Part shown: positions 1 to 64,000 of the stretch, in pieces | How positions within the stretch are numbered: the first letter of the stretch is position 1 | How the letters are laid out: the number at the start of each line of letters is the position of its first letter | From: an uncultured Acetatifactor sp. | GTDB lineage: Bacteria; Bacillota; Clostridia; Lachnospirales; Lachnospiraceae | Direction: 5' to 3' | Length of the DNA: 64,000 nucleotides | Assembly (NCBI GenBank): GCA_947594835.1 | Contig: CANQEH010000004.1 | Location: 1-64,000 of the forward strand | The notes under the pieces: generated by a model | What the model was told of the DNA's origin: nothing | Database searches by the model: none | What the model saw: only the letters and a program-made list of their open reading frames with translations | Made by a program: the position numbers and the translations under genes

Positions 1-2632
1 CCTCGATGGCCTGGTAGATCACTTTATACAGCCTGACGTCTACGCCCTCCCGCTCTGCGGTCGCCTTTGCCGTTGCGTCCGGGCGCACGTTAAATCCGAT
101 GATAATCGCGTTGGACGCGCTTGCCAGAGTCACGTCCGACTCGTTGATGGCGCCCACGCCGCCGTGGATACACTTCACCACGACCTCCTCGTTGGACAGC
201 TTTAACAGGGACTGCTTCACAGCCTCTACGCTTCCCTGTACGTCCGCCTTCACGATCAGGTTCAGCTCCTTTAAGCTGCCCTCCTTGATCTGGGAGAACA
301 GATCGTCCAGGGACATTTTGGTTTTGGTCTCCTCCAGCTTGCGCTCCTTGTTCTGCGCCAGATAGGTGTCCGCGTAGGATTTTGCCGTCTTGTCGTTCTC
401 GTGGGCCAGAAATACCTCTCCGGCGCTGGGCACATCGTTTAAGCCCAGGATTTCAACCGGCATGGAAGGCTCTGCCTCCTTGACTCTCCTGCCCTTGTCG
501 TCGATCATGGCGCGCACTTTTCCGTGGCAGGCGCCTGCGGAGATAAAATCCCCCACGTGCAGCGTGCCTTTCTGTACCAGCACCGTTGCCACAGGCCCCC
601 GTCCCTTGTCCAGTTCCGCCTCGATGACCAGGCCCCTTGCGCGGCGCTGGGGATTGGCCTTCAGCTCCAGAATATCCGCCGTCAGCAGGATGGTGTCCAG
701 AAGCTTGTCGATCCCTTCGCCGGACTTGGCGGACACGGGCACAAACTCCGTGCTCCCGCCCCAGTCGGTGGCTACCAGCTCATACTCCGTCAGCTCCTGC
801 TTGACCCTGTCCACGTTGGCGGAGGGCTTGTCGATCTTGTTCACCGCCACGATGATCTCAATGCCGGCGGCCTTGGCGTGGTTGATGGCCTCAATGGTCT
901 GAGGCATCACGCCGTCGTCCGCCGCCACCACCAAAATGGCGATATCCGTAGCGTTCGCGCCGCGCATCCGCATGGCGGTAAAGGCTTCGTGTCCGGGCGT
1001 GTCCAGGAAAGTGATCTTGCGCCCGCCGACGTTCACAGTATATGCGCCGATGTGCTGGGTGATACCGCCCGCCTCTTTGTCGATGACATTGGTCTTCCGG
1101 ATGGCGTCCAGAAGCGAGGTCTTACCGTGGTCTACATGGCCCATGACGCAGATTACGGGCGGCCTTTCCACCAGGGTGCTCTCCGCATCCTCTTCCTCCC
1201 TCAGAAGTTCCTCGATCACGTCTACCTTGACTTCCCTTTCACAGAGGATGTCGTACTCCATGGCGATGTTTTCCGCGTCCTCATAGGAAACCTCCTGATT
1301 GACGGTGACGATCTTGCCCTGTAAAAACAGCTTCTTCACAATGGCGGAGGGCTGCAGCTTCATCTTGTCCGCCAGATCTTTGATGGAGATGGTCTCGGGA
1401 AGGGCAATCACCTTGATGACCTCTTCGGCGGCCTCCTCTTTCTTCTTCTCCGGCTTGATAAACCTGCCGGGGCGGTTCTTTGCCGCCTCGTCCTCCTCGT
1501 AAATATGATCCTTCTTAGAGCGCTTATCCCGCTCCTGATTGCTGCTGCGCCGCTTTTCGTCTTCCCGGCGCTTTTCCGTATCCTTTGCCGGAGCGTCCCC
1601 GGCAAAGCCTTTCCCCGGTCTGGCATCCTTAAATCCAGCACCCGGCCCTCCATTTGGACGGCCGTCGCGCGGGCCACCTCCAAAACCGCGGCCGCCGCCC
1701 ATGCCAGCGCCCGGGCCGCGCCGATCACCCGGATGCCCTTCCGCACCCGGCCTGCCGCTTCTCTGATAGCCGCTGCCCTGTCTGTCACCCTGCGGTCTTG
1801 CATTGCCGTTTCCTGCTCCTCTCCCCTGGAAAGAACCTCTCTCTGTCCTGGCGTTTCCCTGGTAGCCGCCCTGTACGCGGCCATCCCTGTTCCGATTCTC
1901 CGAAAAACGCCCTTCCCTCTGCCCTCTCTCCTGGGTCACACCAGCGCCCTGGGGCCGCTGTCTCTGCGCCTGTTCCGGCGCCTGTTCCGGCGCCTGTGCC
2001 CTGGCCTCTGTCCTGGCTTCCGGCCTTACCTGCGGCCTTGCCTCCGGCGCCGCCTGCTGTTCGGGGCGGGGCTTGGGCTGCTGATTCCTGGGAGGGACCA
2101 TCTGCACGCTGGGAGTGGGAGAAGGGGGCGTCAGGGGCTTGATGGGGCGCACAGGCATCTGTCCTCTGCGGTCTGCGCTGTGCCCGCCGTGTCCCCCCTG
2201 GCTTCCCGGCCTGCCTCCCGGGCCGCCCTGGGGCCTTGCTCCCTGGCTGGGGCGCTGTCCGGGCATCTTGGAGTTCTGGGGATTGCTCACAAAGATGATC
2301 TTCTTTTTCTTCTTTGGCTGTTCTTCCCTGGAATTTTGGCTTCCCGCCGCCTCTTTTGGCTGCTGCGGCGCAGGCGCTTTCTCCGCGGCAGTCTCCTTTT
2401 CTGCGGGCTCTTTCCCAGGGGCTTCCTTCACAGCTGCCTCTCTGTCCGGCTCCCCTTTGGCGGAGGACGCCTTTGCCTTTCCAAACTTCTCCCGCACAAG
2501 CCGCGCCGCATCCTCCTCAATGGAACTCTGCGCCGCCTTCGCTTCTATGCCTTTCTCCTGCAAAAAGCTTAAGATTTCCCTGCTCTGCCTATCCAGCTCT
2601 TTTGCAAGCTCATGTACTTTGATTTTCGCCAT
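1..2632 (-). CDS. infB: Translation initiation factor IF-2 (3' end cut by window edge)
   Basis: IF-2 is the GTPase that brings initiator tRNA to the 30S subunit and promotes 50S joining. 877 codons are visible from an ATG at 2632 ([13 protein letters not shown]) and the frame runs off the left edge, so the last C-terminal domain is missing. Residues 1-50 form the IF2_N module. A long linker to about residue 370 is rich in R, G, P and Q. A second IF2_N module follows, then the GTPase domain with GHVDHGKTS near residue 497, [11 protein letters not shown] and NKIDKP. The extended, low-complexity linker is long but typical of clostridial IF-2. It is last in the rimP-nusA-rnpM-ylxQ operon, 31 bp after ylxQ. 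Identification is secure; only completeness is limited. Confidence 0.97.
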
Positions 2633-2663
2633 GCTTTCCTCCATTTCTGCCGCCAGCGGCCAT

Positions 2664-2981
2664 TCACTTCTCTTTCATCTGTGCGATGATCGCATCCGCC
2701 AGCCCGGCGTCGCACACGCCCACAGATGCCCGCAGATCTTTCCCGATGGCATGGCCCAGGGTCTCCTTTGTCCCAAAGACAAGCATCGGCACCTGATAAA
2801 AGGAACACTTATCGGTAAATACCTTTCTGGTATTTTCAGACGCATCCTCCGCCAGAATCACCAGCCTGGCAGTTTTGCCGCGGACGGCTTCCATCGTCTG
2901 AAATTCGCCGCTGACCAGATTGTGCCCTCTCATCGCAATCCCCAAAAGGGAATACACCTTATTCTGCTTCAAGCTCCTCAA
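2664..2981 (-). CDS. L7Ae/L30e-family ribosomal protein (YlxQ)
   Basis: Small RNA-binding protein of the L7Ae/L30e/Gadd45 fold, about 105 residues, in its standard place between rnpM and inf[21 protein letters not shown] matches the family N-terminus. The family binds kink-turn RNA; the precise role of YlxQ is unsettled. The reading frame overlaps the end of rnpM, suggesting translational coupling. No ATG is available: either TTG at 2981 or TTG at 2972 (giving [10 protein letters not shown]) is the start, and the second matches homologue N-termini better. Confidence 0.88.
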
Positions 2982-3231
2982 ACTCCCTCTCCAGACGTCC
3001 GTACACCTCGCCTGGGACAGCCATCTTAAAAGAGCGCTCCAGGCCCTTGTTTTTCTGGGCCCTCATAAGGCACTCCCTGCTCCTACAAACATATGCGCCC
3101 CTGCCGTTCTTTTTTCCTGTGACATCCAGACAGATCTCCCCGTCCGCTGTCTTCAGGATGCGCATCATTTCTTTCTTTCCCTTCATCTCGCCGCAGCCCA
3201 CGCACTGCCGCAAAGGAATCTTTTTCGCCAT
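2959..3231 (-). CDS. rnpM: RNase P modulator RnpM (YlxR family)
   Basis: 90-residue nucleic-acid-binding protein of the YlxR family, recently shown in Bacillus to bind the RNase P RNA and modulate its activity (established knowledge, not visible here). The sequence shows the family motif RQCVGCGEMKGKKEMMRI at the N-terminus and GRGAYVC in the middle. It lies between nusA and ylxQ, 15 bp downstream of nusA and overlapping ylxQ, the standard Firmicutes order. Start ATG at 3231. Confidence 0.92.
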   Translation of the reverse strand: MAKKIPLRQCVGCGEMKGKKEMMRILKTADGEICLDVTGKKNGRGAYVCRSRECLMRAQKNKGLERSFKMAVPGEVYGRLEREFEELEAE

Positions 3232-3246
3232 AAGCCTTCCCGCTCC

Positions 3247-4461
3247 TTACATGGGATCCTGCTGACCGTCCCCCTCATAGCCTTCCAGATTCTGGCCGTC
3301 CTCCTGATAATCATCCCCGTCGTAGGGCTCGTACGTCCCATCCTCGTACCCGTCGTCCTCATACTCCCCGCCGTCGTACTCATCGTCCATGTAATCCTCG
3401 TAGCGGAAGCCCGGCGCATCCTTGGCCTGGGTCTCGGACTTGATGTCGATCTTATAGCCGGTGAGTCTGGCTGCCAGCCTGGCGTTCTGGCCCTCTTTGC
3501 CGATGGCTAAGGAGAGCTGGTAATCCGGCACCACCACCTTGGCGGTCTTCTCGTCGGGATCGGCAAACACCGCCACGATCTTTGCGGGAGAAAGGGCGTT
3601 CTGGATCAGGTTGCCGGGGTTTTCGTCCCAGTTGACGATGTCGATCTTTTCCCCCCGCAGCTCGTCCACGATGGCGTTTACCCTGGCGCCGTTTACGCCG
3701 ACGCAGGCGCCCACCGCGTCCACATTGGGATTGTTGCTCCACACCGCGATCTTGGTGCGGCTGCCCGCCTCCCTGGCAATGCTCTTGATCTCCACTGTCC
3801 CGTCCTTGATCTCCGTCACTTCCGCTTCAAACAGGCGCTTTACCAGCTCCGGGTGGGTGCGGCTGACGCTGATGCGGGGGCCTTTGGGAGTGTTCTTTAC
3901 CTCCAGGATGTAGACCTTGATGCGCTCCGTGGGCCGGAACACCTCGGTCTTGACCTGTTCGCTCTCGCTTAACATGGCGTCCGCCTTGCCTAAGTTGATG
4001 CTGATGTTTTTCCCCACATAGCGCTGCACCACTCCGGTGACAACATCCTTTTCCTTCTCATAATACTGGTTGTAGATAACGCTGCGCTCCTCCTCGCGGA
4101 TCTTCTGGAGGATGACGTTCTTGGCGTTCTGGGTGGCGATGCGCCCAAACTCCTTGGACTGTATCTCGATGTGGATCATGTCGCCCACTTTTGCGTCCTG
4201 GGAGATCTTCCCCGCGTCCTCCAGGGAGATCTGCAGGCAGTCGTCCTCCACCTCCTCGGGGCTCTCCACCACTTCCTTTTCCGCGTACACCAGAAAATCA
4301 CAGGTCTCCCTGTCGATTTCCACATGGACGTTGTCCGACTTCCCGAAGTGGTTTTTGCAGGCGGTCAGCAGAGAATTTTCAATGGCCTCAAAGAGCGTTT
4401 CCTTGCTGATCTCTTTCTCCTTCTCCAGGATATCCAGGGCTTCCATCAATTCCTTGTTCAT
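3247..4461 (-). CDS. nusA: Transcription termination/antitermination protein NusA
   Basis: NusA binds RNA polymerase and nascent RNA and modulates pausing, intrinsic termination and antitermination. The start chosen is ATG 4461 (MNKELMEALDILEKEK), preceded by a good GGAGGAAA site; an in-frame ATG 39 bases upstream lacks one. In order: N-terminal polymerase-binding domain (about 1-125), S1 domain, then KH1 and KH2 (for example GACVGVNGARVNAIVDELRG and SLAIGKEGQNARLAARLTG). The Gram-negative acidic repeats are absent, but the last ~50 residues are an unusually acidic Asp/Glu/Tyr/Gly tail (EYDGGEYEDDGYEDG). Second gene of the operon. Confidence 0.97.
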   Translation of the reverse strand: MNKELMEALDILEKEKEISKETLFEAIENSLLTACKNHFGKSDNVHVEIDRETCDFLVYAEKEVVESPEEVEDDCLQISLEDAGKISQDAKVGDMIHIEIQSKEFGRIATQNAKNVILQKIREEERSVIYNQYYEKEKDVVTGVVQRYVGKNISINLGKADAMLSESEQVKTEVFRPTERIKVYILEVKNTPKGPRISVSRTHPELVKRLFEAEVTEIKDGTVEIKSIAREAGSRTKIAVWSNNPNVDAVGACVGVNGARVNAIVDELRGEKIDIVNWDENPGNLIQNALSPAKIVAVFADPDEKTAKVVVPDYQLSLAIGKEGQNARLAARLTGYKIDIKSETQAKDAPGFRYEDYMDDEYDGGEYEDDGYEDGTYEPYDGDDYQEDGQNLEGYEGDGQQDPM

Positions 4462-4511
4462 CGTTTCCTCCATTCCGGCGCTTTGCCATCCTTGTCCCAT
4501 ATCGCTTCTGT

Positions 4512-4976
4512 CTAAAAATCTAAAGCCAGCCGGACCATTGCCAGTTCCGGTCTTACAAAACTCCTCTTCTTTTCCCCTTCCAGGATCGTCAGCGTCTCCG
4601 CGTCAAAGCTCTCCAAAATCCCCGCAAACTCTTTCTGCCCGTCCAGGGGCTTGTAGAGCTTTAGCTCCACCTGCTCTCCCAGCGCGGCGGCCAGGTGCTT
4701 GTCTTTCTTTAAGACACGGCCCAGCCCGGGGCTGCTGACCTCCAGAAAATAGGCGTCCGGGATCGGGTCTTTTTCATCCAGCGCATCCGACAGCGCCCGG
4801 CTCACCGTCTCACAGTCTTCTATGGTCACGCCGCCCGGCTTGTCGATGTAGGCCCGCAGATAATACTCCGCGCCCTCCTTCACATACTCCACATCGTAGA
4901 CGGACACCCCGTTTGCCGCCGCAATGGGCGCAAGCAGCGCTTCTGCCTCCGACTCGTACTCTTCCCTTTTGGACAT
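4512..4976 (-). CDS. rimP: Ribosome maturation factor RimP
   Basis: 154-residue RimP, needed for maturation of the 30S subunit. Family features are visible: AEALLAPIAAANGVSVYDVEYVKEG, the turn LRAYIDKPGGVTIEDCE, and VSSPGLGRVLK, followed by the C-terminal SH3-like domain (LEGEKKRSFVRPELAMVRL). First gene of the rimP-nusA-rnpM-ylxQ-infB operon. It is preceded by a short leader with a perfect hairpin and a near-consensus promoter that sits within the end of the neighbouring GH43 gene. Confidence 0.95.
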   Translation of the reverse strand: MSKREEYESEAEALLAPIAAANGVSVYDVEYVKEGAEYYLRAYIDKPGGVTIEDCETVSRALSDALDEKDPIPDAYFLEVSSPGLGRVLKKDKHLAAALGEQVELKLYKPLDGQKEFAGILESFDAETLTILEGEKKRSFVRPELAMVRLALDF

Positions 4977-5005
4977 TCCATGCCTCCTTGCCGCCTACAA
5001 CAAGA

Positions 5006-5027
5006 AAGAGTGGCACGCGCCACTCTT
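5006..5027 (-). terminator. Hairpin in rimP leader (possible attenuator or GH43 terminator)
   Basis: A perfect 9-bp stem (5006-5014 with 5019-5027) with a 4-base loop, followed on the minus strand by a weak T-rich run (TCTTGTT). It lies roughly 20-45 nucleotides downstream of the predicted rimP start point, so it ends GH43 transcripts, attenuates the nusA operon, or both. The weak T-run makes efficient termination uncertain. Confidence 0.55.
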
Positions 5028-5054
5028 ACTCTAGTAACCATCTGTAACAAATCA

Positions 5055-5083
5055 AGTATACCCTTAAATCCCAGGGCTGTCAA
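5055..5083 (-). promoter_or_regulatory. SigA-type promoter of the rimP-nusA-infB operon
   Basis: On the minus strand, TTGACA (5078-5083), a 17-bp spacer, then TATACT (5055-5060): one mismatch from consensus. It is placed inside the last codons of the GH43 gene, whose stop is at 5064-5066, in the spacer. Confidence 0.85.
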
Positions 5084-6632
5084 GCAGTTTTTCGTCCTCG
5101 TACTGAAAATAGTCGAAATCCGCCGGCTTTCTGCTGCCGCAGCCGCCGTTGTTGGCGTAAATCCCCACCATCGTCCCCGTATGGCGCTTGGGGTCGTCCG
5201 GCACGCCCTCGTCGGAGAGATAGACGCAGTCCTCCAGGCGGCCCACCATCTCCCAGTCCTTCCCGTCGTAACTGTAAAAAAAGGTGCGGGTCAGGTGATC
5301 CACTTCCACCTTCAGATACACAGGCGCCTCCCGGATGTTGTCCACCTGGGCCGCCAGCTCCTCCCCGTGGTTTCTGTTGATCACAAGCTGCAGCTTGCGC
5401 CCGCCCTCCCAGCACAGGGAACATCTTGCGTAGGTGGCGGTGCTGTAATAACAGGTCAGACCCGCCTGCTCCCCGTCCCGGTCGGGGTAAAATTCCAGCT
5501 TGGTCTGGGCCCGGTAGCACAGCTCCTGCTCCCGTCTGAGAAGCGTATTCTTGGCGCGGATCTCGTTTAACTGGCCGTCCCGGGTCCAGATGCGGAAGTG
5601 CCCCGGGCGCTCCGTCAGAGACCAGGAGCCGTTGTCCGGCGTCCGCACAAACTCCCACTCCAGATCCAGCTCCTCCCGGTCAAAATCATCGGACAGGTTC
5701 CGCTCAAACACACATTCCGGCAGATCCGGGGCCTCCTGGACCTGGCTGGGCCCCCGGCCGCCGTTTACGGTAAACCAGCCGTCCTGTGTCCATTCCACCG
5801 GGTCCAATGCCGTCTCCCGGCCCATAGTGGTGTGATTGCCCTGGTTGGGCCTGCCGCAGAGGTAGTAGCACCACCATTTTCCGTTCTGATCCTGCACCAG
5901 CTTCCCGTGGCCCGCCCGCTGGAGGGGCGCCTGCCTGTCCTGCTGGCGCATGACGGGGTTGTAGGGGGAGGCCTCGTAAGGCCCGTAGAGGGAAGCGCTG
6001 CGGGCCGCGTTGATGCCGTGGCCGTAGCCGGTGCCGCCCTCCGCCACCATGGCGTAATACCAGCCGTCCTTCCGGAACAGATGGGGCCCCTCGGGGCAGC
6101 GCTCTCCCGTGCCCGGCCACACTGTGCGCGCCTCCCCCGCCAGGCGCAGGGAGTCAGCCGACAGCGGCACTGCCCGGGCCCCCTTGGCGATGATCATGTA
6201 GCGGCTGCCGTCCTCATCCACAAAGTGGGAGGGGTCGATGTCGTCCACCTCCAGACACACCGGCTTGCTGTAAGGCCCCTGGGGCTGATCCGCTGTCATC
6301 ACCAGCTGGCGGCGCATCACGTTGTTGCCCCGCTTACCGTCTGCGTTTAAGCGCAAGGTGGCAAACACATAGTACTTCCCGTCCACATAGGAGAGATCCG
6401 GCGCCCAGATGCCGTGGGAATCCTTACAGTCGCTTAAGTCCAGATAGGACGGGTCGGTGATGGCATGGCCGATGATATGCCAGTGCACCATATCCCGGGA
6501 ATGGGAGATGGGGATGGCAGGAAAATACTGGAAACTGGAATTTGCCATATAAAAGTCATCTCCCACCCGGATGACGGAGGGGTCTGGGAAAAAACCCCGC
6601 TGTACTGGATTTTGATACGTTCTTCTACACAT
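5064..6632 (-). CDS. Glycoside hydrolase family 43 (beta-xylosidase / arabinofuranosidase-like)
   Basis: About 522 residues from ATG 6632, which has a GGAGG site; the upstream gene's stop overlaps it by 8 bases. The N-terminal five-bladed propeller (about 1-310) shows the three expected acidic residues: the base Asp in FFPDPSVIRVGDDFYM, an Asp in DIDPSHFVDEDG, and the acid Glu in CPEGPHLFRKDGWYYAM. The C-terminal third is a concanavalin-like beta-sandwich (YSYDGKDWEMVG...ADFDYFQYE), as in GH43 xylosidases. No signal peptide is seen, so it probably acts on short oligosaccharides inside the cell. It is the third gene of a LytTR / LiaF-like / GH43 operon. Exact substrate cannot be read from sequence. 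Confidence 0.9.
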   Translation of the reverse strand: MCRRTYQNPVQRGFFPDPSVIRVGDDFYMANSSFQYFPAIPISHSRDMVHWHIIGHAITDPSYLDLSDCKDSHGIWAPDLSYVDGKYYVFATLRLNADGKRGNNVMRRQLVMTADQPQGPYSKPVCLEVDDIDPSHFVDEDGSRYMIIAKGARAVPLSADSLRLAGEARTVWPGTGERCPEGPHLFRKDGWYYAMVAEGGTGYGHGINAARSASLYGPYEASPYNPVMRQQDRQAPLQRAGHGKLVQDQNGKWWCYYLCGRPNQGNHTTMGRETALDPVEWTQDGWFTVNGGRGPSQVQEAPDLPECVFERNLSDDFDREELDLEWEFVRTPDNGSWSLTERPGHFRIWTRDGQLNEIRAKNTLLRREQELCYRAQTKLEFYPDRDGEQAGLTCYYSTATYARCSLCWEGGRKLQLVINRNHGEELAAQVDNIREAPVYLKVEVDHLTRTFFYSYDGKDWEMVGRLEDCVYLSDEGVPDDPKRHTGTMVGIYANNGGCGSRKPADFDYFQYEDEKLLDSPGI

Positions 6633-7344
6633 ACCTGACCTCCACGCTTCCAAAGCTGGTTTCTCCCCGGATGGACAACACCGTGGCCCCCTGGGGGTTG
6701 CAGCGCCCTTTTTCCTTCACGCTGCCAAAAGCGGTCTCCGTGCTCAGTTCCACTCTCCAATCCGCAGGGACATAGAGGGTGGTCTTGCCAAAAGAGTTTT
6801 CCACGTCTACGCTGGCGCTTCCGTTTTGGAGCGCGGCGTCCGTAAAGTACAGATGCAGGGAGCCGAACGCATTTTCCGCGGACACATGGCCGATCTGTCC
6901 TGTCACATATTTTACCGACTCGCCAAAGACGTTTTTATAGGAGACGCTGCCGCCGTCCCGGCGCTCCTCGCTGACAGGTTTTTTCCCGTCATACCTGTGG
7001 CCGTTTATGGTCACCCACCCATGGCCACCCTTTTTTTCAAAGCCGGGAAACAAAAGCTTTAATCCCACTGTCCCCAGAAGCGCCGCCCCCAGCACCGGCC
7101 AGGGGGTGATGGACTCCAGCCCCAGCTGCTTGTCGTATGTGATGATCAGAAACGCTGCGGCAAATAAGATCTCGCCGAAACGCCTGCGCAGCAGCCCGTC
7201 TGCCAGAAGCGCCGCCAGACACAGGGTGACCAGGATGTTCCACACCCCGATCCCGCCCAGATAGCCGAGCCTTCCCGCCACCAGCGCCACCGCGCCCAAG
7301 AGAAACAGTACGCCCCAAAAGATATTTCTTGCCTGTCTTTTCAT
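6625..7344 (-). CDS. LiaF-like membrane protein (DUF2154-type C-terminus)
   Basis: 239 residues from ATG 7344, preceded by AAGGAG. Four hydrophobic segments fill the N-terminal 110 residues (for example NIFWGVLFLLGAVALVAGRL and FGEILFAAAFLIITY). The rest is a soluble beta-rich domain with the repeated theme of the LiaF/VraT C-terminus (NVFGESVKYVTG, NAFGSLHLYF, NSFGKTTLYVP, TSFGSVEVRYV). LiaF proteins restrain cell-envelope stress two-component systems; here the partner encoded just upstream is a LytTR regulator instead. It overlaps GH43 downstream. Function in this arrangement is inferred. Confidence 0.75.
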   Translation of the reverse strand: MKRQARNIFWGVLFLLGAVALVAGRLGYLGGIGVWNILVTLCLAALLADGLLRRRFGEILFAAAFLIITYDKQLGLESITPWPVLGAALLGTVGLKLLFPGFEKKGGHGWVTINGHRYDGKKPVSEERRDGGSVSYKNVFGESVKYVTGQIGHVSAENAFGSLHLYFTDAALQNGSASVDVENSFGKTTLYVPADWRVELSTETAFGSVKEKGRCNPQGATVLSIRGETSFGSVEVRYV

Positions 7345-7388
7345 CCTTTCTCTCCTTCCGCCGCTTAAACGGCTCTTATACCTTGCCT

Positions 7389-7850
7389 TCAAAGCCCCAG
7401 CTTTTTCGCGTTGAGGCGCTCCGTCAGCGCCTTGTAGAAATTTCTGGACACCAGCGTCTTCTTGCCGCTTCCATAAAACTCTACCAGGCTGGAAGCGGTC
7501 AGGTTCCGCGTGATGGAATACACATGATCCAGATTCGCGATGGTGGATTTTGAGATCCTCATAAAGCTGCCCGGCAAAAGCTCCTCCAGCTCGTAGAGAC
7601 GGTAGCCGCAGTCAAAAATCTGAGTGGCCGTATGGGCGCGGACTGCGCTGCCCTCCGTCTCAAAAAAGTAGATGTCTTCCAGGGGGACGTAGTACTCCGT
7701 CTCCCCGCCTGTCAGCGACAGGCACCGCTTTGCGCTGTTTTGTTTTGACAGGTAGTTCTGCAGGCCGACGACGGCGTCGTTCAGCGAGGCGCATCGGATG
7801 ATGACCTCTTCCTCCGCCAGCCCTTCCTCGATCTCAATTTTCACCTTCAT
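7389..7850 (-). CDS. LytTR DNA-binding domain protein
   Basis: 153 residues from ATG 7850 behind GGGAGGAAAC. An N-terminal ~45-residue segment (MKVKIEIEEGLAEEEVIIRC) is followed by a LytTR DNA-binding domain: YYVPLEDIYFFETEGSAVRAHT, then FMRISKSTIANLDHVYSI and GSGKKTLVSRNFYKAL. There is no receiver domain. Stand-alone LytTR proteins paired with small membrane proteins are common in Firmicutes, where the membrane protein usually antagonises the regulator. It leads an operon with the LiaF-like protein and GH43. Confidence 0.88.
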   Translation of the reverse strand: MKVKIEIEEGLAEEEVIIRCASLNDAVVGLQNYLSKQNSAKRCLSLTGGETEYYVPLEDIYFFETEGSAVRAHTATQIFDCGYRLYELEELLPGSFMRISKSTIANLDHVYSITRNLTASSLVEFYGSGKKTLVSRNFYKALTERLNAKKLGL

Positions 7851-7902
7851 ACAGGTTTCCTCCCGCCCTTTGGATGACCGGGCCGCTGCGTTGTATGATT
7901 CC

Positions 7903-7930
7903 AGTATAGCTCTTTTCCCAAAGCTGTAAA
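7903..7930 (-). promoter_or_regulatory. Promoter of the LytTR-LiaF-GH43 operon
   Basis: Minus strand: TTTACA (7925-7930), 16-bp spacer, TATACT (7903-7908). About 50 bases upstream of the LytTR start codon. Confidence 0.7.
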
Positions 7931-7977
7931 GGGCTTTTGCGCAAGAGGTCAGAATCGGGGGCTCACAGGTCATTTCC

Positions 7978-8169
7978 CTATTCCAAGAGGGTATACTGCA
8001 TCCACTGGTACAAAAGCCTGCTGCCCTCGGTGATCTCCGGGGGAAGAAGCGCCCGGGCCACCAGTTTGGGCTCCGGATCTGCGCCGCTTTCTTCCGCCTC
8101 CGGGTCTGTGCGCTGTAAGTAGGCGTAATCGCCGTCGATGGCTGTGACAATATAAGTAAAGGTTTGCAT
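7978..8169 (-). CDS. Small hypothetical protein, 63 residues
   Basis: Starts at ATG 8169 (MQTFTYIVTAIDGDYAYLQR) behind AAGGAG at a good distance. Soluble and acidic in the middle (DPEAEESGADPEPK), predicted short beta-strand start, C-terminus LLYQWMQYTLLE. No family recognised. It stands between groEL and the LytTR operon on the same strand. Coding is supported by the ribosome binding site and an uninterrupted frame. Confidence 0.65.
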   Translation of the reverse strand: MQTFTYIVTAIDGDYAYLQRTDPEAEESGADPEPKLVARALLPPEITEGSRLLYQWMQYTLLE

Positions 8170-8218
8170 AGGATGGCTCCTTTCGTGGTAGAATCTGCGG
8201 CGCTCCCCCAGACGCGAA

Positions 8219-8259
8219 ATAAGGAGAAAAGCTCGTGGGAGCACGGCTTTTCTCCTTAT
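8219..8259 (-). terminator. Terminator of groES-groEL
   Basis: Fourteen-base-pair perfect stem (8219-8232 with 8246-8259), with an inner CGTG/CACG hairpin in its loop, 34 bp after the groEL stop. The T-run on the minus strand is short (TTATTT). Confidence 0.7.
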
Positions 8260-8292
8260 CTTATCTGACTTGCGTCCGGCCGGAGACGGGCG

Positions 8293-9954
<1,662 letters not shown>

Positions 9955-10242
9955 TTAATTCTCGATCACTGCCAGGATATCGCTCTGTCTCACCACGATA
10001 TACTCCTGATCCTCCAGTTTTACCTCTGTCCCGGCATACTTGGAATAGATCACCTGGTCGCCAGTCTTGACTTCCATCTTCACTTCCTTGCCGTCCACCA
10101 TGCCGCCGGGCCCTACTGCCAGCACCTCTGCCTGCTGGGGCTTCTCTTTGCTCTGGCCGGGAAGAACGATGCCTGATTTGGTGGTTTCTTCCGCTTCCAG
10201 CTGTTTCAATACGACTCTGTCACCTAAAGGTACTAACTTCAT
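9955..10242 (-). CDS. groES: Co-chaperonin GroES (10 kDa)
   Basis: 95-residue GroES from ATG 10242 (MKLVPLGDRVVLKQLEAEE), preceded by CAGGAGGGAA; an upstream in-frame start lacks such a site. Mobile-loop region KSGIVLPGQSKEKPQQAEV and the C-terminal VIYSKYAGTEVKLEDQEYIV are intact. First gene of groES-groEL. Confidence 0.97.
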   Translation of the reverse strand: MKLVPLGDRVVLKQLEAEETTKSGIVLPGQSKEKPQQAEVLAVGPGGMVDGKEVKMEVKTGDQVIYSKYAGTEVKLEDQEYIVVRQSDILAVIEN

Positions 10243-10277
10243 GGTAATTCCCTCCTGTTTCCTGTGTCTCTTTTTTG

Positions 10278-10304
10278 TTAGCACTCATTCTATTCGAGTG
10301 CTAA
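10278..10304 (-). promoter_or_regulatory. CIRCE operator (HrcA binding site)
   Basis: Perfect CIRCE inverted repeat: TTAGCACTC (10278-10286), nine-base spacer, GAGTGCTAA (10296-10304). It lies between the groES promoter and start codon, so HrcA repression of groESL is expected. hrcA itself is not in the window. Confidence 0.98.
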
Positions 10305-10315
10305 CCACAAGACAT

Positions 10316-10344
10316 ATATTAGATTTATATGGAAGTCTTTGCAA
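10316..10344 (-). promoter_or_regulatory. groES promoter
   Basis: Minus strand TTGCAA (10339-10344), 17-bp spacer, TAATAT (10316-10321), immediately upstream of CIRCE. Confidence 0.8.
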
Positions 10345-10534
10345 GCATATCCGCGGCTGATAAAATTTATTTTTCTCTTGTTTTATCATTATATCTCTTT
10401 TTTTCTTCCATTTTCATACATAAATGGTAAAAACAAGATTTTATAATTCCTTTATAAATCCTTTCTCCTTTCGTTATTTTTCGCGCCAGGACAGGGCCAG
10501 GACAGGCTCCTCCGGCGGCCGGGAAACAGCAAAA
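10345..10534. other. Gene-free stretch, AT-rich
   Basis: Between the groES promoter and the terminator of the next gene. It is rich in T runs (around 10369-10400) and contains no convincing coding frame, RNA gene or repeat. Confidence 0.5.
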
Positions 10535-10560
10535 GCGCCGGGTGCTTTCCGCCCCGGCGC
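10535..10560 (-). terminator. Terminator after zinc-ribbon membrane gene
   Basis: Stem GCGCCGGG (10535-10542) with CCCGGCGC (10553-10560) followed on the minus strand by TTTT (10531-10534). Sits 67 bp after the stop of the gene ending at 10627. Confidence 0.75.
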
Positions 10561-10626
10561 CGGATTTTTCAGGCCCATCGCCTGTTCCCTGTTCTTCGTC
10601 CCTTATTGCTGATGCCCTGTCCCGTC

Positions 10627-11607
10627 TCACTTGATCTGGCTGTTGAAGACGGATGCGCTTCCGATCCTCGCGATGCTGTACTGCTCCTTTTTGCTGGACA
10701 GGCTCCCCCGGATGGTGGGCACCGCGCCGAGCAGCAAAAAGAGATAGAGCAGAATCAGATTAAAGAAATATACGGCCTTGTCGATATATTCCTCCGACAG
10801 AAGCCAGGGGATGAGGCGATACATCTCCAGCACGTTGAACTCTTCCACTTCCCTCTGCAGGGAAATGGCCCAGTCCAGCCTGTCCCCCACATAGGTCATA
10901 ATCAGCATGATGATCACGCTGACCACAATACCCCGCCTGGTCAGCTTCCCGCCCAGGAGCTCATATCCCTTCAGCACGCCCACCGCCATGACCACGCCAG
11001 AGAGCGCGGCCACATAGCCCATCTGGCTAAGCAGGATCACACAGACCACGCCCAGCAGGGAGCCAAGCAGCGCTCCCACGATGCCCGCCGCCAGGTTTTC
11101 CTTTTTGGAGTCCCGCTTGAACCCTTCGTTCTGGAAGGATGTGCGCACGACGCCCTCGCAGTCGGGACACAGGTGCATATACTGGCCTCCCGCCCGGTAG
11201 CCTCCCACTTCCTCCACCGTTTTCCCGCAATTGCTGCAGCAGGGGGCAAAGCCTTTCTCCCGCATAAAGGACAGCAGGACGCCCAGCACCTCCGTCAGGG
11301 CCTCCTTGCGCTTTTCCTGGTTCCTGATCCCCTTCATGGTGACCACAAGGTTATTTCCCGTCTGCTGGAGGGAAACAATATTTTTCGATTTCTTTCGGAA
11401 AGCGACGGCCTCATTCTTTGCCAGGGCCGTTTCCCGCTTTGCCGCGGTGTGGATGGTAAGGGCAAAGGGCGCCTTTGCATACAGCTGGTGGGCATACACC
11501 AGAATATCGTACCCGCCCTGATTCCCGTAGACCACGTTGTTTACCAGATCGAAACGAAGCCCTGATGCCGCGGCCAGCGCCTCATAGCCTTCACTCAGCT
11601 TGCTCAT
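10627..11607 (-). CDS. Zinc-ribbon membrane protein, function unknown
   Basis: 326 residues from ATG 11607 behind GAGGGG. The N-terminal ~120 residues are soluble. A treble-clef/zinc-ribbon follows (CCSNCGKTVEE...MHLCPDCEG, CxxC...CxxC), then four hydrophobic segments (NLAAGIVGALLGSLLGVVCV, VAALSGVVMAVGVLKG, GIVVSVIIMLIMTYVG, VYFFNLILLYLFLLLGAV). No family name recognised. It is 28 bp downstream of the C39-like gene and likely cotranscribed with it, so the two may act together. Confidence 0.75.
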   Translation of the reverse strand: MSKLSEGYEALAAASGLRFDLVNNVVYGNQGGYDILVYAHQLYAKAPFALTIHTAAKRETALAKNEAVAFRKKSKNIVSLQQTGNNLVVTMKGIRNQEKRKEALTEVLGVLLSFMREKGFAPCCSNCGKTVEEVGGYRAGGQYMHLCPDCEGVVRTSFQNEGFKRDSKKENLAAGIVGALLGSLLGVVCVILLSQMGYVAALSGVVMAVGVLKGYELLGGKLTRRGIVVSVIIMLIMTYVGDRLDWAISLQREVEEFNVLEMYRLIPWLLSEEYIDKAVYFFNLILLYLFLLLGAVPTIRGSLSSKKEQYSIARIGSASVFNSQIK

Positions 11608-11635
11608 ACTTATCACCCCTCACGCTTTCCGTATT

Positions 11636-12304
11636 TCAGCACTTGATCTCCAGGTAACCGAGGAGCTTGCTCATGTCATATTCCGTCAGAACGCCCAGGT
11701 TGGAGTCGTAAAATTTCCCGTCGTAGTGCACCAGATAGTGGCAGAACCGCCCCATCTTTTCCATCATGATGCAGCACTTGGGCAGCACCGCTTCCCTGCC
11801 CTCGGTGTACACGATGATATCCGAGTGGTCGATGCCGTAGTAGTTTAAGGCCGATATCACCCTGCCCATGGTGGCCTGCCACTCCCTGCAGTCCATCACG
11901 CTGATGACTTCCGCGATGGTGACGCCCGCCAGCATTGCCACGCAGGACTGCCCGCACAGCCCGTCCTCCGGCTGGATAATGACATTCATGCTGTCGATCT
12001 TGCGGATGGGATGCTCAAAGCTGTAAGGGCTGTTCTGATCCATGCGGATCAGGGAGCCGTTTACATGGAGCAGGATCTTGTGGGGCACGTCCAGCTCTGC
12101 CGTCACAGGCTCGGCGTTGGAGATATGTATCTCGTACTTGCCCTTCTCCTGGGGCAGCAGCTCGCACTCGATGATCTTGTTGTCCAGCACCAGATCGGCC
12201 TGGATCACGTCCCGCTGCTTGCAGACCTCCCAGATGTTAAAGGGGATCTGGATCACATACCCGCCTTCGCTTTTTTCCAGTTTGGATTCAAAAAAATACC
12301 TCAT
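11636..12304 (-). CDS. DUF1905-like domain fused to a C39-like cysteine peptidase domain
   Basis: 222 residues from ATG 12304 behind GGAGGG. Residues 1-70 resemble DUF1905 (YVIQIPFNIWEVCKQRDVIQADLVLD), a small beta-barrel often found next to other domains. From about 100 on, a papain/C39-like fold is indicated by QPEDGLCGQSCVAMLAG (Gln and catalytic Cys) and FCHYLVHYDGKFYDSNLGVL (His followed by Asp). All three catalytic residues are present, so activity is plausible. No signal peptide: cytoplasmic. The combination is unusual; assignment rests on motif reading. Confidence 0.65.
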   Translation of the reverse strand: MRYFFESKLEKSEGGYVIQIPFNIWEVCKQRDVIQADLVLDNKIIECELLPQEKGKYEIHISNAEPVTAELDVPHKILLHVNGSLIRMDQNSPYSFEHPIRKIDSMNVIIQPEDGLCGQSCVAMLAGVTIAEVISVMDCREWQATMGRVISALNYYGIDHSDIIVYTEGREAVLPKCCIMMEKMGRFCHYLVHYDGKFYDSNLGVLTEYDMSKLLGYLEIKC

Positions 12305-12536
12305 GCTTACCCTCCATGCTGCGACTGTTTTTGAGTAGATGCAGATTTTTGCGCAGCACAAAACCCGCAGAGGATACCGCATTGCCGCAGGGAGCAGGCC
12401 AGACAAAAAAAGCCGCTGCCCGGCGGCAGGCCAGAATCAATTCTCTATGCCCAATATTTTAACACATACCGCACACTCTTTTCAAGAAAGATGCCCCTGA
12501 AAATTACAAATTACAAACAAATATTTACAGATGAAA

Positions 12537-13415
12537 TTATCTGGCGGGACGACGCGCCTGGGAAGGGGAGATGCCGTAGCGCTTTTTGAACAGCTTGCTG
12601 AAATGATAGGCGTCCTCATACCCCACCGCAGCCGCCACCTCCTGGATGCTGCCTGTGAAACCGCTCTCCAAAAGCTCCTTTGCCTTCTCCAGCCGGATGT
12701 CGATGAGATGGCGGATCGGCGTATCCCCCACCTCGCTCTTAAAGATCTTGGAGAGATAAAAAGGGCTCAGGTACATATTTTCTGCGATCTGATCCAGGGA
12801 GATCTTCTCGCTGTAATGAGTCTCGAAATAGCTTAAGATCTGCGCCACCACATACTTTTTGTTGGCGGATTCAAAGGCGCAGCCCCTGGGGCGCTCCATG
12901 GGCTGGCACTGCCCGCGCATCACCAGAAGGATCATCTGCATCAGGTACGCCTTCAGCATGGAGTAGCGCCCCGGCCTGCAGACCTCGTTTTCCTCCTGCA
13001 TGGAAGCGCAGAGATTGTACAGCTTCCTGCGCAGCTCCCCCTGGGTGTGGAGCAGAAACTCCCCTCCGGGCAGGGGCAGGGCGTTGGGAGAAAGCCCCGG
13101 AAACTGCACGTCGGAAAACCCCACGAAAAATTCCGTGGCGGGCAGCAAAAGATCCGGGCAGAAGAGCGCTTTGTGGCGGACGCCCGCATTAAACAGCAGA
13201 AGATCCCCCTCTTTGACGGCAAACTGCTCCCCCTCCACCAGGTAGCGGCCCTCCCCCGACAGCACGAAGGCCATCTCCGCGTGGTCGTGGCTGTGGTAGG
13301 AATCTTCACATTTCCGGCTGCTGCGGGTTCCCCGCCAGGTAAACAGGAAGGTGGGATCCAATGTATTGCAAAATCCGCTTAAATTGTCACTGTTTTCCAT
13401 ATTTTCTATTCCCAT
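12537..13415 (-). CDS. AraC-family transcriptional regulator with cupin domain
   Basis: About 292 residues. The N-terminal half is a cupin-type sensor (YHSHDHAEMAFVLSGEGRYL, VKEGDLLLFNAGVRHKAL). The C-terminal 100 residues are the two-helix-turn-helix AraC DNA-binding domain (ISLDQIAENMYLSPFYLSKI, IQEVAAAVGYEDAYHFSKLF, then KKRYGISPSQAR). Start is uncertain: ATG 13415, a TTG at 13430 or ATG 13400 are all possible and none has a strong site. Divergent from the ABC exporter pair that starts at 13638, which is its most likely target. Confidence 0.9.
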   Translation of the reverse strand: MGIENMENSDNLSGFCNTLDPTFLFTWRGTRSSRKCEDSYHSHDHAEMAFVLSGEGRYLVEGEQFAVKEGDLLLFNAGVRHKALFCPDLLLPATEFFVGFSDVQFPGLSPNALPLPGGEFLLHTQGELRRKLYNLCASMQEENEVCRPGRYSMLKAYLMQMILLVMRGQCQPMERPRGCAFESANKKYVVAQILSYFETHYSEKISLDQIAENMYLSPFYLSKIFKSEVGDTPIRHLIDIRLEKAKELLESGFTGSIQEVAAAVGYEDAYHFSKLFKKRYGISPSQARRPAR

Positions 13416-13637
13416 GCGCCCCAAAAACAACCTGCCTCTTTTTGGGGCACTCTGGCCTTTCTGAGTCCATTTTACCTTTTTTTCTCCAGAAAGTCACCTT
13501 TTTTTCAGAGCAAAATTCTCCATCAAGGAAACAAGATACTCCATTTTCTTTTCCTGCCCCGCGGATAAAATGGAAGGTAACCTTCACAGCCGACCCGGAA
13601 CGGGCGGGAGTTTCCTGTGAAGGGGGAGGAGTTAGTC

Positions 13638-15392
13638 ATGACGCCATTAAAATGGTTTTTGCCGTTTCTCAAAAAATACCGCCGCCTGATGGCCATCGGC
13701 ATTGTGCTGACCACCGTCATCGCGGCGCTCTCCATCGTCAACCCTCTGATATCGGGCGTGATCGTGGACGACGTGATCACGGCGGGCAATTACGCGCTGC
13801 TGCCCAGGCTGATCCTGTGCCTGTTTCTGGTGACGCTTGTCACCAGCATCCTGCGCTTTGTCTACCAGCTTGTCTTCGAGACCGCCTCCCAGGGCACCCT
13901 GTACGATATGCGCGCCCAGGTATACCGCAAGCTTCTGGAGGAAGACTTCGACTTCTACAACCGCAAGCGCACCGGGGATCTGATGAGCCGCCAGACGGGC
14001 GACATGGACGCCATCCGGCATTTCGTAGCATATGTTATTTATGTGGTCTATCAAAATGTCCTGCTCTTTGTCTTCGCCCTGTGCATGATCTTTACGGTAA
14101 ACGGGAAGCTGGCCCTGTGTATGCTCACGGTGCTGCCCTTCACCGCCCTGTCCACCTACCGCCAGTCCAGGGAGGTGCGCCCTGCCTTCCAGAGAAACCG
14201 CAACTGTTTCTCCTCCTTAAACGCCTTCGTCCAGGAGAACGTCAGCGGCAACCGGGTGGTGAAAGCCTTTGCCAAGGAAGACTTTGAAAAAGAAAAGTTC
14301 CAGGTGGAAAACGACCGATTCCGGGACGCGCAGATCAGCGCCTCCCGCATCTGGATGAAATATGTTCCCATCTTTGAGATCCTCTCCTATGCCCTCACTG
14401 TGGTGCTTATGATCTACGGCGGGTATATGGTCATCCAGGGGGAGATCACCTTAGGCGACCTGGTGAAGGTAAACGGCTACCTCTGGATGCTGAATATGCC
14501 CCTGCGCATGGCGGGCTGGTGGGTCAACGATATCCAGAACTTCGCCACCTCCGTGGAAAAGATCTACGCCACTTACAGTGAGGAGCCGAAGGTCAGGACG
14601 CCCCGCATCGACGAAACCCGCGAAAAAATCCGGGGTGAGGTGGAATTTCGCAGCGTCTCCTACCAGGCGGAAGGGGAGGACATCGTGACGGACATCAGCT
14701 TCCACGTCCGTCCGGGCCAGACCGTGGGGATCATCGGCTCCACAGGCGCGGGCAAGTCCACCCTGATGAACCTGCTTTGCCGCTTTTACGACGCCACCTC
14801 CGGGCAGGTGCTGGTGGACGGGCAGGATGTGCGCCAGATGGATCTCTATCACCTGCGGGACAGCATCGGGATGGCCATGCAGGACGTGTTCCTGTTCTCG
14901 GACACCATCGAGGGCAACATCGCCTACGGCAGGCCGGACTGCAGCTTTGAGTCGGTCAGACAGGCCGCCATCAGGGCGGATGCCAACCATTTCATCAAGG
15001 CCATGCCCCAGGGCTACGACACCATCGTGGGCGAGCGGGGAGTGGGACTCTCCGGCGGCCAGAAGCAGCGCATCTCCCTGGCCAGGGCGCTGTTGAAGGA
15101 TCCCTCCATCCTGATCTTAGACGACACCACCTCCGCCGTGGACATGGAGACGGAAAGCTACATACAGAGCCAGTTAAAAGCCCTGCAGAACAAGTGCACG
15201 GTGTTCATCATCGCCTACCGCATTTCTTCTATTAAGGACGCCGATTTTATCCTGGTCATGGATCAGGGGCGCATCATCGAACAGGGCACCCACGAGGAGC
15301 TGGTGGCCAGGGGCGGCTACTACGCCAAGGCGTTCCGCAGCCAGTACGGGGAGATTCCCTATGCGCTGCTTCAGGAAAAGAACGCAAAATAG
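13638..15392 (+). CDS. ABC exporter half-transporter, degenerate ATP site
   Basis: 584 residues from ATG 13638 behind GGGGGAGGAG. Six-helix transmembrane domain (about 1-300), then an ATPase domain with Walker A GSTGAGKST, Q-loop AMQDVFLFSDTI and signature LSGGQKQR. Two catalytic positions are altered: the Walker B is ILILDD (Asp replacing the catalytic Glu) and the switch His is Tyr (FIIAYRISSI). This is the pattern of the non-hydrolysing subunit of heterodimeric exporters such as BmrCD and TM287/288. The partner follows 30 bp downstream. Likely exports drugs, lipids or peptides; substrate unknown. Confidence 0.93.
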   Translation: MTPLKWFLPFLKKYRRLMAIGIVLTTVIAALSIVNPLISGVIVDDVITAGNYALLPRLILCLFLVTLVTSILRFVYQLVFETASQGTLYDMRAQVYRKLLEEDFDFYNRKRTGDLMSRQTGDMDAIRHFVAYVIYVVYQNVLLFVFALCMIFTVNGKLALCMLTVLPFTALSTYRQSREVRPAFQRNRNCFSSLNAFVQENVSGNRVVKAFAKEDFEKEKFQVENDRFRDAQISASRIWMKYVPIFEILSYALTVVLMIYGGYMVIQGEITLGDLVKVNGYLWMLNMPLRMAGWWVNDIQNFATSVEKIYATYSEEPKVRTPRIDETREKIRGEVEFRSVSYQAEGEDIVTDISFHVRPGQTVGIIGSTGAGKSTLMNLLCRFYDATSGQVLVDGQDVRQMDLYHLRDSIGMAMQDVFLFSDTIEGNIAYGRPDCSFESVRQAAIRADANHFIKAMPQGYDTIVGERGVGLSGGQKQRISLARALLKDPSILILDDTTSAVDMETESYIQSQLKALQNKCTVFIIAYRISSIKDADFILVMDQGRIIEQGTHEELVARGGYYAKAFRSQYGEIPYALLQEKNAK

Positions 15393-15422
15393 ACCAGACC
15401 AAGAAAAGGAAAGGGCATTGCC

Positions 15423-17207
15423 ATGGCAAGAAACAGATACGATATGGACGAAGTGCTGGAAGACAGCTTTGACGTCGGCCAGCTGAAACGTCTGGCCCAC
15501 TACATTTCTCCCTATAAACATAAAATGACAGGTGTTATCATCCTGATGCTGACGGCCTCCGGCCTCACCATGATGGTGCCTATCTTCTTCCAGCGGATCA
15601 TGGACATCTACATCCCCGCCCGGGATATGAGGGGCATCGTCATCACCGGCCTGCTCACCCTGGCGGTGGCCTGCTACTCCGCGGTGGCCATGCGCTTTAA
15701 GATCAAGACCATGAGCGTCATCGGCCAGAACATCATCCACGCCATCCGCACGGATATTTTCAACCATCTCCAGGAGCTGCCCTTCTCCTACTACGACGAC
15801 CGCCCCCACGGCAAGATCCAGGTGCGGGTGGTCAACTATGTCAACAGCTTAAGCGACCTGTTGAGCAACGGCATCGTCAACACCATCACCGACCTGTGCA
15901 ACCTGTTGTTCATCATTCTCTTTATGCTCTTCTGCGATGTCCGGCTGACCCTGGTCTGCCTCTGCGGGCTGCCCCTTCTGGCGGCGGTGGTGGTCTTCAT
16001 CAAGCGCAAGCAGCGCCGGGCCTGGCAGATCCAGTCCAACAAGCAGAGCAACTTAAACGCCTACATCGCGGAGAGCATCAACGGCATCCGGGTGACCCAG
16101 TCCTTCGTGCGGGAAAACGAGAACACGGATATCTTCAATAATTTGAGCGGCAGCTACCGCAAGGCATGGATGCGGGCGGTGACGTTCAACTTTATCATGG
16201 GCCCCAGCGTGGACATGATCTCCTGTATCACCACCTCCTTCCTCTATGTGCTGGGCATCCGCTGGATCCTGGCCCCGGACGCCACGCTGACCGTTGGCGT
16301 GCTGGTCGCCTTTACCGCGTACGTCAGCCGCTTCTGGGCGCCCATCAACACCCTGGCGGGCTTTTACAACTCCCTGCTCACCGCCATCTCCTATCTGGAG
16401 CGCATCTTTGAGACCATCGACGAGCCCGTTCTGGTCAAGGATGCGGAGGGCGCCGTGGAGATGCCGCCGATCAAGGGGGAAGTGGAATTCCGGGACGTCT
16501 GTTTCAGCTATGAGGAGGGCCGCCGTATCTTAGACCACATCAGCTTCACGGCTGCGCCGGGCGTCACCTACGCCTTTGTGGGGCCCACCGGCGCGGGAAA
16601 GACCACCATCGTCAACCTGATCAGCCGCTTCTACAACGTAGATTCCGGCCAGATTCTCATCGACGGCACGGATATCGCCGGGGTGACCATCCGCTCCCTG
16701 CGCACCCAGATGGGCGTGATGATGCAGGACAGCTTCATCTTCTCCGGCACCATCATGGATAACATACGTTACGGAAACCGGGAGGCCACCGACGAGCAGG
16801 TGATCGCCGCCGCAAAGACCGTCTGCGCCCACGAGTTCATCTCCCAGATGGAAAACGGCTACTACACGGAGGTCAACGAGCGCGGGAGCAGGCTCTCCGC
16901 GGGGCAGAGACAGCTGATCTCCTTCGCCCGGGCCCTGCTGGCGGATCCCAGGATCTTAATTCTGGACGAGGCCACCTCCAGCATCGACACGGAGACGGAA
17001 CTGCTGCTCCAGAAGGGGTTAAACGAGCTTTTAAAGGGACGCACCTCCTTCATCATCGCCCACCGCCTCTCCACCATCCAGAACGCCGACTGCATCATGT
17101 ACATCGACAAGGGCGGCATTCTGGAGCGGGGCACCCACGAAGAACTTTTATCCCAAAAAGGGGCCTACTACGAGCTGTATATGTCCCAGTATGATTTTCT
17201 GGCGTAA
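15423..17207 (+). CDS. ABC exporter half-transporter, canonical ATP site
   Basis: 594 residues, start ATG 15423 behind AAAGGAAAGG. Six transmembrane helices (about 1-320) then a complete ATPase: Walker A GPTGAGKTT, Q-loop MMQDSFIFSGTI, signature LSAGQRQ, Walker B ILILDEATSSIDTET and H-loop FIIAHRLSTI. It supplies the hydrolysing residues missing from the upstream subunit, so the two form a heterodimer. The short N-terminus before the membrane domain (DMDEVLEDSFDVGQLKRL) is typical of this partner class. Confidence 0.94.
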   Translation: MARNRYDMDEVLEDSFDVGQLKRLAHYISPYKHKMTGVIILMLTASGLTMMVPIFFQRIMDIYIPARDMRGIVITGLLTLAVACYSAVAMRFKIKTMSVIGQNIIHAIRTDIFNHLQELPFSYYDDRPHGKIQVRVVNYVNSLSDLLSNGIVNTITDLCNLLFIILFMLFCDVRLTLVCLCGLPLLAAVVVFIKRKQRRAWQIQSNKQSNLNAYIAESINGIRVTQSFVRENENTDIFNNLSGSYRKAWMRAVTFNFIMGPSVDMISCITTSFLYVLGIRWILAPDATLTVGVLVAFTAYVSRFWAPINTLAGFYNSLLTAISYLERIFETIDEPVLVKDAEGAVEMPPIKGEVEFRDVCFSYEEGRRILDHISFTAAPGVTYAFVGPTGAGKTTIVNLISRFYNVDSGQILIDGTDIAGVTIRSLRTQMGVMMQDSFIFSGTIMDNIRYGNREATDEQVIAAAKTVCAHEFISQMENGYYTEVNERGSRLSAGQRQLISFARALLADPRILILDEATSSIDTETELLLQKGLNELLKGRTSFIIAHRLSTIQNADCIMYIDKGGILERGTHEELLSQKGAYYELYMSQYDFLA

Positions 17208-17249
17208 GCTGCTGCAGGGGAGTCTAAAAAGATCCGGGAACGACCGTCC

Positions 17250-17912
17250 TCAGACGTCCGTCTCCTCCAGCCGCCCGTCCCGGATCCTGTACACCTTGTG
17301 GCAGAGCGCAGCCAGCTCCCGGCTGTTGTGGGCGGTCAAAAGGATCGTGACGCCCTCCCCTTCGTTTTTCTCCTTTAACAGCCCGATCAGCTCCGCTACG
17401 CCCTCCGCGTCCACGGATTCAAAGGGTTCGTCCAGGATCAGGAGCCTGGGATCCTCCATCAGCGCCTGGGCCATGGCAAGCCGCTGCTTCATTCCCAGGG
17501 AATACTTCTCCACCCTGGTCTTTCGCCCGGGATCCAGCCCCACCTGGGCCATCTGCTCCCTTAACCGGGCCTTTGACGCCTTTCCGCGGATCTGCGCCAG
17601 AAGCTCCAGATTGCGAAAGCCTGTCTCCCCCGGCAGAAAACCGGAGGCGTCCAGAATCACCCCGATTCCATCCGGGAACCTCCCCTTCTTTATCCTTTCC
17701 CCGTCCACCCAGATCTCGCCGCCATCCGGCCTGGCCAGTCCGCAGATCATCTTAAACAGCACGCTCTTTCCCTTGCCGTTTGGCCCTGTCAGCCCGCAGA
17801 TCTGTCCCCTGGGAATCTGTAAGTTACAGTCTGTGAACAGGACATTCTTTTGATACGCCTTCCGCACATGGCGAAGCTCCACCATGAGCCCCTCTCCCGC
17901 CCGATCTTCCAT
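17250..17912 (-). CDS. ABC transporter ATP-binding protein
   Basis: 220 residues from ATG 17912 (MEDRAGEGLMVELRHV) behind a GGAAGGTGGG site; ATG 17885 is an alternative. Walker A GPNGKGKS, Q-loop region GVILDASGFLPGETGFRNL, signature variant YSLGMKQRLAMAQAL, Walker B LLILDEPFESVD, H-loop LLTAHN. Small and stand-alone, of the CcmA/ABC-2 type. Last gene of the operon LuxR-permease-permease-ATPase, 82 bp after the second permease. Likely drives an ABC-2 transporter; substrate unknown. Confidence 0.92.
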   Translation of the reverse strand: MEDRAGEGLMVELRHVRKAYQKNVLFTDCNLQIPRGQICGLTGPNGKGKSVLFKMICGLARPDGGEIWVDGERIKKGRFPDGIGVILDASGFLPGETGFRNLELLAQIRGKASKARLREQMAQVGLDPGRKTRVEKYSLGMKQRLAMAQALMEDPRLLILDEPFESVDAEGVAELIGLLKEKNEGEGVTILLTAHNSRELAALCHKVYRIRDGRLEETDV

Positions 17913-17994
17913 TGGCCCACCTTCCTTTCTGCGTCTTTTTGCTTTGCACGCCTTGCGTTTCCCTGGCTTTCCCTGCGTTTCCCGCCAGGCAGGC

Positions 17995-18795
17995 TCACCC
18001 TGCCCGCCTGTGCTGTTCAAAAACGTAATCCCTGTGCCTTTCCAGCCAGAGGGCGACGCCAAAAAGCACCGCCAGCACGGCCAGCCAGTACTGCCAGAAA
18101 AAGCGGTAATCTGCCCGCTCCACCGCCGCCAGGACGCCGAGCCCGTTGACTGTCTGTTTCCCGGGCAGATGATAGGCCAGCGTGTAGGCGATGCTTCCCC
18201 AGGGGCTGAGCAAAACCAAACGGGTGTTATAATTTAACACCGCCCCGCGGGTCGCCAGGGGGAGCAGCATGGTACAGAAAAATTCCAGCCCCGCGCTGCG
18301 AAACAGCCTGTGGAAGATCTCCCGCAGCAGCAGGATGGCCATCATGTAAGATGCGATATTCAGCAATTGACAGCAGGCCACCCGGCCAATGCTTCCCGCC
18401 AGGGGATACAGTCTCTCCCGGGCCTGGATCCTCTGGCCCCAGACAAGCAGGATCCCTGCCTGCACAAGCAATCCAAAGCTTCCTGCCGTCATCATCACCC
18501 CCAGCCTGACCGCCAGCGCCCCGCCCCGGCTTTTCTGGCGCAGAAGCACGGGATATCGATCGCCCCCGCCGTCCCTGGCCGCGGTAAAGGCTAAGAGCAG
18601 GAAAGGAAAGATCATCAGCACATGATTGGGATCATTCAGCACCCAGACCAAAAGCTCCGCCCCTCCCGCCCCGGGGTGCGCCAGGCCAAACCCATAGCGG
18701 CAGGCGGCACAGACGAAGGGGGAAAGGGCCAGCCACAGCGCTGCCCGGATGCCATACCTGCCGTTTGCGGCTTCCGCCCTAAGCCTTCTCAGCAT
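17995..18795 (-). CDS. ABC-2-type membrane protein (second permease)
   Basis: 266 residues, start ATG 18795 behind AGGAGGTGACA, overlapping the previous gene by 17 bases. Several hydrophobic segments (WLALSPFVCAACRYGFGLA, LLVQAGILLVWG, LLNIASYMMAILLL, YWLAVLAVLFGVALWL) separated by basic loops. No soluble domain. Together with the upstream permease it probably forms the membrane part of an ABC-2-like transporter powered by the downstream ATPase. Not assigned to a named family. Confidence 0.75.
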   Translation of the reverse strand: MLRRLRAEAANGRYGIRAALWLALSPFVCAACRYGFGLAHPGAGGAELLVWVLNDPNHVLMIFPFLLLAFTAARDGGGDRYPVLLRQKSRGGALAVRLGVMMTAGSFGLLVQAGILLVWGQRIQARERLYPLAGSIGRVACCQLLNIASYMMAILLLREIFHRLFRSAGLEFFCTMLLPLATRGAVLNYNTRLVLLSPWGSIAYTLAYHLPGKQTVNGLGVLAAVERADYRFFWQYWLAVLAVLFGVALWLERHRDYVFEQHRRAG

Positions 18796-19615
18796 ACCTG
18801 TCACCTCCCAGGAACAGCCCGATCCCCAAACCAAACAGGAGAAATACATAAAGCCCGTGATGCCATAGGGGCATCATCCCAAGCATCGGCAGCGTGAGCC
18901 CATTCCACGAATAGGAGGCAAAAAACCTGCGGGCCAGAAAATTGTCCACCGCCAGTTCGGTGAACATTCCAAACCCCATCGGCGCCATCACCGCCAGATA
19001 CCGATTTCTCGCCACGGCGCTGACCCCCAGGGCAAACACTGCAAAGGCGGCCGCCACCAGCATCTGGTTTCCCAGGTACAAAAGAACCAAAAGGGTGGGA
19101 TGCTCCAGAAGAGGCGGCAGATTTTCCCCGATTTTATGCCACACCCAGGATCCCCCGGATCCGTCGGCTTCCCCCATCCCCCAGGTCTGGCCCGCCCCCA
19201 TCCAAAGGCTCACAGGAAGCCAGCACAGAAAGGGGATGCAGGCTGCCCCGGCCCCCGAGGCCGCTACTGCCAGCAGCTTTGAGCGCCGATAAGCGCTGCC
19301 GGATGCCTTTAACACCATCAAGACCCGGTATCCGCTGTCCCGCTCCCTCCGATAGGACAGCGCATAGGGCAGCACGGCTCCTATGGGCAGGAAAAAGCTT
19401 ATGATCCCTTCGTAATATCCCGCCGCCTTCAACTGCTTCTCCTGCCAGGCTCCCGCCGAAAAGCTGCCCGTCCCGGCCAGGAAACGAAACTCGATTTCCG
19501 CAGAATACAGATAGGTAAAAAACAGCAACAGGCTTGCCGCCCAGAACATTTTGGAACAGAAGACCTGCTTTAACTGCGCGGCCAGGATCCCCCAGCCTCT
19601 CTTGCCCGCCGCCAT
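18779..19615 (-). CDS. ABC-2-type membrane protein (first permease)
   Basis: 278 residues. Hydrophobic segments include MFWAASLLLFFTYLY, GIISFFLPIGAVLPYALSY, CIPFLCWLPVSLWMGAG, MLVAAAFAVFALGVSAVA and GLYVFLLFGLGIGLFLGG. The order of a long external loop after the first segment fits ABC-2 permeases. Starts 20 bp after the LuxR gene; overlaps the second permease. Confidence 0.75.
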   Translation of the reverse strand: MAAGKRGWGILAAQLKQVFCSKMFWAASLLLFFTYLYSAEIEFRFLAGTGSFSAGAWQEKQLKAAGYYEGIISFFLPIGAVLPYALSYRRERDSGYRVLMVLKASGSAYRRSKLLAVAASGAGAACIPFLCWLPVSLWMGAGQTWGMGEADGSGGSWVWHKIGENLPPLLEHPTLLVLLYLGNQMLVAAAFAVFALGVSAVARNRYLAVMAPMGFGMFTELAVDNFLARRFFASYSWNGLTLPMLGMMPLWHHGLYVFLLFGLGIGLFLGGDRYAEKA

Positions 19616-19634
19616 ACCGTTTATCCCCCGTTCC

Positions 19635-20393
19635 TTAGGCGCTTCCCTGGCGCACCAGCTCCGTCAGCGCCTCCCGGCTGTCACACCCGGTCTTTTCCAG
19701 AATATGGGTCATGTGTTTTTTGACCGTGGCGTCGGAAATATACAGCGTCTGCCCGATCTCCTTGTTGGCCAGCCCAAGACATACCAGCCGTGCCACCTCC
19801 GCCTCCCTGTCCGTAAGCCCCATGGCCCGGAGCCTGAAATACACGGTCTGGGCGTCCTCCAGCCCGTCTTCCCCCTCCGGCGCCTCCTCCATAAAAGAGA
19901 CCGTCATGTTTTCCAGCTTCACCCGGACCGGCAGCGCCACCAGGGAAAAAATCCCCGTGTAGAGCACCGTCAGAAGAATCAGAGACAGGTAAGGGCCCAG
20001 GATCCGGGAAGGCTCCTCCATGCGGTACAGGCCGTTCACCAGATACACCGTCACCCCCAGCAGTCCTTCCAGTGCCGAAATCCGCCTTGCCGCTTCCATG
20101 GCTTTTGCCGCCTTCTGAAGTTCCATCCGGGTGACGTCCTTCCTGGGGTAGAACACCAGCCGGAATCCATTGCCAAAATCCTTTAAGAGCCCCACAGCCC
20201 ACATCAGGAACAAAAACACCGCTGCCAGGCATCCGGCAAGCCCCAGATCCAGATACCGGTACAGCCCGGAAACTCCCCCCGCCGCCGCTGCCGCCAGCGC
20301 CGCTCCCCCAGCAGACAGCCCGACCAATAGAAGCGTCAGCCTGTTCCCTGCAATCTTCCGTATCTGCTTCATCCACCTTCCCATACTTTCCAT
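19635..20393 (-). CDS. Membrane-anchored LuxR-type regulator
   Basis: 252 residues from ATG 20393 behind AAGGGAGG. Four hydrophobic segments in the first 170 residues (LTLLLVGLSAGGAALAAAAA, GLAGCLAAVFLFLMWAVGLL, LEGLLGVTVYLVNGLY, LSLILLTVLYTGIFSLVALP) are followed by a LuxR helix-turn-helix (LTDREAEVARLVCLGLANKE, then LYISDATVKKHMTHILEKTG). No receiver or ligand domain, so sensing probably occurs in the membrane part. First gene of an operon with two permeases and an ATPase, suggesting self-contained regulation of that transporter. Confidence 0.9.
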   Translation of the reverse strand: MESMGRWMKQIRKIAGNRLTLLLVGLSAGGAALAAAAAGGVSGLYRYLDLGLAGCLAAVFLFLMWAVGLLKDFGNGFRLVFYPRKDVTRMELQKAAKAMEAARRISALEGLLGVTVYLVNGLYRMEEPSRILGPYLSLILLTVLYTGIFSLVALPVRVKLENMTVSFMEEAPEGEDGLEDAQTVYFRLRAMGLTDREAEVARLVCLGLANKEIGQTLYISDATVKKHMTHILEKTGCDSREALTELVRQGSA

Positions 20394-20495
20394 ATTTTCC
20401 TCCCTTTCTGCCCCTGACACTGGCACTGCCCCTGCCCTTCGGATACACTCTCATGCTATCACAGCTGCGCTGTCTTTTCCATACCACCCAGACAA

Positions 20496-20527
20496 AGAGG
20501 AGGTAGTATTTTCATACTACCTCCTCT
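20496..20527 (-). terminator. Long perfect hairpin between mgtE and the LuxR operon
   Basis: A 14-bp perfect stem (20496-20509 with 20514-20527) with a four-base loop. It lies 64 bp after the mgtE stop and about 100 bp before the LuxR start codon, so it can be the mgtE terminator, an operator or a leader structure for the LuxR operon. On the minus strand the T-run after it is weak (TTTGTCT). The 5' arm contains AGGAGG four bases before an ATG. Confidence 0.55.
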
Positions 20528-20590
20528 GAACCGCTCCGTGGACATCCCGCCCCGGGAGCGCTCTCTGGTTTCCTCTTTGTTGTATTGTGC

Positions 20591-21943
20591 TCAGATCCCT
20601 AAGACCAGTGTCGCCACCCGGAAATACACCAGCAGGGACAGGGCGTCCACAATGGTGGTGATAAAGGGGCTTGCCATCACCGCCGGGTCAAAGCCCAGCC
20701 GCTTTGCCCCCACCGGGAGCAGGCATCCCACCAGCATGGCCATCAGCACCGCCGCCACCAGGGTCAGGCACACCGTCAGGGCAACAGCCGCCCCTACCTG
20801 GTCAAACAGCATCAGCTTGGCAAAATTAGTCGCCGCCAGCGTCAGGCCGCACAGCACTGCCACCCGGATCTCCTTCCAGATCACTCTTGGCACATCCCGG
20901 TATCCGATCTCCCCCAGGGAAAGGCCGCGGATAATGGTCACGCTGGCCTGGCCTCCGGCATTTCCCCCGGTATCCATCAGCATAGGGATAAAAACCGTCA
21001 GCGCCGTGCACACGCTCAGCGCCTCCTCAAAAGAAGCAATGATGGCCCCGGTAAAGGTGGCGGACACCATCAAGAGCAACAGCCAGGGAATCCTCTTCTG
21101 GTAGGTCTCCATCACGGAAGTCCGCATATAAGGCTTATCGCTGGGGACGATAGCCGCCATCTTCTCCATGTCCTCCGTGGTCTCTTCTTCCATGATATCC
21201 ACGATATCGTCCACGGTGATGATCCCCACCATCCGATTCTCGTTGTCCACCACCGGCATGGCGGTAAAGTCGTACTTTTTAAATTGAGCCGCCACCTGCT
21301 CCTGATCCATCAGCGTGTTGATGGAGATGACGTTTTCGTGCATGATATCGCTGATGACCTCGTCCGGGCCGCTGAGCAGCAGATACCGCAGGGCTACTGT
21401 GCCCACCAACCTCCGCTTGGGATCCAGCACATAACAGATATTGATGGTCTCGCTGTCCAGCCCCACCTCACGGATCCGCTGGATGGCCTCCGCCACCGTA
21501 ACATTTTCCTTTAAGGCCACATACTCCACCGTCATGATGCTGCCGGCAGAGTCCTCCGGGTAGCGCAGCAGGTGATTGATGGCCTGCCTGGTGTCCGGCT
21601 TGGCATTTTCCAGCAGTTTGTCCACCACGTTGGCAGGCATTTCCTCCAGCAAATCCGCCGCATCGTCCGCCATCAGGTTGTCGATGACGGTAGCCGCCTC
21701 CCTGTCGGAGAGGGAGGTGATGATCAGCTGCTGGCTGTCCACCTCCAGATAAGAAAACACATCCGCCGCCAGATCCTTTGGCAGGATGCGGAACACCTTT
21801 AACAGGGCCTCCTCGTCCAGCTGCTCCATCAGGGACGCAATATCCGCTTCATTCATCTCCCCCAGGAACTGACGCAGCCCGGTGTATTGCTTGGTGTCAA
21901 GAAGCGCAAGAAGCTCCTGTAGTTCTCTCTTCTCCATATCCAT
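20591..21943 (-). CDS. mgtE: Magnesium transporter MgtE
   Basis: 450 residues, the usual size. N-terminal MgtE_N helical domain (about 1-130; LPKDLAADVFSYLEVDSQQ, DDAADLLEEMP), two CBS domains (about 135-255, including MPVVDNENRMVGIITVDDIV), and five membrane helices with the pore signature PMLMDTGGNAGGQAS. Mg2+ binding to the N and CBS domains gates this channel-like transporter. Start ATG 21943 behind AAGGAG; the start codon and this site lie within a structured leader described separately. No M-box riboswitch is recognised upstream. Confidence 0.96.
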   Translation of the reverse strand: MDMEKRELQELLALLDTKQYTGLRQFLGEMNEADIASLMEQLDEEALLKVFRILPKDLAADVFSYLEVDSQQLIITSLSDREAATVIDNLMADDAADLLEEMPANVVDKLLENAKPDTRQAINHLLRYPEDSAGSIMTVEYVALKENVTVAEAIQRIREVGLDSETINICYVLDPKRRLVGTVALRYLLLSGPDEVISDIMHENVISINTLMDQEQVAAQFKKYDFTAMPVVDNENRMVGIITVDDIVDIMEEETTEDMEKMAAIVPSDKPYMRTSVMETYQKRIPWLLLLMVSATFTGAIIASFEEALSVCTALTVFIPMLMDTGGNAGGQASVTIIRGLSLGEIGYRDVPRVIWKEIRVAVLCGLTLAATNFAKLMLFDQVGAAVALTVCLTLVAAVLMAMLVGCLLPVGAKRLGFDPAVMASPFITTIVDALSLLVYFRVATLVLGI

Positions 21944-22043
21944 AGCATTTCTCCTTATGTGGTTTTACAGACGTCAGGGACAGAGCCGCCCGGCTCTTCC
22001 TACTTCGGACAGGAACAGGGCTTTCCGCCGTTTTTGTCTTCAT
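21897..22043 (-). CDS. Possible leader peptide (48 codons) overlapping the mgtE start
   Basis: ATG 22043 is preceded by GGGGAGG eight bases upstream, a strong ribosome binding site. The frame (MKTKTAESPVPVRSRK...) runs 48 codons, passes the mgtE start in another frame and stops 47 bases inside mgtE. Overlap of this kind suggests translational coupling or competition. Leader peptides control Mg2+ transport genes in enterobacteria (mgtL), which is only an analogy. Whether it is translated is unknown. Confidence 0.45.
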   Translation of the reverse strand: MKTKTAESPVPVRSRKSRAALSLTSVKPHKEKCYGYGEERTTGASCAS

Positions 22044-22071
22044 AAAACCACCTCCCCTCAAATGCTATGTT
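21941..22071 (-). promoter_or_regulatory. Structured mgtE leader RNA (candidate cis-regulator)
   Basis: The predicted transcript starts near 22071 and folds at once: 22060-22069 pairs perfectly over 10 bp with 21941-21950, which contains the mgtE start codon. After a symmetric 8x8 purine-rich internal loop, 22043-22051 pairs over 9 bp with 21959-21967. A 4-bp helix (22036-22039 with 21969-21972) and a terminal hairpin (21982-21987 with 21992-21997) extend it. The mgtE Shine-Dalgarno (21951-21958) and that of the upstream frame (22052-22059) face each other in the internal loop. Confidence 0.65.
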
Positions 22072-22077
22072 ACTTTC

Positions 22078-22106
22078 ATTCTAGTCTCCGGCCCGCTCTT
22101 TGTCAA
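22078..22106 (-). promoter_or_regulatory. mgtE promoter
   Basis: Minus strand TTGACA (22101-22106), 17-bp spacer, TAGAAT (22078-22083). It overlaps the last codons and stop of the YigZ-family gene, whose stop codon is at 22081-22083. Confidence 0.8.
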
Positions 22107-22737
22107 GAAAGGAAAGCGCTTTTCCCCTGCGCACCTGGGCCCTGCCCCCGGTGGCCTCCACAATTTTTTGCCGCAGCCCTTCCTCCTGTTCCCAGCCCAC
22201 CAGGAGCCGGAGCCTGACCTTCTCCCCGTATTCGCTGGAAACCGGCTCTATCCCGGCGTTTCCCATCAGGGACAGCACTTTTCCCACGCCGTTGTAATCC
22301 GTCTCCACCTCCAGCTCATAGCCGGAGCGCATCCAGCCCAGCTTACAGTGGGCAAGCCCCTCCTGCACCGCCCGGGTGTAGGCCCGCACCAGCCCCCCTG
22401 TGCCTAACAGAACGCCGCCAAAGTACCGGGTCACCACCACCGCCGCGTCGCGGACGCCCTGCCCGGTCAGCACCTCCAGCATGGGCCGCCCGGCAGTGCC
22501 CCCCGGCTCCCCGTCGTCGCTGCAGCGGCTCACTTCCCCCCTTGGCCCGATACAGAACGCAGAACAATTGTGCCTGGCGTCCCAGTACTTCTTCTTCATC
22601 TCCTCGATGAAACGAACCGCCTCCTCCTCGCTTGCGCAGGGCCGCAGAGTGGCGATAAAGCGTGATTTCTTTTCCTCATATTCCCCCTGGCCGCCCTCTA
22701 AGAGGACGCGGTAGGGTTCGGCGTGTCTTTCGGTCAT
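22081..22737 (-). CDS. YigZ/IMPACT family protein
   Basis: 218 residues from ATG 22737 behind CAGGAGG. N-terminal IMPACT domain with KKSRFIATLRPCASEEEAV, DARHNCSAFCIG, RCSDDGEPGGTAGRPML and VVVTRYFGGVLLGTGGLVRAY; C-terminal DUF1949-like domain (ELEVETDYNGVGKVLSLM). Relatives bind nucleic acids or ribosome-associated factors; the bacterial role is not settled. Divergent from the penicillin-binding protein gene. Confidence 0.93.
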   Translation of the reverse strand: MTERHAEPYRVLLEGGQGEYEEKKSRFIATLRPCASEEEAVRFIEEMKKKYWDARHNCSAFCIGPRGEVSRCSDDGEPGGTAGRPMLEVLTGQGVRDAAVVVTRYFGGVLLGTGGLVRAYTRAVQEGLAHCKLGWMRSGYELEVETDYNGVGKVLSLMGNAGIEPVSSEYGEKVRLRLLVGWEQEEGLRQKIVEATGGRAQVRRGKALSFLDKERAGD

Positions 22738-22832
22738 GACGGTGCCTCCTGACATTTCTTCATCTTATAATTTCTTCCTTTTAAATTTCTTCCCCTTAAA
22801 ATTCTTAAATTTCTGAATCTTGCAGGAATTGC

Positions 22833-22861
22833 TTTATTTACCTTCCGTTTTTTGGTATAAT
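22833..22861 (+). promoter_or_regulatory. Promoter of the class A PBP gene
   Basis: TATAAT at 22856-22861 with a weak -35 (TTTATT, 22833-22838) at 17 bp. About 50 bases upstream of the start codon. Confidence 0.55.
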
Positions 22862-22913
22862 AGACTGTAAAAATGTAATCGTCTCTTTGACGGAATGCAG
22901 AAAGGGATCTTTT

Positions 22914-25625
22914 ATGAATTATAGCAAAAGCGGTGTCCGCGCACAACAGCGGGCTTTAAACTCTAAACTGACCAAGCTGGAACGGAAGTTTCTCCTCAGT
23001 CTGGTAAAGCTGGCGCTGGTTGCTGCGGCAGGGCTGTGCATCTGCGGCGTGGCCGCGGGCCTGGGTGTTTTTAAGGGCATCCTGTCCTCCACCCCCACCA
23101 TCCGCCTGGGGGACGTAGTGGCCTCCGGACAGGCCACCATCGTCTATGACTGCGAGGGGAACGAGCTGGACCAATATGTGACCGCCAACTCAAACCGCAT
23201 CCCCGTCTCCTCCATCGATATGCTGCCCGAATACCTGGGACAAGCCTTCGTGGCCATCGAGGATCAGCGCTTTTTCCAGCACAACGGCATCGACTATGAG
23301 GGCATCGCCCGGGCGGGCTACCAGTTCATCAAGACCCTGGGCGACGAACAGCAGGGCGCCAGCACCATCACCCAGCAGCTCTTAAAGAACACCGTCTTCA
23401 CCAGCTGGACCGAGGAGGGGGACAACCTCATCAAAAAGATCAAGCGCAAGGTGCAGGAACAGTATCTGGCGCTGGAGATCGAGAAATACTACGAAAAAGA
23501 CGACATCCTGCTCAATTACATGAACGCCATCAACCTGGGCCAGAACACGCTGGGCGTGGAAGCGGCTGCCCTGCGATATTTCGGCAAATCCGCCAGCGAC
23601 CTGACCGTCTCGGAGGCCGCCGTCATCGCCAGCATCACCCAGAACCCCTACAAATACAATCCCCTGCGCTTTCCGGAGGAAAACGTCAAGCGCCGCAAGA
23701 CCTGTCTGGATCATATGCTGGAAGCGGAATATATCACAAAGGCCCAGTATGACCAGGCCCTGGCGGACACGGAAGACGTGTACCAGCGCATCCAGCTCCA
23801 CGACGAGGACTACCGGGAGAGCACTGTGACCACCGCCGGTTCCTATTTCTCCGACGCCGTCTATGCGCAGGTGAAAAAGGATCTGGTGGAGATCGCCGGG
23901 TACTCCGACACCATGGCTGAGAACCTGCTGACCTCTGGCGGACTGCGCATCGAGTCCACCATGGATCCCACCATCCAGGCCATCGCCGACGAGGAATTTG
24001 CCAACCCCGACAACTTCCCCGACAACGTGGACTGGTATTTAAACTATGCCCTGACCATCTACGACAGCCAGGATGAGGCCCACAATTACAGCAAGGAAAA
24101 CATGATGAGCTGGTTTAAGGCCAACAAGAGCAGCAGCTTTAACCTGATCTTCCACTCCCAGGACGACGCCTACGCTGCCATCGACACCTACCGCGCCGCC
24201 ATGATGGAAGAACTGATGCTGGAGGACACGGGGGACAATTATGAGGAGACCGTCTCCATGACCCCCCAGCCCCAGGCTGCAATGGTCATCGAGGATCACC
24301 ACACCGGCTATGTGGTGGCCATAGTAGGCGGCCGCGGCACGAAGGAGGGGCGGCGTACCTTAAACAGGGCGGTCAACGCCCTGCGCTCCCCGGGCTCTAC
24401 CTTTAAGCCCCTGGCGGCCTTTGCCCCCGCTTTGGACAGCGCAGGCCAGACCCTGGCCAACGTCTATCTGGACGCCCCCTTCAACTATGCAAACGGCACG
24501 CCCGTGGACAACTGGTACAAGACGGGCTATCGCGGCATCCAGAACATCCGCGCCGCCATCCGGGATTCCTTAAACATTGTCAGCGTGAAGACCTTCACCG
24601 TGATCGGCCCCCAGCTGGGCTACGATTATCTGCTGGATTTCGGCTTTACCAGCCTGACGGATCACGCCGTCATCAACAACGAGGTTTACTCCGACGTCCA
24701 GCAGTCCACGGTATTGGGCGGCCTGACCTACGGCGTTTCCCCCTATGAGCTGAACGCCGCCTACGCCGCCATCGCCAATATGGGAACTTATGTGGTGCCC
24801 AAGCTCTACACCCGTGTCACCGACCCGGACGGGAATGTGATCTTAGACAACACCAATCCCCCCTCCCGGCAGGTGATCAAGGAGAGCACCGCCTTCCTCA
24901 TCACCGACGCCATGGTGGACTGCGCCACCACAGGCACCGGCACCAAGGCAAGGTTCTCCAATATGTCCATCGCCGTCAAGACGGGAACCTCCACCGGCCC
25001 CAAGGACGCATGGCTGGCCGGTTTCACGCCCTACTACACCTGCTCCGTCTGGACAGGGTATGACAACAGCATTAAGATGTCGGACACCGACACCTCCAAA
25101 AAGCTGTGGCGGGCCGTCATGTCCCGGGTGCATGAGAACCTTCCCAACGAGTCCTTTATCCGGCCCCAGGGAATCGTACAGGCCCAGGTATGCCGCCAGT
25201 CCGGCAAGCTGCCCATCCCCGGCCTCTGTGACAGCTATGTGTACACGGAGTATTTTGCAGAGGGCACGGTGCCCGTGGACAGCTGCAACGTCCATTACCA
25301 GGGCGAGATCTGCGAGTACGATATGCTGCCTGCAAGCCCCGGCTGCCCGTTTAAGATCACAGGCGTTCTGGAACTGCCGCTGGTGGAAGACCAGTCCCTG
25401 CTCTCCGGCTCCACCACCATCACCGTCAACCCGGACGGCACCCAGACGGTGAACCAGCCGGCCATCGCCAATGTGTGCCAGCACGACGACCTCTTTTATG
25501 CAAACCCCGACTACGAGTCGATCCTGTCTTCCCAGCAGTGGGAGCTGGAACAGCGCAGAGCGGCGGCTGCTGCCGCGGCTGCCCAGGCGGCGGCCAACCA
25601 GGCCCCTGCCCAGCCAATACAGTAG
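22914..25625 (+). CDS. Class A penicillin-binding protein (PBP1A-like)
   Basis: 903 residues from ATG 22914 behind AAAGGG. Short basic cytoplasmic tail, one membrane anchor (LVKLALVAAAGLCICGVAAG), a GT51 glycosyltransferase domain (EDQRFFQHNGIDYEGIARA, GASTITQQLLKN), then a transpeptidase domain with SxxK (SPGSTFKPLAAF), SxN (DSLNIVSVK) and KTGTS. It polymerises and cross-links peptidoglycan on the outer face of the membrane. The C-terminal tail is Ala/Gln-rich (AAAAAAAQAAANQAPAQ), probably disordered. Single-gene unit closed by a strong terminator. Confidence 0.96.
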   Translation: MNYSKSGVRAQQRALNSKLTKLERKFLLSLVKLALVAAAGLCICGVAAGLGVFKGILSSTPTIRLGDVVASGQATIVYDCEGNELDQYVTANSNRIPVSSIDMLPEYLGQAFVAIEDQRFFQHNGIDYEGIARAGYQFIKTLGDEQQGASTITQQLLKNTVFTSWTEEGDNLIKKIKRKVQEQYLALEIEKYYEKDDILLNYMNAINLGQNTLGVEAAALRYFGKSASDLTVSEAAVIASITQNPYKYNPLRFPEENVKRRKTCLDHMLEAEYITKAQYDQALADTEDVYQRIQLHDEDYRESTVTTAGSYFSDAVYAQVKKDLVEIAGYSDTMAENLLTSGGLRIESTMDPTIQAIADEEFANPDNFPDNVDWYLNYALTIYDSQDEAHNYSKENMMSWFKANKSSSFNLIFHSQDDAYAAIDTYRAAMMEELMLEDTGDNYEETVSMTPQPQAAMVIEDHHTGYVVAIVGGRGTKEGRRTLNRAVNALRSPGSTFKPLAAFAPALDSAGQTLANVYLDAPFNYANGTPVDNWYKTGYRGIQNIRAAIRDSLNIVSVKTFTVIGPQLGYDYLLDFGFTSLTDHAVINNEVYSDVQQSTVLGGLTYGVSPYELNAAYAAIANMGTYVVPKLYTRVTDPDGNVILDNTNPPSRQVIKESTAFLITDAMVDCATTGTGTKARFSNMSIAVKTGTSTGPKDAWLAGFTPYYTCSVWTGYDNSIKMSDTDTSKKLWRAVMSRVHENLPNESFIRPQGIVQAQVCRQSGKLPIPGLCDSYVYTEYFAEGTVPVDSCNVHYQGEICEYDMLPASPGCPFKITGVLELPLVEDQSLLSGSTTITVNPDGTQTVNQPAIANVCQHDDLFYANPDYESILSSQQWELEQRRAAAAAAAAQAAANQAPAQPIQ

Positions 25626-25649
25626 ACAGGCCGCCTGGTGCGGGCCAAA

Positions 25650-25684
25650 AAGAGCTGAAAGGGAATATCACCCTTTCAGCTCTT
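25650..25684. terminator. Bidirectional terminator between PBP and small helical protein
   Basis: Fourteen-base-pair perfect stem (25650-25663 with 25671-25684), with ATTTTT after it on the plus strand and TTTT on the minus. The last codons and stop of the minus-strand gene lie inside the stem and loop. Confidence 0.85.
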
Positions 25685-25943
25685 CGATTTTTCCCTGCAG
25701 CTCTTCGATGCCGGAGAGCGCATTGCGGATGGCAGTGCAGTAAGTTTCCATATCCGGGTCCGGATGAGCGCCGCATTTTTCATAATACAGCCTGCCCAGT
25801 TCCCGGTAATTTTTCTTGACAACATCCCTGCAGGTGGCAATCTGGTTTTTCAGTTTCAGAATCTCCGCCGTCTCCCTGGCCTTTCCGGCCACTTCCATCC
25901 CCTTTTCGGTAATGGTATCTCCCAATTTCTCAATAAAATCCAT
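25668..25943 (-). CDS. Small coiled-coil protein, 91 residues
   Basis: Starts at ATG 25943 (MDFIEKLGDTITEKGMEVAGK) behind AAGGAGG. The N-terminal half resembles the helical stretch that precedes zinc ribbons in several Lachnospiraceae proteins (KARETAEILKLKNQIATC, then YRELGRLYYEKCG), but the zinc ribbon is absent. The C-terminal 25 residues are a short coiled coil (ALSGIEELQGKIEELKG). Cytoplasmic; function unknown. It has its own promoter and shares its terminator with the PBP gene. Confidence 0.8.
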   Translation of the reverse strand: MDFIEKLGDTITEKGMEVAGKARETAEILKLKNQIATCRDVVKKNYRELGRLYYEKCGAHPDPDMETYCTAIRNALSGIEELQGKIEELKG

Positions 25944-25992
25944 GTCGTCCTCCTTTTTGCGCCCTCCGCGGCGCAACTTACTTTCTATTTCC

Positions 25993-26021
25993 AGTATACC
26001 GCAGCGGACTCGTGAAGTAAA
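25993..26021 (-). promoter_or_regulatory. Promoter of the small coiled-coil gene
   Basis: Minus strand TTTACT (26016-26021), 17-bp spacer, TATACT (25993-25998), 50 bases upstream of the start codon. Confidence 0.65.
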
Positions 26022-26122
26022 GTCACAAAACCTGTGGCGCGAAAAGGAAATCTGTGATATACTGTGTTGTATGACGGCAGCCGCCCGCATCAAATCCACA
26101 TCATACATAAGGGGATAAAATT

Positions 26123-26413
26123 ATGAACCAACCGCTATACACCACGCTCAAGGTGCACAACGAAATGGAACTCTGCGAGATATACGACTTATCCTGCAAA
26201 GCCCTGATCGAGCAGGCGCTTCTCAAAGAGCGCATCTCGTTCTATATCCGCTGGGCCAAGCCCTCCCTCTTCCACCGCAGGAGAACCGCCTGCACCTTCT
26301 GCGTCAACGAGAGCGCAGCGGCGACGGCAGAGGACATCGTGCGCTCCATCTGCGATGAGGGCGGATATACGGTGAAGTTCCTTCTGCGCAGATCCCAGAA
26401 TCAATATCTGTAA
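26123..26413 (+). CDS. Hypothetical protein, 96 residues
   Basis: Soluble basic protein starting at ATG 26123 behind AGGGGATA. It has two Cys (TACTFCVNE) that do not form a full zinc site, a mixed alpha/beta pattern and a C-terminus of FLLRRSQNQYL. No family recognised. Followed directly by a strong terminator, so it is a single-gene unit. Confidence 0.7.
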   Translation: MNQPLYTTLKVHNEMELCEIYDLSCKALIEQALLKERISFYIRWAKPSLFHRRRTACTFCVNESAAATAEDIVRSICDEGGYTVKFLLRRSQNQYL

Positions 26414-26417
26414 ACAC

Positions 26418-26452
26418 GCGGCGCTCTCCCACACAAAAAAGGAGAGCGCCGC
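26418..26452 (+). terminator. Terminator after the 96-residue gene
   Basis: Twelve-base-pair perfect stem (26418-26429 with 26441-26452), A-rich loop, followed by CTCTTT. Five bases after the stop codon. Confidence 0.8.
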
Positions 26453-26482
26453 CTCTTTCCGGCAGCCCTCTCCTTCCGTCTT

Positions 26483-26827
26483 TCATGTCACTGCAATTTC
26501 CTTGATGTTAAACTCATTCCCCTGTACAAGATAGGTGTGCTCGCTTCCGCAATGGGGGCATATCTTGGCATACTGCACCGTCCCGTACTCCTGCCCGCAG
26601 TCTTCGCAGCGGGTGACCGCCGGAATGGTCTCGATGGCAAGGGCCGCATTTTCCAGAATCGGCTCCCGCTTCACCGCCCAATTCCAGCAATCCGTCAGCA
26701 GCTCATGGACGACCCCTGTGACTTCGCCGATCTCCAGCGTCACCGTCTCCACGCTCTTTACCTGATTCTGCTCCGCCACTTCCTTCACGTCGCGGATGAC
26801 ATAAAATACAACGCCCAGCTCGTGCAT
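26483..26827 (-). CDS. hypA: Hydrogenase maturation nickel metallochaperone HypA
   Basis: 114 residues from ATG 26827, giving the essential MHELG start whose His2 and N-terminus bind nickel. Zinc site intact: CEDCGQEY...CPHCGSEH. HypA delivers Ni to [NiFe]-hydrogenase together with HypB. No other hyp or hydrogenase gene is in the window. The upstream flavoprotein's stop is 2 bp before this start, so the two are cotranscribed and probably coupled. Confidence 0.92.
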   Translation of the reverse strand: MHELGVVFYVIRDVKEVAEQNQVKSVETVTLEIGEVTGVVHELLTDCWNWAVKREPILENAALAIETIPAVTRCEDCGQEYGTVQYAKICPHCGSEHTYLVQGNEFNIKEIAVT

Positions 26828-26829
26828 AC

Positions 26830-29649
26830 TCAATCTTCCTTCTTGTGGGTCGCGATCTTGATGGCCCGCTTGATCTGGTAAGGCAGGATGTACTTGAACT
26901 TATCCTCCGCCGGAACCATATGGGTGCATTCCGGACGATCCCTGTGAAGGGTGATGGCGTCAAACGCGCACTTGGTGGTGCACACGCCGCAGCCGATGCA
27001 CTTGTTGGGATCCACGATGGTAGCGCCGCAGCCCAGGCATCTGGAAGTCTCCTTCTTCACCTGCTCCTCGGTCAGCGTCAGATGGGCGTCCTGGAAGGAT
27101 TTCGCCTCCACGGAAGCGTCCACTCCCTCGATCTGTCTGGAACAGTTGTCGTAGCTCTCCACCAAAATATTGTCCTTGTCCAGCTCGATGAACTCCCAGC
27201 GGTTGCGGCCGATGGTCATATGGCCGCCCTGTACGAAGCGGTGCAGGGATTCCGCCGCATAATGCCCCTGGGCGATGGCGTCGATGGCAAATTTCGGCCC
27301 CGTGTACACGTCGCCGCCCACAAAGACGTCGGGCTGCGCCGTCTGGAACGTCAGGGAATCCGCCACAGGGCCGTTGCCCCGGCCAAACTCCACCTTGGTT
27401 CCCTTGAGCAGGTCTCCCCAGACGATCTGCTGGCCGATGGCAAAGATCACCCGGTCGCATTCCACAGTCAGAGTCTCCTCCTCGTCATAGACAGGGTTAA
27501 ATTTCCCGCTTGCGTCAAACACAGAAGTACATTTTTTGAACACGATGCCGGAGACCTTGCCCTCCGTCACTAAAACCTCCTTGGGGCCCCAGCCGTTGCG
27601 GATGAGAACGCCGTCCTCTGTCGCCTCCCGCACTTCCTCCTTGGAAGCGGGCATTTCCGCCTCGGACTCTAAGCTGAACTGGATCACTTCCTGTGCCCCG
27701 CTGCGGGCGCTCACCCTCGCTGCGTCGATGGCCACATTGCCGCCGCCCACCACAACAACCTTGCCGCTAAAGGGCGCCTTGCCGGTATTGGCTTCCTTTA
27801 AGTAATCAATGGCTGTGAAAGTGCCCTCCGCCGTGTCGTTTGGAACGCCGGGACGGCGGCCCGCACTGCAGCCGATGGCGATGTAGAAGGCCCGGTATCC
27901 CTGGCTGCGCAGTTCGTCCAGAGTGATGTCCTTGCCCACCTCCACGCCGGTCTTGATCTCTACGCCCATCTGGCGCATCACATCGATCTCCGCCTCGATC
28001 ACGTCTTTCTCCAGCTTGTAGGAAGGGATTCCGTACTGGAGCATACCGCCGGGCAGCTCATTTTTCTCAAATACCGTGGGATAATACCCCATCTCCGCCA
28101 GGTAGAAAGCGGCGGAAAGGCCTGCGGGGCCTGCGCCGATGATGGCAATCTTCTCCTCCCAGCGGCTCCTGTGGATGCTGGCGGGGATCACCACAGGCGG
28201 AATGTATCTGGTTTCCGCCTTCAGATCCTGCTCCGCGATGAATTTCTTCACGGCGTCGATGGCGATGGCCTGGTCGATGGTTCCCCTGGTGCAGGCATCT
28301 TCGCACTTACGGTTGCAGATCCGGCCGCAGACTGCGGGGAAGGGGTTCTGCTTCTTGATCAGCGCCAGCGCTTCCCTGTACTGGCCCTGGGCCGCCTTCT
28401 TTAAGTACCCCTGTATCGCGATGTGGGCGGGGCAGGCCGTCTTGCAGGGCGCAGTTCCCGTGTCGTGGCAGTTGACGCGGTTGTTGTCCCGGTAGTCGGG
28501 ATCCCATTTCTCCGGGCCCCACTTGACTGCGTCTGGCAGCTCCTGTCTCGGGTACTGCACCTCTTTTCCGTCCTTGGTGCACAGCTTCTGGCCAAGCTGC
28601 AGCGCCCCGGCGGGACAGTGCTCCACACAGCGCCCGCAGGCCACGCACTTTTCCTTGTCCACATGGGCCACATAGGCGGAACGGGACATATTCGGCGTGT
28701 TAAAGAGCTGGGAGGTGCGCAGGGCGTTACAGATGTTCACGTTGCAGTTGCAGATACCGAAAATCTTGTTCTCGCCGTCGATATTGGTGATCTGATGGAC
28801 GAACCCGTTCTCCTCCGCCCGCTGTAAGATGGCCATGGCCTCCTCGTAGGTGATGTCGTGGCCTTTTCCGGTCTCCCGGCAGTAGTCCGCAAAATCGCCC
28901 ACGCCGATGCACCAGCCGTAATCGTCGTCCCCGCAGCCGTCCCCTAAGACCTTGCGGGAAGCGCGGCAGCTGCAGCGCCCTACGCCGATATGGCCCTCAT
29001 ACTTTTTCAGCCAGTAGGAGAGATGCTCTAAATCCACGGACTGGTTTTCCATGGAGATGGCCTTCTCCACGGGAATGACGTGCATCCCGATGCCGGCGCC
29101 TCCGGGAGGCACCATCTGGGTGATGCCCGCCAGGGGGATGTAAGTCATCCGCTCAAAGAAGGAAGCCACATCCGGGTGCTCCTCCAGCCTGGGATTTCTG
29201 TGGTCGTTGGTGTCGGGCATTTCCTCCATGTTGAACAGCTCTGCAGAGCCGGGCACAAACATGGGCAGGACATACCTTCTCTCCGTCTGCTCATGGGTGC
29301 GTCCGTTGTGGTCATAATGATAGCCGTAATCGTATTCCAAAAGCCCCACATAGCTCATCTCGTCCAGCAGCTTCTGGAAAGCCTCCTCCCCGTCCTTGGA
29401 GATGTGGTTCATCTTGCACATCTCACGGAAGGTGTAGTGATGTCTCACCTTCATGGTCAGCGCCACATCCACCATCTCGTCCGTGAGGATCTCCGCCAGC
29501 CCCCAGTACTCGGGATCTTCCACCTTCACGCCGCCCAGCTTATGGGCCGCCACGTCCGTGATCTTCTTCCCCAGTTTCAAGAGCTTCGGATTGGGATTTT
29601 GATCTTTTTTGTGCCTTGCAGGCCATTCCTCGTAGGTCTTCATGTCCAT
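26830..29649 (-). CDS. Fe-S/FAD oxidoreductase (glutamate synthase small-subunit-like, ferredoxin domains)
   Basis: 939 residues from ATG 29649 (MDMKTYEEWPARHKKDQ) behind AAAGGAGAG. Order: helical N-terminal region (about 1-130), a Cys-rich region (GRCSCRASRKVLGDGC; GICNCNVNIC), a ferredoxin motif (CVACGRCVEHCPAG, about 350), a GltD-type Cys cluster (CKTACPAHIAIQGYLK; CGRICNRKCEDAC), an FAD site (IAIIGAGPAGLSAAFYLAEM, about 500), an NAD(P) site (VVVVGGGNVAIDAAR) and a C-terminal 2x[4Fe-4S] site (CLGCG...CIGCGVCTTKC, 870-894). Probably moves electrons between NAD(P)H and ferredoxin or a partner enzyme; the partner is not identified. Cotranscribed with hypA. Confidence 0.85.
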   Translation of the reverse strand: MDMKTYEEWPARHKKDQNPNPKLLKLGKKITDVAAHKLGGVKVEDPEYWGLAEILTDEMVDVALTMKVRHHYTFREMCKMNHISKDGEEAFQKLLDEMSYVGLLEYDYGYHYDHNGRTHEQTERRYVLPMFVPGSAELFNMEEMPDTNDHRNPRLEEHPDVASFFERMTYIPLAGITQMVPPGGAGIGMHVIPVEKAISMENQSVDLEHLSYWLKKYEGHIGVGRCSCRASRKVLGDGCGDDDYGWCIGVGDFADYCRETGKGHDITYEEAMAILQRAEENGFVHQITNIDGENKIFGICNCNVNICNALRTSQLFNTPNMSRSAYVAHVDKEKCVACGRCVEHCPAGALQLGQKLCTKDGKEVQYPRQELPDAVKWGPEKWDPDYRDNNRVNCHDTGTAPCKTACPAHIAIQGYLKKAAQGQYREALALIKKQNPFPAVCGRICNRKCEDACTRGTIDQAIAIDAVKKFIAEQDLKAETRYIPPVVIPASIHRSRWEEKIAIIGAGPAGLSAAFYLAEMGYYPTVFEKNELPGGMLQYGIPSYKLEKDVIEAEIDVMRQMGVEIKTGVEVGKDITLDELRSQGYRAFYIAIGCSAGRRPGVPNDTAEGTFTAIDYLKEANTGKAPFSGKVVVVGGGNVAIDAARVSARSGAQEVIQFSLESEAEMPASKEEVREATEDGVLIRNGWGPKEVLVTEGKVSGIVFKKCTSVFDASGKFNPVYDEEETLTVECDRVIFAIGQQIVWGDLLKGTKVEFGRGNGPVADSLTFQTAQPDVFVGGDVYTGPKFAIDAIAQGHYAAESLHRFVQGGHMTIGRNRWEFIELDKDNILVESYDNCSRQIEGVDASVEAKSFQDAHLTLTEEQVKKETSRCLGCGATIVDPNKCIGCGVCTTKCAFDAITLHRDRPECTHMVPAEDKFKYILPYQIKRAIKIATHKKED

Positions 29650-29705
29650 ACGCACTCTCTCCTTTACCATACTGATTTTGGCACCGCGCCGGATGGGACA
29701 AAAAA

Positions 29706-29751
29706 AGCAAAGCGAAAGCCGGCACCGACGATATGCTGCTTTCGCTTTGCT
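29706..29751 (-). terminator. Intrinsic terminator within the oxidoreductase leader
   Basis: Fourteen-base-pair perfect stem (29706-29719 with 29738-29751) followed on the minus strand by seven T (29700-29706). It lies downstream of the consensus promoter at 29803-29831 and 57 bp before the start codon, so most transcripts should end here unless the hairpin is disrupted. It would also stop readthrough from the RHH gene. Confidence 0.85.
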
Positions 29752-29802
29752 CTTTGCCCATTCCTTTCCAGACAGTGCCATCCCGTCTTCCGTATATTTT
29801 TT

Positions 29803-29831
29803 ATTATATCGGTTACAGGCGGCTTTGTCAA
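29803..29831 (-). promoter_or_regulatory. Consensus promoter of the oxidoreductase-hypA operon
   Basis: Minus strand TTGACA (29826-29831), exactly 17 bp, TATAAT (29803-29808): full consensus at both boxes. Confidence 0.9.
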
Positions 29832-29867
29832 ATCAATCCGATTCCTGGCGGGATCTGTCGGAATGTT

Positions 29868-30065
29868 TTATTCTTCTACTTTGCAGTGCTGGATGGCATA
29901 TTCCAGGAACATACCGATCAGCTCGTTACGGCTCCTTTCCGTCCGGGCTGATATGGCGTCTATGCTTTCCACCAGTTCTTCCCGGATGCGGATGGAAAAA
30001 GTTTTATATCCGTCATTTCCTTTAAACTTTTTTGGCTTAATGATCAATCTCTCATCATCCTGCAT
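29868..30065 (-). CDS. Ribbon-helix-helix (CopG/Arc-type) regulator
   Basis: 65 residues from ATG 30065 (MQDDERLIIKPKKFKGNDG) behind a GGGGTGAG site. A beta-strand KTFSIRIREEL is followed by two helices (VESIDAISARTERSRNELIG, MFLEYAIQHC), the RHH pattern for a dimer that inserts its paired strand into the DNA major groove. Such proteins often repress their own gene. The intergenic region just upstream carries a 12-bp inverted repeat that is a natural operator candidate, shared with the divergent gene at 30224. Confidence 0.85.
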   Translation of the reverse strand: MQDDERLIIKPKKFKGNDGYKTFSIRIREELVESIDAISARTERSRNELIGMFLEYAIQHCKVEE

Positions 30066-30121
30066 AAACTCACCCCTATCTTTGCCCTTAACATCATCTT
30101 ATTCTTGCAAATAGTTGAAAT

Positions 30122-30168
30122 ATATGTTATAAATCAAGTTATGATTAACGTTATAGTTTATAACATAT
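30122..30168. promoter_or_regulatory. AT-rich palindrome, candidate RHH operator
   Basis: Perfect 12-bp inverted repeat (30122-30133 with 30157-30168) around a 23-base spacer that contains another GTTATA. The GTTATA core is therefore present three times, twice direct and once inverted. It lies between divergent genes for the RHH protein and a membrane protein. Confidence 0.55.
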
Positions 30169-30223
30169 TACTAAATATAAAATATCTCGTAAAAAGAAAC
30201 CTATGCAAAAAGGAGAGCACGCG

Positions 30224-30799
30224 ATGGGATCGCCAGAATTTCCCTTTTGGAAACGCCCCATGGCCAGGTTTGACCCGGAAAAATTTTATACATATACGGA
30301 ATATCACGAGGCGATGGCCTATGCAGAATACGCAGAGGAAGGCTTAAAGATCAAAGAAATCAGGGAACTGACCGAGAGGCTTGCCGCAAAAAGAGACGCC
30401 TACCGACGGGACATGGAGGGCATCACGCAAACGGCAAGGGATACGGAGGCCCAAAAGTACCGGGCCTGGGAACGCCGCTATCGGGCGAAGCTTCTGTGCC
30501 TGTATCTTACGGCAGCGCTGGGAGCCGCGTTTGGAATCGCCTGTGTCTGCGCCGTCTTTTTCCTGCCCTCCTGGCCGGTTCTTCTTTTGGCCCTGCTCCT
30601 CGCCGTGATGCTTTCCCTCTCCATTGGGATGCAGGCCGCGGAATCCGCCTGCGCGAAAGCGTATCTGGAACACACAAAGCCCCTGGAGGAAGCCCTTTTA
30701 CAGTGCAGCGCCCGCTTTGCAGAGGAGGCACGCCACATCTATACATCGATCGACCGTCTCTGCCGCCTCTCCCTGCCCCGCAGCGGCGGGAAATACTAA
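30224..30799 (+). CDS. Hypothetical membrane protein with helical ends
   Basis: 191 residues from ATG 30224 behind AAGGAGAG. The N-terminal 90 residues are charged and helical (EYAEEGLKIKEIRELTERLA), two adjacent membrane segments follow (LCLYLTAALGAAFGIACVCA and LLLALLLAVMLSLSIGM), then a helical C-terminus. Both ends are likely cytoplasmic. No family recognised. Divergent from the RHH regulator. Confidence 0.7.
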   Translation: MGSPEFPFWKRPMARFDPEKFYTYTEYHEAMAYAEYAEEGLKIKEIRELTERLAAKRDAYRRDMEGITQTARDTEAQKYRAWERRYRAKLLCLYLTAALGAAFGIACVCAVFFLPSWPVLLLALLLAVMLSLSIGMQAAESACAKAYLEHTKPLEEALLQCSARFAEEARHIYTSIDRLCRLSLPRSGGKY

Positions 30800-30820
30800 A
30801 CTCACCCAGACCACAAAAAG

Positions 30821-30859
30821 GCTGCCGCTTCACAAGATCTCCTCTCGTGAAACGGCAGC
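30821..30859. terminator. Bidirectional terminator
   Basis: Thirteen-position stem with one C-A mismatch (30821-30833 with 30847-30859), TTATTTT on the plus side and CTTTTTGTG on the minus side. Separates the convergent genes ending at 30799 and 30889. Confidence 0.8.
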
Positions 30860-30888
30860 TTATTTTACCTCCGTTGTGCCAAGCGCCC

Positions 30889-32091
30889 TTACTGGGTCAC
30901 GTCATAGCGGAATCCCTCCTGGGCGTTGTACGCCCCGCTTGCGGTGTAACCGCTGGAGCTATTGGCCTGTGTGGTCATATAGTAGTTTACCAGCGATACG
31001 TTCGTGGCGATGGAAGGGCCAAACTCCTGAAAAAACTGCTGTAACTGGGACATATCGGATTTCCGAAACGCCTCCCCGTCCAGAGAAAGCTTCCCATTTT
31101 CGTCTACGCCGATCCCAAACTTTCCCAGCGCTTCTTTATTCTGCGCCGTCTTTTCCCTGATCCGGGCCAGGTTTGCGATGACGCCGGAATTGCCGCTTGA
31201 GCCTGCGCCGTCCAGCATACTGTTGTAATTGCCCACAAAGCTCTTTACCGCGGCAAAAAGCTTTTCTACATCGTAGCGCTCCCGCCCGTCTTCCCCTGTT
31301 ACCCTTTCAAATAAGGAAGCGGAAGTCAGTTTCTCAAGGTCTTCCTTCAAGGCGGCCGCGCCGGCAGATGCCGTCGTGTCCTCCTCTTTCGTCTTCGCGC
31401 TGCTTACGGCGCCGGAGGAAGCACTGGCAAAGCCCAGGCGGGCCTTCACCGTGGAGCCGTAGCTGGTGACGTCGTCTTTGGAAAACAAGTCCTGCACCTT
31501 AGAGAGATCCACAGTCTTTAACTTGCCCTCGTTTATCTGCAATGTGCCGTCCCGGTTGAGCGTCACGCCGATCTCCGCCAGCTTTGCGGCATTGGCCTCT
31601 GTGCTTCTCATCATGCTCGCCACATGGGAGGTCTTGCCCGTCAGCGTGGAATCCTTCGCCGCGCTGATCACATCGTTGTACTGGGAAACATAATTCTTCA
31701 CTGCGGAGACTACCTTATCCGCCGCGCTGGTGCCGTCTTCCGAGGCGGAATAAAGGCTTGCATCCTGCAGGGTGGAAACCGTATTCGCCAGGGTGGAGAT
31801 TCCCGACGTCAGCTTAGAATTTGCCTGCTGGGTCTCCTTGGATACTTTGGGGTATTTCTTTTCCTCCAAAATCTTTTCCAGAACGCCGTTTGTGCCGGTC
31901 TTCTTCTGGGAGGCCGCCTTCTCCGAAGCGCCTACGCTGCCATAGTAGCTTTTCAACAGCTTGCCATAGCTTCCATTTTTGATGGACGCATAGTCGGAAA
32001 GATAGTTTAAATTGGTGCCGCCTCCGGCAAGCCCCTGAAACAGATAGGAATAATCCTGATTTGTGCCGCCTACGTCAATACCCATTCCCAT
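30889..32091 (-). CDS. FliD-like (flagellar hook-associated protein 2 C-terminal) protein
   Basis: 400 residues from ATG 32091 behind AAAGGAGTGAG. Two stretches resemble the FliD C-terminal signature: KLAEIGVTLNRDGTLQINEG and LGKFGIGVDENGKLSLDGEA, within long helices rich in Ser, Thr, Ala and Gly. No signal peptide. FliD caps the flagellar filament, but no flagellar gene is in the window, the N-terminal FliD domain is not apparent and the protein is short. It may be a FliD-derived protein with another role. A -10 (TATAAT, 32153-32158 on the minus strand) lies upstream. Confidence 0.65.
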   Translation of the reverse strand: MGMGIDVGGTNQDYSYLFQGLAGGGTNLNYLSDYASIKNGSYGKLLKSYYGSVGASEKAASQKKTGTNGVLEKILEEKKYPKVSKETQQANSKLTSGISTLANTVSTLQDASLYSASEDGTSAADKVVSAVKNYVSQYNDVISAAKDSTLTGKTSHVASMMRSTEANAAKLAEIGVTLNRDGTLQINEGKLKTVDLSKVQDLFSKDDVTSYGSTVKARLGFASASSGAVSSAKTKEEDTTASAGAAALKEDLEKLTSASLFERVTGEDGRERYDVEKLFAAVKSFVGNYNSMLDGAGSSGNSGVIANLARIREKTAQNKEALGKFGIGVDENGKLSLDGEAFRKSDMSQLQQFFQEFGPSIATNVSLVNYYMTTQANSSSGYTASGAYNAQEGFRYDVTQ

Positions 32092-32441
32092 ACTCTCACT
32101 CCTTTGATTGTGCCGATGCCGACTGTCCGGGACATCCGTGTCCCTATCACTTATTATATCGGCAAAACCCCTCTGTTCTTTAAGGGCATTATACCATTTT
32201 TTATAAGAAAATACAAGATTTGGCAGGAAGTTTGCAGGACACGCCAATTTTTAATATTCTGCATTCTATCATCTTCCATGTTTCTATTTTAATTCCATGT
32301 TTTTATTCAATATTTTTTATATTATCAGTAATTGTCAAGACAATACTTCTATGATAAAATATCTATTAAGGACAACCGTGTTGCAGGGTGGGCTGACCTT
32401 TCATTCCATATGAAATTCCGTATGAATGGGAGGTGATGCCT

Positions 32442-32531
32442 ATGGGAAATCATTATGATTTCAAGGATGTGCTGACTTTTGGCATATTTCTTCTGGCATT
32501 GCTTACATTTATTTTTACCTTTTGTAAGTAG
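32442..32531 (+). CDS. Holin-like type I toxin peptide, copy 1
   Basis: 29 residues: MGNHYDFKDVLTFGIFLLAL, then a hydrophobic end and FCK. One membrane helix with a short polar start and a single Lys end, the pattern of TxpA/BsrG/Fst-type and 'putative holin-like' toxins (family knowledge). Strong GGGAGG site; an in-frame ATG two codons earlier is too close to it. Promoter TTGTCA (32332-32337), 17 bp, TAAAAT (32355-32360). Toxicity is inferred from form and context only. Confidence 0.85.
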   Translation: MGNHYDFKDVLTFGIFLLALLTFIFTFCK

Positions 32532-32542
32532 CCCTACATAGG

Positions 32543-32582
32543 AATACCACCCCTAAACTTTGGCCAGTGATGGGGTGGTATT
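32543..32582. terminator. Bidirectional terminator, unit 1
   Basis: Eleven-base-pair perfect stem (32543-32553 with 32572-32582) shared by the convergent toxin and antisense transcripts; T-rich on the plus side (TTTCTAT). Confidence 0.75.
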
Positions 32583-32626
32583 TCTATCCTATTTTGGTCA
32601 ACCCACCTTGTGGGCGGTTGTTCCTT
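32543..32626 (-). ncRNA. Predicted antisense RNA (antitoxin), copy 1
   Basis: Minus-strand promoter TTGACA (32655-32660), 16 bp, TATACT (32633-32638) predicts a start near 32626, converging on the toxin gene. The RNA would end at the shared hairpin and overlap the toxin transcript's 3' region, about 85 nucleotides. Antisense arrangement matches type I systems. Confidence 0.7.
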
Positions 32627-32838
32627 ACTTTTAGTATAACGATTCCGGCAAAATTGTCAACCGTTTTTCTGTATTCTATCATCTTCCGCGCTGTTATTTT
32701 AATTTCATGATTTTTATTCTATCAGTAATTGTCATGATAAAACTTCTGTGATAAAATACTGTTTAAGGACAACCGTGTTGCAGGGTGGGCTGACCTTTCA
32801 TTTCATATGAAATTCCGTATGAATGGGAGGTGATGCCT

Positions 32839-32928
32839 ATGGGAAATCATTATGATTTCAAGGATGTGCTGACTTTTGGCATATTTCTTCTGGCATTGCT
32901 TACATTTATTTTTACCTTTTGTAAGTAG
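32839..32928 (+). CDS. Holin-like type I toxin peptide, copy 2
   Basis: 29 residues, identical in sequence to copy 1. Promoter TTGTCA (32729-32734), 17 bp, TAAAAT (32752-32757); here the -35/-10 spacer has diverged from the other copies while the boxes are kept. GGGAGG site before the ATG. The unchanged peptide despite drift in flanking bases suggests selection on the protein. Confidence 0.85.
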   Translation: MGNHYDFKDVLTFGIFLLALLTFIFTFCK

Positions 32929-32940
32929 CCGCACATAGAA

Positions 32941-32979
32941 AAACCACCCCTAAACTTTGACCGAGCGACGGGGTGATTT
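32941..32979. terminator. Bidirectional terminator, unit 2
   Basis: Stem 32941-32950 with 32970-32979 (one mismatch), A/T runs outside on both sides. Confidence 0.7.
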
Positions 32980-33022
32980 TTCTTCCAACTTGGTCAACCC
33001 ACCTTGTGGGCGGTTGTTCCTT
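32941..33022 (-). ncRNA. Predicted antisense RNA (antitoxin), copy 2
   Basis: Promoter on the minus strand TTGACA (33051-33056), 16 bp, TATACT (33029-33034), start near 33022. Same layout as copy 1. Confidence 0.7.
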
Positions 33023-33231
33023 ACTTTTAGTATAACGATTCCGGCAAAATTGTCAACCTTTTTTGTTTTCTATCATCTTTTATGTTTCTATTTTTATTCC
33101 ATTATTTTTATTCTATTAGCAATTGCCAAGACAATACTTCTATGATAAAATATCTTTTAAGGACAACCGTGTTGCAGGGTGGGCTGACCTTTCATTTCAT
33201 ATGAAATTTCGTATGAATGGAGGTGATGCCT

Positions 33232-33321
33232 ATGGGAAATCATTATGATTTCAAGGATGTGCTGACTTTTGGCATATTTCTTCTGGCATTACTTACTTTC
33301 GTTTTTACGTTTGCTAAGTAA
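33232..33321 (+). CDS. Holin-like type I toxin peptide, copy 3
   Basis: 29 residues as copy 1 except the end, which is LTFVFTFAK rather than LTFIFTFCK. Promoter TTGCCA (33123-33128), 17 bp, TAAAAT (33146-33151). GGAGG site (one G fewer than other copies). The Ile-to-Val and Cys-to-Ala changes keep the hydrophobic helix. Confidence 0.85.
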   Translation: MGNHYDFKDVLTFGIFLLALLTFVFTFAK

Positions 33322-33332
33322 AGCTACATAGA

Positions 33333-33372
33333 AAAACCACCCCTCGACTTTGACCAGTAGTAGGGTGGATTT
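33333..33372. terminator. Bidirectional terminator, unit 3
   Basis: Core stem CCACCC (33337-33342) with GGGTGG (33363-33368), extended by A/T pairs after one mismatch. T5 on the minus side, TTTTCT on the plus side. Confidence 0.65.
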
Positions 33373-33416
33373 TCTATCCTTTTCAGGTCAACCCACCTTG
33401 TGGGCGGTTGTTCCTT
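33333..33416 (-). ncRNA. Predicted antisense RNA (antitoxin), copy 3
   Basis: Minus-strand promoter TTGACA (33445-33450), 16 bp, TATACT (33423-33428), start near 33416; would end at a hairpin followed by GGTTTTTC. Confidence 0.7.
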
Positions 33417-33625
33417 ACTTTTAGTATAACGATTCTGGCAAAATTGTCAACCTTTTTGTGTTCTATCATCTTTTACAATTCTATTTTTATTCCTTTGTTT
33501 TTATTTTATTAGCAATTGTCAAGACAATACTTCTATGATAAAATATCTTTTAAGAACAACCGTGTTGCAGGGTGGGCTGACCTTTCGTTTCATATGAAAT
33601 TCCGTATGAATGGGAGGTGATGCCT

Positions 33626-33715
33626 ATGGGAAATCATTTTGATTTCAAGGATGTGCTGACTTTTGGCATATTTCTTCTGGCATTACTTACTTTCGTTTTT
33701 ACGTTTGCTAAGTAA
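33626..33715 (+). CDS. Holin-like type I toxin peptide, copy 4
   Basis: 29 residues as copy 3 but with Phe for Tyr at position 5 (MGNHFDFKDV). Promoter TTGTCA (33516-33521), 17 bp, TAAAAT (33539-33544), GGGAGG site. Last unit of the array, next to a convergent membrane-protein gene. Confidence 0.85.
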   Translation: MGNHFDFKDVLTFGIFLLALLTFVFTFAK

Positions 33716-33726
33716 AGCTACATAGA

Positions 33727-33766
33727 AAAACCACCCCTCGACTTTGACCAGTAATGGGGTGGATTT
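33727..33766. terminator. Bidirectional terminator, unit 4
   Basis: Perfect CCACCCC (33731-33737) with GGGGTGG (33756-33762), A/T pairs beyond one mismatch, T-runs on both strands. Confidence 0.7.
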
Positions 33767-33809
33767 TCTACCTACTTAGGTCAACCCACCTTGTGGGCGG
33801 TTGTTCCTT
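33727..33809 (-). ncRNA. Predicted antisense RNA (antitoxin), copy 4
   Basis: Minus-strand promoter TTGACA (33838-33843), 16 bp, TATACT (33816-33821), start near 33809. Confidence 0.7.
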
Positions 33810-33890
33810 ACTTTTAGTATAACGGTTCCGAAAAAATTGTCAACCGTTTTTATCTGCGTTTTCTGTGCGTTTTTGCTGTGCCCGCGCCCT

Positions 33891-34442
33891 TTATCTCCTG
33901 CCGGACAGACTTTTGATAGCCTGGTAGAGCCCGGCAAATTCCGCATCGGACAGGCTCTTTTCCGGGACGCAGATGCGCTTGTCCGTAAAGGAGATCTCCA
34001 CCACGTTTTTCTTGGAGAAAAACAGGATAATGCCAAAGCAGAGGCAGGCCGCCATAGAGACGTTTAACAGCACATTCAGCCAGCCCGGCAGGGTGAGCGT
34101 TTCCCCCACCCACTGCAAAACAGAGTTTGCCTTGTCCGCCAGATCGCTTGCCTTTTCGCAGAGGGCATTGACAGCCCCTAAGACCACGCCGCTGACCACA
34201 AAGGCCAAGGTCTTTTTGTAAGATCGCATTTTCAGATGGCCCATGCCTAAGAAATTGGCGGGGCTGGCCATGGTCGCCTCCCCCTTGTTTGCATAAAACT
34301 CCTTGTCCTGCAGGTACAAAAACTGCCCGGAAAACAGGACGCGATCCGGCCAGACCTGTATCTCATATTTCCGATTCTGGGTCATGGGGAGATGATAATA
34401 GGGCCCATAGCCCACACCCTGGGGCATATACTGTGACTCCAT
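33891..34442 (-). CDS. Hypothetical membrane protein with PH-like N-terminus
   Basis: 183 residues from ATG 34442 behind AAAGGAGG. The first 75 residues look like a small beta-rich domain (YEIQVWPDRVLFSGQFLYLQ), similar in layout to the next gene's middle part. Two hydrophobic segments follow (LAFVVSGVVLGAVNAL, WLNVLLNVSMAACLCFGIIL) and the end is basic. Function unknown. Convergent with the toxin array and 65 bp downstream of the zinc-ribbon gene, so likely cotranscribed with it. Confidence 0.7.
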   Translation of the reverse strand: MESQYMPQGVGYGPYYHLPMTQNRKYEIQVWPDRVLFSGQFLYLQDKEFYANKGEATMASPANFLGMGHLKMRSYKKTLAFVVSGVVLGAVNALCEKASDLADKANSVLQWVGETLTLPGWLNVLLNVSMAACLCFGIILFFSKKNVVEISFTDKRICVPEKSLSDAEFAGLYQAIKSLSGRR

Positions 34443-34507
34443 GATATTTCCTCCTTTGCGCCTGCCCTTTTTGCAGGCTTCTTTTGTCCTAACACTCCCG
34501 GGCCTGC

Positions 34508-35314
34508 TCAGCCCTTGCCGGTGGCCCGATCCTTCGCCCGGCGGATCTGTTTCTGGAAGTCACGCACGGCAGGAACACCTATGATCTTGGCGTCAAACTT
34601 GATCGCGCCTCCCGCATACTCCATTGAAAAATATGTTTTTCTGTTTAAGATATAACGCACAATTGTGATTAGGATTACGACTGCGTCACCTATCAGGCCC
34701 ACTATTCCAGCAGCATCAGCATCATGGTAAATGCCAAACATATGTTCATCCGTTACAAACCACAGCAATGCTACAATCCAGGGAATTATCAGATAGATCA
34801 GCGTCTTCAAGATGCCGATCGGTTTGCTGTAAATAAACCCGGTTCCGGTGATGTCCTCCAGATCTACAATCTCTTCGCTGATCAGCCATTCCGAGTGTTT
34901 TCCGTTCTCATACAGGAACCTTCCCTGAAAATATACCCGCCTGTCCGTCAACAGAGCATGACACTTTTTGACCTGGCCGAAAAGCAGGTTTTCCAAGTAC
35001 CCGTTCCCCAGCGTCCCCTGCAGCTGTTCATCCGGATCCACAAAAACCTTGCTGTACTTGGAGGGCTCCATATAGTTGGCCGTCTGCTGCCGCCCCATGA
35101 GCCCATTGAAGGTACCGCCCCTCTGCTGTTCCATGGGCCCATGAAAGCTACCGGCTCCCTGCAGCTGCGGCCCGCCGTATCCCCCAGCCTGTCCTCCTGC
35201 GCCCAGCATCTGTATCCCAGGGGCCTGGCTCTGCGCCTGTTCCATTACCGCCCCGCACTTGTCGCAGAATCTCGCGCCCTCCGGCAGATCGTTTCCACAA
35301 TTTTTACAAATCAT
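34508..35314 (-). CDS. Zinc-ribbon membrane protein with PH-like domain
   Basis: 268 residues from ATG 35314 behind GAGGATAGG. N-terminal zinc ribbon (MICKNCGNDLPEGARFCDKC), a Gly/Gln-rich linker, a beta-rich PH-like domain (about 95-165; LGNGYLENLLFGQVKKCHAL, DRRVYFQGRFLYENG), two membrane segments (LIYLIIPWIVALLWFV, IVGLIGDAVVILITIVRYIL) and a basic tail. The domain order is common in uncharacterised Firmicutes membrane proteins. Its promoter is at 35473-35500, with a truncated copy of its own first codons in between. Confidence 0.75.
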   Translation of the reverse strand: MICKNCGNDLPEGARFCDKCGAVMEQAQSQAPGIQMLGAGGQAGGYGGPQLQGAGSFHGPMEQQRGGTFNGLMGRQQTANYMEPSKYSKVFVDPDEQLQGTLGNGYLENLLFGQVKKCHALLTDRRVYFQGRFLYENGKHSEWLISEEIVDLEDITGTGFIYSKPIGILKTLIYLIIPWIVALLWFVTDEHMFGIYHDADAAGIVGLIGDAVVILITIVRYILNRKTYFSMEYAGGAIKFDAKIIGVPAVRDFQKQIRRAKDRATGKG

Positions 35315-35395
35315 AACCTATCCTCCTCTTTTCCCTGTAAGCTTTCTTTGTCCTTTCCAATTTTCCCGCAACGTCCTCTCACCTGATCCTGCAGG

Positions 35396-35446
35396 TTACT
35401 TTGAGCCTGAAATCAGAGCCTGCCTTCCGCAATTTTTACAAATCAT
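35396..35446 (-). pseudogene. Truncated duplicate of the zinc-ribbon gene start (16 codons)
   Basis: MICKNCGRQALISGSK then stop: the first seven residues and flanking bases copy the start of the gene at 35314. It has a GGGAGA site and lies about 20 bases from the predicted transcription start. Either duplication debris or a short leader frame. Confidence 0.5.
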
Positions 35447-35472
35447 ACCCATTCTCCCGCAAATTTTTCTTC

Positions 35473-35500
35473 AGTATATACCCCCCCGAAACTTTGTCAA
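35473..35500 (-). promoter_or_regulatory. Promoter of the zinc-ribbon/PH-like pair
   Basis: Minus strand TTGACA (35495-35500), 16 bp including a run of seven G, TATACT (35473-35478). Confidence 0.75.
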
Positions 35501-35533
35501 TATTTTGCTGTTTTTTCCCTGCGCATACGCAAA

Positions 35534-35573
35534 AAAATACGGAAACCCCATTTATCTGAGGTTTCCGTATTTT
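35534..35573 (-). terminator. Terminator of tRNA-Thr
   Basis: Fourteen-base-pair stem (35534-35547 with 35560-35573) with T-run on the minus strand; seven bases after the tRNA 3' end. Confidence 0.85.
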
Positions 35574-35579
35574 AAAACG

Positions 35580-35652
35580 AGCTGCTGACGGGAATCGGAC
35601 CCGTGACCTCCGCACTACCAATGCGACGCTCTACCGACTGAGCCACAGCAGC
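35580..35652 (-). tRNA. tRNA-Thr (anticodon GGT)
   Basis: Complete cloverleaf: 7-bp acceptor stem (35646-35652 with 35581-35587), anticodon loop TTGGTAG giving GGT, T-arm GGGTCCGATTCCC. No encoded CCA. Flanked by its own promoter and terminator. Confidence 0.97.
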
Positions 35653-35685
35653 ACAGGTGAGTTGCTTCCGCAATCACCGTGATTC

Positions 35686-35714
35686 ATTATACCAAAGCAG
35701 ATACCCCTTGTCAA
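35686..35714 (-). promoter_or_regulatory. tRNA-Thr promoter
   Basis: Minus strand TTGACA (35709-35714), 17 bp, TATAAT (35686-35691): full consensus. Confidence 0.9.
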
Positions 35715-35767
35715 CAAAATTTTCGACGGATTTCCGTCTCTGTTCCGTCTCCAAAATCGCCGCAGGG

Positions 35768-38700
35768 TCAATCCTCCTCTGCCTGCCGCTTCCGCTTCGG
35801 AATGCGGCGGAGTTTCGCCTTCCTTCCCTCTTTTTTCTCCCGGATAAAGAGATCATAAATGCAGGGGATGACCACCAGCGTCAGCAGCGTGCCGTAGAAC
35901 AGGCCGCCGATGGTGACCACCGCCATGGGCCTTGCCATCTCGGAACCCATGTCCTGGCTGAAGACCATGGTGGACAGCCCCAGGATCGTCGTCAGCGCCG
36001 TCATCAGCACCGGCCGCATCCTGGTGCGGCCCGCCGTGAGGATGGCCTCCCGCTTCTCCATGCCGCTCTCCCTGAGCTGGTTCATGTAATCGATCAGCAC
36101 AATGCCGTTGTTTACGATGATGCCCGACAGCATGACGAAGCCGATCATGGCGATGACGCTGACCTCGCTCCCGCTGATCCACAGGCCCAGAAATCCTCCC
36201 GTAAAGGCAAGGGGGATGGTAAACATGATGATGAACGGGGACAAAAGGGACTGGAACTGCGCCACCATGATCAGGTACATGAACAGCAGCGCCAGCGTCA
36301 GCATCAAGAGCACCTGCCGCATGGCGTCCACAATCATCTCGTTCTCCCCGGAAAATACCAGCTGATACCCCGCGGGCAGCTCATAGTCCGCCAGCTTCTC
36401 CTCCACCGCCGCAGAGACCAACCCCACGTTATACCCGTCGGCAATGGCGGCGGAGACGGCCACATATCTGGTCTGATCCGCGCGGTTGATGGACGTCAGC
36501 GCCTGCGCAGGGGCCAGGTCGGCGATGTCCTGTAGCGGGATCTCCACGCTCTCCCCTTTTTCGTCCGTGCCCGTGATGGGAATATCCTGAAGCATCGACC
36601 GGGTCAGCTCCAGGTCGCTTTCGTTTTTCACATACACATTGTAGTCTTTGTCCGCCGCCACCAGGGTGGTCGCGCTGCCCGCCTCAGCCAGCTTCGTGTA
36701 GAGCTGGGTGTATACCTGGGCCACAGTCAGTCCGTAGTGCACCGCATCCTCCCTGCGGACGGTGACGCGCAGTTCCTCCTTTGCCTCCTCCAGGCCGTCG
36801 CTCACCTCCGCGGTGCCCTCCACGCTCTCCACCACAGCCGCCACTTCCTGGGCGATGCGCTGGATGGTGTCCAGATCCCGGCCCCGCACTTCGATGGAAA
36901 TGCCGCTGCCGCCCATGGCGCTCATGTCCATGCTGGAAGTGTCCACCTGGATCTGGGCGTCCATGCCTGCGGTTTTTTCGTAGATGATATCCGCAATCTC
37001 TTCGTTGGTCTTTTTCTTGTCCTCCCGGGTCACCACATAAATGGTGGCCGCATTGGTGCTGCCGCTTCCGCCCCCGAGCAGGGACATGGTGGATGTAGAC
37101 GTCATGGCGCCCACATCCTGTACATCTTCTATCGAAAGGATTGCCTCCGCCACCTGGTCGGCCACGGCACCCGTCTCCTGTAAGGTGGCGTCCTGATCCA
37201 GCGTCACGCTCACCGTCAGCTGGGTAGAGTCCATATCCGCCATAAAGGCAGTGCCGTTGCGAAGGGCCAGGGCCGCGCTGGCAGCCAAAAGCCCCGCCAC
37301 AAGAAGCAGCACCAGGGGTTTTGCCCGCAGCGCCCCCTTCAGCACTTTTTCATAGCCGTTTAACAGCACCCCGTAAATCCTGCCCTCCTTCTGCTGCCTG
37401 GTCTTTCCCAGCAGCTTGGAAGACATGGCGGGCACCACGGTCAGGGCGATGAGCAGGCTGGCCATCAGGGAATAAGCGATGGTAAGCCCCATGTCCACAA
37501 AGAGCTGTCTGGTGATGCCCTCCGTGAACACGATGGGCAAAAACACGCAGACCGTGGTCAGGGTGGAAGCCAGGATCGCCCCTGCCACCTCCTTTGCCCC
37601 CTGGATGGCCGCCTCCTGCACGGAAGCGCCCTCGCTGCGCAGGCGGTAGATGTTCTCGATCACCACGATGGAGTTATCCACCAGCATCCCGATGCCCAGC
37701 GCCAGGCCGGACAGGGAGATCACGTTCAGCGTAACGCCGGAAAAATACATACACACGATGGCGGTCACCAGACTGACGGGAATGGAGAGCGCCACCACCA
37801 GCGTGGGACGTAAATCCTTCAAAAACAGGAGCAGGATCAGGACGGCCAGCACCGCGCCGTACAGGATATTGTCCAAAATGGAATCCATCACCAGGTCGAT
37901 GTAGATCCCCTGATCCATCAGCGTGATCAAAGACAGCTTTCCGTTCTGGGCCATCATCTCGGCAAACCGCTCCCCCAGTCTGTCGGAGACTTCGCCGGTA
38001 GAATACCCCGTCTGCTTCTGGATCGTCAGCATCACGCCGGGGCTGCCGTTTACGTTGGCATAGATCTCATCGGAGTTATCGGTGTAAAAAACGTCCGCCA
38101 CATCGCCCAGGGTGATCACAGGCACCCCGTCCATATGTAGATCCATGAGGGGCAGTTCTTTCAGTTCTTCCACCGTCTCCGGCTTATCCCCCACCCGCAC
38201 CAGGTAATCCGTGCCCTCCTCGGTGACATACCCCGCGGGCATGGAGAAGTTCTGGGCCGTCAAAAGGCCTGTAATCGTGTCCACTGTGAGGGTCTTGCCC
38301 ATGTCCGCCTGCTCGTAGGCGGCTTCCTTTGCATCGGCAAACTGTTCTTCACCGTCGGCCAGCTGAGCCTCCGCGTCCTTTAACTGCTCCCTGGCGTCCT
38401 CCAGCTGCTTTGCCGCATCGTCCAGCTGATCCAGGCCGGACTGGATCTGATCCTCCCCCGCGTCCAGCTGAGTCTGGGCCAGCTCCAGCTGGTATTCCCC
38501 CAGGGCGATGCTGGCCTTGCCGTTGGCAAACTCAATGGCGGCGCTCATCTGCCCCTGCTCGATCTGGGTCAGGGCGCCGGAGAGGCTGTTCACCGCATTG
38601 TTTAAGTCGGTCATGTTCTTGATGTTCTGGCTGGCCAGGCCGCTGAAGACCTGGGCCGCGTAGGCGTCGTAGCCAAGTCCCATGGTCATGGCGTTTAAGG

Positions 38701-40060
38701 AGTCCACCATGCTGTCATAGTTTAAAACTGGCTTCAGAGACGATGCCGCGCCCTGTAACGCCGCCAGGCCTTTGGTGACGGCCGTAACCGTAGCCGTATC
38801 CTCGCTATACCAGGGATCGATGCTGCCTAAGCCCGTGATGGCCCCCGTAGAGTCCATGCGGCCCAGCATTGCTGTCAAAACAGTATAGGAAGACAGCTTA
38901 GTCTTTAAATCTTTAATTGCTGTTTCCGCATCCGTTTTGTCCCTCTGGGCGTCCGCATCCCCGGAGGAGACGCTTAAGCGCTCGTTAGCCTTCTGCCACT
39001 TGGCGATATTTTCGGCATAGGGGTTTACGAAGGTGTCGGGATCGGCCAGCGCATTGATCGCCTCTTCCTGGCTTTTCAAAGCTTGGATCCCCATTTCTCC
39101 GCCTGCCATCTCCTTCATCTTCTTGATGGAGGCGTCCAGGGTCTGGGCCGTGGTCAGATCCGACTGCAGGGTCTCCAATTTCGACTTTGCCGACAAGAGC
39201 GCCGTCTTCTGGGCTGCCAGCTGAGCGCTGATCGAATCCTGCTGCTCTTCCAGCTGTTTCTTTCCGTCCTCCAGCTCCTGGCGGCCGTCCTCCAGTTCCT
39301 GGCGGCTGTCTGCAAGCTCCTGCTGGCTGTCCAGAAGCTTCTGGCGGTTGTCCACCAGCTCCCGGTTGCCGTCTTCCAGCTCCCGGCGGCTCTCCTCCAG
39401 CTGTTTTTTCCCGTCCTCCAGCTCCTGTCTGGCCTCCGCCATCTGCCCGTCAATCGCCGCATAGACCTTGGCGTTCATCTCCTCTACCTTGTCCTTACGG
39501 ATGACGACATTGACGCTCTCCTCCAAAAGGCCGGTGCCGTTTACGCTGGCCACACCCTCCAGGCTTTCCAGTTCCGGTATCACGGTGTCCTGGACATAGG
39601 TGCTGATGTCCCCGTTGTCCATGCCCTCTACGCCCACCGCTGCGATCATCACCGGCAGCATATCCGGGTTCAGTTTCATGATGATGGGGCTGCCTATGGC
39701 GTCGTCCCAATAGCTTGTGATCTGATCCAGGCTCTCCCGGATCTCCAAGGACACCGCGTTCATGTCCGCCGTCTGGGCAAACTCCAGGATCACCATGGAA
39801 TAGTTCTCGTTTGAGACGGAGCTGATGCCCTCGATGTTGCTGACCGTGGCCATGGCCGCCTCCACCGGCTGGGTCACCGCCAGCTCCACGGTCTCCGGGC
39901 TGGCGCCGGGATAGGTGGTCATCACGATCACATAGGGAAGGCTGATGCTGGGCAGAAGATCAGCCGTCATTCTGGTAAAAGACACCACTCCCAGAACCAC
40001 GGCCAATATGACGCCCACAAGCACTGTATATGGTTTTTTCACGCTGAATTTTGAAATCAC
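35768..40060 (-). CDS. RND-family efflux permease with long coiled-coil insertion
   Basis: 1430 residues, about 380 longer than AcrB-type pumps. GTG start at 40060 behind AAGGAG. N-terminal helix (PYTVLVGVILAVVLGVVSFT) and first porter region (PVEAAMATVSNIEGISSVSN) are normal. The extra length is in the first periplasmic loop: repeated RQELEDGKKQLEE-type heptads at about 208-275, a linker, and a second coiled coil (QLDDAAKQLEDAREQLKDAE) near 545-590. The rest is standard, including the helix-4 motif GIGMLVDNSIVVIENIYR and a second membrane half ending in a basic tail. No adaptor or outer-membrane channel gene is adjacent, as expected for a monoderm. Substrate unknown. Confidence 0.92.
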   Translation of the reverse strand: MISKFSVKKPYTVLVGVILAVVLGVVSFTRMTADLLPSISLPYVIVMTTYPGASPETVELAVTQPVEAAMATVSNIEGISSVSNENYSMVILEFAQTADMNAVSLEIRESLDQITSYWDDAIGSPIIMKLNPDMLPVMIAAVGVEGMDNGDISTYVQDTVIPELESLEGVASVNGTGLLEESVNVVIRKDKVEEMNAKVYAAIDGQMAEARQELEDGKKQLEESRRELEDGNRELVDNRQKLLDSQQELADSRQELEDGRQELEDGKKQLEEQQDSISAQLAAQKTALLSAKSKLETLQSDLTTAQTLDASIKKMKEMAGGEMGIQALKSQEEAINALADPDTFVNPYAENIAKWQKANERLSVSSGDADAQRDKTDAETAIKDLKTKLSSYTVLTAMLGRMDSTGAITGLGSIDPWYSEDTATVTAVTKGLAALQGAASSLKPVLNYDSMVDSLNAMTMGLGYDAYAAQVFSGLASQNIKNMTDLNNAVNSLSGALTQIEQGQMSAAIEFANGKASIALGEYQLELAQTQLDAGEDQIQSGLDQLDDAAKQLEDAREQLKDAEAQLADGEEQFADAKEAAYEQADMGKTLTVDTITGLLTAQNFSMPAGYVTEEGTDYLVRVGDKPETVEELKELPLMDLHMDGVPVITLGDVADVFYTDNSDEIYANVNGSPGVMLTIQKQTGYSTGEVSDRLGERFAEMMAQNGKLSLITLMDQGIYIDLVMDSILDNILYGAVLAVLILLLFLKDLRPTLVVALSIPVSLVTAIVCMYFSGVTLNVISLSGLALGIGMLVDNSIVVIENIYRLRSEGASVQEAAIQGAKEVAGAILASTLTTVCVFLPIVFTEGITRQLFVDMGLTIAYSLMASLLIALTVVPAMSSKLLGKTRQQKEGRIYGVLLNGYEKVLKGALRAKPLVLLLVAGLLAASAALALRNGTAFMADMDSTQLTVSVTLDQDATLQETGAVADQVAEAILSIEDVQDVGAMTSTSTMSLLGGGSGSTNAATIYVVTREDKKKTNEEIADIIYEKTAGMDAQIQVDTSSMDMSAMGGSGISIEVRGRDLDTIQRIAQEVAAVVESVEGTAEVSDGLEEAKEELRVTVRREDAVHYGLTVAQVYTQLYTKLAEAGSATTLVAADKDYNVYVKNESDLELTRSMLQDIPITGTDEKGESVEIPLQDIADLAPAQALTSINRADQTRYVAVSAAIADGYNVGLVSAAVEEKLADYELPAGYQLVFSGENEMIVDAMRQVLLMLTLALLFMYLIMVAQFQSLLSPFIIMFTIPLAFTGGFLGLWISGSEVSVIAMIGFVMLSGIIVNNGIVLIDYMNQLRESGMEKREAILTAGRTRMRPVLMTALTTILGLSTMVFSQDMGSEMARPMAVVTIGGLFYGTLLTLVVIPCIYDLFIREKKEGRKAKLRRIPKRKRQAEED

Positions 40061-40162
40061 GCCGTTTTCTCCTTATCGTCAGATGTCACTGATGATTATA
40101 TATCACGAAAACAGCGCAAGTCAATTCGTGGGGCCCTGTGCAAATCTAAAAAGAATATAAAA

Positions 40163-41608
40163 TCAATACTTCTTCCAGCAGGAGGGCAAAAGCAGGATCA
40201 GCATGGGAAACAGCTCCAGTCTGCCCGCCAGCATATCAAAGATCAGCACGCACTTGGAAAACGGGCTGAACAGGGAAAAGTTCCTGGTGGGGCCCACTAA
40301 CTCCAGGCCCGGCCCGATGTTGTTCAAGGTAGCCGCCACCGCCGTCAGGTTCGTGGTAAACCCCAAATTATCCAGGCTGATAAGCAGCACGGAAGCGGAC
40401 AGGATCACGATATACACCGCAAGGAACACGTTGGTGGCCCGCAGCACCTCGTGGGGCAGGGTATGCCCGTCTACCTTGATCTTTTTCACCATCCGGGGAT
40501 GGATCATGATGGTCAGCTCCTTGCGGACGGTCTTTAACAAAATAAGGACGCGGGAGATTTTAAAGCCGCCTCCGGTACTGCCCGCGCAGGCCCCCACAAA
40601 CATTAAGAGCACCAGGATGGTTCTGGAAAGCTGTGGCCAGGCGTCAAAGTCGGCGGTGGAAAAGCCGGTGGTGGTGATGATGGACACCACCTGGAAAAAG
40701 GCATGGCGCACCGCTTCTCCCAGAGTCGGATACAGCTTATGGATGTTCCACACAATCAGCGCCGCACTGCCCAGGACGATGAAAAAATAACATCTGACCT
40801 CCTCGATGGAAAAGGCCTCCTTGAACTGCCGGCGCAGCAGGCAGAAGTACACGGTGTAGTTGATGCCGCTCAAAAACATGAACAGGGTGATCATGTTCTG
40901 GAGCAGGGGTGAAAAACTGACGATGCTGTCGTTGTAGGTGCCGAATCCCCCTGTGCCCACCGTGCCGAAAATCGTCGTCAGGGCGTCAAACAGATTCAGG
41001 CCGCAGGCCAGAAACACTACTGTGCCCGCCACGGTGATGCCGATATAGAGCTGGTAGAGGATCTTGGCAGTGTCCTTCACCCTGGGCACCAGCTTGCCCA
41101 CAGAGGGGCCCGGGCTCTCCGCCCGCATCAGGTTCATGGTGGTGCCGCCTCCCATCAGGGGCAGAATGGCCATGATAAACACAAACACCCCCATGCCGCC
41201 GACCCAGTGGGTGAAACTGCGCCAGAAAAGGCTGGCGTGGCTTAAGGCCTCCACATCCGATAAAATGCTGGCTCCCGTGGTGGTAAACCCGGAGACCGTC
41301 TCAAAAAGGGCGTCGATGAAATGGGGAATCTCCCCGGTGAGCACGAAGGGGACGGCGCCAAAGATACTCATCACCAGCCAGCTGAGCGCCACGGTGGCAA
41401 AGCCCTCCCGGGTATAGATGTCCCGCTGGGCCGGTTTTTTCAATTTCACCAAAAAACCGCACAGCAGGCTGATCAGCGCCGCCGCCAGATAGACAAGCGC
41501 CTCCCGGGGCTCCCGGTAAATCGCCCCCACCAGCGCCGGCAGCAGGAAAAACGCCGCCTCAAACTGCAGCACCCATCCCAATATAAAACGCACCACTGCA
41601 AAATTCAT
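40163..41608 (-). CDS. trkH: Trk-type potassium transporter, membrane subunit
   Basis: 481 residues from ATG 41608 behind GAGAGG. Superfamily of K+ transporters with four M1-P-M2 repeats; pore-loop motifs seen include TTTGASILSD, TVGTGGFGTYNDS, TTTGFSTADFDAWP and NNIGPGLELVGP. It takes up K+ and is gated by the cytosolic TrkA ring encoded just upstream (trkA precedes it in the operon). Ends 102 bp before the RND gene. Confidence 0.95.
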   Translation of the reverse strand: MNFAVVRFILGWVLQFEAAFFLLPALVGAIYREPREALVYLAAALISLLCGFLVKLKKPAQRDIYTREGFATVALSWLVMSIFGAVPFVLTGEIPHFIDALFETVSGFTTTGASILSDVEALSHASLFWRSFTHWVGGMGVFVFIMAILPLMGGGTTMNLMRAESPGPSVGKLVPRVKDTAKILYQLYIGITVAGTVVFLACGLNLFDALTTIFGTVGTGGFGTYNDSIVSFSPLLQNMITLFMFLSGINYTVYFCLLRRQFKEAFSIEEVRCYFFIVLGSAALIVWNIHKLYPTLGEAVRHAFFQVVSIITTTGFSTADFDAWPQLSRTILVLLMFVGACAGSTGGGFKISRVLILLKTVRKELTIMIHPRMVKKIKVDGHTLPHEVLRATNVFLAVYIVILSASVLLISLDNLGFTTNLTAVAATLNNIGPGLELVGPTRNFSLFSPFSKCVLIFDMLAGRLELFPMLILLLPSCWKKY

Positions 41609-41675
41609 ATTTCCTCTCATTCTGCCGCCCCAGGCGGCGTCCCGCTCCCGGAAAGCTGCAAGGTCTTTCCCAGGC

Positions 41676-43037
41676 TCAGGCTGTCTCCAGAATGTCCTTG
41701 ATGTCCCCCAGCCTGTGGTGCGTGGTCACCACCACCACGGAATCGCCCACTTTCAGCTCGTCCTGGCCGCCGGGCAGGATGACCTGGCTGCCCCTGGTGA
41801 TGGAACAGATCAAAAGCTCCTTTTTCAGGCGCATTTTAAACAGAGGGATTCCCGTGACGGCAGAGGGCTCTTTGATGTAAAATTCCAGCGCCTCCGCTCT
41901 CCCCTCCTCCAGCTTGTACAAATTCTCCACATTGCTGTTTAAGGATTCGTTCATGGAGCGGGCATACTTGATAATCACGTCCGCGGTGAGCAGCCTGGGG
42001 AAGGTGGTGCTGTCCAGCTTGATCTCCCCCAGAACGCTGTTGAAATTGACCCGGTTGATCTTGGTGACCACCTTGGCGTGGGAGTATTTTCTTGCCACCA
42101 GGGAGAGCAGGATGTTTTCCTCGTCCAGCCCGGTCAGGGCGGCAAAGCCGTCCACAGAGGCCAGGCCCTCCTGAAGCAGAAGTTTTTCGTCCGTGCCGTC
42201 CCCGCAGATCACGGTAGCCTTCGGCAGCCGCTCGCTCAAGTGCTCGCAGCGCACCGGATCCTGATCCACGATCTTGGTGTCGATGCCCACCTCCAACAGC
42301 CTCCTGGCCAGGTAATAGGCCATATTGCCTCCCCCCACCAGCATGGCTGTGTGAACCTTTCCGGTGCCGATGCCGATCTTGCGGAAGAAGTCGTTTGCCT
42401 TGGAGGGTGTGGACACGATGGCCACCACGTCTCCCTCCTGAAAGACGAAATCGCCCCGGGGGATCAACACCTGCTCCCCTCTGGTGACGATGCACACTAA
42501 CACCTCGCACTTTAAGCTGGTGCGGATGTGGATCAGCCCGTAGTTGTTTAACAGGCAGTCTTTGGTCACCCTGAAATGCAGAAGCTCGATGCGCCCCTTG
42601 GAGAACGTGTCGATCTTTACCGCCGTGGGGAACTGGAAGATCCGCGCGATCTCCGAAGCCGCGGTCAGCTCCGGGTTGATGATCATGGCCAGGCCCAGCT
42701 CCTCCCTGAGAAACGCCGTCTCCGTGCTGTAAATGGGATTGCGCACCCGGGCGATGGTCTTACAGTTGCCCGTCTTTTTGGCGATGACGCAGCAGAGCAG
42801 GTTCTGCTCGTCGGAGCCGGTGACTGCGATCAGAAGATCCGCCCGGCGGATGCCCGCCTCCGCCAGGGTCTGGTGGCTGACGCCGTTTCCCACAATCCCC
42901 ATGGCGTCCAGCTCGTCCGTGATGGACTTCACCTTCTCCTCCCTCTCGTCGATGACTACGATATTGTGGTTTTCCCCGTTCAACTGCTCTACCAGCGTAT
43001 AGCCCACCTTGCCGCAGCCCACAATGATGATGTTCAT
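41676..43037 (-). CDS. trkA: Trk potassium uptake protein TrkA (two RCK domains)
   Basis: 453 residues with two tandem RCK units, distinguishing it from single-RCK KtrA. Rossmann motifs at MNIIIVGCGKVGYTLVEQL and again at AMLVGGGNMAYYLARRL, each followed by an RCK_C domain (EVLVCIVTRGEQVLIPRGDF; ELLICSITRGSQVILPGGQ). Binds NAD(H) and controls TrkH. It lies between sigH and trkH; only 31 bp after the sigH stop. Confidence 0.95.
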   Translation of the reverse strand: MNIIIVGCGKVGYTLVEQLNGENHNIVVIDEREEKVKSITDELDAMGIVGNGVSHQTLAEAGIRRADLLIAVTGSDEQNLLCCVIAKKTGNCKTIARVRNPIYSTETAFLREELGLAMIINPELTAASEIARIFQFPTAVKIDTFSKGRIELLHFRVTKDCLLNNYGLIHIRTSLKCEVLVCIVTRGEQVLIPRGDFVFQEGDVVAIVSTPSKANDFFRKIGIGTGKVHTAMLVGGGNMAYYLARRLLEVGIDTKIVDQDPVRCEHLSERLPKATVICGDGTDEKLLLQEGLASVDGFAALTGLDEENILLSLVARKYSHAKVVTKINRVNFNSVLGEIKLDSTTFPRLLTADVIIKYARSMNESLNSNVENLYKLEEGRAEALEFYIKEPSAVTGIPLFKMRLKKELLICSITRGSQVILPGGQDELKVGDSVVVVTTHHRLGDIKDILETA

Positions 43038-43068
43038 GCCCTCTCTCAGCCTTCCTCTCCGCCGCTTT

Positions 43069-43692
43069 TCACAGCATCTTCCTGATTTTTGCCTTTAAGC
43101 GCTGCAGCGCATTGTCCGTGGCCTTCTCCTCCCGTCCAAGCACCTTTGCGATCTGGGAATAGCTCATGCCCGTCTGATACAAGTCCAGCACCTGGCGCTC
43201 AAACTCGCTTAAGCCCTGGGTGATGGCCTGTTCCAGGTAAGCCACCCGCTCCTTGTCCAAAAAAAGCTCCTCCGGGCTGGACTGGGCCTTGTCCGCTAAA
43301 AGCGCCGCCAGGCGTCCGCCCTCGTCGTCCCCCGTCTCCCCGCCGCCGTCCAGGGGGACGTAAGTGTTTAACGGGATGTGTTTTTTCCGCTTGGAAGCCT
43401 GCACCGCGGTGTACATCTGCCTGCTGACGCACAGCTCCGCAAAGGTGGAAAAGCTGGCGTCCCTGCCCGGGTCGAAGTCCCGCACCGCCTTAAACAGCCC
43501 GATCATGCCCTCCTGGATCAGATCGTCGTTGTCCGCCCCCAGAATAAACATGGATCTCGCCTTTCGCCGCACCAGATCCTTGTACTTGTTGCAGATATAG
43601 CCCATGACGGGCTCCTCGCCCCGCCTGAGCCTGTCCAGCAGCTCCTCGTCGCTGCACTGCCCGTACTCCGATTCCCTTCCCCCCATACACAT
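43069..43692 (-). CDS. sigH: RNA polymerase sigma factor SigH family
   Basis: 207 residues of the Spo0H/SigH type. Region 2: YKDLVRRKARSMFILGADND, then DLIQEGMIGLFKAVRDFDPG and FAELCVSRQMYTAVQAS; region 4: LSEFERQVLDLYQTGMSYSQ. The helix IAKVLGREEKATDNALQRLK should contact -35 DNA. In Bacillus SigH drives early sporulation and competence genes. It lies at the end of cysE-cysS-mrnC-rlmB, the conserved Firmicutes order, seven bases after rlmB. The start may be ATG 43692 or ATG 43686. Confidence 0.9.
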   Translation of the reverse strand: MCMGGRESEYGQCSDEELLDRLRRGEEPVMGYICNKYKDLVRRKARSMFILGADNDDLIQEGMIGLFKAVRDFDPGRDASFSTFAELCVSRQMYTAVQASKRKKHIPLNTYVPLDGGGETGDDEGGRLAALLADKAQSSPEELFLDKERVAYLEQAITQGLSEFERQVLDLYQTGMSYSQIAKVLGREEKATDNALQRLKAKIRKML

Positions 43693-43698
43693 TTTTCC

Positions 43699-44442
43699 TC
43701 ACTGCATCATGCGCTGGCGCACGATCTCATAGGCCAGCACCCCTGCCGCCACAGAGGCGTTTAGGGAGCCGATCTGCCCCTTCATGGGAATGGCCGCCGT
43801 CATGTCGCAGGCCTCCCGCACCAGACGGGAAACCCCCTCCCCCTCGCTGCCGATCACCAGGCCGATGGGGCCTTTTAAGTCGAGCTGGTACATCACCGTG
43901 CCGCCCATATCCGCACAGACAAACCAGAGGCCCTCTTTCTTCAGTTCCCCGATGGTTCTGGACAGATTGGTGACCTTGGCCACCGGCGTATGGCTGATGG
44001 CGCCCGCAGAAGTCCTGGCCACCGTTGCGGTGAGCCCCACGGCGTGGTTTTTGGGGATGATGACCCCGTGGGCCCCGGCCAGGTTTGCCGTCCTGATGAT
44101 GGCCCCCAGGTTGTGGGGATCCTCGATGCCGTCCAGCAGAAAGACAAAGGGCGGTTCCCCTTTCTGCCTGGCCGATGCAAGGATATCCTCCACCTCTGCG
44201 TAGCCGTAGGCAGCCGCCACTGCGATGACGCCCTGGTGCCGCCCCGTTTCAGAGAGCTGATCCAGTCTTTCCTTTGTCACATAGCGCAGGATGGTGTCCT
44301 GCTTTTTCGCCTCCCGCCGGATGGTCATCATGGGGCCGTCCTGACATCCGTCTAAAAGATAGAGCTTGTCGATGGTCTTTCCGGAGCGGAACGCCTCGAT
44401 CACGGCGTTTCGGCCCTCTATGGTAAATTCTTCGTATGCCAT
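43699..44442 (-). CDS. rlmB: 23S rRNA 2'-O-methyltransferase RlmB (SpoU family)
   Basis: 247 residues from ATG 44442 behind GGAGAG. N-terminal substrate-binding domain, then the knotted SpoU domain with FLLDGIEDPHNLGAIIRTAN, IPKNHAVGLTATVARTSAGA and the SAM site GLVIGSEGEGVSRLV followed by IPMKGQIGSLNASVAAGVLA. Methylates G2251 of 23S rRNA in the peptidyl-transferase P loop. Between mrnC and sigH. Confidence 0.94.
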   Translation of the reverse strand: MAYEEFTIEGRNAVIEAFRSGKTIDKLYLLDGCQDGPMMTIRREAKKQDTILRYVTKERLDQLSETGRHQGVIAVAAAYGYAEVEDILASARQKGEPPFVFLLDGIEDPHNLGAIIRTANLAGAHGVIIPKNHAVGLTATVARTSAGAISHTPVAKVTNLSRTIGELKKEGLWFVCADMGGTVMYQLDLKGPIGLVIGSEGEGVSRLVREACDMTAAIPMKGQIGSLNASVAAGVLAYEIVRQRMMQ

Positions 44443-44484
44443 ATGTCTCTCCATTCCCCGCGCCAGTTCCTGCCGCAGGCCCTG

Positions 44485-44907
44485 TCACAGGGCAAGCCCC
44501 GCCAGGTCAATGCCCGTCTTTACCAGTTCCAGCACCCGGTCCGTGCGGCCGCACAGGTACAGATACCCCAGCACCGCCTCAAAGCCGGTGGCCTTCAGAT
44601 AGTCCCCGGCGCTGGCGTTTTTCGCCATGGTGTGGGGCTTTGCATTCCGGCCCCGCCGATAGACAGCCTGTTCCTCTTCCGTAAAGCGCTCCGAGAGCGC
44701 CTGGGCGATCCTGGCCTGCGCCGGTGCGCTCACATACCTTACCGCCATGCGGTGCAGCTCGCTTGCAGGCCGGTTGGCCTGTTCCACGATCACCGTCCGC
44801 ACGATCAGGTCATAGACCCCGTCCCCGATATAGGCCAGGGCCAGCGGGGAATAGGCCCGGGCATCCTTTTCCTTTAACTCAAAACGCTTTAAGATCTCCT
44901 CAAACAT
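44485..44907 (-). CDS. mrnC: Mini-ribonuclease III (MrnC)
   Basis: 140 residues; an RNase III catalytic domain without the double-strand binding domain. LALAYIGDGVYDLIVRTVIV carries the catalytic Asp; KNASAGDYLKATGFEAVLGY carries the conserved Glu. Processes 23S rRNA ends in Firmicutes. Overlaps the end of cysS by 8 bases. Confidence 0.94.
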   Translation of the reverse strand: MFEEILKRFELKEKDARAYSPLALAYIGDGVYDLIVRTVIVEQANRPASELHRMAVRYVSAPAQARIAQALSERFTEEEQAVYRRGRNAKPHTMAKNASAGDYLKATGFEAVLGYLYLCGRTDRVLELVKTGIDLAGLAL

Positions 44908-46339
44908 TTTCTCTCCGGCCTGGCTGCACCCGCTCGATCTTGACGCCCTCTCTGGTGTCCTTCAGCGCGATTCCCCGCAAAAGCAGTTCCTCCCGTATTT
45001 TGTCCGCCCGGGCAAAATCCTTTTCCTTCTTGGCCTGGGCCCGCTCCTGGATCAGCCTCTGGACGTCCTCGTCCAGCGCCTCCTCCTGCCGCTGCGTGAT
45101 CAGCCCGCAGATATCCGCCAAGGTAATGATTTTCTGTTTTAAGTTTTCCAAAAATGCCCCGGTGGAGTCTTCCTTTGCATGGGTATTGGCAAATTTCACC
45201 AGTTCAAAGATGGCTGAAATCGCGTCCGCGGTGTTGAAATCGTCGTCCATAGCCGCGTCAAACTGCGCCTCAAACCCTTCCGCCTCCCTGCACAGGGCAG
45301 TCTCTGCATCCGTCATCTCCTTCTTTGGCGCCCTGTCCGCCAGAAATTTCAGATGATCCACACAGGTCACAATGCGCTCATAGCCGTTTCTGGCCGCATC
45401 CATCAGGTCTGCGCTGAAATTTAAGGGGCTTCTGTAATGGGCGGACAGCATAAAGAAGCGCAGCACCTGCAGGTCGTACTTTTCGCTGATATCCCGCACG
45501 GTGAAGAAATTGCCCAGGGACTTGGACATCTTCCTGTTGTCAATATTTAGAAAGGCATTGTGCATCCAGTATCTGGCAAAAGTCTTGCCGTTTGCGGCCT
45601 CCGACTGGGCGATCTCGTTTTCGTGGTGGGGAAAGATCAGATCCTCGCCCCCGGCGTGGATGTCGATCTCCTCCCCCAGATATCGCTTGCTCATGACGGA
45701 ACACTCGATATGCCAGCCGGGCCGCCCGTCGCACCAGGGGGACTCCCAGTAGGGCTCCCCTTCCTTCTTTGGCTTCCAGAGCACAAAGTCCAGCCCGTCC
45801 TCCTTCTGATCCTCGCCGGACACCAGCAGGGAACGGCTGCCGCCCCTTAAGTCGTCCAGATTCTTGTGGGAGAGCTTTCCGTACTCGGAAAACCTGCGGG
45901 TGCGGAAATAAACGGTGCCGTCCTCCGCCACATAGGCGTACCCCTTGTGGATCAGCACGCCGATCATCTCGATCATCCCGTCAATCTCCTGGGTGGCCAG
46001 GGGATGGGTGGTGGCGGGCTTTACGTTCATGGCCTCCATGTCTTTCCTGCACTCCTCGATGTAGCGCATAGAGATGACGGAGGGATCCACGCCCTCCTCC
46101 GCGGCCTTTTTTATGATCTTGTCGTCCACATCGGTGAAATTTGAGACGTAGTTTACCTCCAGGCCCTTGTGCTCCATGTAGCGGCGCACCGTGTCGAACA
46201 CGATCATGGGCCGGGCATTGCCGATGTGGATCAGATTGTAAACGGTGGGCCCGCAGACATACATCCTGACCTTGCCCTCCTCGATGGGGACGAACTCCTC
46301 TTTGCGCCTGGACAGCGTGTTATAAATTTTCATGCTCAT
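44900..46339 (-). CDS. cysS: Cysteinyl-tRNA synthetase
   Basis: 479 residues. CGPTVYNLIHIGNARPMIVF holds the zinc Cys and the HIGH-type HIGN motif; KMSKSLGNF is the KMSK loop; HAGGEDLIFPHHENEIAQS is the zinc/His region. Attaches cysteine to tRNA-Cys. Directly follows cysE and so is controlled by the same cysteine T-box. Start at ATG 46339 or ATG 46333, both served by AGGAGA. Confidence 0.97.
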   Translation of the reverse strand: MSMKIYNTLSRRKEEFVPIEEGKVRMYVCGPTVYNLIHIGNARPMIVFDTVRRYMEHKGLEVNYVSNFTDVDDKIIKKAAEEGVDPSVISMRYIEECRKDMEAMNVKPATTHPLATQEIDGMIEMIGVLIHKGYAYVAEDGTVYFRTRRFSEYGKLSHKNLDDLRGGSRSLLVSGEDQKEDGLDFVLWKPKKEGEPYWESPWCDGRPGWHIECSVMSKRYLGEEIDIHAGGEDLIFPHHENEIAQSEAANGKTFARYWMHNAFLNIDNRKMSKSLGNFFTVRDISEKYDLQVLRFFMLSAHYRSPLNFSADLMDAARNGYERIVTCVDHLKFLADRAPKKEMTDAETALCREAEGFEAQFDAAMDDDFNTADAISAIFELVKFANTHAKEDSTGAFLENLKQKIITLADICGLITQRQEEALDEDVQRLIQERAQAKKEKDFARADKIREELLLRGIALKDTREGVKIERVQPGRRENV

Positions 46340-47056
46340 TTACTTTCTCCTGTCTTCCGATATCCTTTCTTCCTGCGCGGCTTTGCCGTCCTGTGCCTGC
46401 GAAAGCAGTTTGAGCTTATGCTCTAACTCCAGCACGCGGTTGATTAACTCCGTGTTGGATCTCTGCAGGGCGGCGATGTCCTCCCGCACCGGATCGGGCA
46501 GATCCGTCTGGTTTAACGTCTCCTGGGGCAGCGCCATGTTGTTTCGCTTCACCACACGCCCCGGGACGCCCACCACGGTGGAGCCGGGGGGCACCTCCTC
46601 CAGCACCACGCTGCCTGCGCCGATCTTGGAATTGTCGCCGATGGTGAAAGAGCCCAGCACCTTGGCCCCCGCGCTGATCATCACGTTGTTGCCGATGGTG
46701 GGATGGCGCTTCCCGTGTTCCTTGCCCGTGCCGCCCAGCGTCACGCCCTGATAGAGCGTCACATTGTCCCCGATCACGGTGGTCTCCCCGATGATGACGC
46801 CGTTTCCGTGGTCGATAAAAAATCCCCTGCCGATTCTGGCTCCCGGATGGATCTCGATGCCTGTCTTTCGCACCGCCCGCTGGGAGACCCACCTGGCCAG
46901 GAAATAGTGCCCCTTCCCATACAGCCTGTGGGCCGCCCGGTAATGCAGCATTGCCTTAAAGCTGGGGTAGAGGAATACCTCCAGGGAGGAGTGGATCGCC
47001 GGGTCCCGTTCCCTTATGACCTTGATTTCTTCTTTGATGCTCTGAATCAGTCCCAT
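46340..47056 (-). CDS. cysE: Serine O-acetyltransferase
   Basis: 238 residues from ATG 47056 behind GAGAGGAA. N-terminal helical domain, then a left-handed beta-helix of hexapeptide repeats ([20 protein letters not shown] with the catalytic Asp-His, [37 protein letters not shown]). Makes O-acetylserine, the first committed step of cysteine synthesis. The C-terminal ~40 residues form a coiled coil rather than the usual short tail ([20 protein letters not shown]). First gene behind the T-box. Confidence 0.95.
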
Positions 47057-47364
47057 TTTTCCTCTCACGATAAAGAAGTATACGGCAAAAGAGGAAACCA
47101 AAAAGCCGCGGGAGACGCCGTCCAGCAAGAGACGGTTTCCCGCGGTTCCACTCTACTTAAGGGCCTGCGCCCTTCCCTCCATGCGGTTAACGTCCGCCCC
47201 CGGGCCCGGATACCGCGTCAGACGCCTTCCCCGGGCCGGCTCACGAATGCACTTCCTTTTCCCCTAGACCAGGCCGCTCTCAGCCAGACCGCCGCCCTCT
47301 CTGTGGACTATCCCGGGAAAGTACTCTCCTCGCTCCAAGCCTTTTGCCATATATCTGTTACCTC
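47057..47364 (-). promoter_or_regulatory. Cysteine T-box leader of cysE-cysS
   Basis: About 308 nucleotides, no gene. T-box sequence AGTGGAACCGCGG at 47140-47152 and an intrinsic terminator at 47100-47146 ending in TTTTT. The stem I region (about 47240-47345) offers TGC, a Cys codon, at 47249-47251 as specifier in GGAAGTGCATTC. Uncharged tRNA-Cys should favour the antiterminator and switch on cysE and cysS. Confidence 0.93.
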
Positions 47365-47370
47365 ATAAAC

Positions 47371-47399
47371 AGAATATGCAAAAGCGGGAGATTTGTCAA
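47371..47399 (-). promoter_or_regulatory. cysE promoter
   Basis: Minus strand TTGACA (47394-47399), 17 bp, TATTCT (47371-47376); start predicted near 47364. Confidence 0.8.
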
Positions 47400-47424
47400 C
47401 TGTTTTTCAAGAAAGGGACGTCTC

Positions 47425-47970
47425 TCACGCCTTTCCCGCTCCCGGACAGCCCGGGCACCCCGCGCAGCCCGCCTGGGCCTGGGACATCTGCTGGTCAAAG
47501 GGACTGGTGAGCAGGCAGACTGCCTGGGCGCTGATGCCCTCTTTCGCCCCGGTAAATCCAAGCCCCTCCTCCGTGGTGGCCTTTACGCTCACCTGATCCG
47601 TCTCGATGTTCAGCGCCTGGGCGATGCGGGCGCGCATCTCGCCGATATAGGGGCTTAGCTTAGGCGCCTGGGCGATCACCGTGGAGTCGATGTTCTCCAC
47701 AAAAAACCCCCTCTCTGCCAGCATCTCCCCCACCTTCTCCAGAAGCTTTAAGGAGGATATCCCCTGGTAGCATTCCTCCGTGTCCGGGAAATGCACGCCG
47801 ATGTCCCCCAGCGCCGCCGCCCCCAGCAGGGCGTCCATGATGGCGTGCAGCAGCACATCCGCGTCCGAATATCCCAAAAGCCCCTTCTCATAAGGGATAT
47901 CCACGCCGCCTAAGATCAGCCGTCTGCCTTCCGTCAAGCGATGTACGTCATAGCCCGTTCCCACTCTCAT
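47425..47970 (-). CDS. ispF: 2-C-methyl-D-erythritol 2,4-cyclodiphosphate synthase
   Basis: 181 residues from ATG 47970 behind [30 protein letters not shown] has the metal-binding Asp and His, and [20 protein letters not shown] the third His; the C-terminal [20 protein letters not shown] is standard. MEP isoprenoid pathway, trimeric. The family ends near residue 157; here a 20-residue tail has four Cys-Gly-Pro-type repeats (CAGCPGCPG). It starts 5 bp before the stop of the upstream membrane-protein gene. Confidence 0.95.
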
Positions 47971-47974
47971 ACGC

Positions 47975-49573
47975 TTATTCCTCCGCCAGATCCAATAATT
48001 CTTCTGTGCTCCCATAGACGAGAACCGTGTAGGCGCCGTCCTCGTACACCTTCTCCCCCGCCTGCACGGAAGCTGCCTCCCTGTATTGTTCCATCTCCTC
48101 TGCCGTAAGCAGCAGGAAGGTCTCTCCAGTGTGATACCCTTTTTCATAATACCGGGCGGGGGATGACCAGCGGAAAAACTCCAATTGCTCTGGATTCCCG
48201 ATGTTTGCGATCTCCACCGCGCCTTCCGTCAGCTCCGTGACGATGTTCCCATTGGTGTAGGTGGCAAAGCCGAAGGAGTATCCCTCGTCCTTCAAAAAGG
48301 CCGCCACCGCCCGTTTTTGCGCATTTTTGTCCACCGTGACAAAGGACAGCACCGTCTTGGCAGTCCCAAGCAGCAGACAGGCCGACAAAAGAACCGCCAG
48401 CGCCGCCTTGTCCAGCCGTTCATGATCGCTTTCCAGATAAAAGGCCGTCGTCGGCAGGGCAAAGATATAAATGGTCAGATAATACCGCGGCACCATGGTG
48501 CTGGTGGTAAACACGAACACGAAAATATTGAGGAAAAAGGATACCGCCAGAAACTGGCAGACAAAACGGCGCATCCCCCTGCGCTGGGTCATCCCCTTTG
48601 CCCCGCAGAAGAAGAAGATCCCAAGCAGCACGAAAGAGGCGAGGGAGACCATTCCTCTGAGGGAGAGAAAACCCCGGTCGGGAATATACCCAAACAGCAT
48701 CAGCAGGCTGCCCAGCATATTCTGCACCCGCTCAAAAAAGATCCCGTCGTAGACCGCGATAAAATTGGTGGCCTCATAGGTCTGGAACACATACTGCCTG
48801 CTGACAAAAAGCACGTTTGCCCCATATCCCGCCAGGGCAGAAACCGCCGCAAACAGGGAAAAGCCAAGATATCGGAATGTTCCGCAGCTTACAAGCTGCC
48901 CTGCCTCCTTCCGGCCCATCCCTTTTCTGAACCCCTTAAACTCCGGGCAGCCTGTGACGTACCAGAGGGCCGCCGGAACCAGGGGGGCCTGCAGGGCCAG
49001 AAGGTAGCGCACCCCGGACAAGCCCATCACAAAGGACAGCGCCGCGAAGCAGACGAGCACAGCCAGGCGGTACGCCGGGCAAAGGCCGCTTCCCTCCGCC
49101 AGACGCAGATACATCCCGAAAAACAAAAGACACAAGATCACATGGGAGGGGTAGGTATTCCCCATCTCCATGTGGGTCATCATGGTCTCCGAAAAGGGTA
49201 AAAGCAGCAGGATAGAGGTGAGAAGCGCCCCTGTCCTGGAGAGCTTTAAGGGCTTTACAAAATAATAGTAGGAAGCCAGCATCAGCCCGTAGAAGACCAG
49301 GTTTGTGACCGTGCGGATCAGGTGCCAGTTCCCCGTCAGCCGGAACAAGGGCCCCATGAGCAGCTGCGTATAGAGTACCCGAAACTCCGTGGAATAATAC
49401 CAGTCCTTCGCCGCAAACACATGGCCCTCCTGGGCCAGAAGCTTTGAAAATATCATCTCTGCCGCCATATCCGAGTCCAGCCAGTTGTCCTGCCAGAACA
49501 GGTTTAAGGCAGCTAACAAAAGCAGGGTTAGCCCCACCGCGGCGAAAGGCGCGATCTTGGCAAGTTTTTTCAT
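47975..49573 (-). CDS. GT-C-like polytopic membrane protein
   Basis: 532 residues from ATG 49573 behind GGGAGAA. About ten hydrophobic segments; the first external loop has [20 protein letters not shown], reminiscent of the acidic motif of GT-C glycosyltransferases (ArnT/PMT type). The last ~110 residues are soluble ([20 protein letters not shown]). Probably moves sugars or phosphate-linked groups from lipid carriers on the outer face. Family assignment is by architecture only. Followed by ispF with a small overlap. Confidence 0.65.
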
Positions 49574-49607
49574 GTTCTCCCTTTCCCTTCTTTTCTCCGA
49601 GGAAAAC

Positions 49608-49635
49608 AAAAAGCCTTTCATCCGAAAGGCTTTTT
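49608..49635. terminator. Terminator of the tRNA-Val/tRNA-Met unit
   Basis: Twelve-base-pair perfect stem (49608-49619 with 49624-49635), loop of four, T5 on both strands; five bases after tRNA-Met. Confidence 0.85.
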
Positions 49636-49639
49636 CGCG

Positions 49640-49713
49640 TAGCGAGAAAGGGATTTGAACCCCCGACACCGCGGGTATGAACCGCGTGCTCTAGCCAACT
49701 GAGCTATCTCGCC
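49640..49713 (-). tRNA. tRNA-Met (anticodon CAT)
   Basis: Complete cloverleaf with anticodon loop TTCATAC, T-arm GGGGGTTCAAATCCC and acceptor GGCGAGA/TCTCGCT. The G1-U72 wobble and G-starting 5' end resemble Firmicutes elongator tRNA-Met; it lacks the C1-A72 mismatch of the initiator. No encoded CCA. A tRNA-Ile with lysidine would also read CAT but is less likely. Confidence 0.92.
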
Positions 49714-49736
49714 ATCTCTCCCGGCTGACACCGGAG

Positions 49737-49809
49737 TGGAAGTTATAGGGTTCGAACCTATGACCCTCTGCTTGTAAGGCAGATGCTCTCCCAGCTGAGC
49801 TAAACTTCC
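49737..49809 (-). tRNA. tRNA-Val (anticodon TAC)
   Basis: Complete cloverleaf: acceptor GGAAGTT/AACTTCC, anticodon loop CTTACAA giving TAC, T-arm TAGGTTCGAACCCTA. No encoded CCA. 23 bp upstream of tRNA-Met in the same transcript. A 7-bp hairpin (49815-49832) precedes its 5' end. Confidence 0.97.
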
Positions 49810-49840
49810 ATGCTCGGCTGTAAAAACAGCCGACTCAGAT

Positions 49841-49869
49841 AGTATACCTTGGAAAAAACGGTTTGTCAA
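49841..49869 (-). promoter_or_regulatory. Promoter of tRNA-Val/tRNA-Met
   Basis: Minus strand TTGACA (49864-49869), 17 bp, TATACT (49841-49846), just after the argS stop. Confidence 0.88.
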
Positions 49870-49876
49870 GCATTTT

Positions 49877-51661
49877 CTACATCTTTTCCGGCGCAGAAAA
49901 TCCCAGCAGATCAATACAGGTCTCCAGCACGTCCCGGGTGAGGATCAGAAGCGCTACCAGGCTTTCCCGCCGGGCGCTGTCTTCCTCCCCTAAGATCTTC
50001 GTCTCGTGGTAAAAATGGTTGAAGGCGTTCGCCAGGTCATAGAGATACGCGCACACCTTGTGGGGGGCCGCCTCCTCCGCCGCCGCGGGCAGCATGGCGT
50101 TAAACTGCACCAGCTCCATTTCCAGCGCTTTCTCTGCGGAAGTGCCGCCCTGGCCCGCATCCTCTGCCGCCTGCAGGGAGAGCCCTTCCAGACGCCCGCC
50201 CTGCTCCACATACTTGTTCAGGATGGACTTGATGCGGACGATGGTATACAGGATGTAGGGGCCGGTATCTCCCTCAAAGGAAGTAAAGCGGTCAATGTCA
50301 AACACATAGTCCTTGGAGGCCTGATTGGACAAATCCCCGTATTTGAGCGCGGACACCGCCACCTGCCCGGCCACCGCAAGGGCCTCCTCCTCAGACATCT
50401 GGCGGCCTTCCCGGATCTTCCGGTACATCTCCTCCTTCGTCTCCTGGATCAGGTTCTCCAGCCGCATGACCCCGCCGTCCCTGGTCTTAAAGGGCTTGCC
50501 GTCGGCGCCGTTCATGGTGCCGAAGCCCAGAAACTTCAGCTCCGTGTCCGGCTCCACCAGCTTTGTCCTGCGGGCGCAGCGGAACACCTGCTCAAAGTAC
50601 AGCTCCTGCCGCTTGTCCACCACATACGCGATCTCGTCGGGGTGATAGACCTCCATCCGCTCCATGATGGTGGCCAGATCGGTGGTATTGTACAGGGACG
50701 CCCCGTCGGATTTTAAGATCATGCAGGGAGGAATCTCCTTTGCGTCCGTCTCCTCCTTCACGTCTACCACCAGGGCCCCGTCGCTGAGATAAGCGTAGCC
50801 GTTTTCCTTTAAATAGGCCACCATCCCGGGAATCCTGTCATGCACGTCGCTCTCGCCCTTCCACAGGTCGAACTCCACGTTTAAGCTGCCGTAATTTTTT
50901 TTCAGATCCGCCACAGACACGTTCAATATGTGCTTCCAGAGAGCCCGGTAGCCCCGGACGCCGTTTTGCAGCTTGAAGGTGGCTTCCATGGCCCTGGCCT
51001 TATATTCCGGGTCTTCCTTGGACTTTGCGCTGGCCGCGGGGTAGATCTCCTCCAGCTCAGATATGGTGAAGGGCGCCTCCGCCGGATATTCTCCCTGGTA
51101 CGCCTCGTCAAAATAGACCAGATCAGGCTGACGCTCCTGCACCCCCGTGATCACCAGGCCCATCTGCAGCCCCCAGTCCCCCAGGTGCACATCCCCGATG
51201 ACCTCATGTCCCATGTAGCGGTCGATGCGCTTGATGCTCTCCCCGATGACCGCGGAGCGGATGTGTCCCACATGGAGAGGTTTTGCCACGTTTGCCCCGC
51301 CGTAGTCGATGATGATCTTTTTGGTCTTCTCAGGCGGCTCCAGCCCGAATTTCGGCTCCCTGCGCATCTCTGACGCCACCTGCGCCAGATACTGCGCCGA
51401 CAGATCCAGATTCAGAAAGCCCGGCGCCACCGCCTGCGCCCGGCAGAACACACTGCTGCCCTGCAGCCGCTCTGCCACCTCCGCCGCAATGGCGATGGGC
51501 GGCTTCCCATACTGTTTTGCGCCTGCCATGGCGCCGTTACACTGATATTCGCACAGATCGGGCCGGTTGGAGCGGGTCACTCTGCCAAGGGCTGCGTTGT
51601 ACCCCGCCGCCTCAAAGGCCTTTCCCATCTCCTCCGACAACAATTCCAACAGCTTTTTCAT
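49877..51661 (-). CDS. argS: Arginyl-tRNA synthetase
   Basis: 594 residues from ATG 51661 behind GGTGAGGA. N-terminal Arg-S additional domain, HIGH motif in GGANVAKPLHVGHIRSAVIG, catalytic core FDLWKGESDVHDRIP and ILKSDGASLYNTTDLATIM, and the C-terminal DALR anticodon domain (FNHFYHETKILGEEDSARRE). The canonical KMSK is not obvious, as is common in ArgS. Slightly longer than the ~560 typical. Charges tRNA-Arg. Confidence 0.97.
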   Translation of the reverse strand: MKKLLELLSEEMGKAFEAAGYNAALGRVTRSNRPDLCEYQCNGAMAGAKQYGKPPIAIAAEVAERLQGSSVFCRAQAVAPGFLNLDLSAQYLAQVASEMRREPKFGLEPPEKTKKIIIDYGGANVAKPLHVGHIRSAVIGESIKRIDRYMGHEVIGDVHLGDWGLQMGLVITGVQERQPDLVYFDEAYQGEYPAEAPFTISELEEIYPAASAKSKEDPEYKARAMEATFKLQNGVRGYRALWKHILNVSVADLKKNYGSLNVEFDLWKGESDVHDRIPGMVAYLKENGYAYLSDGALVVDVKEETDAKEIPPCMILKSDGASLYNTTDLATIMERMEVYHPDEIAYVVDKRQELYFEQVFRCARRTKLVEPDTELKFLGFGTMNGADGKPFKTRDGGVMRLENLIQETKEEMYRKIREGRQMSEEEALAVAGQVAVSALKYGDLSNQASKDYVFDIDRFTSFEGDTGPYILYTIVRIKSILNKYVEQGGRLEGLSLQAAEDAGQGGTSAEKALEMELVQFNAMLPAAAEEAAPHKVCAYLYDLANAFNHFYHETKILGEEDSARRESLVALLILTRDVLETCIDLLGFSAPEKM

Positions 51662-51701
51662 ATGTCCTCACCTTCTGCCGCCCGGCGGCTTTGCATCATG
51701 G

Positions 51702-52430
51702 TTAGAGTATAGCACCAAACGGCCCCCCAGGCAAGGGGGTTGCCGCCGGGGCCGCCACAGCGTCTGCCCTGGACGCCCCGCCGCTTTCACGGCCTGTCCG
51801 CTGTGCCTTGGAGAAAACACACCCGCAGTAGTCCTGCCGGTACAGCCCGTACTCCTCCGACAATTCCACCGAGCGTTTGTACCCGTCCCGCTTCTTAAAA
51901 TCGGAGGGCAGAAAGGCGACGCCGTACTCCCGGGCCAGCTCCTGCCCGATCTGATTGAGCTTCTCTGCGTCCTTTAAGGGGCTGATGGTCAGCGTGGTGC
52001 AAAAATAGTCGCTGCCTGAAGCGGCGGCCCGCCTGGCCGTCTCCCGAAGCCGCAGGGCGAAACATTTTTCACACCGCTTCCCGCCCTCGGGGCATTGCTC
52101 CAGCCCTGCCGCCTCCCGGAAAAAGCAGGCCGGGTCATAGTCCCCCTCCTCCACCCGGATGGGATATCCTGCGCCCTCCCGGTTATAGGCCTCAATCAGC
52201 CGCTTCTGCTCCGCCGCCCGCAGACGGTACTCCGCCTCCTCGGTGATATTGGGGTTATAGTAAAACACCGTGATCCGGAAATACCGGCAGAGATATTCCA
52301 GCACATAACTGCTGCAGGGAGCGCAGCAGCTGTGCAGAAACAGGGTGGGCGCGTCCTCCCCCGCCGCCTGCCCGGCCTCAATCCCCTTTAACAGCTTTTC
52401 CAGTTCTTTCTGGTGATTGATCTGGTTCAC
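51702..52430 (-). CDS. queH: Epoxyqueuosine reductase QueH
   Basis: 242 residues, GTG start at 52430 sharing four bases with the previous stop (GTGA) and served by AAAGGAGGGG. Four Cys clusters of the family are present: HSCCAPCSSYVLEYL near the N-terminus, GKRCEKCFALRL, and DYCGCVFSKAQR. It reduces epoxyqueuosine to queuosine in tRNA with an Fe-S cluster and replaces the cobalamin enzyme QueG. The last 30 residues (TGRESGGASRADAVAAPAAT) are low-complexity and not part of the fold. Translationally coupled to the PL26-like gene. Confidence 0.93.
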   Translation of the reverse strand: MNQINHQKELEKLLKGIEAGQAAGEDAPTLFLHSCCAPCSSYVLEYLCRYFRITVFYYNPNITEEAEYRLRAAEQKRLIEAYNREGAGYPIRVEEGDYDPACFFREAAGLEQCPEGGKRCEKCFALRLRETARRAAASGSDYFCTTLTISPLKDAEKLNQIGQELAREYGVAFLPSDFKKRDGYKRSVELSEEYGLYRQDYCGCVFSKAQRTGRESGGASRADAVAAPAATPLPGGPFGAIL

Positions 52431-54862
52431 GAAAGCATCCCCTCCTTTGCCAGCGCCTTGTAGAACACCGCCAGGGGGATAAAACTCTGGGCAAACTGCT
52501 TGGTGCCTCCTGTGCCAGAGATCACCGCATCCTCCACGGCCTTTTTGCCGCCGCCCACATTGGCAGGCGTGTTCCGGATGGCCATCTCAAAAGTCGTTTT
52601 CCCGTATTCCAAAAACCGCTTCTCCCCGGTGAGCTCATAGCCGATGGCCATAGCTTCCAACAGCAGGGTATTGCTCCCGTTGCGGGCAAGGCTGGGCAGT
52701 TCCTTGTAATAAAACAGCCCGTTTTCCAGAAGGCAGTTTTCCGCCAGGTCTTCCACCGCGGAAAGGATCATCTCCCGCAGCCTGTCTCCGCCAAACACTC
52801 TGAAGTAGCGCATGAGGCTTCCCACCGCCACCGAGATCATAAACCCTACCCGTACCAGGGTGTTGTCCGTGTAAGGGGCCACCCACTCCCCGTACTCCTT
52901 GACCCATTCCTCAAAATGGCCCAGGATCCAGCGGCATTTCGCCGTCCATTTCTCCTCCCCGGTCTCCACATACAGCGCCGTCAGCGTCCGCAGGGCCCAG
53001 CCGGTCTCCCTGGCGTTGCTCTCGCCGCTCACCTGATACATAGGCGTCTCCAAAAGCCGCAATATGTTCTCTCCGATGCCCACAGCCGTCTCCAGGGCCC
53101 GCTCATCCCCGGTGAAGTGGTAGCAGTCCAAAAGCCCCTCCACCCACTGGTGGCTGCACACCATGACGCCCCCGCCCCCGGCACAGTGGCCGAAGGTGTG
53201 CTCCCACTGCCCGCCCTGCCGGAGGGGATCGCTGCTGTGATGGCACACGTCCACATCCATCCAGTGGGCTGCCGCCACATTGGCATAATCCAGAAAACGC
53301 CGCACGCCGGTGCGCACATACATTAAGTACATGGCGTGGGGATAGTCGTATTCATTGTTGCTCCACACCAGCCGTCCGCCGCCCCGGCCCTGATCCGTGT
53401 AGCCCTGATCCGGCGTATCGCCCCAGTTCATCATGCCGTAGCAGCGGGCATGGGTATCCGCTTTGGCGGTGAGGGCAATCTCAATCTCCGGCACCCGCTT
53501 CTCCCGCTCCAAAAACACGTCCTGAAACACGCCGGAGGCCTGATAAACCTCCGGGGAAAGCAAGGGCATATCCGGCATCTGGTAGATCAGGCTCCGGTCG
53601 TCCAATTTACAAAGCGGCTCCCCAGCGTGGTGGAAGTGCAGCAAAAACCGCTGCTCCCTGGACATTCCGGGGGCCATCTCCACCCGTCCTACCCCCTCCG
53701 GCACCAGCAGGACACAGACGCCGCCGTCCTGAGCCGTCACCGCCTTGGGGAAATTCTGCTGAGCCTGGAAGATGGTGGCGCAGACGCCGCCGTCCCGATC
53801 CGTCACATCCCCAAAGAAGGTGCCGTAAAACACCTCCCCGAAGTGCTCGTTGGCCTCCTCCAGAAGAAGGTCTGCATCCGCCGTCTCCCCCACCTTTGCG
53901 CCGTTTCTTCCCACGGTGAAAAAGGTTTTATAATTGGAGCGGCCCGCGCAGGTGCGCACACTCTCCACCGGGGCCTTTTCTTCCAGCGCCTCCAGGCCCT
54001 TTACGCCCACCGTAAAGAAGAAATCCCCCTGGGCAGAATCTGCCGCGCCGTCCCCGCAGCCGGTGGAATCCGCTCCTCTCACAGACCTGCTTACGGGGAC
54101 GCCAAAGTCTGGATCGCTCGTCATGCTGCGCTTTACCCCAAACCAGAAGGATTCAATGCATCGCGCTCCCCCGGTGGTGTTTTCCAGGCGCAGGGAAATG
54201 TCCAGCCAGGGCTTTCCCGCAAAGGCCGTGACCCTGCAGATCAGGGAAAAACCTTCCTGCTCTCCGCTTTCCGGCAGACAGAGCGCCCGGTTTTCAAAGC
54301 TTGCACACACAGGCCCCGGCTCCCGCATCCGCCACGGGCCAAACTTCAGGCGGTACTCTCCCTGATCCGTCCGCAAAAAGGGCCCCGCAAACTGCTCCCC
54401 CTGATAAACCCGGCCGAAAGCCTGCAGCCCTGCAAACAGACGGCCGCCCCCGTCTTCCAGGGCAAAGGCCAGGCCGCCGCAGTCCACCTGCCATCCCCCC
54501 GCCAGGCGGCGGCTTTTGATTCCAACAAATCCCTCCGGCTCCACTGCGTGCACGTCCTGCTCCTGCGAAAGGTGTGCCTTAATCCCCTCTTTGGAGACTT
54601 CCCCCAATTCACAGCTTAGCGTCTTCCCCGCGTTGCCCGGCAGATCCGCCAGAAAACGGGTGTATAAAAACCGCACGGAGCCGTCCCGGTGGCGGGAGGT
54701 CACCTTGGTCTGGCTGGGCAGCAGACTCTGCCCGTCCCGGATGCGCACGTCCCCTGCGCTGTAAAGCAGACCCTCCCGCACCGGGATGGCCAGTCCGCAG
54801 GGTTCCCCGATCCTGTCATATCGGTACAGCTTGTCAAATCGTATCTCTATTTTCTCGCCCAT
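52427..54862 (-). CDS. PL26-like protein (exo-rhamnogalacturonan lyase family)
   Basis: 811 residues from ATG 54862. N-terminal beta-domain with EPCGLAIPVREGLLYSAGDV and RHRDGSVRFLYTRFLADLP, as in the first domain of the PcRGLX/PL26 family; a middle beta-sandwich (RLENTTGGARCIESFWFGVK); and a C-terminal (alpha/alpha)6 barrel (WSNNEYDYPHAMYLMYVRTG, ANVAAAHWMDVDVCHHSSDP, GHCAGGGGVMVCSHQWVEGL). The family cleaves rhamnogalacturonan from its end. No signal peptide, so it likely acts on imported oligomers. Assignment is by remembered pattern. Coupled to queH, an unlikely functional partner. Confidence 0.6.
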   Translation of the reverse strand: MGEKIEIRFDKLYRYDRIGEPCGLAIPVREGLLYSAGDVRIRDGQSLLPSQTKVTSRHRDGSVRFLYTRFLADLPGNAGKTLSCELGEVSKEGIKAHLSQEQDVHAVEPEGFVGIKSRRLAGGWQVDCGGLAFALEDGGGRLFAGLQAFGRVYQGEQFAGPFLRTDQGEYRLKFGPWRMREPGPVCASFENRALCLPESGEQEGFSLICRVTAFAGKPWLDISLRLENTTGGARCIESFWFGVKRSMTSDPDFGVPVSRSVRGADSTGCGDGAADSAQGDFFFTVGVKGLEALEEKAPVESVRTCAGRSNYKTFFTVGRNGAKVGETADADLLLEEANEHFGEVFYGTFFGDVTDRDGGVCATIFQAQQNFPKAVTAQDGGVCVLLVPEGVGRVEMAPGMSREQRFLLHFHHAGEPLCKLDDRSLIYQMPDMPLLSPEVYQASGVFQDVFLEREKRVPEIEIALTAKADTHARCYGMMNWGDTPDQGYTDQGRGGGRLVWSNNEYDYPHAMYLMYVRTGVRRFLDYANVAAAHWMDVDVCHHSSDPLRQGGQWEHTFGHCAGGGGVMVCSHQWVEGLLDCYHFTGDERALETAVGIGENILRLLETPMYQVSGESNARETGWALRTLTALYVETGEEKWTAKCRWILGHFEEWVKEYGEWVAPYTDNTLVRVGFMISVAVGSLMRYFRVFGGDRLREMILSAVEDLAENCLLENGLFYYKELPSLARNGSNTLLLEAMAIGYELTGEKRFLEYGKTTFEMAIRNTPANVGGGKKAVEDAVISGTGGTKQFAQSFIPLAVFYKALAKEGMLS

Positions 54863-54919
54863 CGTCTTTCGCCTTTCCGCTTTTCGCTTCCGTCTTTTGC
54901 TTCCTCGGCCCTCTCATTT

Positions 54920-54948
54920 ATTGTATCGTAAGCCGCCGGGAGTTTCCA
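54920..54948 (-). promoter_or_regulatory. Possible promoter of the PL26-like gene
   Basis: Minus strand TGGAAA (54943-54948), 17 bp, TACAAT (54920-54925). Weak -35. Confidence 0.4.
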
Positions 54949-55008
54949 CCCTTTTTTCTTGTTTCACTCCTCGCAGGGCTTTTTTGTTTCCGCCCCCGCA
55001 GCTGTTCT

Positions 55009-55635
55009 CTAGTTTCGCTCCTCGTAACGCTTTTCCGCCTTCCGCCAGTTGATCAGGCGCAGCCATCCCTCCACATAATCCGCCCGGCGGTTCTGGTACT
55101 GGAGGTAATAAGCGTGCTCCCACACATCCACCAGAAACAGCGGGACCGTTTCCTTTAAATTGGGCACGTCCTGATTTGCGGTCTGCACGATGGAGAGCCC
55201 TCCCTCCTGGCTGGATACCAGCCATGCCCAGCCGGAGCCGAATTTTCCGACTGCCGCCTGTTTCATCTGATCCTTCCACTGCCTGTAAGAACCGAAATCC
55301 CTGTCGATGGCGGCGGCCAGCTCCCCGGAAGGCTCCTGCCCCTGAGGCGCCCTCATGGAGTCAAAATACAGCTCGTGGTTGTACACGCCGCCTCCGTTGT
55401 TGCGCACCGCCGTCCGAAGCGGTTCCGGCATTTTGTCCAGGCTCACCAGAAGCTCCTTTAAGGACTTCTGCTGCAGTTCCGGGTAATCGGCCAGGGCGGC
55501 GTTTAAATTGTCCACATAGGTCTGGTAGTGCTTGTCATGGTGAAAATGAAGCGTCTCCGCATCCAGCACCGGGATCAGCCCGTCATACTCATAGGGCAGG
55601 GGCCGGGCCACAAAGGGATAAGTTTCCTCTCTCAT
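55009..55635 (-). CDS. Superoxide dismutase, Fe/Mn type
   Basis: 208 residues from ATG 55635 behind AGCGAGG. Metal ligands and surrounding motifs: HFHHDKHYQTYVDNLNAAL (first His), YNHELYFDSM (second), then LVDVWEHAYYLQYQNRRADY (Asp and His). Full-length for the family. Protects the anaerobe from oxygen-derived radicals. Metal preference cannot be decided. It has its own -10 (TATAAT, 55688-55693) inside the carAB terminator loop. Confidence 0.94.
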   Translation of the reverse strand: MREETYPFVARPLPYEYDGLIPVLDAETLHFHHDKHYQTYVDNLNAALADYPELQQKSLKELLVSLDKMPEPLRTAVRNNGGGVYNHELYFDSMRAPQGQEPSGELAAAIDRDFGSYRQWKDQMKQAAVGKFGSGWAWLVSSQEGGLSIVQTANQDVPNLKETVPLFLVDVWEHAYYLQYQNRRADYVEGWLRLINWRKAEKRYEERN

Positions 55636-55665
55636 CGTTACCTCGCTTTCCGGCGGGCACACAAA

Positions 55666-55703
55666 AAGGCCCGCGCATCTATCTGTCATTATACGCAGGC
55701 CTT
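55666..55703 (-). terminator. Terminator of carA-carB (contains the sod -10)
   Basis: Stem 55666-55675 with 55694-55703 (one mismatch), then TTTTTG on the minus strand. The loop holds TATAAT, on the minus strand, which may serve sod. Confidence 0.75.
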
Positions 55704-55727
55704 CCGTATTTTATCCTTTGCAGTCCT

Positions 55728-58700
55728 TTATAGCTGGGCGACGTCCACCAGCGTCAGCTGGCTGTTTACGTTCTCTAAGCTGGTCAGCAGCGCGTTTGCC
55801 GTGTCCAGAGCCGTGATACAGTAAACTCCCGTCTCGATGGCGGTGCGGCGGATCAAAAAGCCGTCCCGGGATTTGTCCCTGCCCTGGGTGGGGGTGTCGA
55901 TGACCAGATCGATCCGATGGCCCAGGATCAAGTCCATGACCGTGGGGGATTCCTGGGAAATCTTGTTCACCTTCCGGGCCTTTACCCCCGCCTCGTTTAA
56001 GGCGGCGGCAGTGCTTCGGGTGGCGTAGATGGTAAAGCCCAGCTTCTCGAAGCGGCGGCCGATTTCGATGGCCTCCCCCTTATCCGCATCCTTCACCGTG
56101 ATAATCACATTCTTGTGCTTGGGCAGATCCACCCCTGCTCCTAAAAATGCCTTGTACAGCGCCTCGTGGAAATCCCTGGCGATGCCCAGACACTCGCCGG
56201 TAGACTTCATCTCCGGCCCCAGGCTGATCTCCGCCCCCCGGATCTTCTCAAAGGAGAACACCGGCATTTTGACGGCGTAATAGGCCGCCTCACGCTGCAG
56301 CCCGGGGGTGTAACCCAGCTCGCGGATGGTCTTGCCTAAGATGACCTCCGTGGCCAGATCCACGATGGGAATGCCCGTCACCTTGCTGATATAGGGAACC
56401 GTCCGGGAGGAGCGGGGATTGACCTCGATCACATACACATCCTCCCCGATGGCGATAAACTGGATGTTGATCAGACCCTTCACATGGAGGGCCCTGGCCA
56501 GCCGCCTGGTGTACTCCGCGATCTTCTCCTTCACCGTCTCCCCGATGGTGGGCGCCGGGTACACGGAGATACTGTCGCCAGAGTGCACTCCGGTGCGCTC
56601 GATGTGTTCCATGATGCCGGGGATCAGGATGTCGGCGCCGTCGCAGACCGCGTCCACCTCGATCTCCTTGCCCTGGAGGTACTTGTCCACCAGAATGGGA
56701 TGATCCTGGGCAATGCGGTTGATGATCTCCATGAACTCCTCGATCTCCTGGTCAGAGAGGGCGATCTGCATCCCCTGTCCGCCCAGCACATAGGAAGGGC
56801 GCACCAGCACGGGATATCCCAGCCTGTTTGCCACCTCCTTGGCCTCCTCGGCCGTGTAGACGGTGCCGCCTGCCGCCCGGGGGATTTCGGTCTCCTCCAG
56901 GATCTTGTCGAACAGTTCCCTGTCCTCCGCGGCGTCCACATCCTCCGCCCGGGTGCCTAAGATGGGCACGCCCATCTTCATCAGGCTCTCCGTCAGCTTG
57001 ATGGCAGTCTGCCCGCCGAACTGCACCACAGCGCCGTCGGGCTTTTCCATGTCTACCACCGCCTCCACATCCTCGGGGGTCAAGGGTTCAAAGTACAGCT
57101 TATCCGCAATGTCAAAGTCCGTGCTCACCGTCTCCGGGTTGTTGTTGATGATGATGGTCTCATAGCCCGCCCGGGAAAAGGCCCAGGTGGCGTGGACGGA
57201 ACAATAGTCAAACTCGATGCCCTGGCCGATGCGAATGGGGCCGGAGCCCAGCACCAGCACTTTCCTGCGCCCTTCTGTCTGCCGGGCTTCGTTTTCCCCG
57301 CCGTAGACCGAGTAATAGTAGGGGGTGGAGGCGGCAAACTCCGCCGCGCAGGTGTCCACCATCTTGTAGACAGGCCGGATGCCGTTTGCATGGCGCAGGG
57401 CCCTGACCTCCTCCTTTGTCTTCCCGGACAGGCGGGCGATCACATCGTCGGGAAATTCCATGCGCTTTGCCTCTTTTAAGAGCTGGGGCGTCAGATCCCC
57501 CTGTCTCAGCGCCTGTTCCATTTCCACCAGCGCGGCCAGCTTGTCGATGAACCACACGTCGATCATGGTGAGGGCATGGATCTCCTCGTAGCTTATGCCC
57601 TTGCGGAGGGCTTCGGCGATGACCCAGATCCTCTGGTCGTCCACCACCTTCAGCCGCTCCCGCAGCTCCTCCGCAGACAGGGCACTGAAATCATAGCTCA
57701 TCAGGCAGTCCACGTGCTGTTCCAGGGAGCGGATGGCCTTCATCAGCGCCCCCTCGAAGTTGTCGCAGATGCTCATCACCTCGCCGGTGGCCTTCATCTG
57801 GGTGGTCAGGGTGCGCTTTGCGGTGAGGAACTTGTCGAAGGGCAGCCTGGGAATCTTCACCACGCAGTAGTCCAGAGTGGGCTCAAAGCTGGCGTAGGTC
57901 TTCTGGGTGATGGCGTTTTTGATCTCATCTAAGGTGTATCCCAGGGCGATCTTGGCCGCTACCTTGGCGATGGGGTATCCCGTTGCCTTGGAGGCCAGGG
58001 CCGAGGAACGGCTCACCCTGGGGTTTACCTCGATGACGCAGTACTCAAAGCTGGTGGGATGCAGGGCAAACTGTACGTTGCAGCCGCCGGTGATCTGCAG
58101 CTCGTTGATGATGTTTAAAGCGGAAGTCCGAAGCATCTGGTACTCTTTGTCGCTTAAGGTCTGGGAGGGAGCCACCACGATGCTGTCCCCGGTGTGGACG
58201 CCTACCGGGTCGATGTTCTCCATGTTGCAGACGGTGATGCAGTTTCCCGCGCTGTCCCGCATCACCTCATACTCGATCTCCTTCCAGCCTGCGATACAGC
58301 GCTCCACCAGCACCTGTCCCACCCTGGAAAGGCGCAGGCCGTTCTCCAGGATCTCCTCCAGCTGCACCTGGTTGTAGGCGATACCGCCGCCGGAGCCGCC
58401 TAAGGTGTAGGCGGGACGCAGCACCACCGGGTAGCCGATGGAAGCCGTGAACGCCACGCCCTCCTCCACTGTCTCCACCACCTTGGAGGCCGCGCAGGGC
58501 TCGCCGATGCGCTCCATCAGATCTTTAAACTCCTGGCGTCCCTCGGCGTTCCGGATGGTGGCCGCGGTGGTGCCTAAAAGCTTCACGCCGTGGGCTGCAA
58601 GGAAGCCGGACTCCTCCAGCTCCATGCCTAAGTTTAAGCCCGCCTGGCCGCCCAGGGTGGGCAGGATGCTGTCCGGCTTTTCCTTCTCGATGATCTGCTC

Positions 58701-58922
58701 TAACACCTTGACTGTCAGAGGCTCTATGTAAACCTTGTCTGCAATGTCCTTGTCCGTCATGATCGTGGCGGGGTTGGAATTGACCAACACCACCTCCACG
58801 CCTTCCTCTTTCAGGGAACGGCAGGCCTGGGTTCCCGCATAGTCGAACTCCGCCGCCTGGCCGATGACAATGGGGCCGGATCCGATGACCAGCACTCGTT
58901 TCACATTCGGATTCTTAGGCAC
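55728..58922 (-). CDS. carB: Carbamoyl phosphate synthetase, large subunit
   Basis: 1064 residues, GTG start at 58922 behind GGGAGG with the carA stop one base away. Two homologous ATP-grasp halves: [20 protein letters not shown] and later [37 protein letters not shown] and [17 protein letters not shown]. The C-terminal MGS-like allosteric domain ([40 protein letters not shown]) is present. Makes carbamoyl phosphate for pyrimidine and arginine synthesis. Confidence 0.98.
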
Positions 58923-58923
58923 T

Positions 58924-60135
58924 TTATTTCCTCCCTTCCTGACAGCCACAGTTTTCCTGGCGCATCATCTGGATAAATCGATCAAACAGGTATCTGGAAT
59001 CCTGGGGGCCCGGGCAGGCCTCCGGGTGGAACTGCACCGTAAAGATGTTTTTGCCGGTGTAGGCAAGCCCTTCGTTGGTGCCGTCGTTGACGTTCACAAA
59101 GGCGGGCACCGCCACCCTGGGATCCAGCTTGTCCGTGTCCACCACATAGCCGTGGTTCTGGGAGGAGATATACACCCGCCCGGTCTCTAAGTCCTTCACC
59201 GGGTGATTGCCCCCTCTGTGGCCGTATTTCATCTTGTGGGTGTCCGCGCCAGCGGCCAGAGCCATCAGCTGATGCCCCAGACAGATGGCAAAAATGGGCA
59301 CCTGGGAGTCATACAGCTTTCGGATCTGCTCGATGATGGCGCCGCACTCTTTGGGATCCCCAGGGCCATTGCTCAGCATGATGCCGTCCGGGGCGTCCTT
59401 CAGGATCTCCTCCGCGGTGGTAAAAGCCGGGTACACCGTCACCTCGCAGCCCCGCTCCGCCAGGGAACGGGCGATGTTTGCCTTTGCTCCCAGATCTAAA
59501 AGCGCCACCTTAAGCCCCGCGCCGTTTAACTCCTTCACCAGGGAGGGCCGCTTCTCCCGCTCTCCCCGCCCATAGGCCTCCCCATCGAACCGGGCTGCGC
59601 CGGACAAAGGCCCGTTTTCGGACAGCTCCAGAACAGGGGCCACTCTGTACTTTTCCCGGCAGGTCACCTTTTCCACCACTTTTCCCGTGACGTAGGCCTT
59701 CAGCCGGGGAAGCACTTCCTCCAGACAAAAGTCCTGCCGGGTGGTAATCATGCCGTTCATGGTGCCCTTTTCCCGCAGGATTTTGGTCAGGGCCCTGGTG
59801 TCGATGCCCGCGATGCCGGGCACATCGTTTTCCTCCAAAAACTGCTGTATGCTGCAATCGTTCCGGAAATTGCTGGAAACGCGGGAAATCTCCCGCACGA
59901 TAAAGCCGTCGGGCCAGGGTCTTTCCGATTCCATGTCCTCCTTACAGACGCCGTAGTTGCCGATCAGAGGGTAAGTCATACACACGGCCTGTCCCGCATA
60001 GGAAGGGTCGGTCAACACTTCCAGATACCCCGCCATAGAGGTGTTAAAGACAATCTCACTGATGACTTCCCTGACGGCTCCGATCGATATCCCCTCAAAT
60101 ACCGTTCCATCCTCCAAGATCAGAAACGCTTTCAT
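58924..60135 (-). CDS. carA: Carbamoyl phosphate synthetase, small subunit
   Basis: 403 residues from ATG 60135 behind GAGAGGCAG. N-terminal CPSase domain ([40 protein letters not shown]) and a class I glutaminase with the catalytic Cys in [18 protein letters not shown] and His/Glu in [15 protein letters not shown]. It provides ammonia to CarB. A -10 at 60205-60210 with a 17-bp spacer lies inside the preceding terminator. No pyrimidine attenuator is recognised in the short leader. Confidence 0.97.
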
Positions 60136-60204
60136 ACTGCCTCTCATTCCGCCGCCAAGCGGCTTTGCAAACTTTCTTGATGTTCTTTCGTGCATATTCG
60201 TTTC

Positions 60205-60233
60205 ATTATAACACAAAAAAAACAGGCGGGCAA
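60205..60233 (-). promoter_or_regulatory. carA promoter overlapping the upstream terminator
   Basis: Minus strand TTGCCC (60228-60233), 17 bp, TATAAT (60205-60210). The -35 and spacer lie in the terminator stem and its T-run. Confidence 0.7.
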
Positions 60234-60250
60234 CACGAAACCCGTCTGTT
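60221..60250. terminator. Bidirectional terminator after the EAL/HDOD gene
   Basis: Ten-position stem (60221-60230 with 60241-60250, one G-U pair), eight T on the minus strand and TTTTTT on the plus. Nine bases after the stop of the 60259 gene. Confidence 0.85.
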
Positions 60251-60258
60251 TTTTCGTC

Positions 60259-61494
60259 TCAGCTTTTTTTCCTGTCGCAGGTCAGATCGCGGTACCAGCG
60301 CAGGGAGTCCATGTAGGCCTCGCTTACCGGCTGCACATCCATCTTCGCCAGAAGCAGCAGCCTGGAGACCTCCTGCCAGGCGGCATTTTCGTACTGCTGC
60401 ATCAGCTTAAGCACCGGAGAGAGACTGCCGCTGCCCAGAATCAGCGCCTCCTTGACCTCTCCTGACACCATCACCATCCCCAGGGCCTCCTCCATGGGTT
60501 TTTCCAGAATCACGTCCAGCACGGAAAACAGTCCCATGAGGAACAATTCTTCCCCCTTGTCTTTTCTGCCGAACACCGGGCCTAAGTTTTCCGCAAACTT
60601 TGCCCGAAGCAGGGAAAGCCTGGTCAGCTCGCTGGGCTTATCCGCATACAGCTCGTGAACCACCGCCGTGTTGATCCACTTGCGCAGCTCCCGCTGGCCC
60701 AGCATGGCCGCCGCATGGCGGAGGGTGGTGATGCCGGAATTGACCGTCATGCGGTTTACCATCTTTAAGAGGGAGATCGTCAGCGCCGTATCCCGTCCGA
60801 TGATATCAGCCGCCTTAGTCAGTTCAAAGTTTGCATCGTTGACCACGTTTAAAAGCTCGATGTAATTTGCCTTCAGAGGGGCCACCTCGTGCATCCCCCT
60901 GGTCACAGGCATCCGATAGAACGCGCCCTCGTAGAGCTGATAGCCGCCCATCCCTTTCAGCGTCTCGAACACGCCCATGGAGTCGATGCCCCCGGCGCAC
61001 AGCCTGGCCCTGGGATAGCGCTTTGCAAAATAGATCTTGGCCTTTTCCACGGCAACCTTCCGGGTGTCCAGAAAAACATAGTCCATCAGTTCCATGATTT
61101 CCCTGTAATTTTCAAAATCAGAAACCGGGATTTTCCGCACCGCCAGCTTATAGCGCTTTTCCTTTAACTCCCGCAGCCTTTGGACGTACATCTCCAGAGG
61201 CGGGATGGTATTGTCGATCAGAAACACAATGCGCTCATGGGGCGCACTGCATTGGCTCTCCACATCGGAAAAGACGGAGATATTGCTCAAAGGGACAAAA
61301 ATCTCCTTGTCCTCCGACAGTGTTTCCATGCCCATGGTGCGGATCAGCTCCAGCCCCTCTACCACAGCCTTCCCGTCATTCTGCCTTGTCCCCAGCATCA
61401 TGGGGTCCAGAAGGAAATTGTCCTTCTGGGAAAAGACGGAATACGCTTTTACCGCCATGTTTTCGTCGAAAAGAGGAATCAATGCCAATAACAT
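60259..61494 (-). CDS. EAL-like/HDOD signalling protein (YuxH-like)
   Basis: 411 residues from ATG 61494 behind AGGTGG. The N-terminal ~200 residues follow the EAL layout (AYSVFSQKDNFLLDPM, RYKLAVRKIPVSDFENYREI, DYVFLDTRKVAVEKAKIYFA, GIDSMGVFETLKGMGGYQLY) but the EAL motif itself is lost, so no phosphodiesterase activity is expected. An HDOD domain follows (FELTKAADIIGRDTALTISL, ITTLRHAAAMLGQRELRKWI). Such proteins are thought to relay signals. It is 37 bp downstream of purL. Confidence 0.85.
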   Translation of the reverse strand: MLLALIPLFDENMAVKAYSVFSQKDNFLLDPMMLGTRQNDGKAVVEGLELIRTMGMETLSEDKEIFVPLSNISVFSDVESQCSAPHERIVFLIDNTIPPLEMYVQRLRELKEKRYKLAVRKIPVSDFENYREIMELMDYVFLDTRKVAVEKAKIYFAKRYPRARLCAGGIDSMGVFETLKGMGGYQLYEGAFYRMPVTRGMHEVAPLKANYIELLNVVNDANFELTKAADIIGRDTALTISLLKMVNRMTVNSGITTLRHAAAMLGQRELRKWINTAVVHELYADKPSELTRLSLLRAKFAENLGPVFGRKDKGEELFLMGLFSVLDVILEKPMEEALGMVMVSGEVKEALILGSGSLSPVLKLMQQYENAAWQEVSRLLLLAKMDVQPVSEAYMDSLRWYRDLTCDRKKS

Positions 61495-61530
61495 AGCGTC
61501 CACCTATACGATGCTCCCCCATCGCCCTTT

Positions 61531-64000
61531 CTATTTAAAATATGCAACACCGGACTCAAAGATCTTCAAATCCTGCCGTCCATAGATATTCAAAGCCACT
61601 CCGTGCCCCCGGCGCTCACAGTGGGCCATCTTCCCGAGGATCCTGCCGTCAGGGGAGGTGATTCCCTCGATGGCACAGTAAGAGCCGTTGATGTTGCAGT
61701 TCTCGTCCATGGATACGTTTCCATCCGGATCCGCATACACCGTGGCCACCTGACCATTGGCAAACAGCCTCTCCAGCCATTCCTTCCCCGCCACAAAGCG
61801 GCCCTCCCCGTGGGATGCGGGGCTGCAGTAAGTCTCTCCCAGGACAGCGCCCTGCAGCCAGGGAGACTTGTTGGAGACGACTTTTGTATATGCCATCTTG
61901 GAAATATGTCGTCCAATGGTATTGAACGTCAGCGTGGGCGAATCCTCCTTCTGGCCTGCGATCTCGCCCAGGGGCACCAGCCCCAGCTTGATCAGGGCCT
62001 GAAAGCCGTTGCAGATTCCCAGCGCCAGGCCGTCCCGCTGATACAGCAGCCGCATGACGGCCTCCTTGAGCCTTTCATTGCGGAATGCCGTGGCGAAAAA
62101 TTTAGCGCTTCCGTCCGGCTCGTCCCCCGCGGAAAAGCCGCCGGGGAACATGAGGATCTGCGCCCTGTCGATGGCCTCCCCAAAGGCTTCCACCGACTGG
62201 CGGATATCCGCCGGGCTTAAGTTCCGGAACACCTTGATCTCAACGTCTGCGCCCGCCCGTTCAAAGGCCCTGGCGCTGTCTTCCTCGCAGTTTGTGCCCG
62301 GAAATACGGGGATGAACACCCTGGGCTTTGCCACCTTCTGACGGCAGACATAAACCTGTTCCGCCCGGTAGCACTGGGGCGAAAGCGGAGTTTCGTCCGT
62401 TCCAGCCTTCGTGGGAAACACCTTTTCCAGCGTGCCCGTCCATGCCTCCAGCGCTTCCTCCATGGAAATCTCCACGTCGCCGTAGGCAAATACCGGCCGC
62501 TCCGTCACCCTGCCGATCAGCGTGTATTCCAGACCCAGCTCATCCAGAAGGGCAAGCTTTTCCTCCGATATCTCCACTAAGAGGCTTCCCAGGGCATTCC
62601 CGAACAGCTGGCTGCGCGTCACCTGCTCTTCCACCGTCACGCCCAGCCTGTTGCCGAAGGCCATCTTGGGGATGGCCGCCGCAGCGCCTTTGGCATCCAG
62701 GGCATAGGCGGAGAGGATATGGCCCTCCGATACCAGCTTGTGGATGGCTCCATAGAGCTCTGCCGCCGCATGGTACATGGGAAGGTCAAATTCATCCTTT
62801 TCAATCTCAAAGCAGACCAGCCTGCTTCCCGGTTTTTTGAGTTCCGGCGTCACGATATCGCCCTGCTTTGCCACATCCACTGCAAAGGACACCAGGGTGG
62901 GCGGCACGTCGATCTCCTGGAAGGTGCCGGACATACTGTCCTTGCCGCCGATGGAGGGAAGTCCAAACCCGACCTGGGCGTCGTAGGCGCCAAGCAGCGC
63001 CGCAAAGGGCTGGCTCCAGCGCTCCGGGGCCCCGGTCATCCGCCGGAAATACTCCTGGAAGGTAAATCGGATCTTTGCCGCGTCACCGCCGCTTGCCACG
63101 ATCTTTGCCATGGATTCCACCACGGCGTACACTGCGCCGTGATAAGGGCTCCAGGAGGACAGATAAGGGTCAAACCCGTAGCTCATCATGGTGACCGTAT
63201 CGGTCTTTCCCTTGAGGACGGGCAGTTTTGCCACCATCGCCTGGGCTTCCGTCAGCTGATATCTGCCGCCGTAGGGCATCAGGACACTGCCTGCCCCGAT
63301 GGAAGAGTCAAACATCTCCACTAAGCCCTTCTGGGAGCAGACGTTTAAGTCGCCCAGCAGGGCAAGCCACGCCCCTTTGACATCCCCGGCCTCCAGCTTT
63401 TCGCCCACCGCGGGCACGGCCCATTTTTCAAAATAATTTTCCTCCCTGTCAGGGATTTCCACCTTGACGGCAGTCTCCTGATGGGCGCCGTTTGTGTTTA
63501 GGAAAGACCTGGCCAGATCCACGATCTTTTTGCCCCGCCAGGTGAGCACCAGCCGGGGGTCTTCTGTGACCTCAGCCACCGGCACCGCCTCCAGGTTCTC
63601 CTCTGCGGCATAGCCCAGGAACTGCTCCACGTCCTTGGGCGACACCACCACGGCCATCCGCTCCTGGGACTCGGAGATGGCCAGCTCCGTGCCGTCTAAG
63701 CCCGCATACTTTTTGGGCACCTTGTCCAGATCCACTGTCAGGCCGTCAGCCAGTTCCCCAATGGCCACAGACACGCCGCCTGCGCCGAAATCATTGCACT
63801 TTTTGATGAGCCTGCTCACCTCCGGACGGCGGAACAGCCTCTGGATCTTTCTCTCTGTGGGAGCGTTGCCCTTCTGCACTTCCGCGCCGCAGGTCTCGAT
63901 GGACTGCTCCGTGTGCACCTTGGAGGAGCCGGTTGCGCCGCCGCAGCCGTCCCGCCCGGTTCTTCCCCCCAGCAGGATGATGACGTCTCCCGGATCCGAG
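61531..64000 (-). CDS. purL: Phosphoribosylformylglycinamidine synthase, large single-chain PurL (5' end cut)
   Basis: 822 codons are visible and the frame runs past the right edge; the complete protein of this class is about 1250 residues. The first visible part has GGRTGRDGCGGATGSSK, then FGAGGVSVAIGELADGL and FGLPSIGGKDSMSGTF of the second AIR-synthase-like half. The C-terminal 270 residues form a class I glutaminase: VFIPVFPGTNCEEDSARAFE, catalytic Cys in LALGICNGFQALIKLGL, and SPASHGEGRFVAGKEW. Step four of purine synthesis (FGAR to FGAM). A GTG near 63918 would be an internal start and is not the true one. Confidence 0.97.
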   Translation of the reverse strand, partial: SDPGDVIILLGGRTGRDGCGGATGSSKVHTEQSIETCGAEVQKGNAPTERKIQRLFRRPEVSRLIKKCNDFGAGGVSVAIGELADGLTVDLDKVPKKYAGLDGTELAISESQERMAVVVSPKDVEQFLGYAAEENLEAVPVAEVTEDPRLVLTWRGKKIVDLARSFLNTNGAHQETAVKVEIPDREENYFEKWAVPAVGEKLEAGDVKGAWLALLGDLNVCSQKGLVEMFDSSIGAGSVLMPYGGRYQLTEAQAMVAKLPVLKGKTDTVTMMSYGFDPYLSSWSPYHGAVYAVVESMAKIVASGGDAAKIRFTFQEYFRRMTGAPERWSQPFAALLGAYDAQVGFGLPSIGGKDSMSGTFQEIDVPPTLVSFAVDVAKQGDIVTPELKKPGSRLVCFEIEKDEFDLPMYHAAAELYGAIHKLVSEGHILSAYALDAKGAAAAIPKMAFGNRLGVTVEEQVTRSQLFGNALGSLLVEISEEKLALLDELGLEYTLIGRVTERPVFAYGDVEISMEEALEAWTGTLEKVFPTKAGTDETPLSPQCYRAEQVYVCRQKVAKPRVFIPVFPGTNCEEDSARAFERAGADVEIKVFRNLSPADIRQSVEAFGEAIDRAQILMFPGGFSAGDEPDGSAKFFATAFRNERLKEAVMRLLYQRDGLALGICNGFQALIKLGLVPLGEIAGQKEDSPTLTFNTIGRHISKMAYTKVVSNKSPWLQGAVLGETYCSPASHGEGRFVAGKEWLERLFANGQVATVYADPDGNVSMDENCNINGSYCAIEGITSPDGRILGKMAHCERRGHGVALNIYGRQDLKIFESGVAYFK

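Follow-up and report, generated by a model that had tools for sequence, protein, structure and literature searches.

A tandem array of putative type I toxin–antitoxin cassettes near the BsrE/TxpA group, with a conserved leader–tail RNA helix, in an uncultured Acetatifactor

In the Fst/par type I toxin–antitoxin locus of pAD1, the convergent RNAs are about 210 and 65 nt long. The systems closest to the locus described here are bsrG/SR4 and bsrE/SR5 of Bacillus subtilis, of the TxpA/BsrG and BsrE/BsrH families (Hol_Tox, PF16935). According to excerpts of the relevant papers, SR4 pairs with the 3′ part of the bsrG helix P1, the SR4 terminator loop meets bsrG loop L3, and binding extends the 4-bp stem at the Shine–Dalgarno (SD) sequence to 8 bp (PMC6562991, PMC7430163). 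Ldr/Rdl and Ibs/Sib of E. coli are described as type I cassettes that occur several times in a genome, with three Ldr copies in tandem (excerpt of PMC4147584).

The window analysed here, a stretch of 64,000 nucleotides from an uncultured Acetatifactor that is a probable gut bacterium, contains a tandem array whose kind, on its sequence features, is placed near BsrE/TxpA (Hol_Tox) as a new branch with multiple copies. Like bsrG/SR4 and bsrE/SR5 as the same excerpts present them, each unit would combine a small hydrophobic peptide with a convergent antisense RNA over the 3′ part of the mRNA, an antisense terminator loop facing an mRNA loop, antisense pairing to the 3′ part of the main mRNA helix and a short stem closing the SD (PMC6562991, PMC7430163). 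Unlike the 180-nt SR4, the predicted antisense RNA is only about 85 nt long and lies almost wholly within the predicted mRNA, which, unlike those of both B. subtilis systems, appears to end at the antisense start. Further differences from these two systems are a window peptide below the Pfam cut-off, Lachnospiraceae-type hosts, antitoxin-only copies and an occurrence both tandem and dispersed, with up to nine copies per genome. The multiplicity is shared with Ldr/Rdl and Ibs/Sib, whereas peptide, antisense position and phylum all differ.

Tandem Repeats Finder confirms the array at 32300–33851 (period 394, 3.9 copies, 90% matches, score 2422), and leader starts at 32368, 32765, 33159 and 33552 give unit lengths of 397, 394 and 393 bp. 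The preliminary description of four tandem units of about 394 bp, each with a 29-codon hydrophobic ORF, two promoters and a hairpin (T1), is borne out in all four. The elements are:

32332–32360, + strand: unit 1 toxin promoter TTGTCA-17-TAAAAT, TG before the −10 (promoter scan)
32368–32398, + strand: unit 1 mRNA leader, predicted 5′ end; partner of the tail, with the anti-SD arm in its 3′ part
32442–32531, + strand: unit 1 toxin ORF, 29 aa
32547–32578, no strand: unit 1 hairpin T1, predicted antisense terminator and internal mRNA loop
32596–32624, + strand: unit 1 tail, complementary to leader and antisense 5′ region
32537–32632, − strand: unit 1 predicted antisense RNA region (model R1, 107.6 bits)
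32633–32660, − strand: unit 1 antisense promoter TTGACA-16-TATACT (promoter scan)
32729–32757, + strand: unit 2 toxin promoter (promoter scan)
32765–32795, + strand: unit 2 mRNA leader
32839–32928, + strand: unit 2 toxin ORF, 29 aa
32944–32976, no strand: unit 2 hairpin T1 (by eye from sequence and fold)
32992–33020, + strand: unit 2 tail
32934–33028, − strand: unit 2 predicted antisense RNA region (model R1, 98.5 bits)
33029–33056, − strand: unit 2 antisense promoter (promoter scan)
33123–33151, + strand: unit 3 toxin promoter (promoter scan)
33159–33189, + strand: unit 3 mRNA leader
33232–33321, + strand: unit 3 toxin ORF, 29 aa
33337–33368, no strand: unit 3 hairpin T1
33386–33414, + strand: unit 3 tail
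33327–33422, − strand: unit 3 predicted antisense RNA region (model R1, 104 bits)
33423–33450, − strand: unit 3 antisense promoter (promoter scan)
33516–33544, + strand: unit 4 toxin promoter (promoter scan)
33552–33582, + strand: unit 4 mRNA leader
33626–33715, + strand: unit 4 toxin ORF, 29 aa
33731–33762, no strand: unit 4 hairpin T1
33779–33807, + strand: unit 4 tail
33721–33815, − strand: unit 4 predicted antisense RNA region (model R1, 104.9 bits)
33816–33843, − strand: unit 4 antisense promoter (promoter scan)

Mean pairwise identity among the four units reaches 0.96 in the leader, 0.94 in the ORF and 0.93 in the minus-strand promoter, as against 0.78 in the AT-rich spacer, so that the picture of a nearly fixed peptide between drifting spacers holds; the 0.71 of the 3′UTR/hairpin stretch is an underestimate, because this stretch and the tail were cut unevenly, and the 29-base tail itself does not differ among the units. 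Units 1 and 2 encode the same peptide, unit 3 carries I24V and C28A, and unit 4 additionally Y5F. The block is AT-rich, as first noted (about 39% G+C against 50–62% in its surroundings), but acquisition cannot be read from this, since units of other genomes are AT-rich as well (core 41.6 ± 2.1%, flanks 46.9 ± 5.5%, 55 units).

Consensus matches establish both promoters at the sequence level, and both are kept in all four units as originally claimed: a scan of 32200–33900 finds one minus-strand promoter per unit (TTGACA-16-TATACT, 11 of 12 consensus positions) and one plus-strand promoter (TTGTCA or TTGCCA-17-TAAAAT with TG, 10 of 12), the region holding 15 promoter-like sites against 5.0 ± 2.2 in shuffles. 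In related units the mean best score is 9.9 against 8.1 shuffled for the antisense promoter (n = 89), with a weaker excess, 8.8 against 7.9, for the toxin promoter (n = 90). Hairpin T1 lies between the ORF and the minus-strand promoter in every unit of the array. Its description as a shared bidirectional hairpin stands for the hairpin and for the antisense direction, where a T-run of at least five follows in 50 of 56 units (those of 58 with all patterns), and is weak for the toxin direction, where such a run is uncommon (18/56); in unit 1 of the window the runs are short both ways (3 on the plus strand, 2 on the minus). A terminator scan of 32200–33900 on both strands found none, its loop limit of 3–8 excluding T1. 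Rfam models searched against 31500–34700 at E up to 1 gave two weak matches, both below the gathering score.

The peptide, with a hydrophobic 19-mer of mean KD 2.5, is under purifying selection as judged by a dN/dS of 0.127 (69 distinct CDS, 2146 pairs); this value, the related-unit promoter scores and the count of broken frames draw on 80 of 89 stretches plus loci of the window's genome and its relatives (114 rows, 94 distinct). The window peptides score 14–16 bits against Pfam Hol_Tox, under the gathering score of 23.3. Class D peptides, which have the same leader and antisense, match it at 44.5, 50.1 and 24.1 bits, and the class B unit L200 passes at 26.2; class B L204 and class C stay below the cut-off, at 18.6 and 17.5. 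The array is therefore filed beside the Hol_Tox family rather than in it. Hol_Tox names are annotations. A tblastn search of phage and plasmid collections with the 29-aa peptide and one class D peptide gave no match.

What is new here is that the mRNA leader pairs, by sequence, with the plus strand over the antisense start. Across 58 units below 93% identity, taken from a comparative set of 78, 98.0% of cells are paired, against 36–59% when slid, and covariation is 0.127 against 0.098, a value reached in none of 500 shuffles; conservation of the leader core itself is inflated, because the stretches were selected by it. With shuffles again as control, 46 divergent units (below 72% identity, from 133) give a mean leader–tail energy of −42.4 against −22.9 kcal/mol (mean z −5.6); in 40 of them no more than 1 of 60 shuffles does as well, and the helix is stronger read as plus- than as minus-strand RNA in 45. 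The same helix, built from different sequence, is found in classes B and C (energy test), in all five class D leaders (0/100 shuffles each) and, by fold only, in class E. The leader also forms a helix with the SD (97.7% paired). At the level of sequence, then, the leader–tail helix is conserved with a plus-strand bias and the SD helix is present; in unit 1 the energies are −44.5 for leader:tail, −21.3 for leader:SD and −68.1 for antisense:tail. Six of the 46 units show no helix beyond shuffles (L160, L163, L170, L185, L188 and L036); L170 has lost its leader, and L185, L188 and L036 have no such excuse as a missing leader or antisense part. The cognate tail is the best partner of the leader in only 14 of the 46.

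From this anatomy we infer that both strands are transcribed, where the mRNA ends, that the peptide is toxic and which way the switch works. The plus-strand promoter would drive a toxin mRNA for the 29-residue membrane peptide, and the minus-strand promoter an antisense RNA of about 85 nt ending at T1. Since the pairing partner of the leader lies on the plus strand where the antisense starts, the mRNA probably continues past the ‘shared terminator’, which would then be an internal stem-loop, to about +257 nt, stopping near the antisense start; the predicted length of about 255–265 nt replaces the roughly 220 nt first proposed. The last 29 or so nucleotides, the tail, would pair with the mRNA's own leader, the 3′ part of which can alternatively pair with the SD. 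The antisense RNA, perfectly complementary to tail and T1, would capture the tail, freeing the leader to close the SD, and the duplex would be an RNase III target as well. The leader–tail helix may thus be the counterpart of bsrG P1, a comparison made with bsrG as described. We consider it reasonably probable that each unit is a type I cassette near BsrE/BsrG/TxpA (Hol_Tox) with this tail-capture control.

In an Fst/par-like arrangement, T1 would instead be a bidirectional terminator common to both RNAs at which the mRNA ends, and direct repeats would let the 5′ region of the antisense pair with the leader and ribosome binding site. Convergent RNAs of about 220 and 85 nt around one hairpin, with a toxin of about 30 residues, do resemble RNAI/RNAII (excerpts of PMC4147584 and PMC8167048), and the plus-strand T-tract of T1 is fair in those 18 of 56 units. 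Yet antisense-to-leader repeats are not detectable, the leader:antisense duplex reaching −20.8 against −17.4 shuffled (mean z −1.1, 62 distinct pairs) with homodimers equally strong, whereas same-strand leader:tail pairing is far stronger; and the peptide, weakly matching Hol_Tox, has no Fst-family match in Pfam or NCBIfam at E up to 10. Nor do cognate loops pair better than non-cognate ones (−9.75 against −9.33, 19 units). This also led to the rejection of a kissing interaction between mRNA and antisense 5′ hairpins with identical arms and complementary loops: the arms covary by identity (32 unique pairs, 0/1000 permutations, phylogeny uncontrolled), and the leader–tail helix accounts for this identity and for the plus-strand G-U bias. 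An Fst-like mechanism is thus unlikely, and the preliminary likeness to Fst/RNAII gives way to BsrE/BsrG/TxpA as the closest type. By sequence and folding, the leader pairs with the mRNA 3′ region and the antisense covers that same region, as in BsrG/SR4, so that the antisense probably captures the mRNA tail.

A covarying 5′–3′ long-distance helix is also the hallmark of hok and aapA mRNAs (PMC6733600, in excerpt), and the helix could serve as a lock that keeps the full-length mRNA inert until 3′ trimming to T1 activates it. Unlike in hok/Sok and aapA/IsoA, however, the antisense lies at the 3′ end and the tail is SD-like, not anti-SD-like (GGGAGGU in class D). In folds the SD is on average not more closed with the tail: cutting at T1 closes it further in 10 of 10 class B–E units (one class D unit lacking a pattern was left out), and, by little, in 43 of 77 units of class A, the window's class (one of 78 left out likewise), with 19 more open. 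Such a lock is accordingly improbable. A general rule that the tail opens the SD is weakened too, because class A shows almost no such opening (unpaired 0.17 when the tail is present and 0.15 after the cut at T1, predicted closed either way); its start codon is the sole element that opens clearly (0.82 against 0.51).

The small array first noted belongs to a larger set that spans the genome and the family. This genome has four such loci, the window array being the largest; in all, it carries nine ORFs, eight of them unbroken, and of its 11 strong antisense genes two stand without a toxin. As to the carriers that the preliminary description proposed to search for, the peptide occurs in 87 of 396 family genomes, and the covariance model of the antisense has matches in 38 of the 81 genomes of the genus. 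A query of the array plus its two flanks matches 52 of the 81; among the three candidates scored per genome, none listed besides the window's own has both flanks on one contig, and hence no empty site is claimed.

Of the 44 strong antisense genes in the 81 genus genomes, 11 have no matching ORF, whereas among the 33 strong ORFs 2 are without antisense, which supports toxin loss being better tolerated than the reverse. L160 and L163 of the family set, with ORF and leader kept and no antisense part seen, go against this asymmetry. Broken peptide frames in relatives, which had been named as counting against a toxin–antitoxin identity, do occur, yet the antisense motif is kept in eight of nine such copies (not in L089), as that identity predicts. 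That the same RNA anatomy belongs instead to a regulatory RNA in many copies, whose small membrane protein is harmless and acts in signalling or membrane stress, is improbable: it fits Hol_Tox names being annotations and up to nine copies per genome, but toxin-less antisense genes are in excess, and C3:88193 and the G013 array have kept antisense genes while losing ORFs. The multicopy type I identity first proposed is supported by comparative evidence, with selection on the peptide, promoters in four of four units and the excess of toxin loss.

One identical 29-base antisense 5′ region is shared by the four units and, over the whole genome, by 10 of its 11 strong antisense genes, so that each RNA carrying it could act on any of the toxin mRNAs; of the cross-acting or dosage-amplified cassettes first suggested, cross-action is therefore plausible. 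A tentative and rather doubtful extension is a single cross-acting network, in which mRNAs open through leader–tail pairing, antisense RNAs act as leader decoys competing for the tail, antitoxin-only repeats (two here; three in G013, interleaved among four toxin units) raise the shared dose, and arrays grow and shed toxins so that a genome-wide threshold is tuned.

The family was not recognised in the open-access literature searched, subscription papers lying mostly outside that search. If the tail-capture reading is true, BsrG-type control, detailed in B. subtilis, would extend to a large set of Lachnospiraceae-type bacteria, the covariation would show selection to maintain the leader–tail helix, and cross-neutralisation and dosage could be tested in natural arrays whose toxin and antitoxin copies differ in number.

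A repeat search of the window returned four direct copies at 32300-33851, with a period of 394 and 90% matches, which bears out the four tandem units of about 394 bp claimed in the preliminary description. The array is flanked by two minus-strand genes, one with a FliD C-terminal domain and the other without a Pfam hit, beyond which lies an AcrB-like efflux gene that itself contains a 21-base repeat in 7.8 copies (39264-39427). Each repeat has the following parts of a predicted type I toxin-antitoxin cassette, promoters and terminators being assigned as consensus matches:

Toxin promoter, plus strand: TTGTCA/TTGCCA-17-TAAAAT
Leader, plus strand: about 74 nt, with the 3′ end GGAGGTGATGCCT
Toxin ORF, plus strand: 29 codons, 3′ of the leader
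Hairpin T1: between the ORF and the tail
Tail, plus strand: 29 bases after T1, GGTCAACCCACCTTGTGGGCGGTTGTTCC
Antisense promoter, minus strand: TTGACA-16-TATACT, after the tail and directed back toward the unit

A promoter scan detected 15 promoter-like sites, compared with 5.0 ± 2.2 in shuffled sequence; the unit promoters make up the four that match at 11/12 positions and four of those that match at 10/12, so that both promoters are indeed present in every unit.

In 58 units that were less than 93% identical, RNAalifold predicted pairing between leader columns 4-25 and columns 313-334, which correspond to the plus strand over the antisense start. The 18 leader-tail pairs are formed in 98.0% of cells, against 36-59% in slid registers, and a helix lengthened to 24 pairs is still formed in 97.8%. 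Against shuffles that leave the relatedness of the units in, both covariation (0.127 vs 0.098) and the number of double-change cells (21 vs 5.6) were reached by 0/500 controls; for pairs showing a double change (4 vs 2.2), 29/500 controls attained the observed count. In a divergent set of 46 units below 72% identity, with dinucleotide shuffles as control, the leader:tail duplex averaged −42.4 kcal/mol vs −22.9 (mean z −5.6), and at most one of 60 shuffles was as strong in 40 units; no helix beyond shuffles was seen in the other six (L160, L163, L170, L185, L188 and L036). Read as minus-strand RNA the same helix is weaker in 45/46 units (mean −33.9), as expected where pairs are G-U, so the toxin-strand RNA is the one kept foldable. 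The average non-cognate tail gave −32.6, and the cognate tail was the best partner in only 14/46 units. Since relatedness persists in the shuffle controls, better evidence for the helix comes from classes that differ in sequence from class A, that of the window: it is found in class B (L191, L197, L200, L204) and class C (L039), and, by folding only, in class E (Hol_Tox locus C3:76978). The five leaders of class D also form it (0/100 shuffles each), although this leader resembles that of class A.

Leader-tail pairing would require the toxin mRNA to read through T1. A run of at least five T follows T1 on the minus strand in 50/56 units and on the plus strand in 18/56, so T1 looks mainly like an antisense terminator; in window unit 1 the runs are short on both strands. 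Of the shared bidirectional hairpin originally described, the hairpin is confirmed, but the bidirectional reading is weak on the toxin side. The tail hairpin precedes a stretch with about 6 T in 10, but antisense transcription would begin in this same stretch, and no terminator was reported there by the scan; the toxin mRNA 3′ end is thus an inferred one.

The 3′ part of the leader can also pair with the Shine-Dalgarno sequence (SD), in 97.7% of cells. Folding predicts a more open SD with the tail than in transcripts cut at T1 in 10/10 class B-E units (e.g., 0.28 vs 0.01). In class A it is hardly changed (0.17 vs 0.15; more open in 43/77 units, less in 19/77), and the predicted openness of the start codon is 0.82 with the tail vs 0.51 without. 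The duplex energies in window unit 1 are −21.3 for leader:SD, −44.5 for leader:tail and −68.1 for antisense:tail. As the last is the strongest, antisense RNA should outcompete the leader for the tail, and the leader would be freed to pair with the SD.

Across 74 intact 29-codon copies (69 distinct), peptide dN/dS is 0.127 and third codon positions vary most; mean hydropathy reaches 2.5 over the best 19-residue stretch. The window peptides score 14-16 bits against Pfam Hol_Tox, under the cut-off of 23.3. Class D sister loci, recovered via the antisense model, score 44.5, 50.1 and 24.1 bits, class B 26.2 and 18.6, and class C 17.5. Because class D and B loci share its RNA parts, the window peptide is placed beside Hol_Tox, while itself falling below the curated cut-off. 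Class D (L246-L250, from G689, G661, G031, G678 and G658) combines Hol_Tox peptides with a window-type leader and antisense start, and its tail copies the SD in the form GGAGGU or GGGAGGU.

The genome containing the window (2.76 Mb, 47 contigs) has further unit copies on contigs C9 (two), C30 (one) and C2 (two), with a weak ORF remnant (59% identity) at C7:34618. The usual frame of the C9:1935 unit is disrupted by an insert; a short palindromic insert that breaks the toxin frame is common to L024, minus strand (C9:1815-2142), and L128 from a different genome, and a longer fused frame starting at an upstream ATG is still open. The antisense-region covariance model R1, built from 44 sequences, has 11 strong (95.8-108.2 bits) and two weak (35.9 and 25.6 bits) matches in this genome. 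Two antisense genes lack a toxin: that at C3:88142-88303 (L027 ~3640-3790) is clearly a deletion derivative, having lost most of the leader and ORF and retained the hairpin, tail and antisense promoter, and at C21:5959-6065 (L028 ~3450-3560) the antisense part stands alone. The antisense 29-base 5′ region is identical in 10/11 strong copies, the C21 copy differing at two bases. Unit cores most resemble those of their neighbours in the array (95% for units 1-2, 96% for units 3-4 and for the C2 pair), as local duplication would give. A separate Hol_Tox locus at C3:76978-77061 (L251, class E) scores 27 bits, above the Pfam cut-off, and its own predicted leader-tail helix differs in sequence from the window units.

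Toxin and antisense loss were compared in the strong sets of the genus sample (antisense at least 70 bits, ORF at least 50 bits), where the ratio is indicative, the two models differing in detection limits. An ORF match adjoins 33 of 44 strong antisense matches (five partial at the N-terminus) and is lacking at 11, whereas antisense is present at 31/33 strong ORF matches and absent at two. Inspection of all 11 ORF-less loci found at most an ORF fragment in each; G012:C213 lies at a contig end, but ORF divergence begins before it. At a looser 40-bit limit 38/72 antisense matches have an ORF match and 23 further ones have none; the seven of these that were inspected are all class D loci, intact or broken, whose ORFs the model fails to detect, and therefore only the strong set was used. 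The array in G013 (L238, C2:59700-62400) has seven antisense genes and only four toxin ORFs, antisense-only units alternating with full ones. Two loci of the family set, L160 and L163, still have a leader and an ORF but no recognisable antisense part.

The peptide occurs in 26/81 genomes of the genus sample (E up to 0.01) and the antisense model in 38/81 (E up to 0.001); the family sample has the peptide in 87/396 genomes and 74/280 genera. Its maximum copy number, nine matches, is in the window's genome, copy numbers being probably lower bounds because many of the related genomes were assembled from metagenomes, where repeats often break. Exact matches to a 20-base motif of the leader were found in 89 stretches of named genome contigs. 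Among the 80 listed, 40 are labelled Lachnospiraceae bacterium and many others Acetatifactor, Roseburia, Blautia, Sporofaciens, Parablautia or Mediterraneibacter, which we take to be members of that family; three labelled Bacteroides, Bacteroidales or Gastranaerophilales perhaps reflect misbinning. Four IMG/VR contigs carry the unit. One (L051, IMGVR_UViG_3300035327_000463) is phage-like, with an intact unit and terminase/portal, integrase and ParA-like genes; the larger genes of another (L049) gave no terminase, integrase or ParA-like match. In L066 the unit lies, by eye, immediately 3′ of an apparent tRNA 3′ end and terminator and has lost the toxin promoter and first leader bases, and L118 and L119, from different genomes, have a short inverted repeat inserted between the SD and start region.

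Known type I systems offer several comparisons. Fst/par is controlled via repeats that pair antisense with toxin RNA (PMC4147584, PMC8167048), and differs in that no support was found for such pairing in window-type units. In hok/aapA the full-length mRNA hides the SD by a 5′-3′ interaction (PMC6733600), which folding of window-type units does not predict. Ldr and Ibs of E. coli are precedents for multicopy and tandem type I cassettes (PMC4147584). The order of parts resembles that of bsrG/SR4, where the antitoxin terminator loop first contacts toxin-mRNA loop L3 and SR4 then pairs with the 3′ part of the main helix P1 (PMC6562991). In txpA, bsrE and bsrG, 4-5 base pairs close the RBS (PMC6562991); SR4 binding extends the bsrG SD stem from 4 to 8 bp (PMC7430163), a change not brought about by SR5 on bsrE or RatA on txpA (PMC6562991). 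By analogy, we infer that the leader-tail helix of the window units would be the counterpart of bsrG P1.
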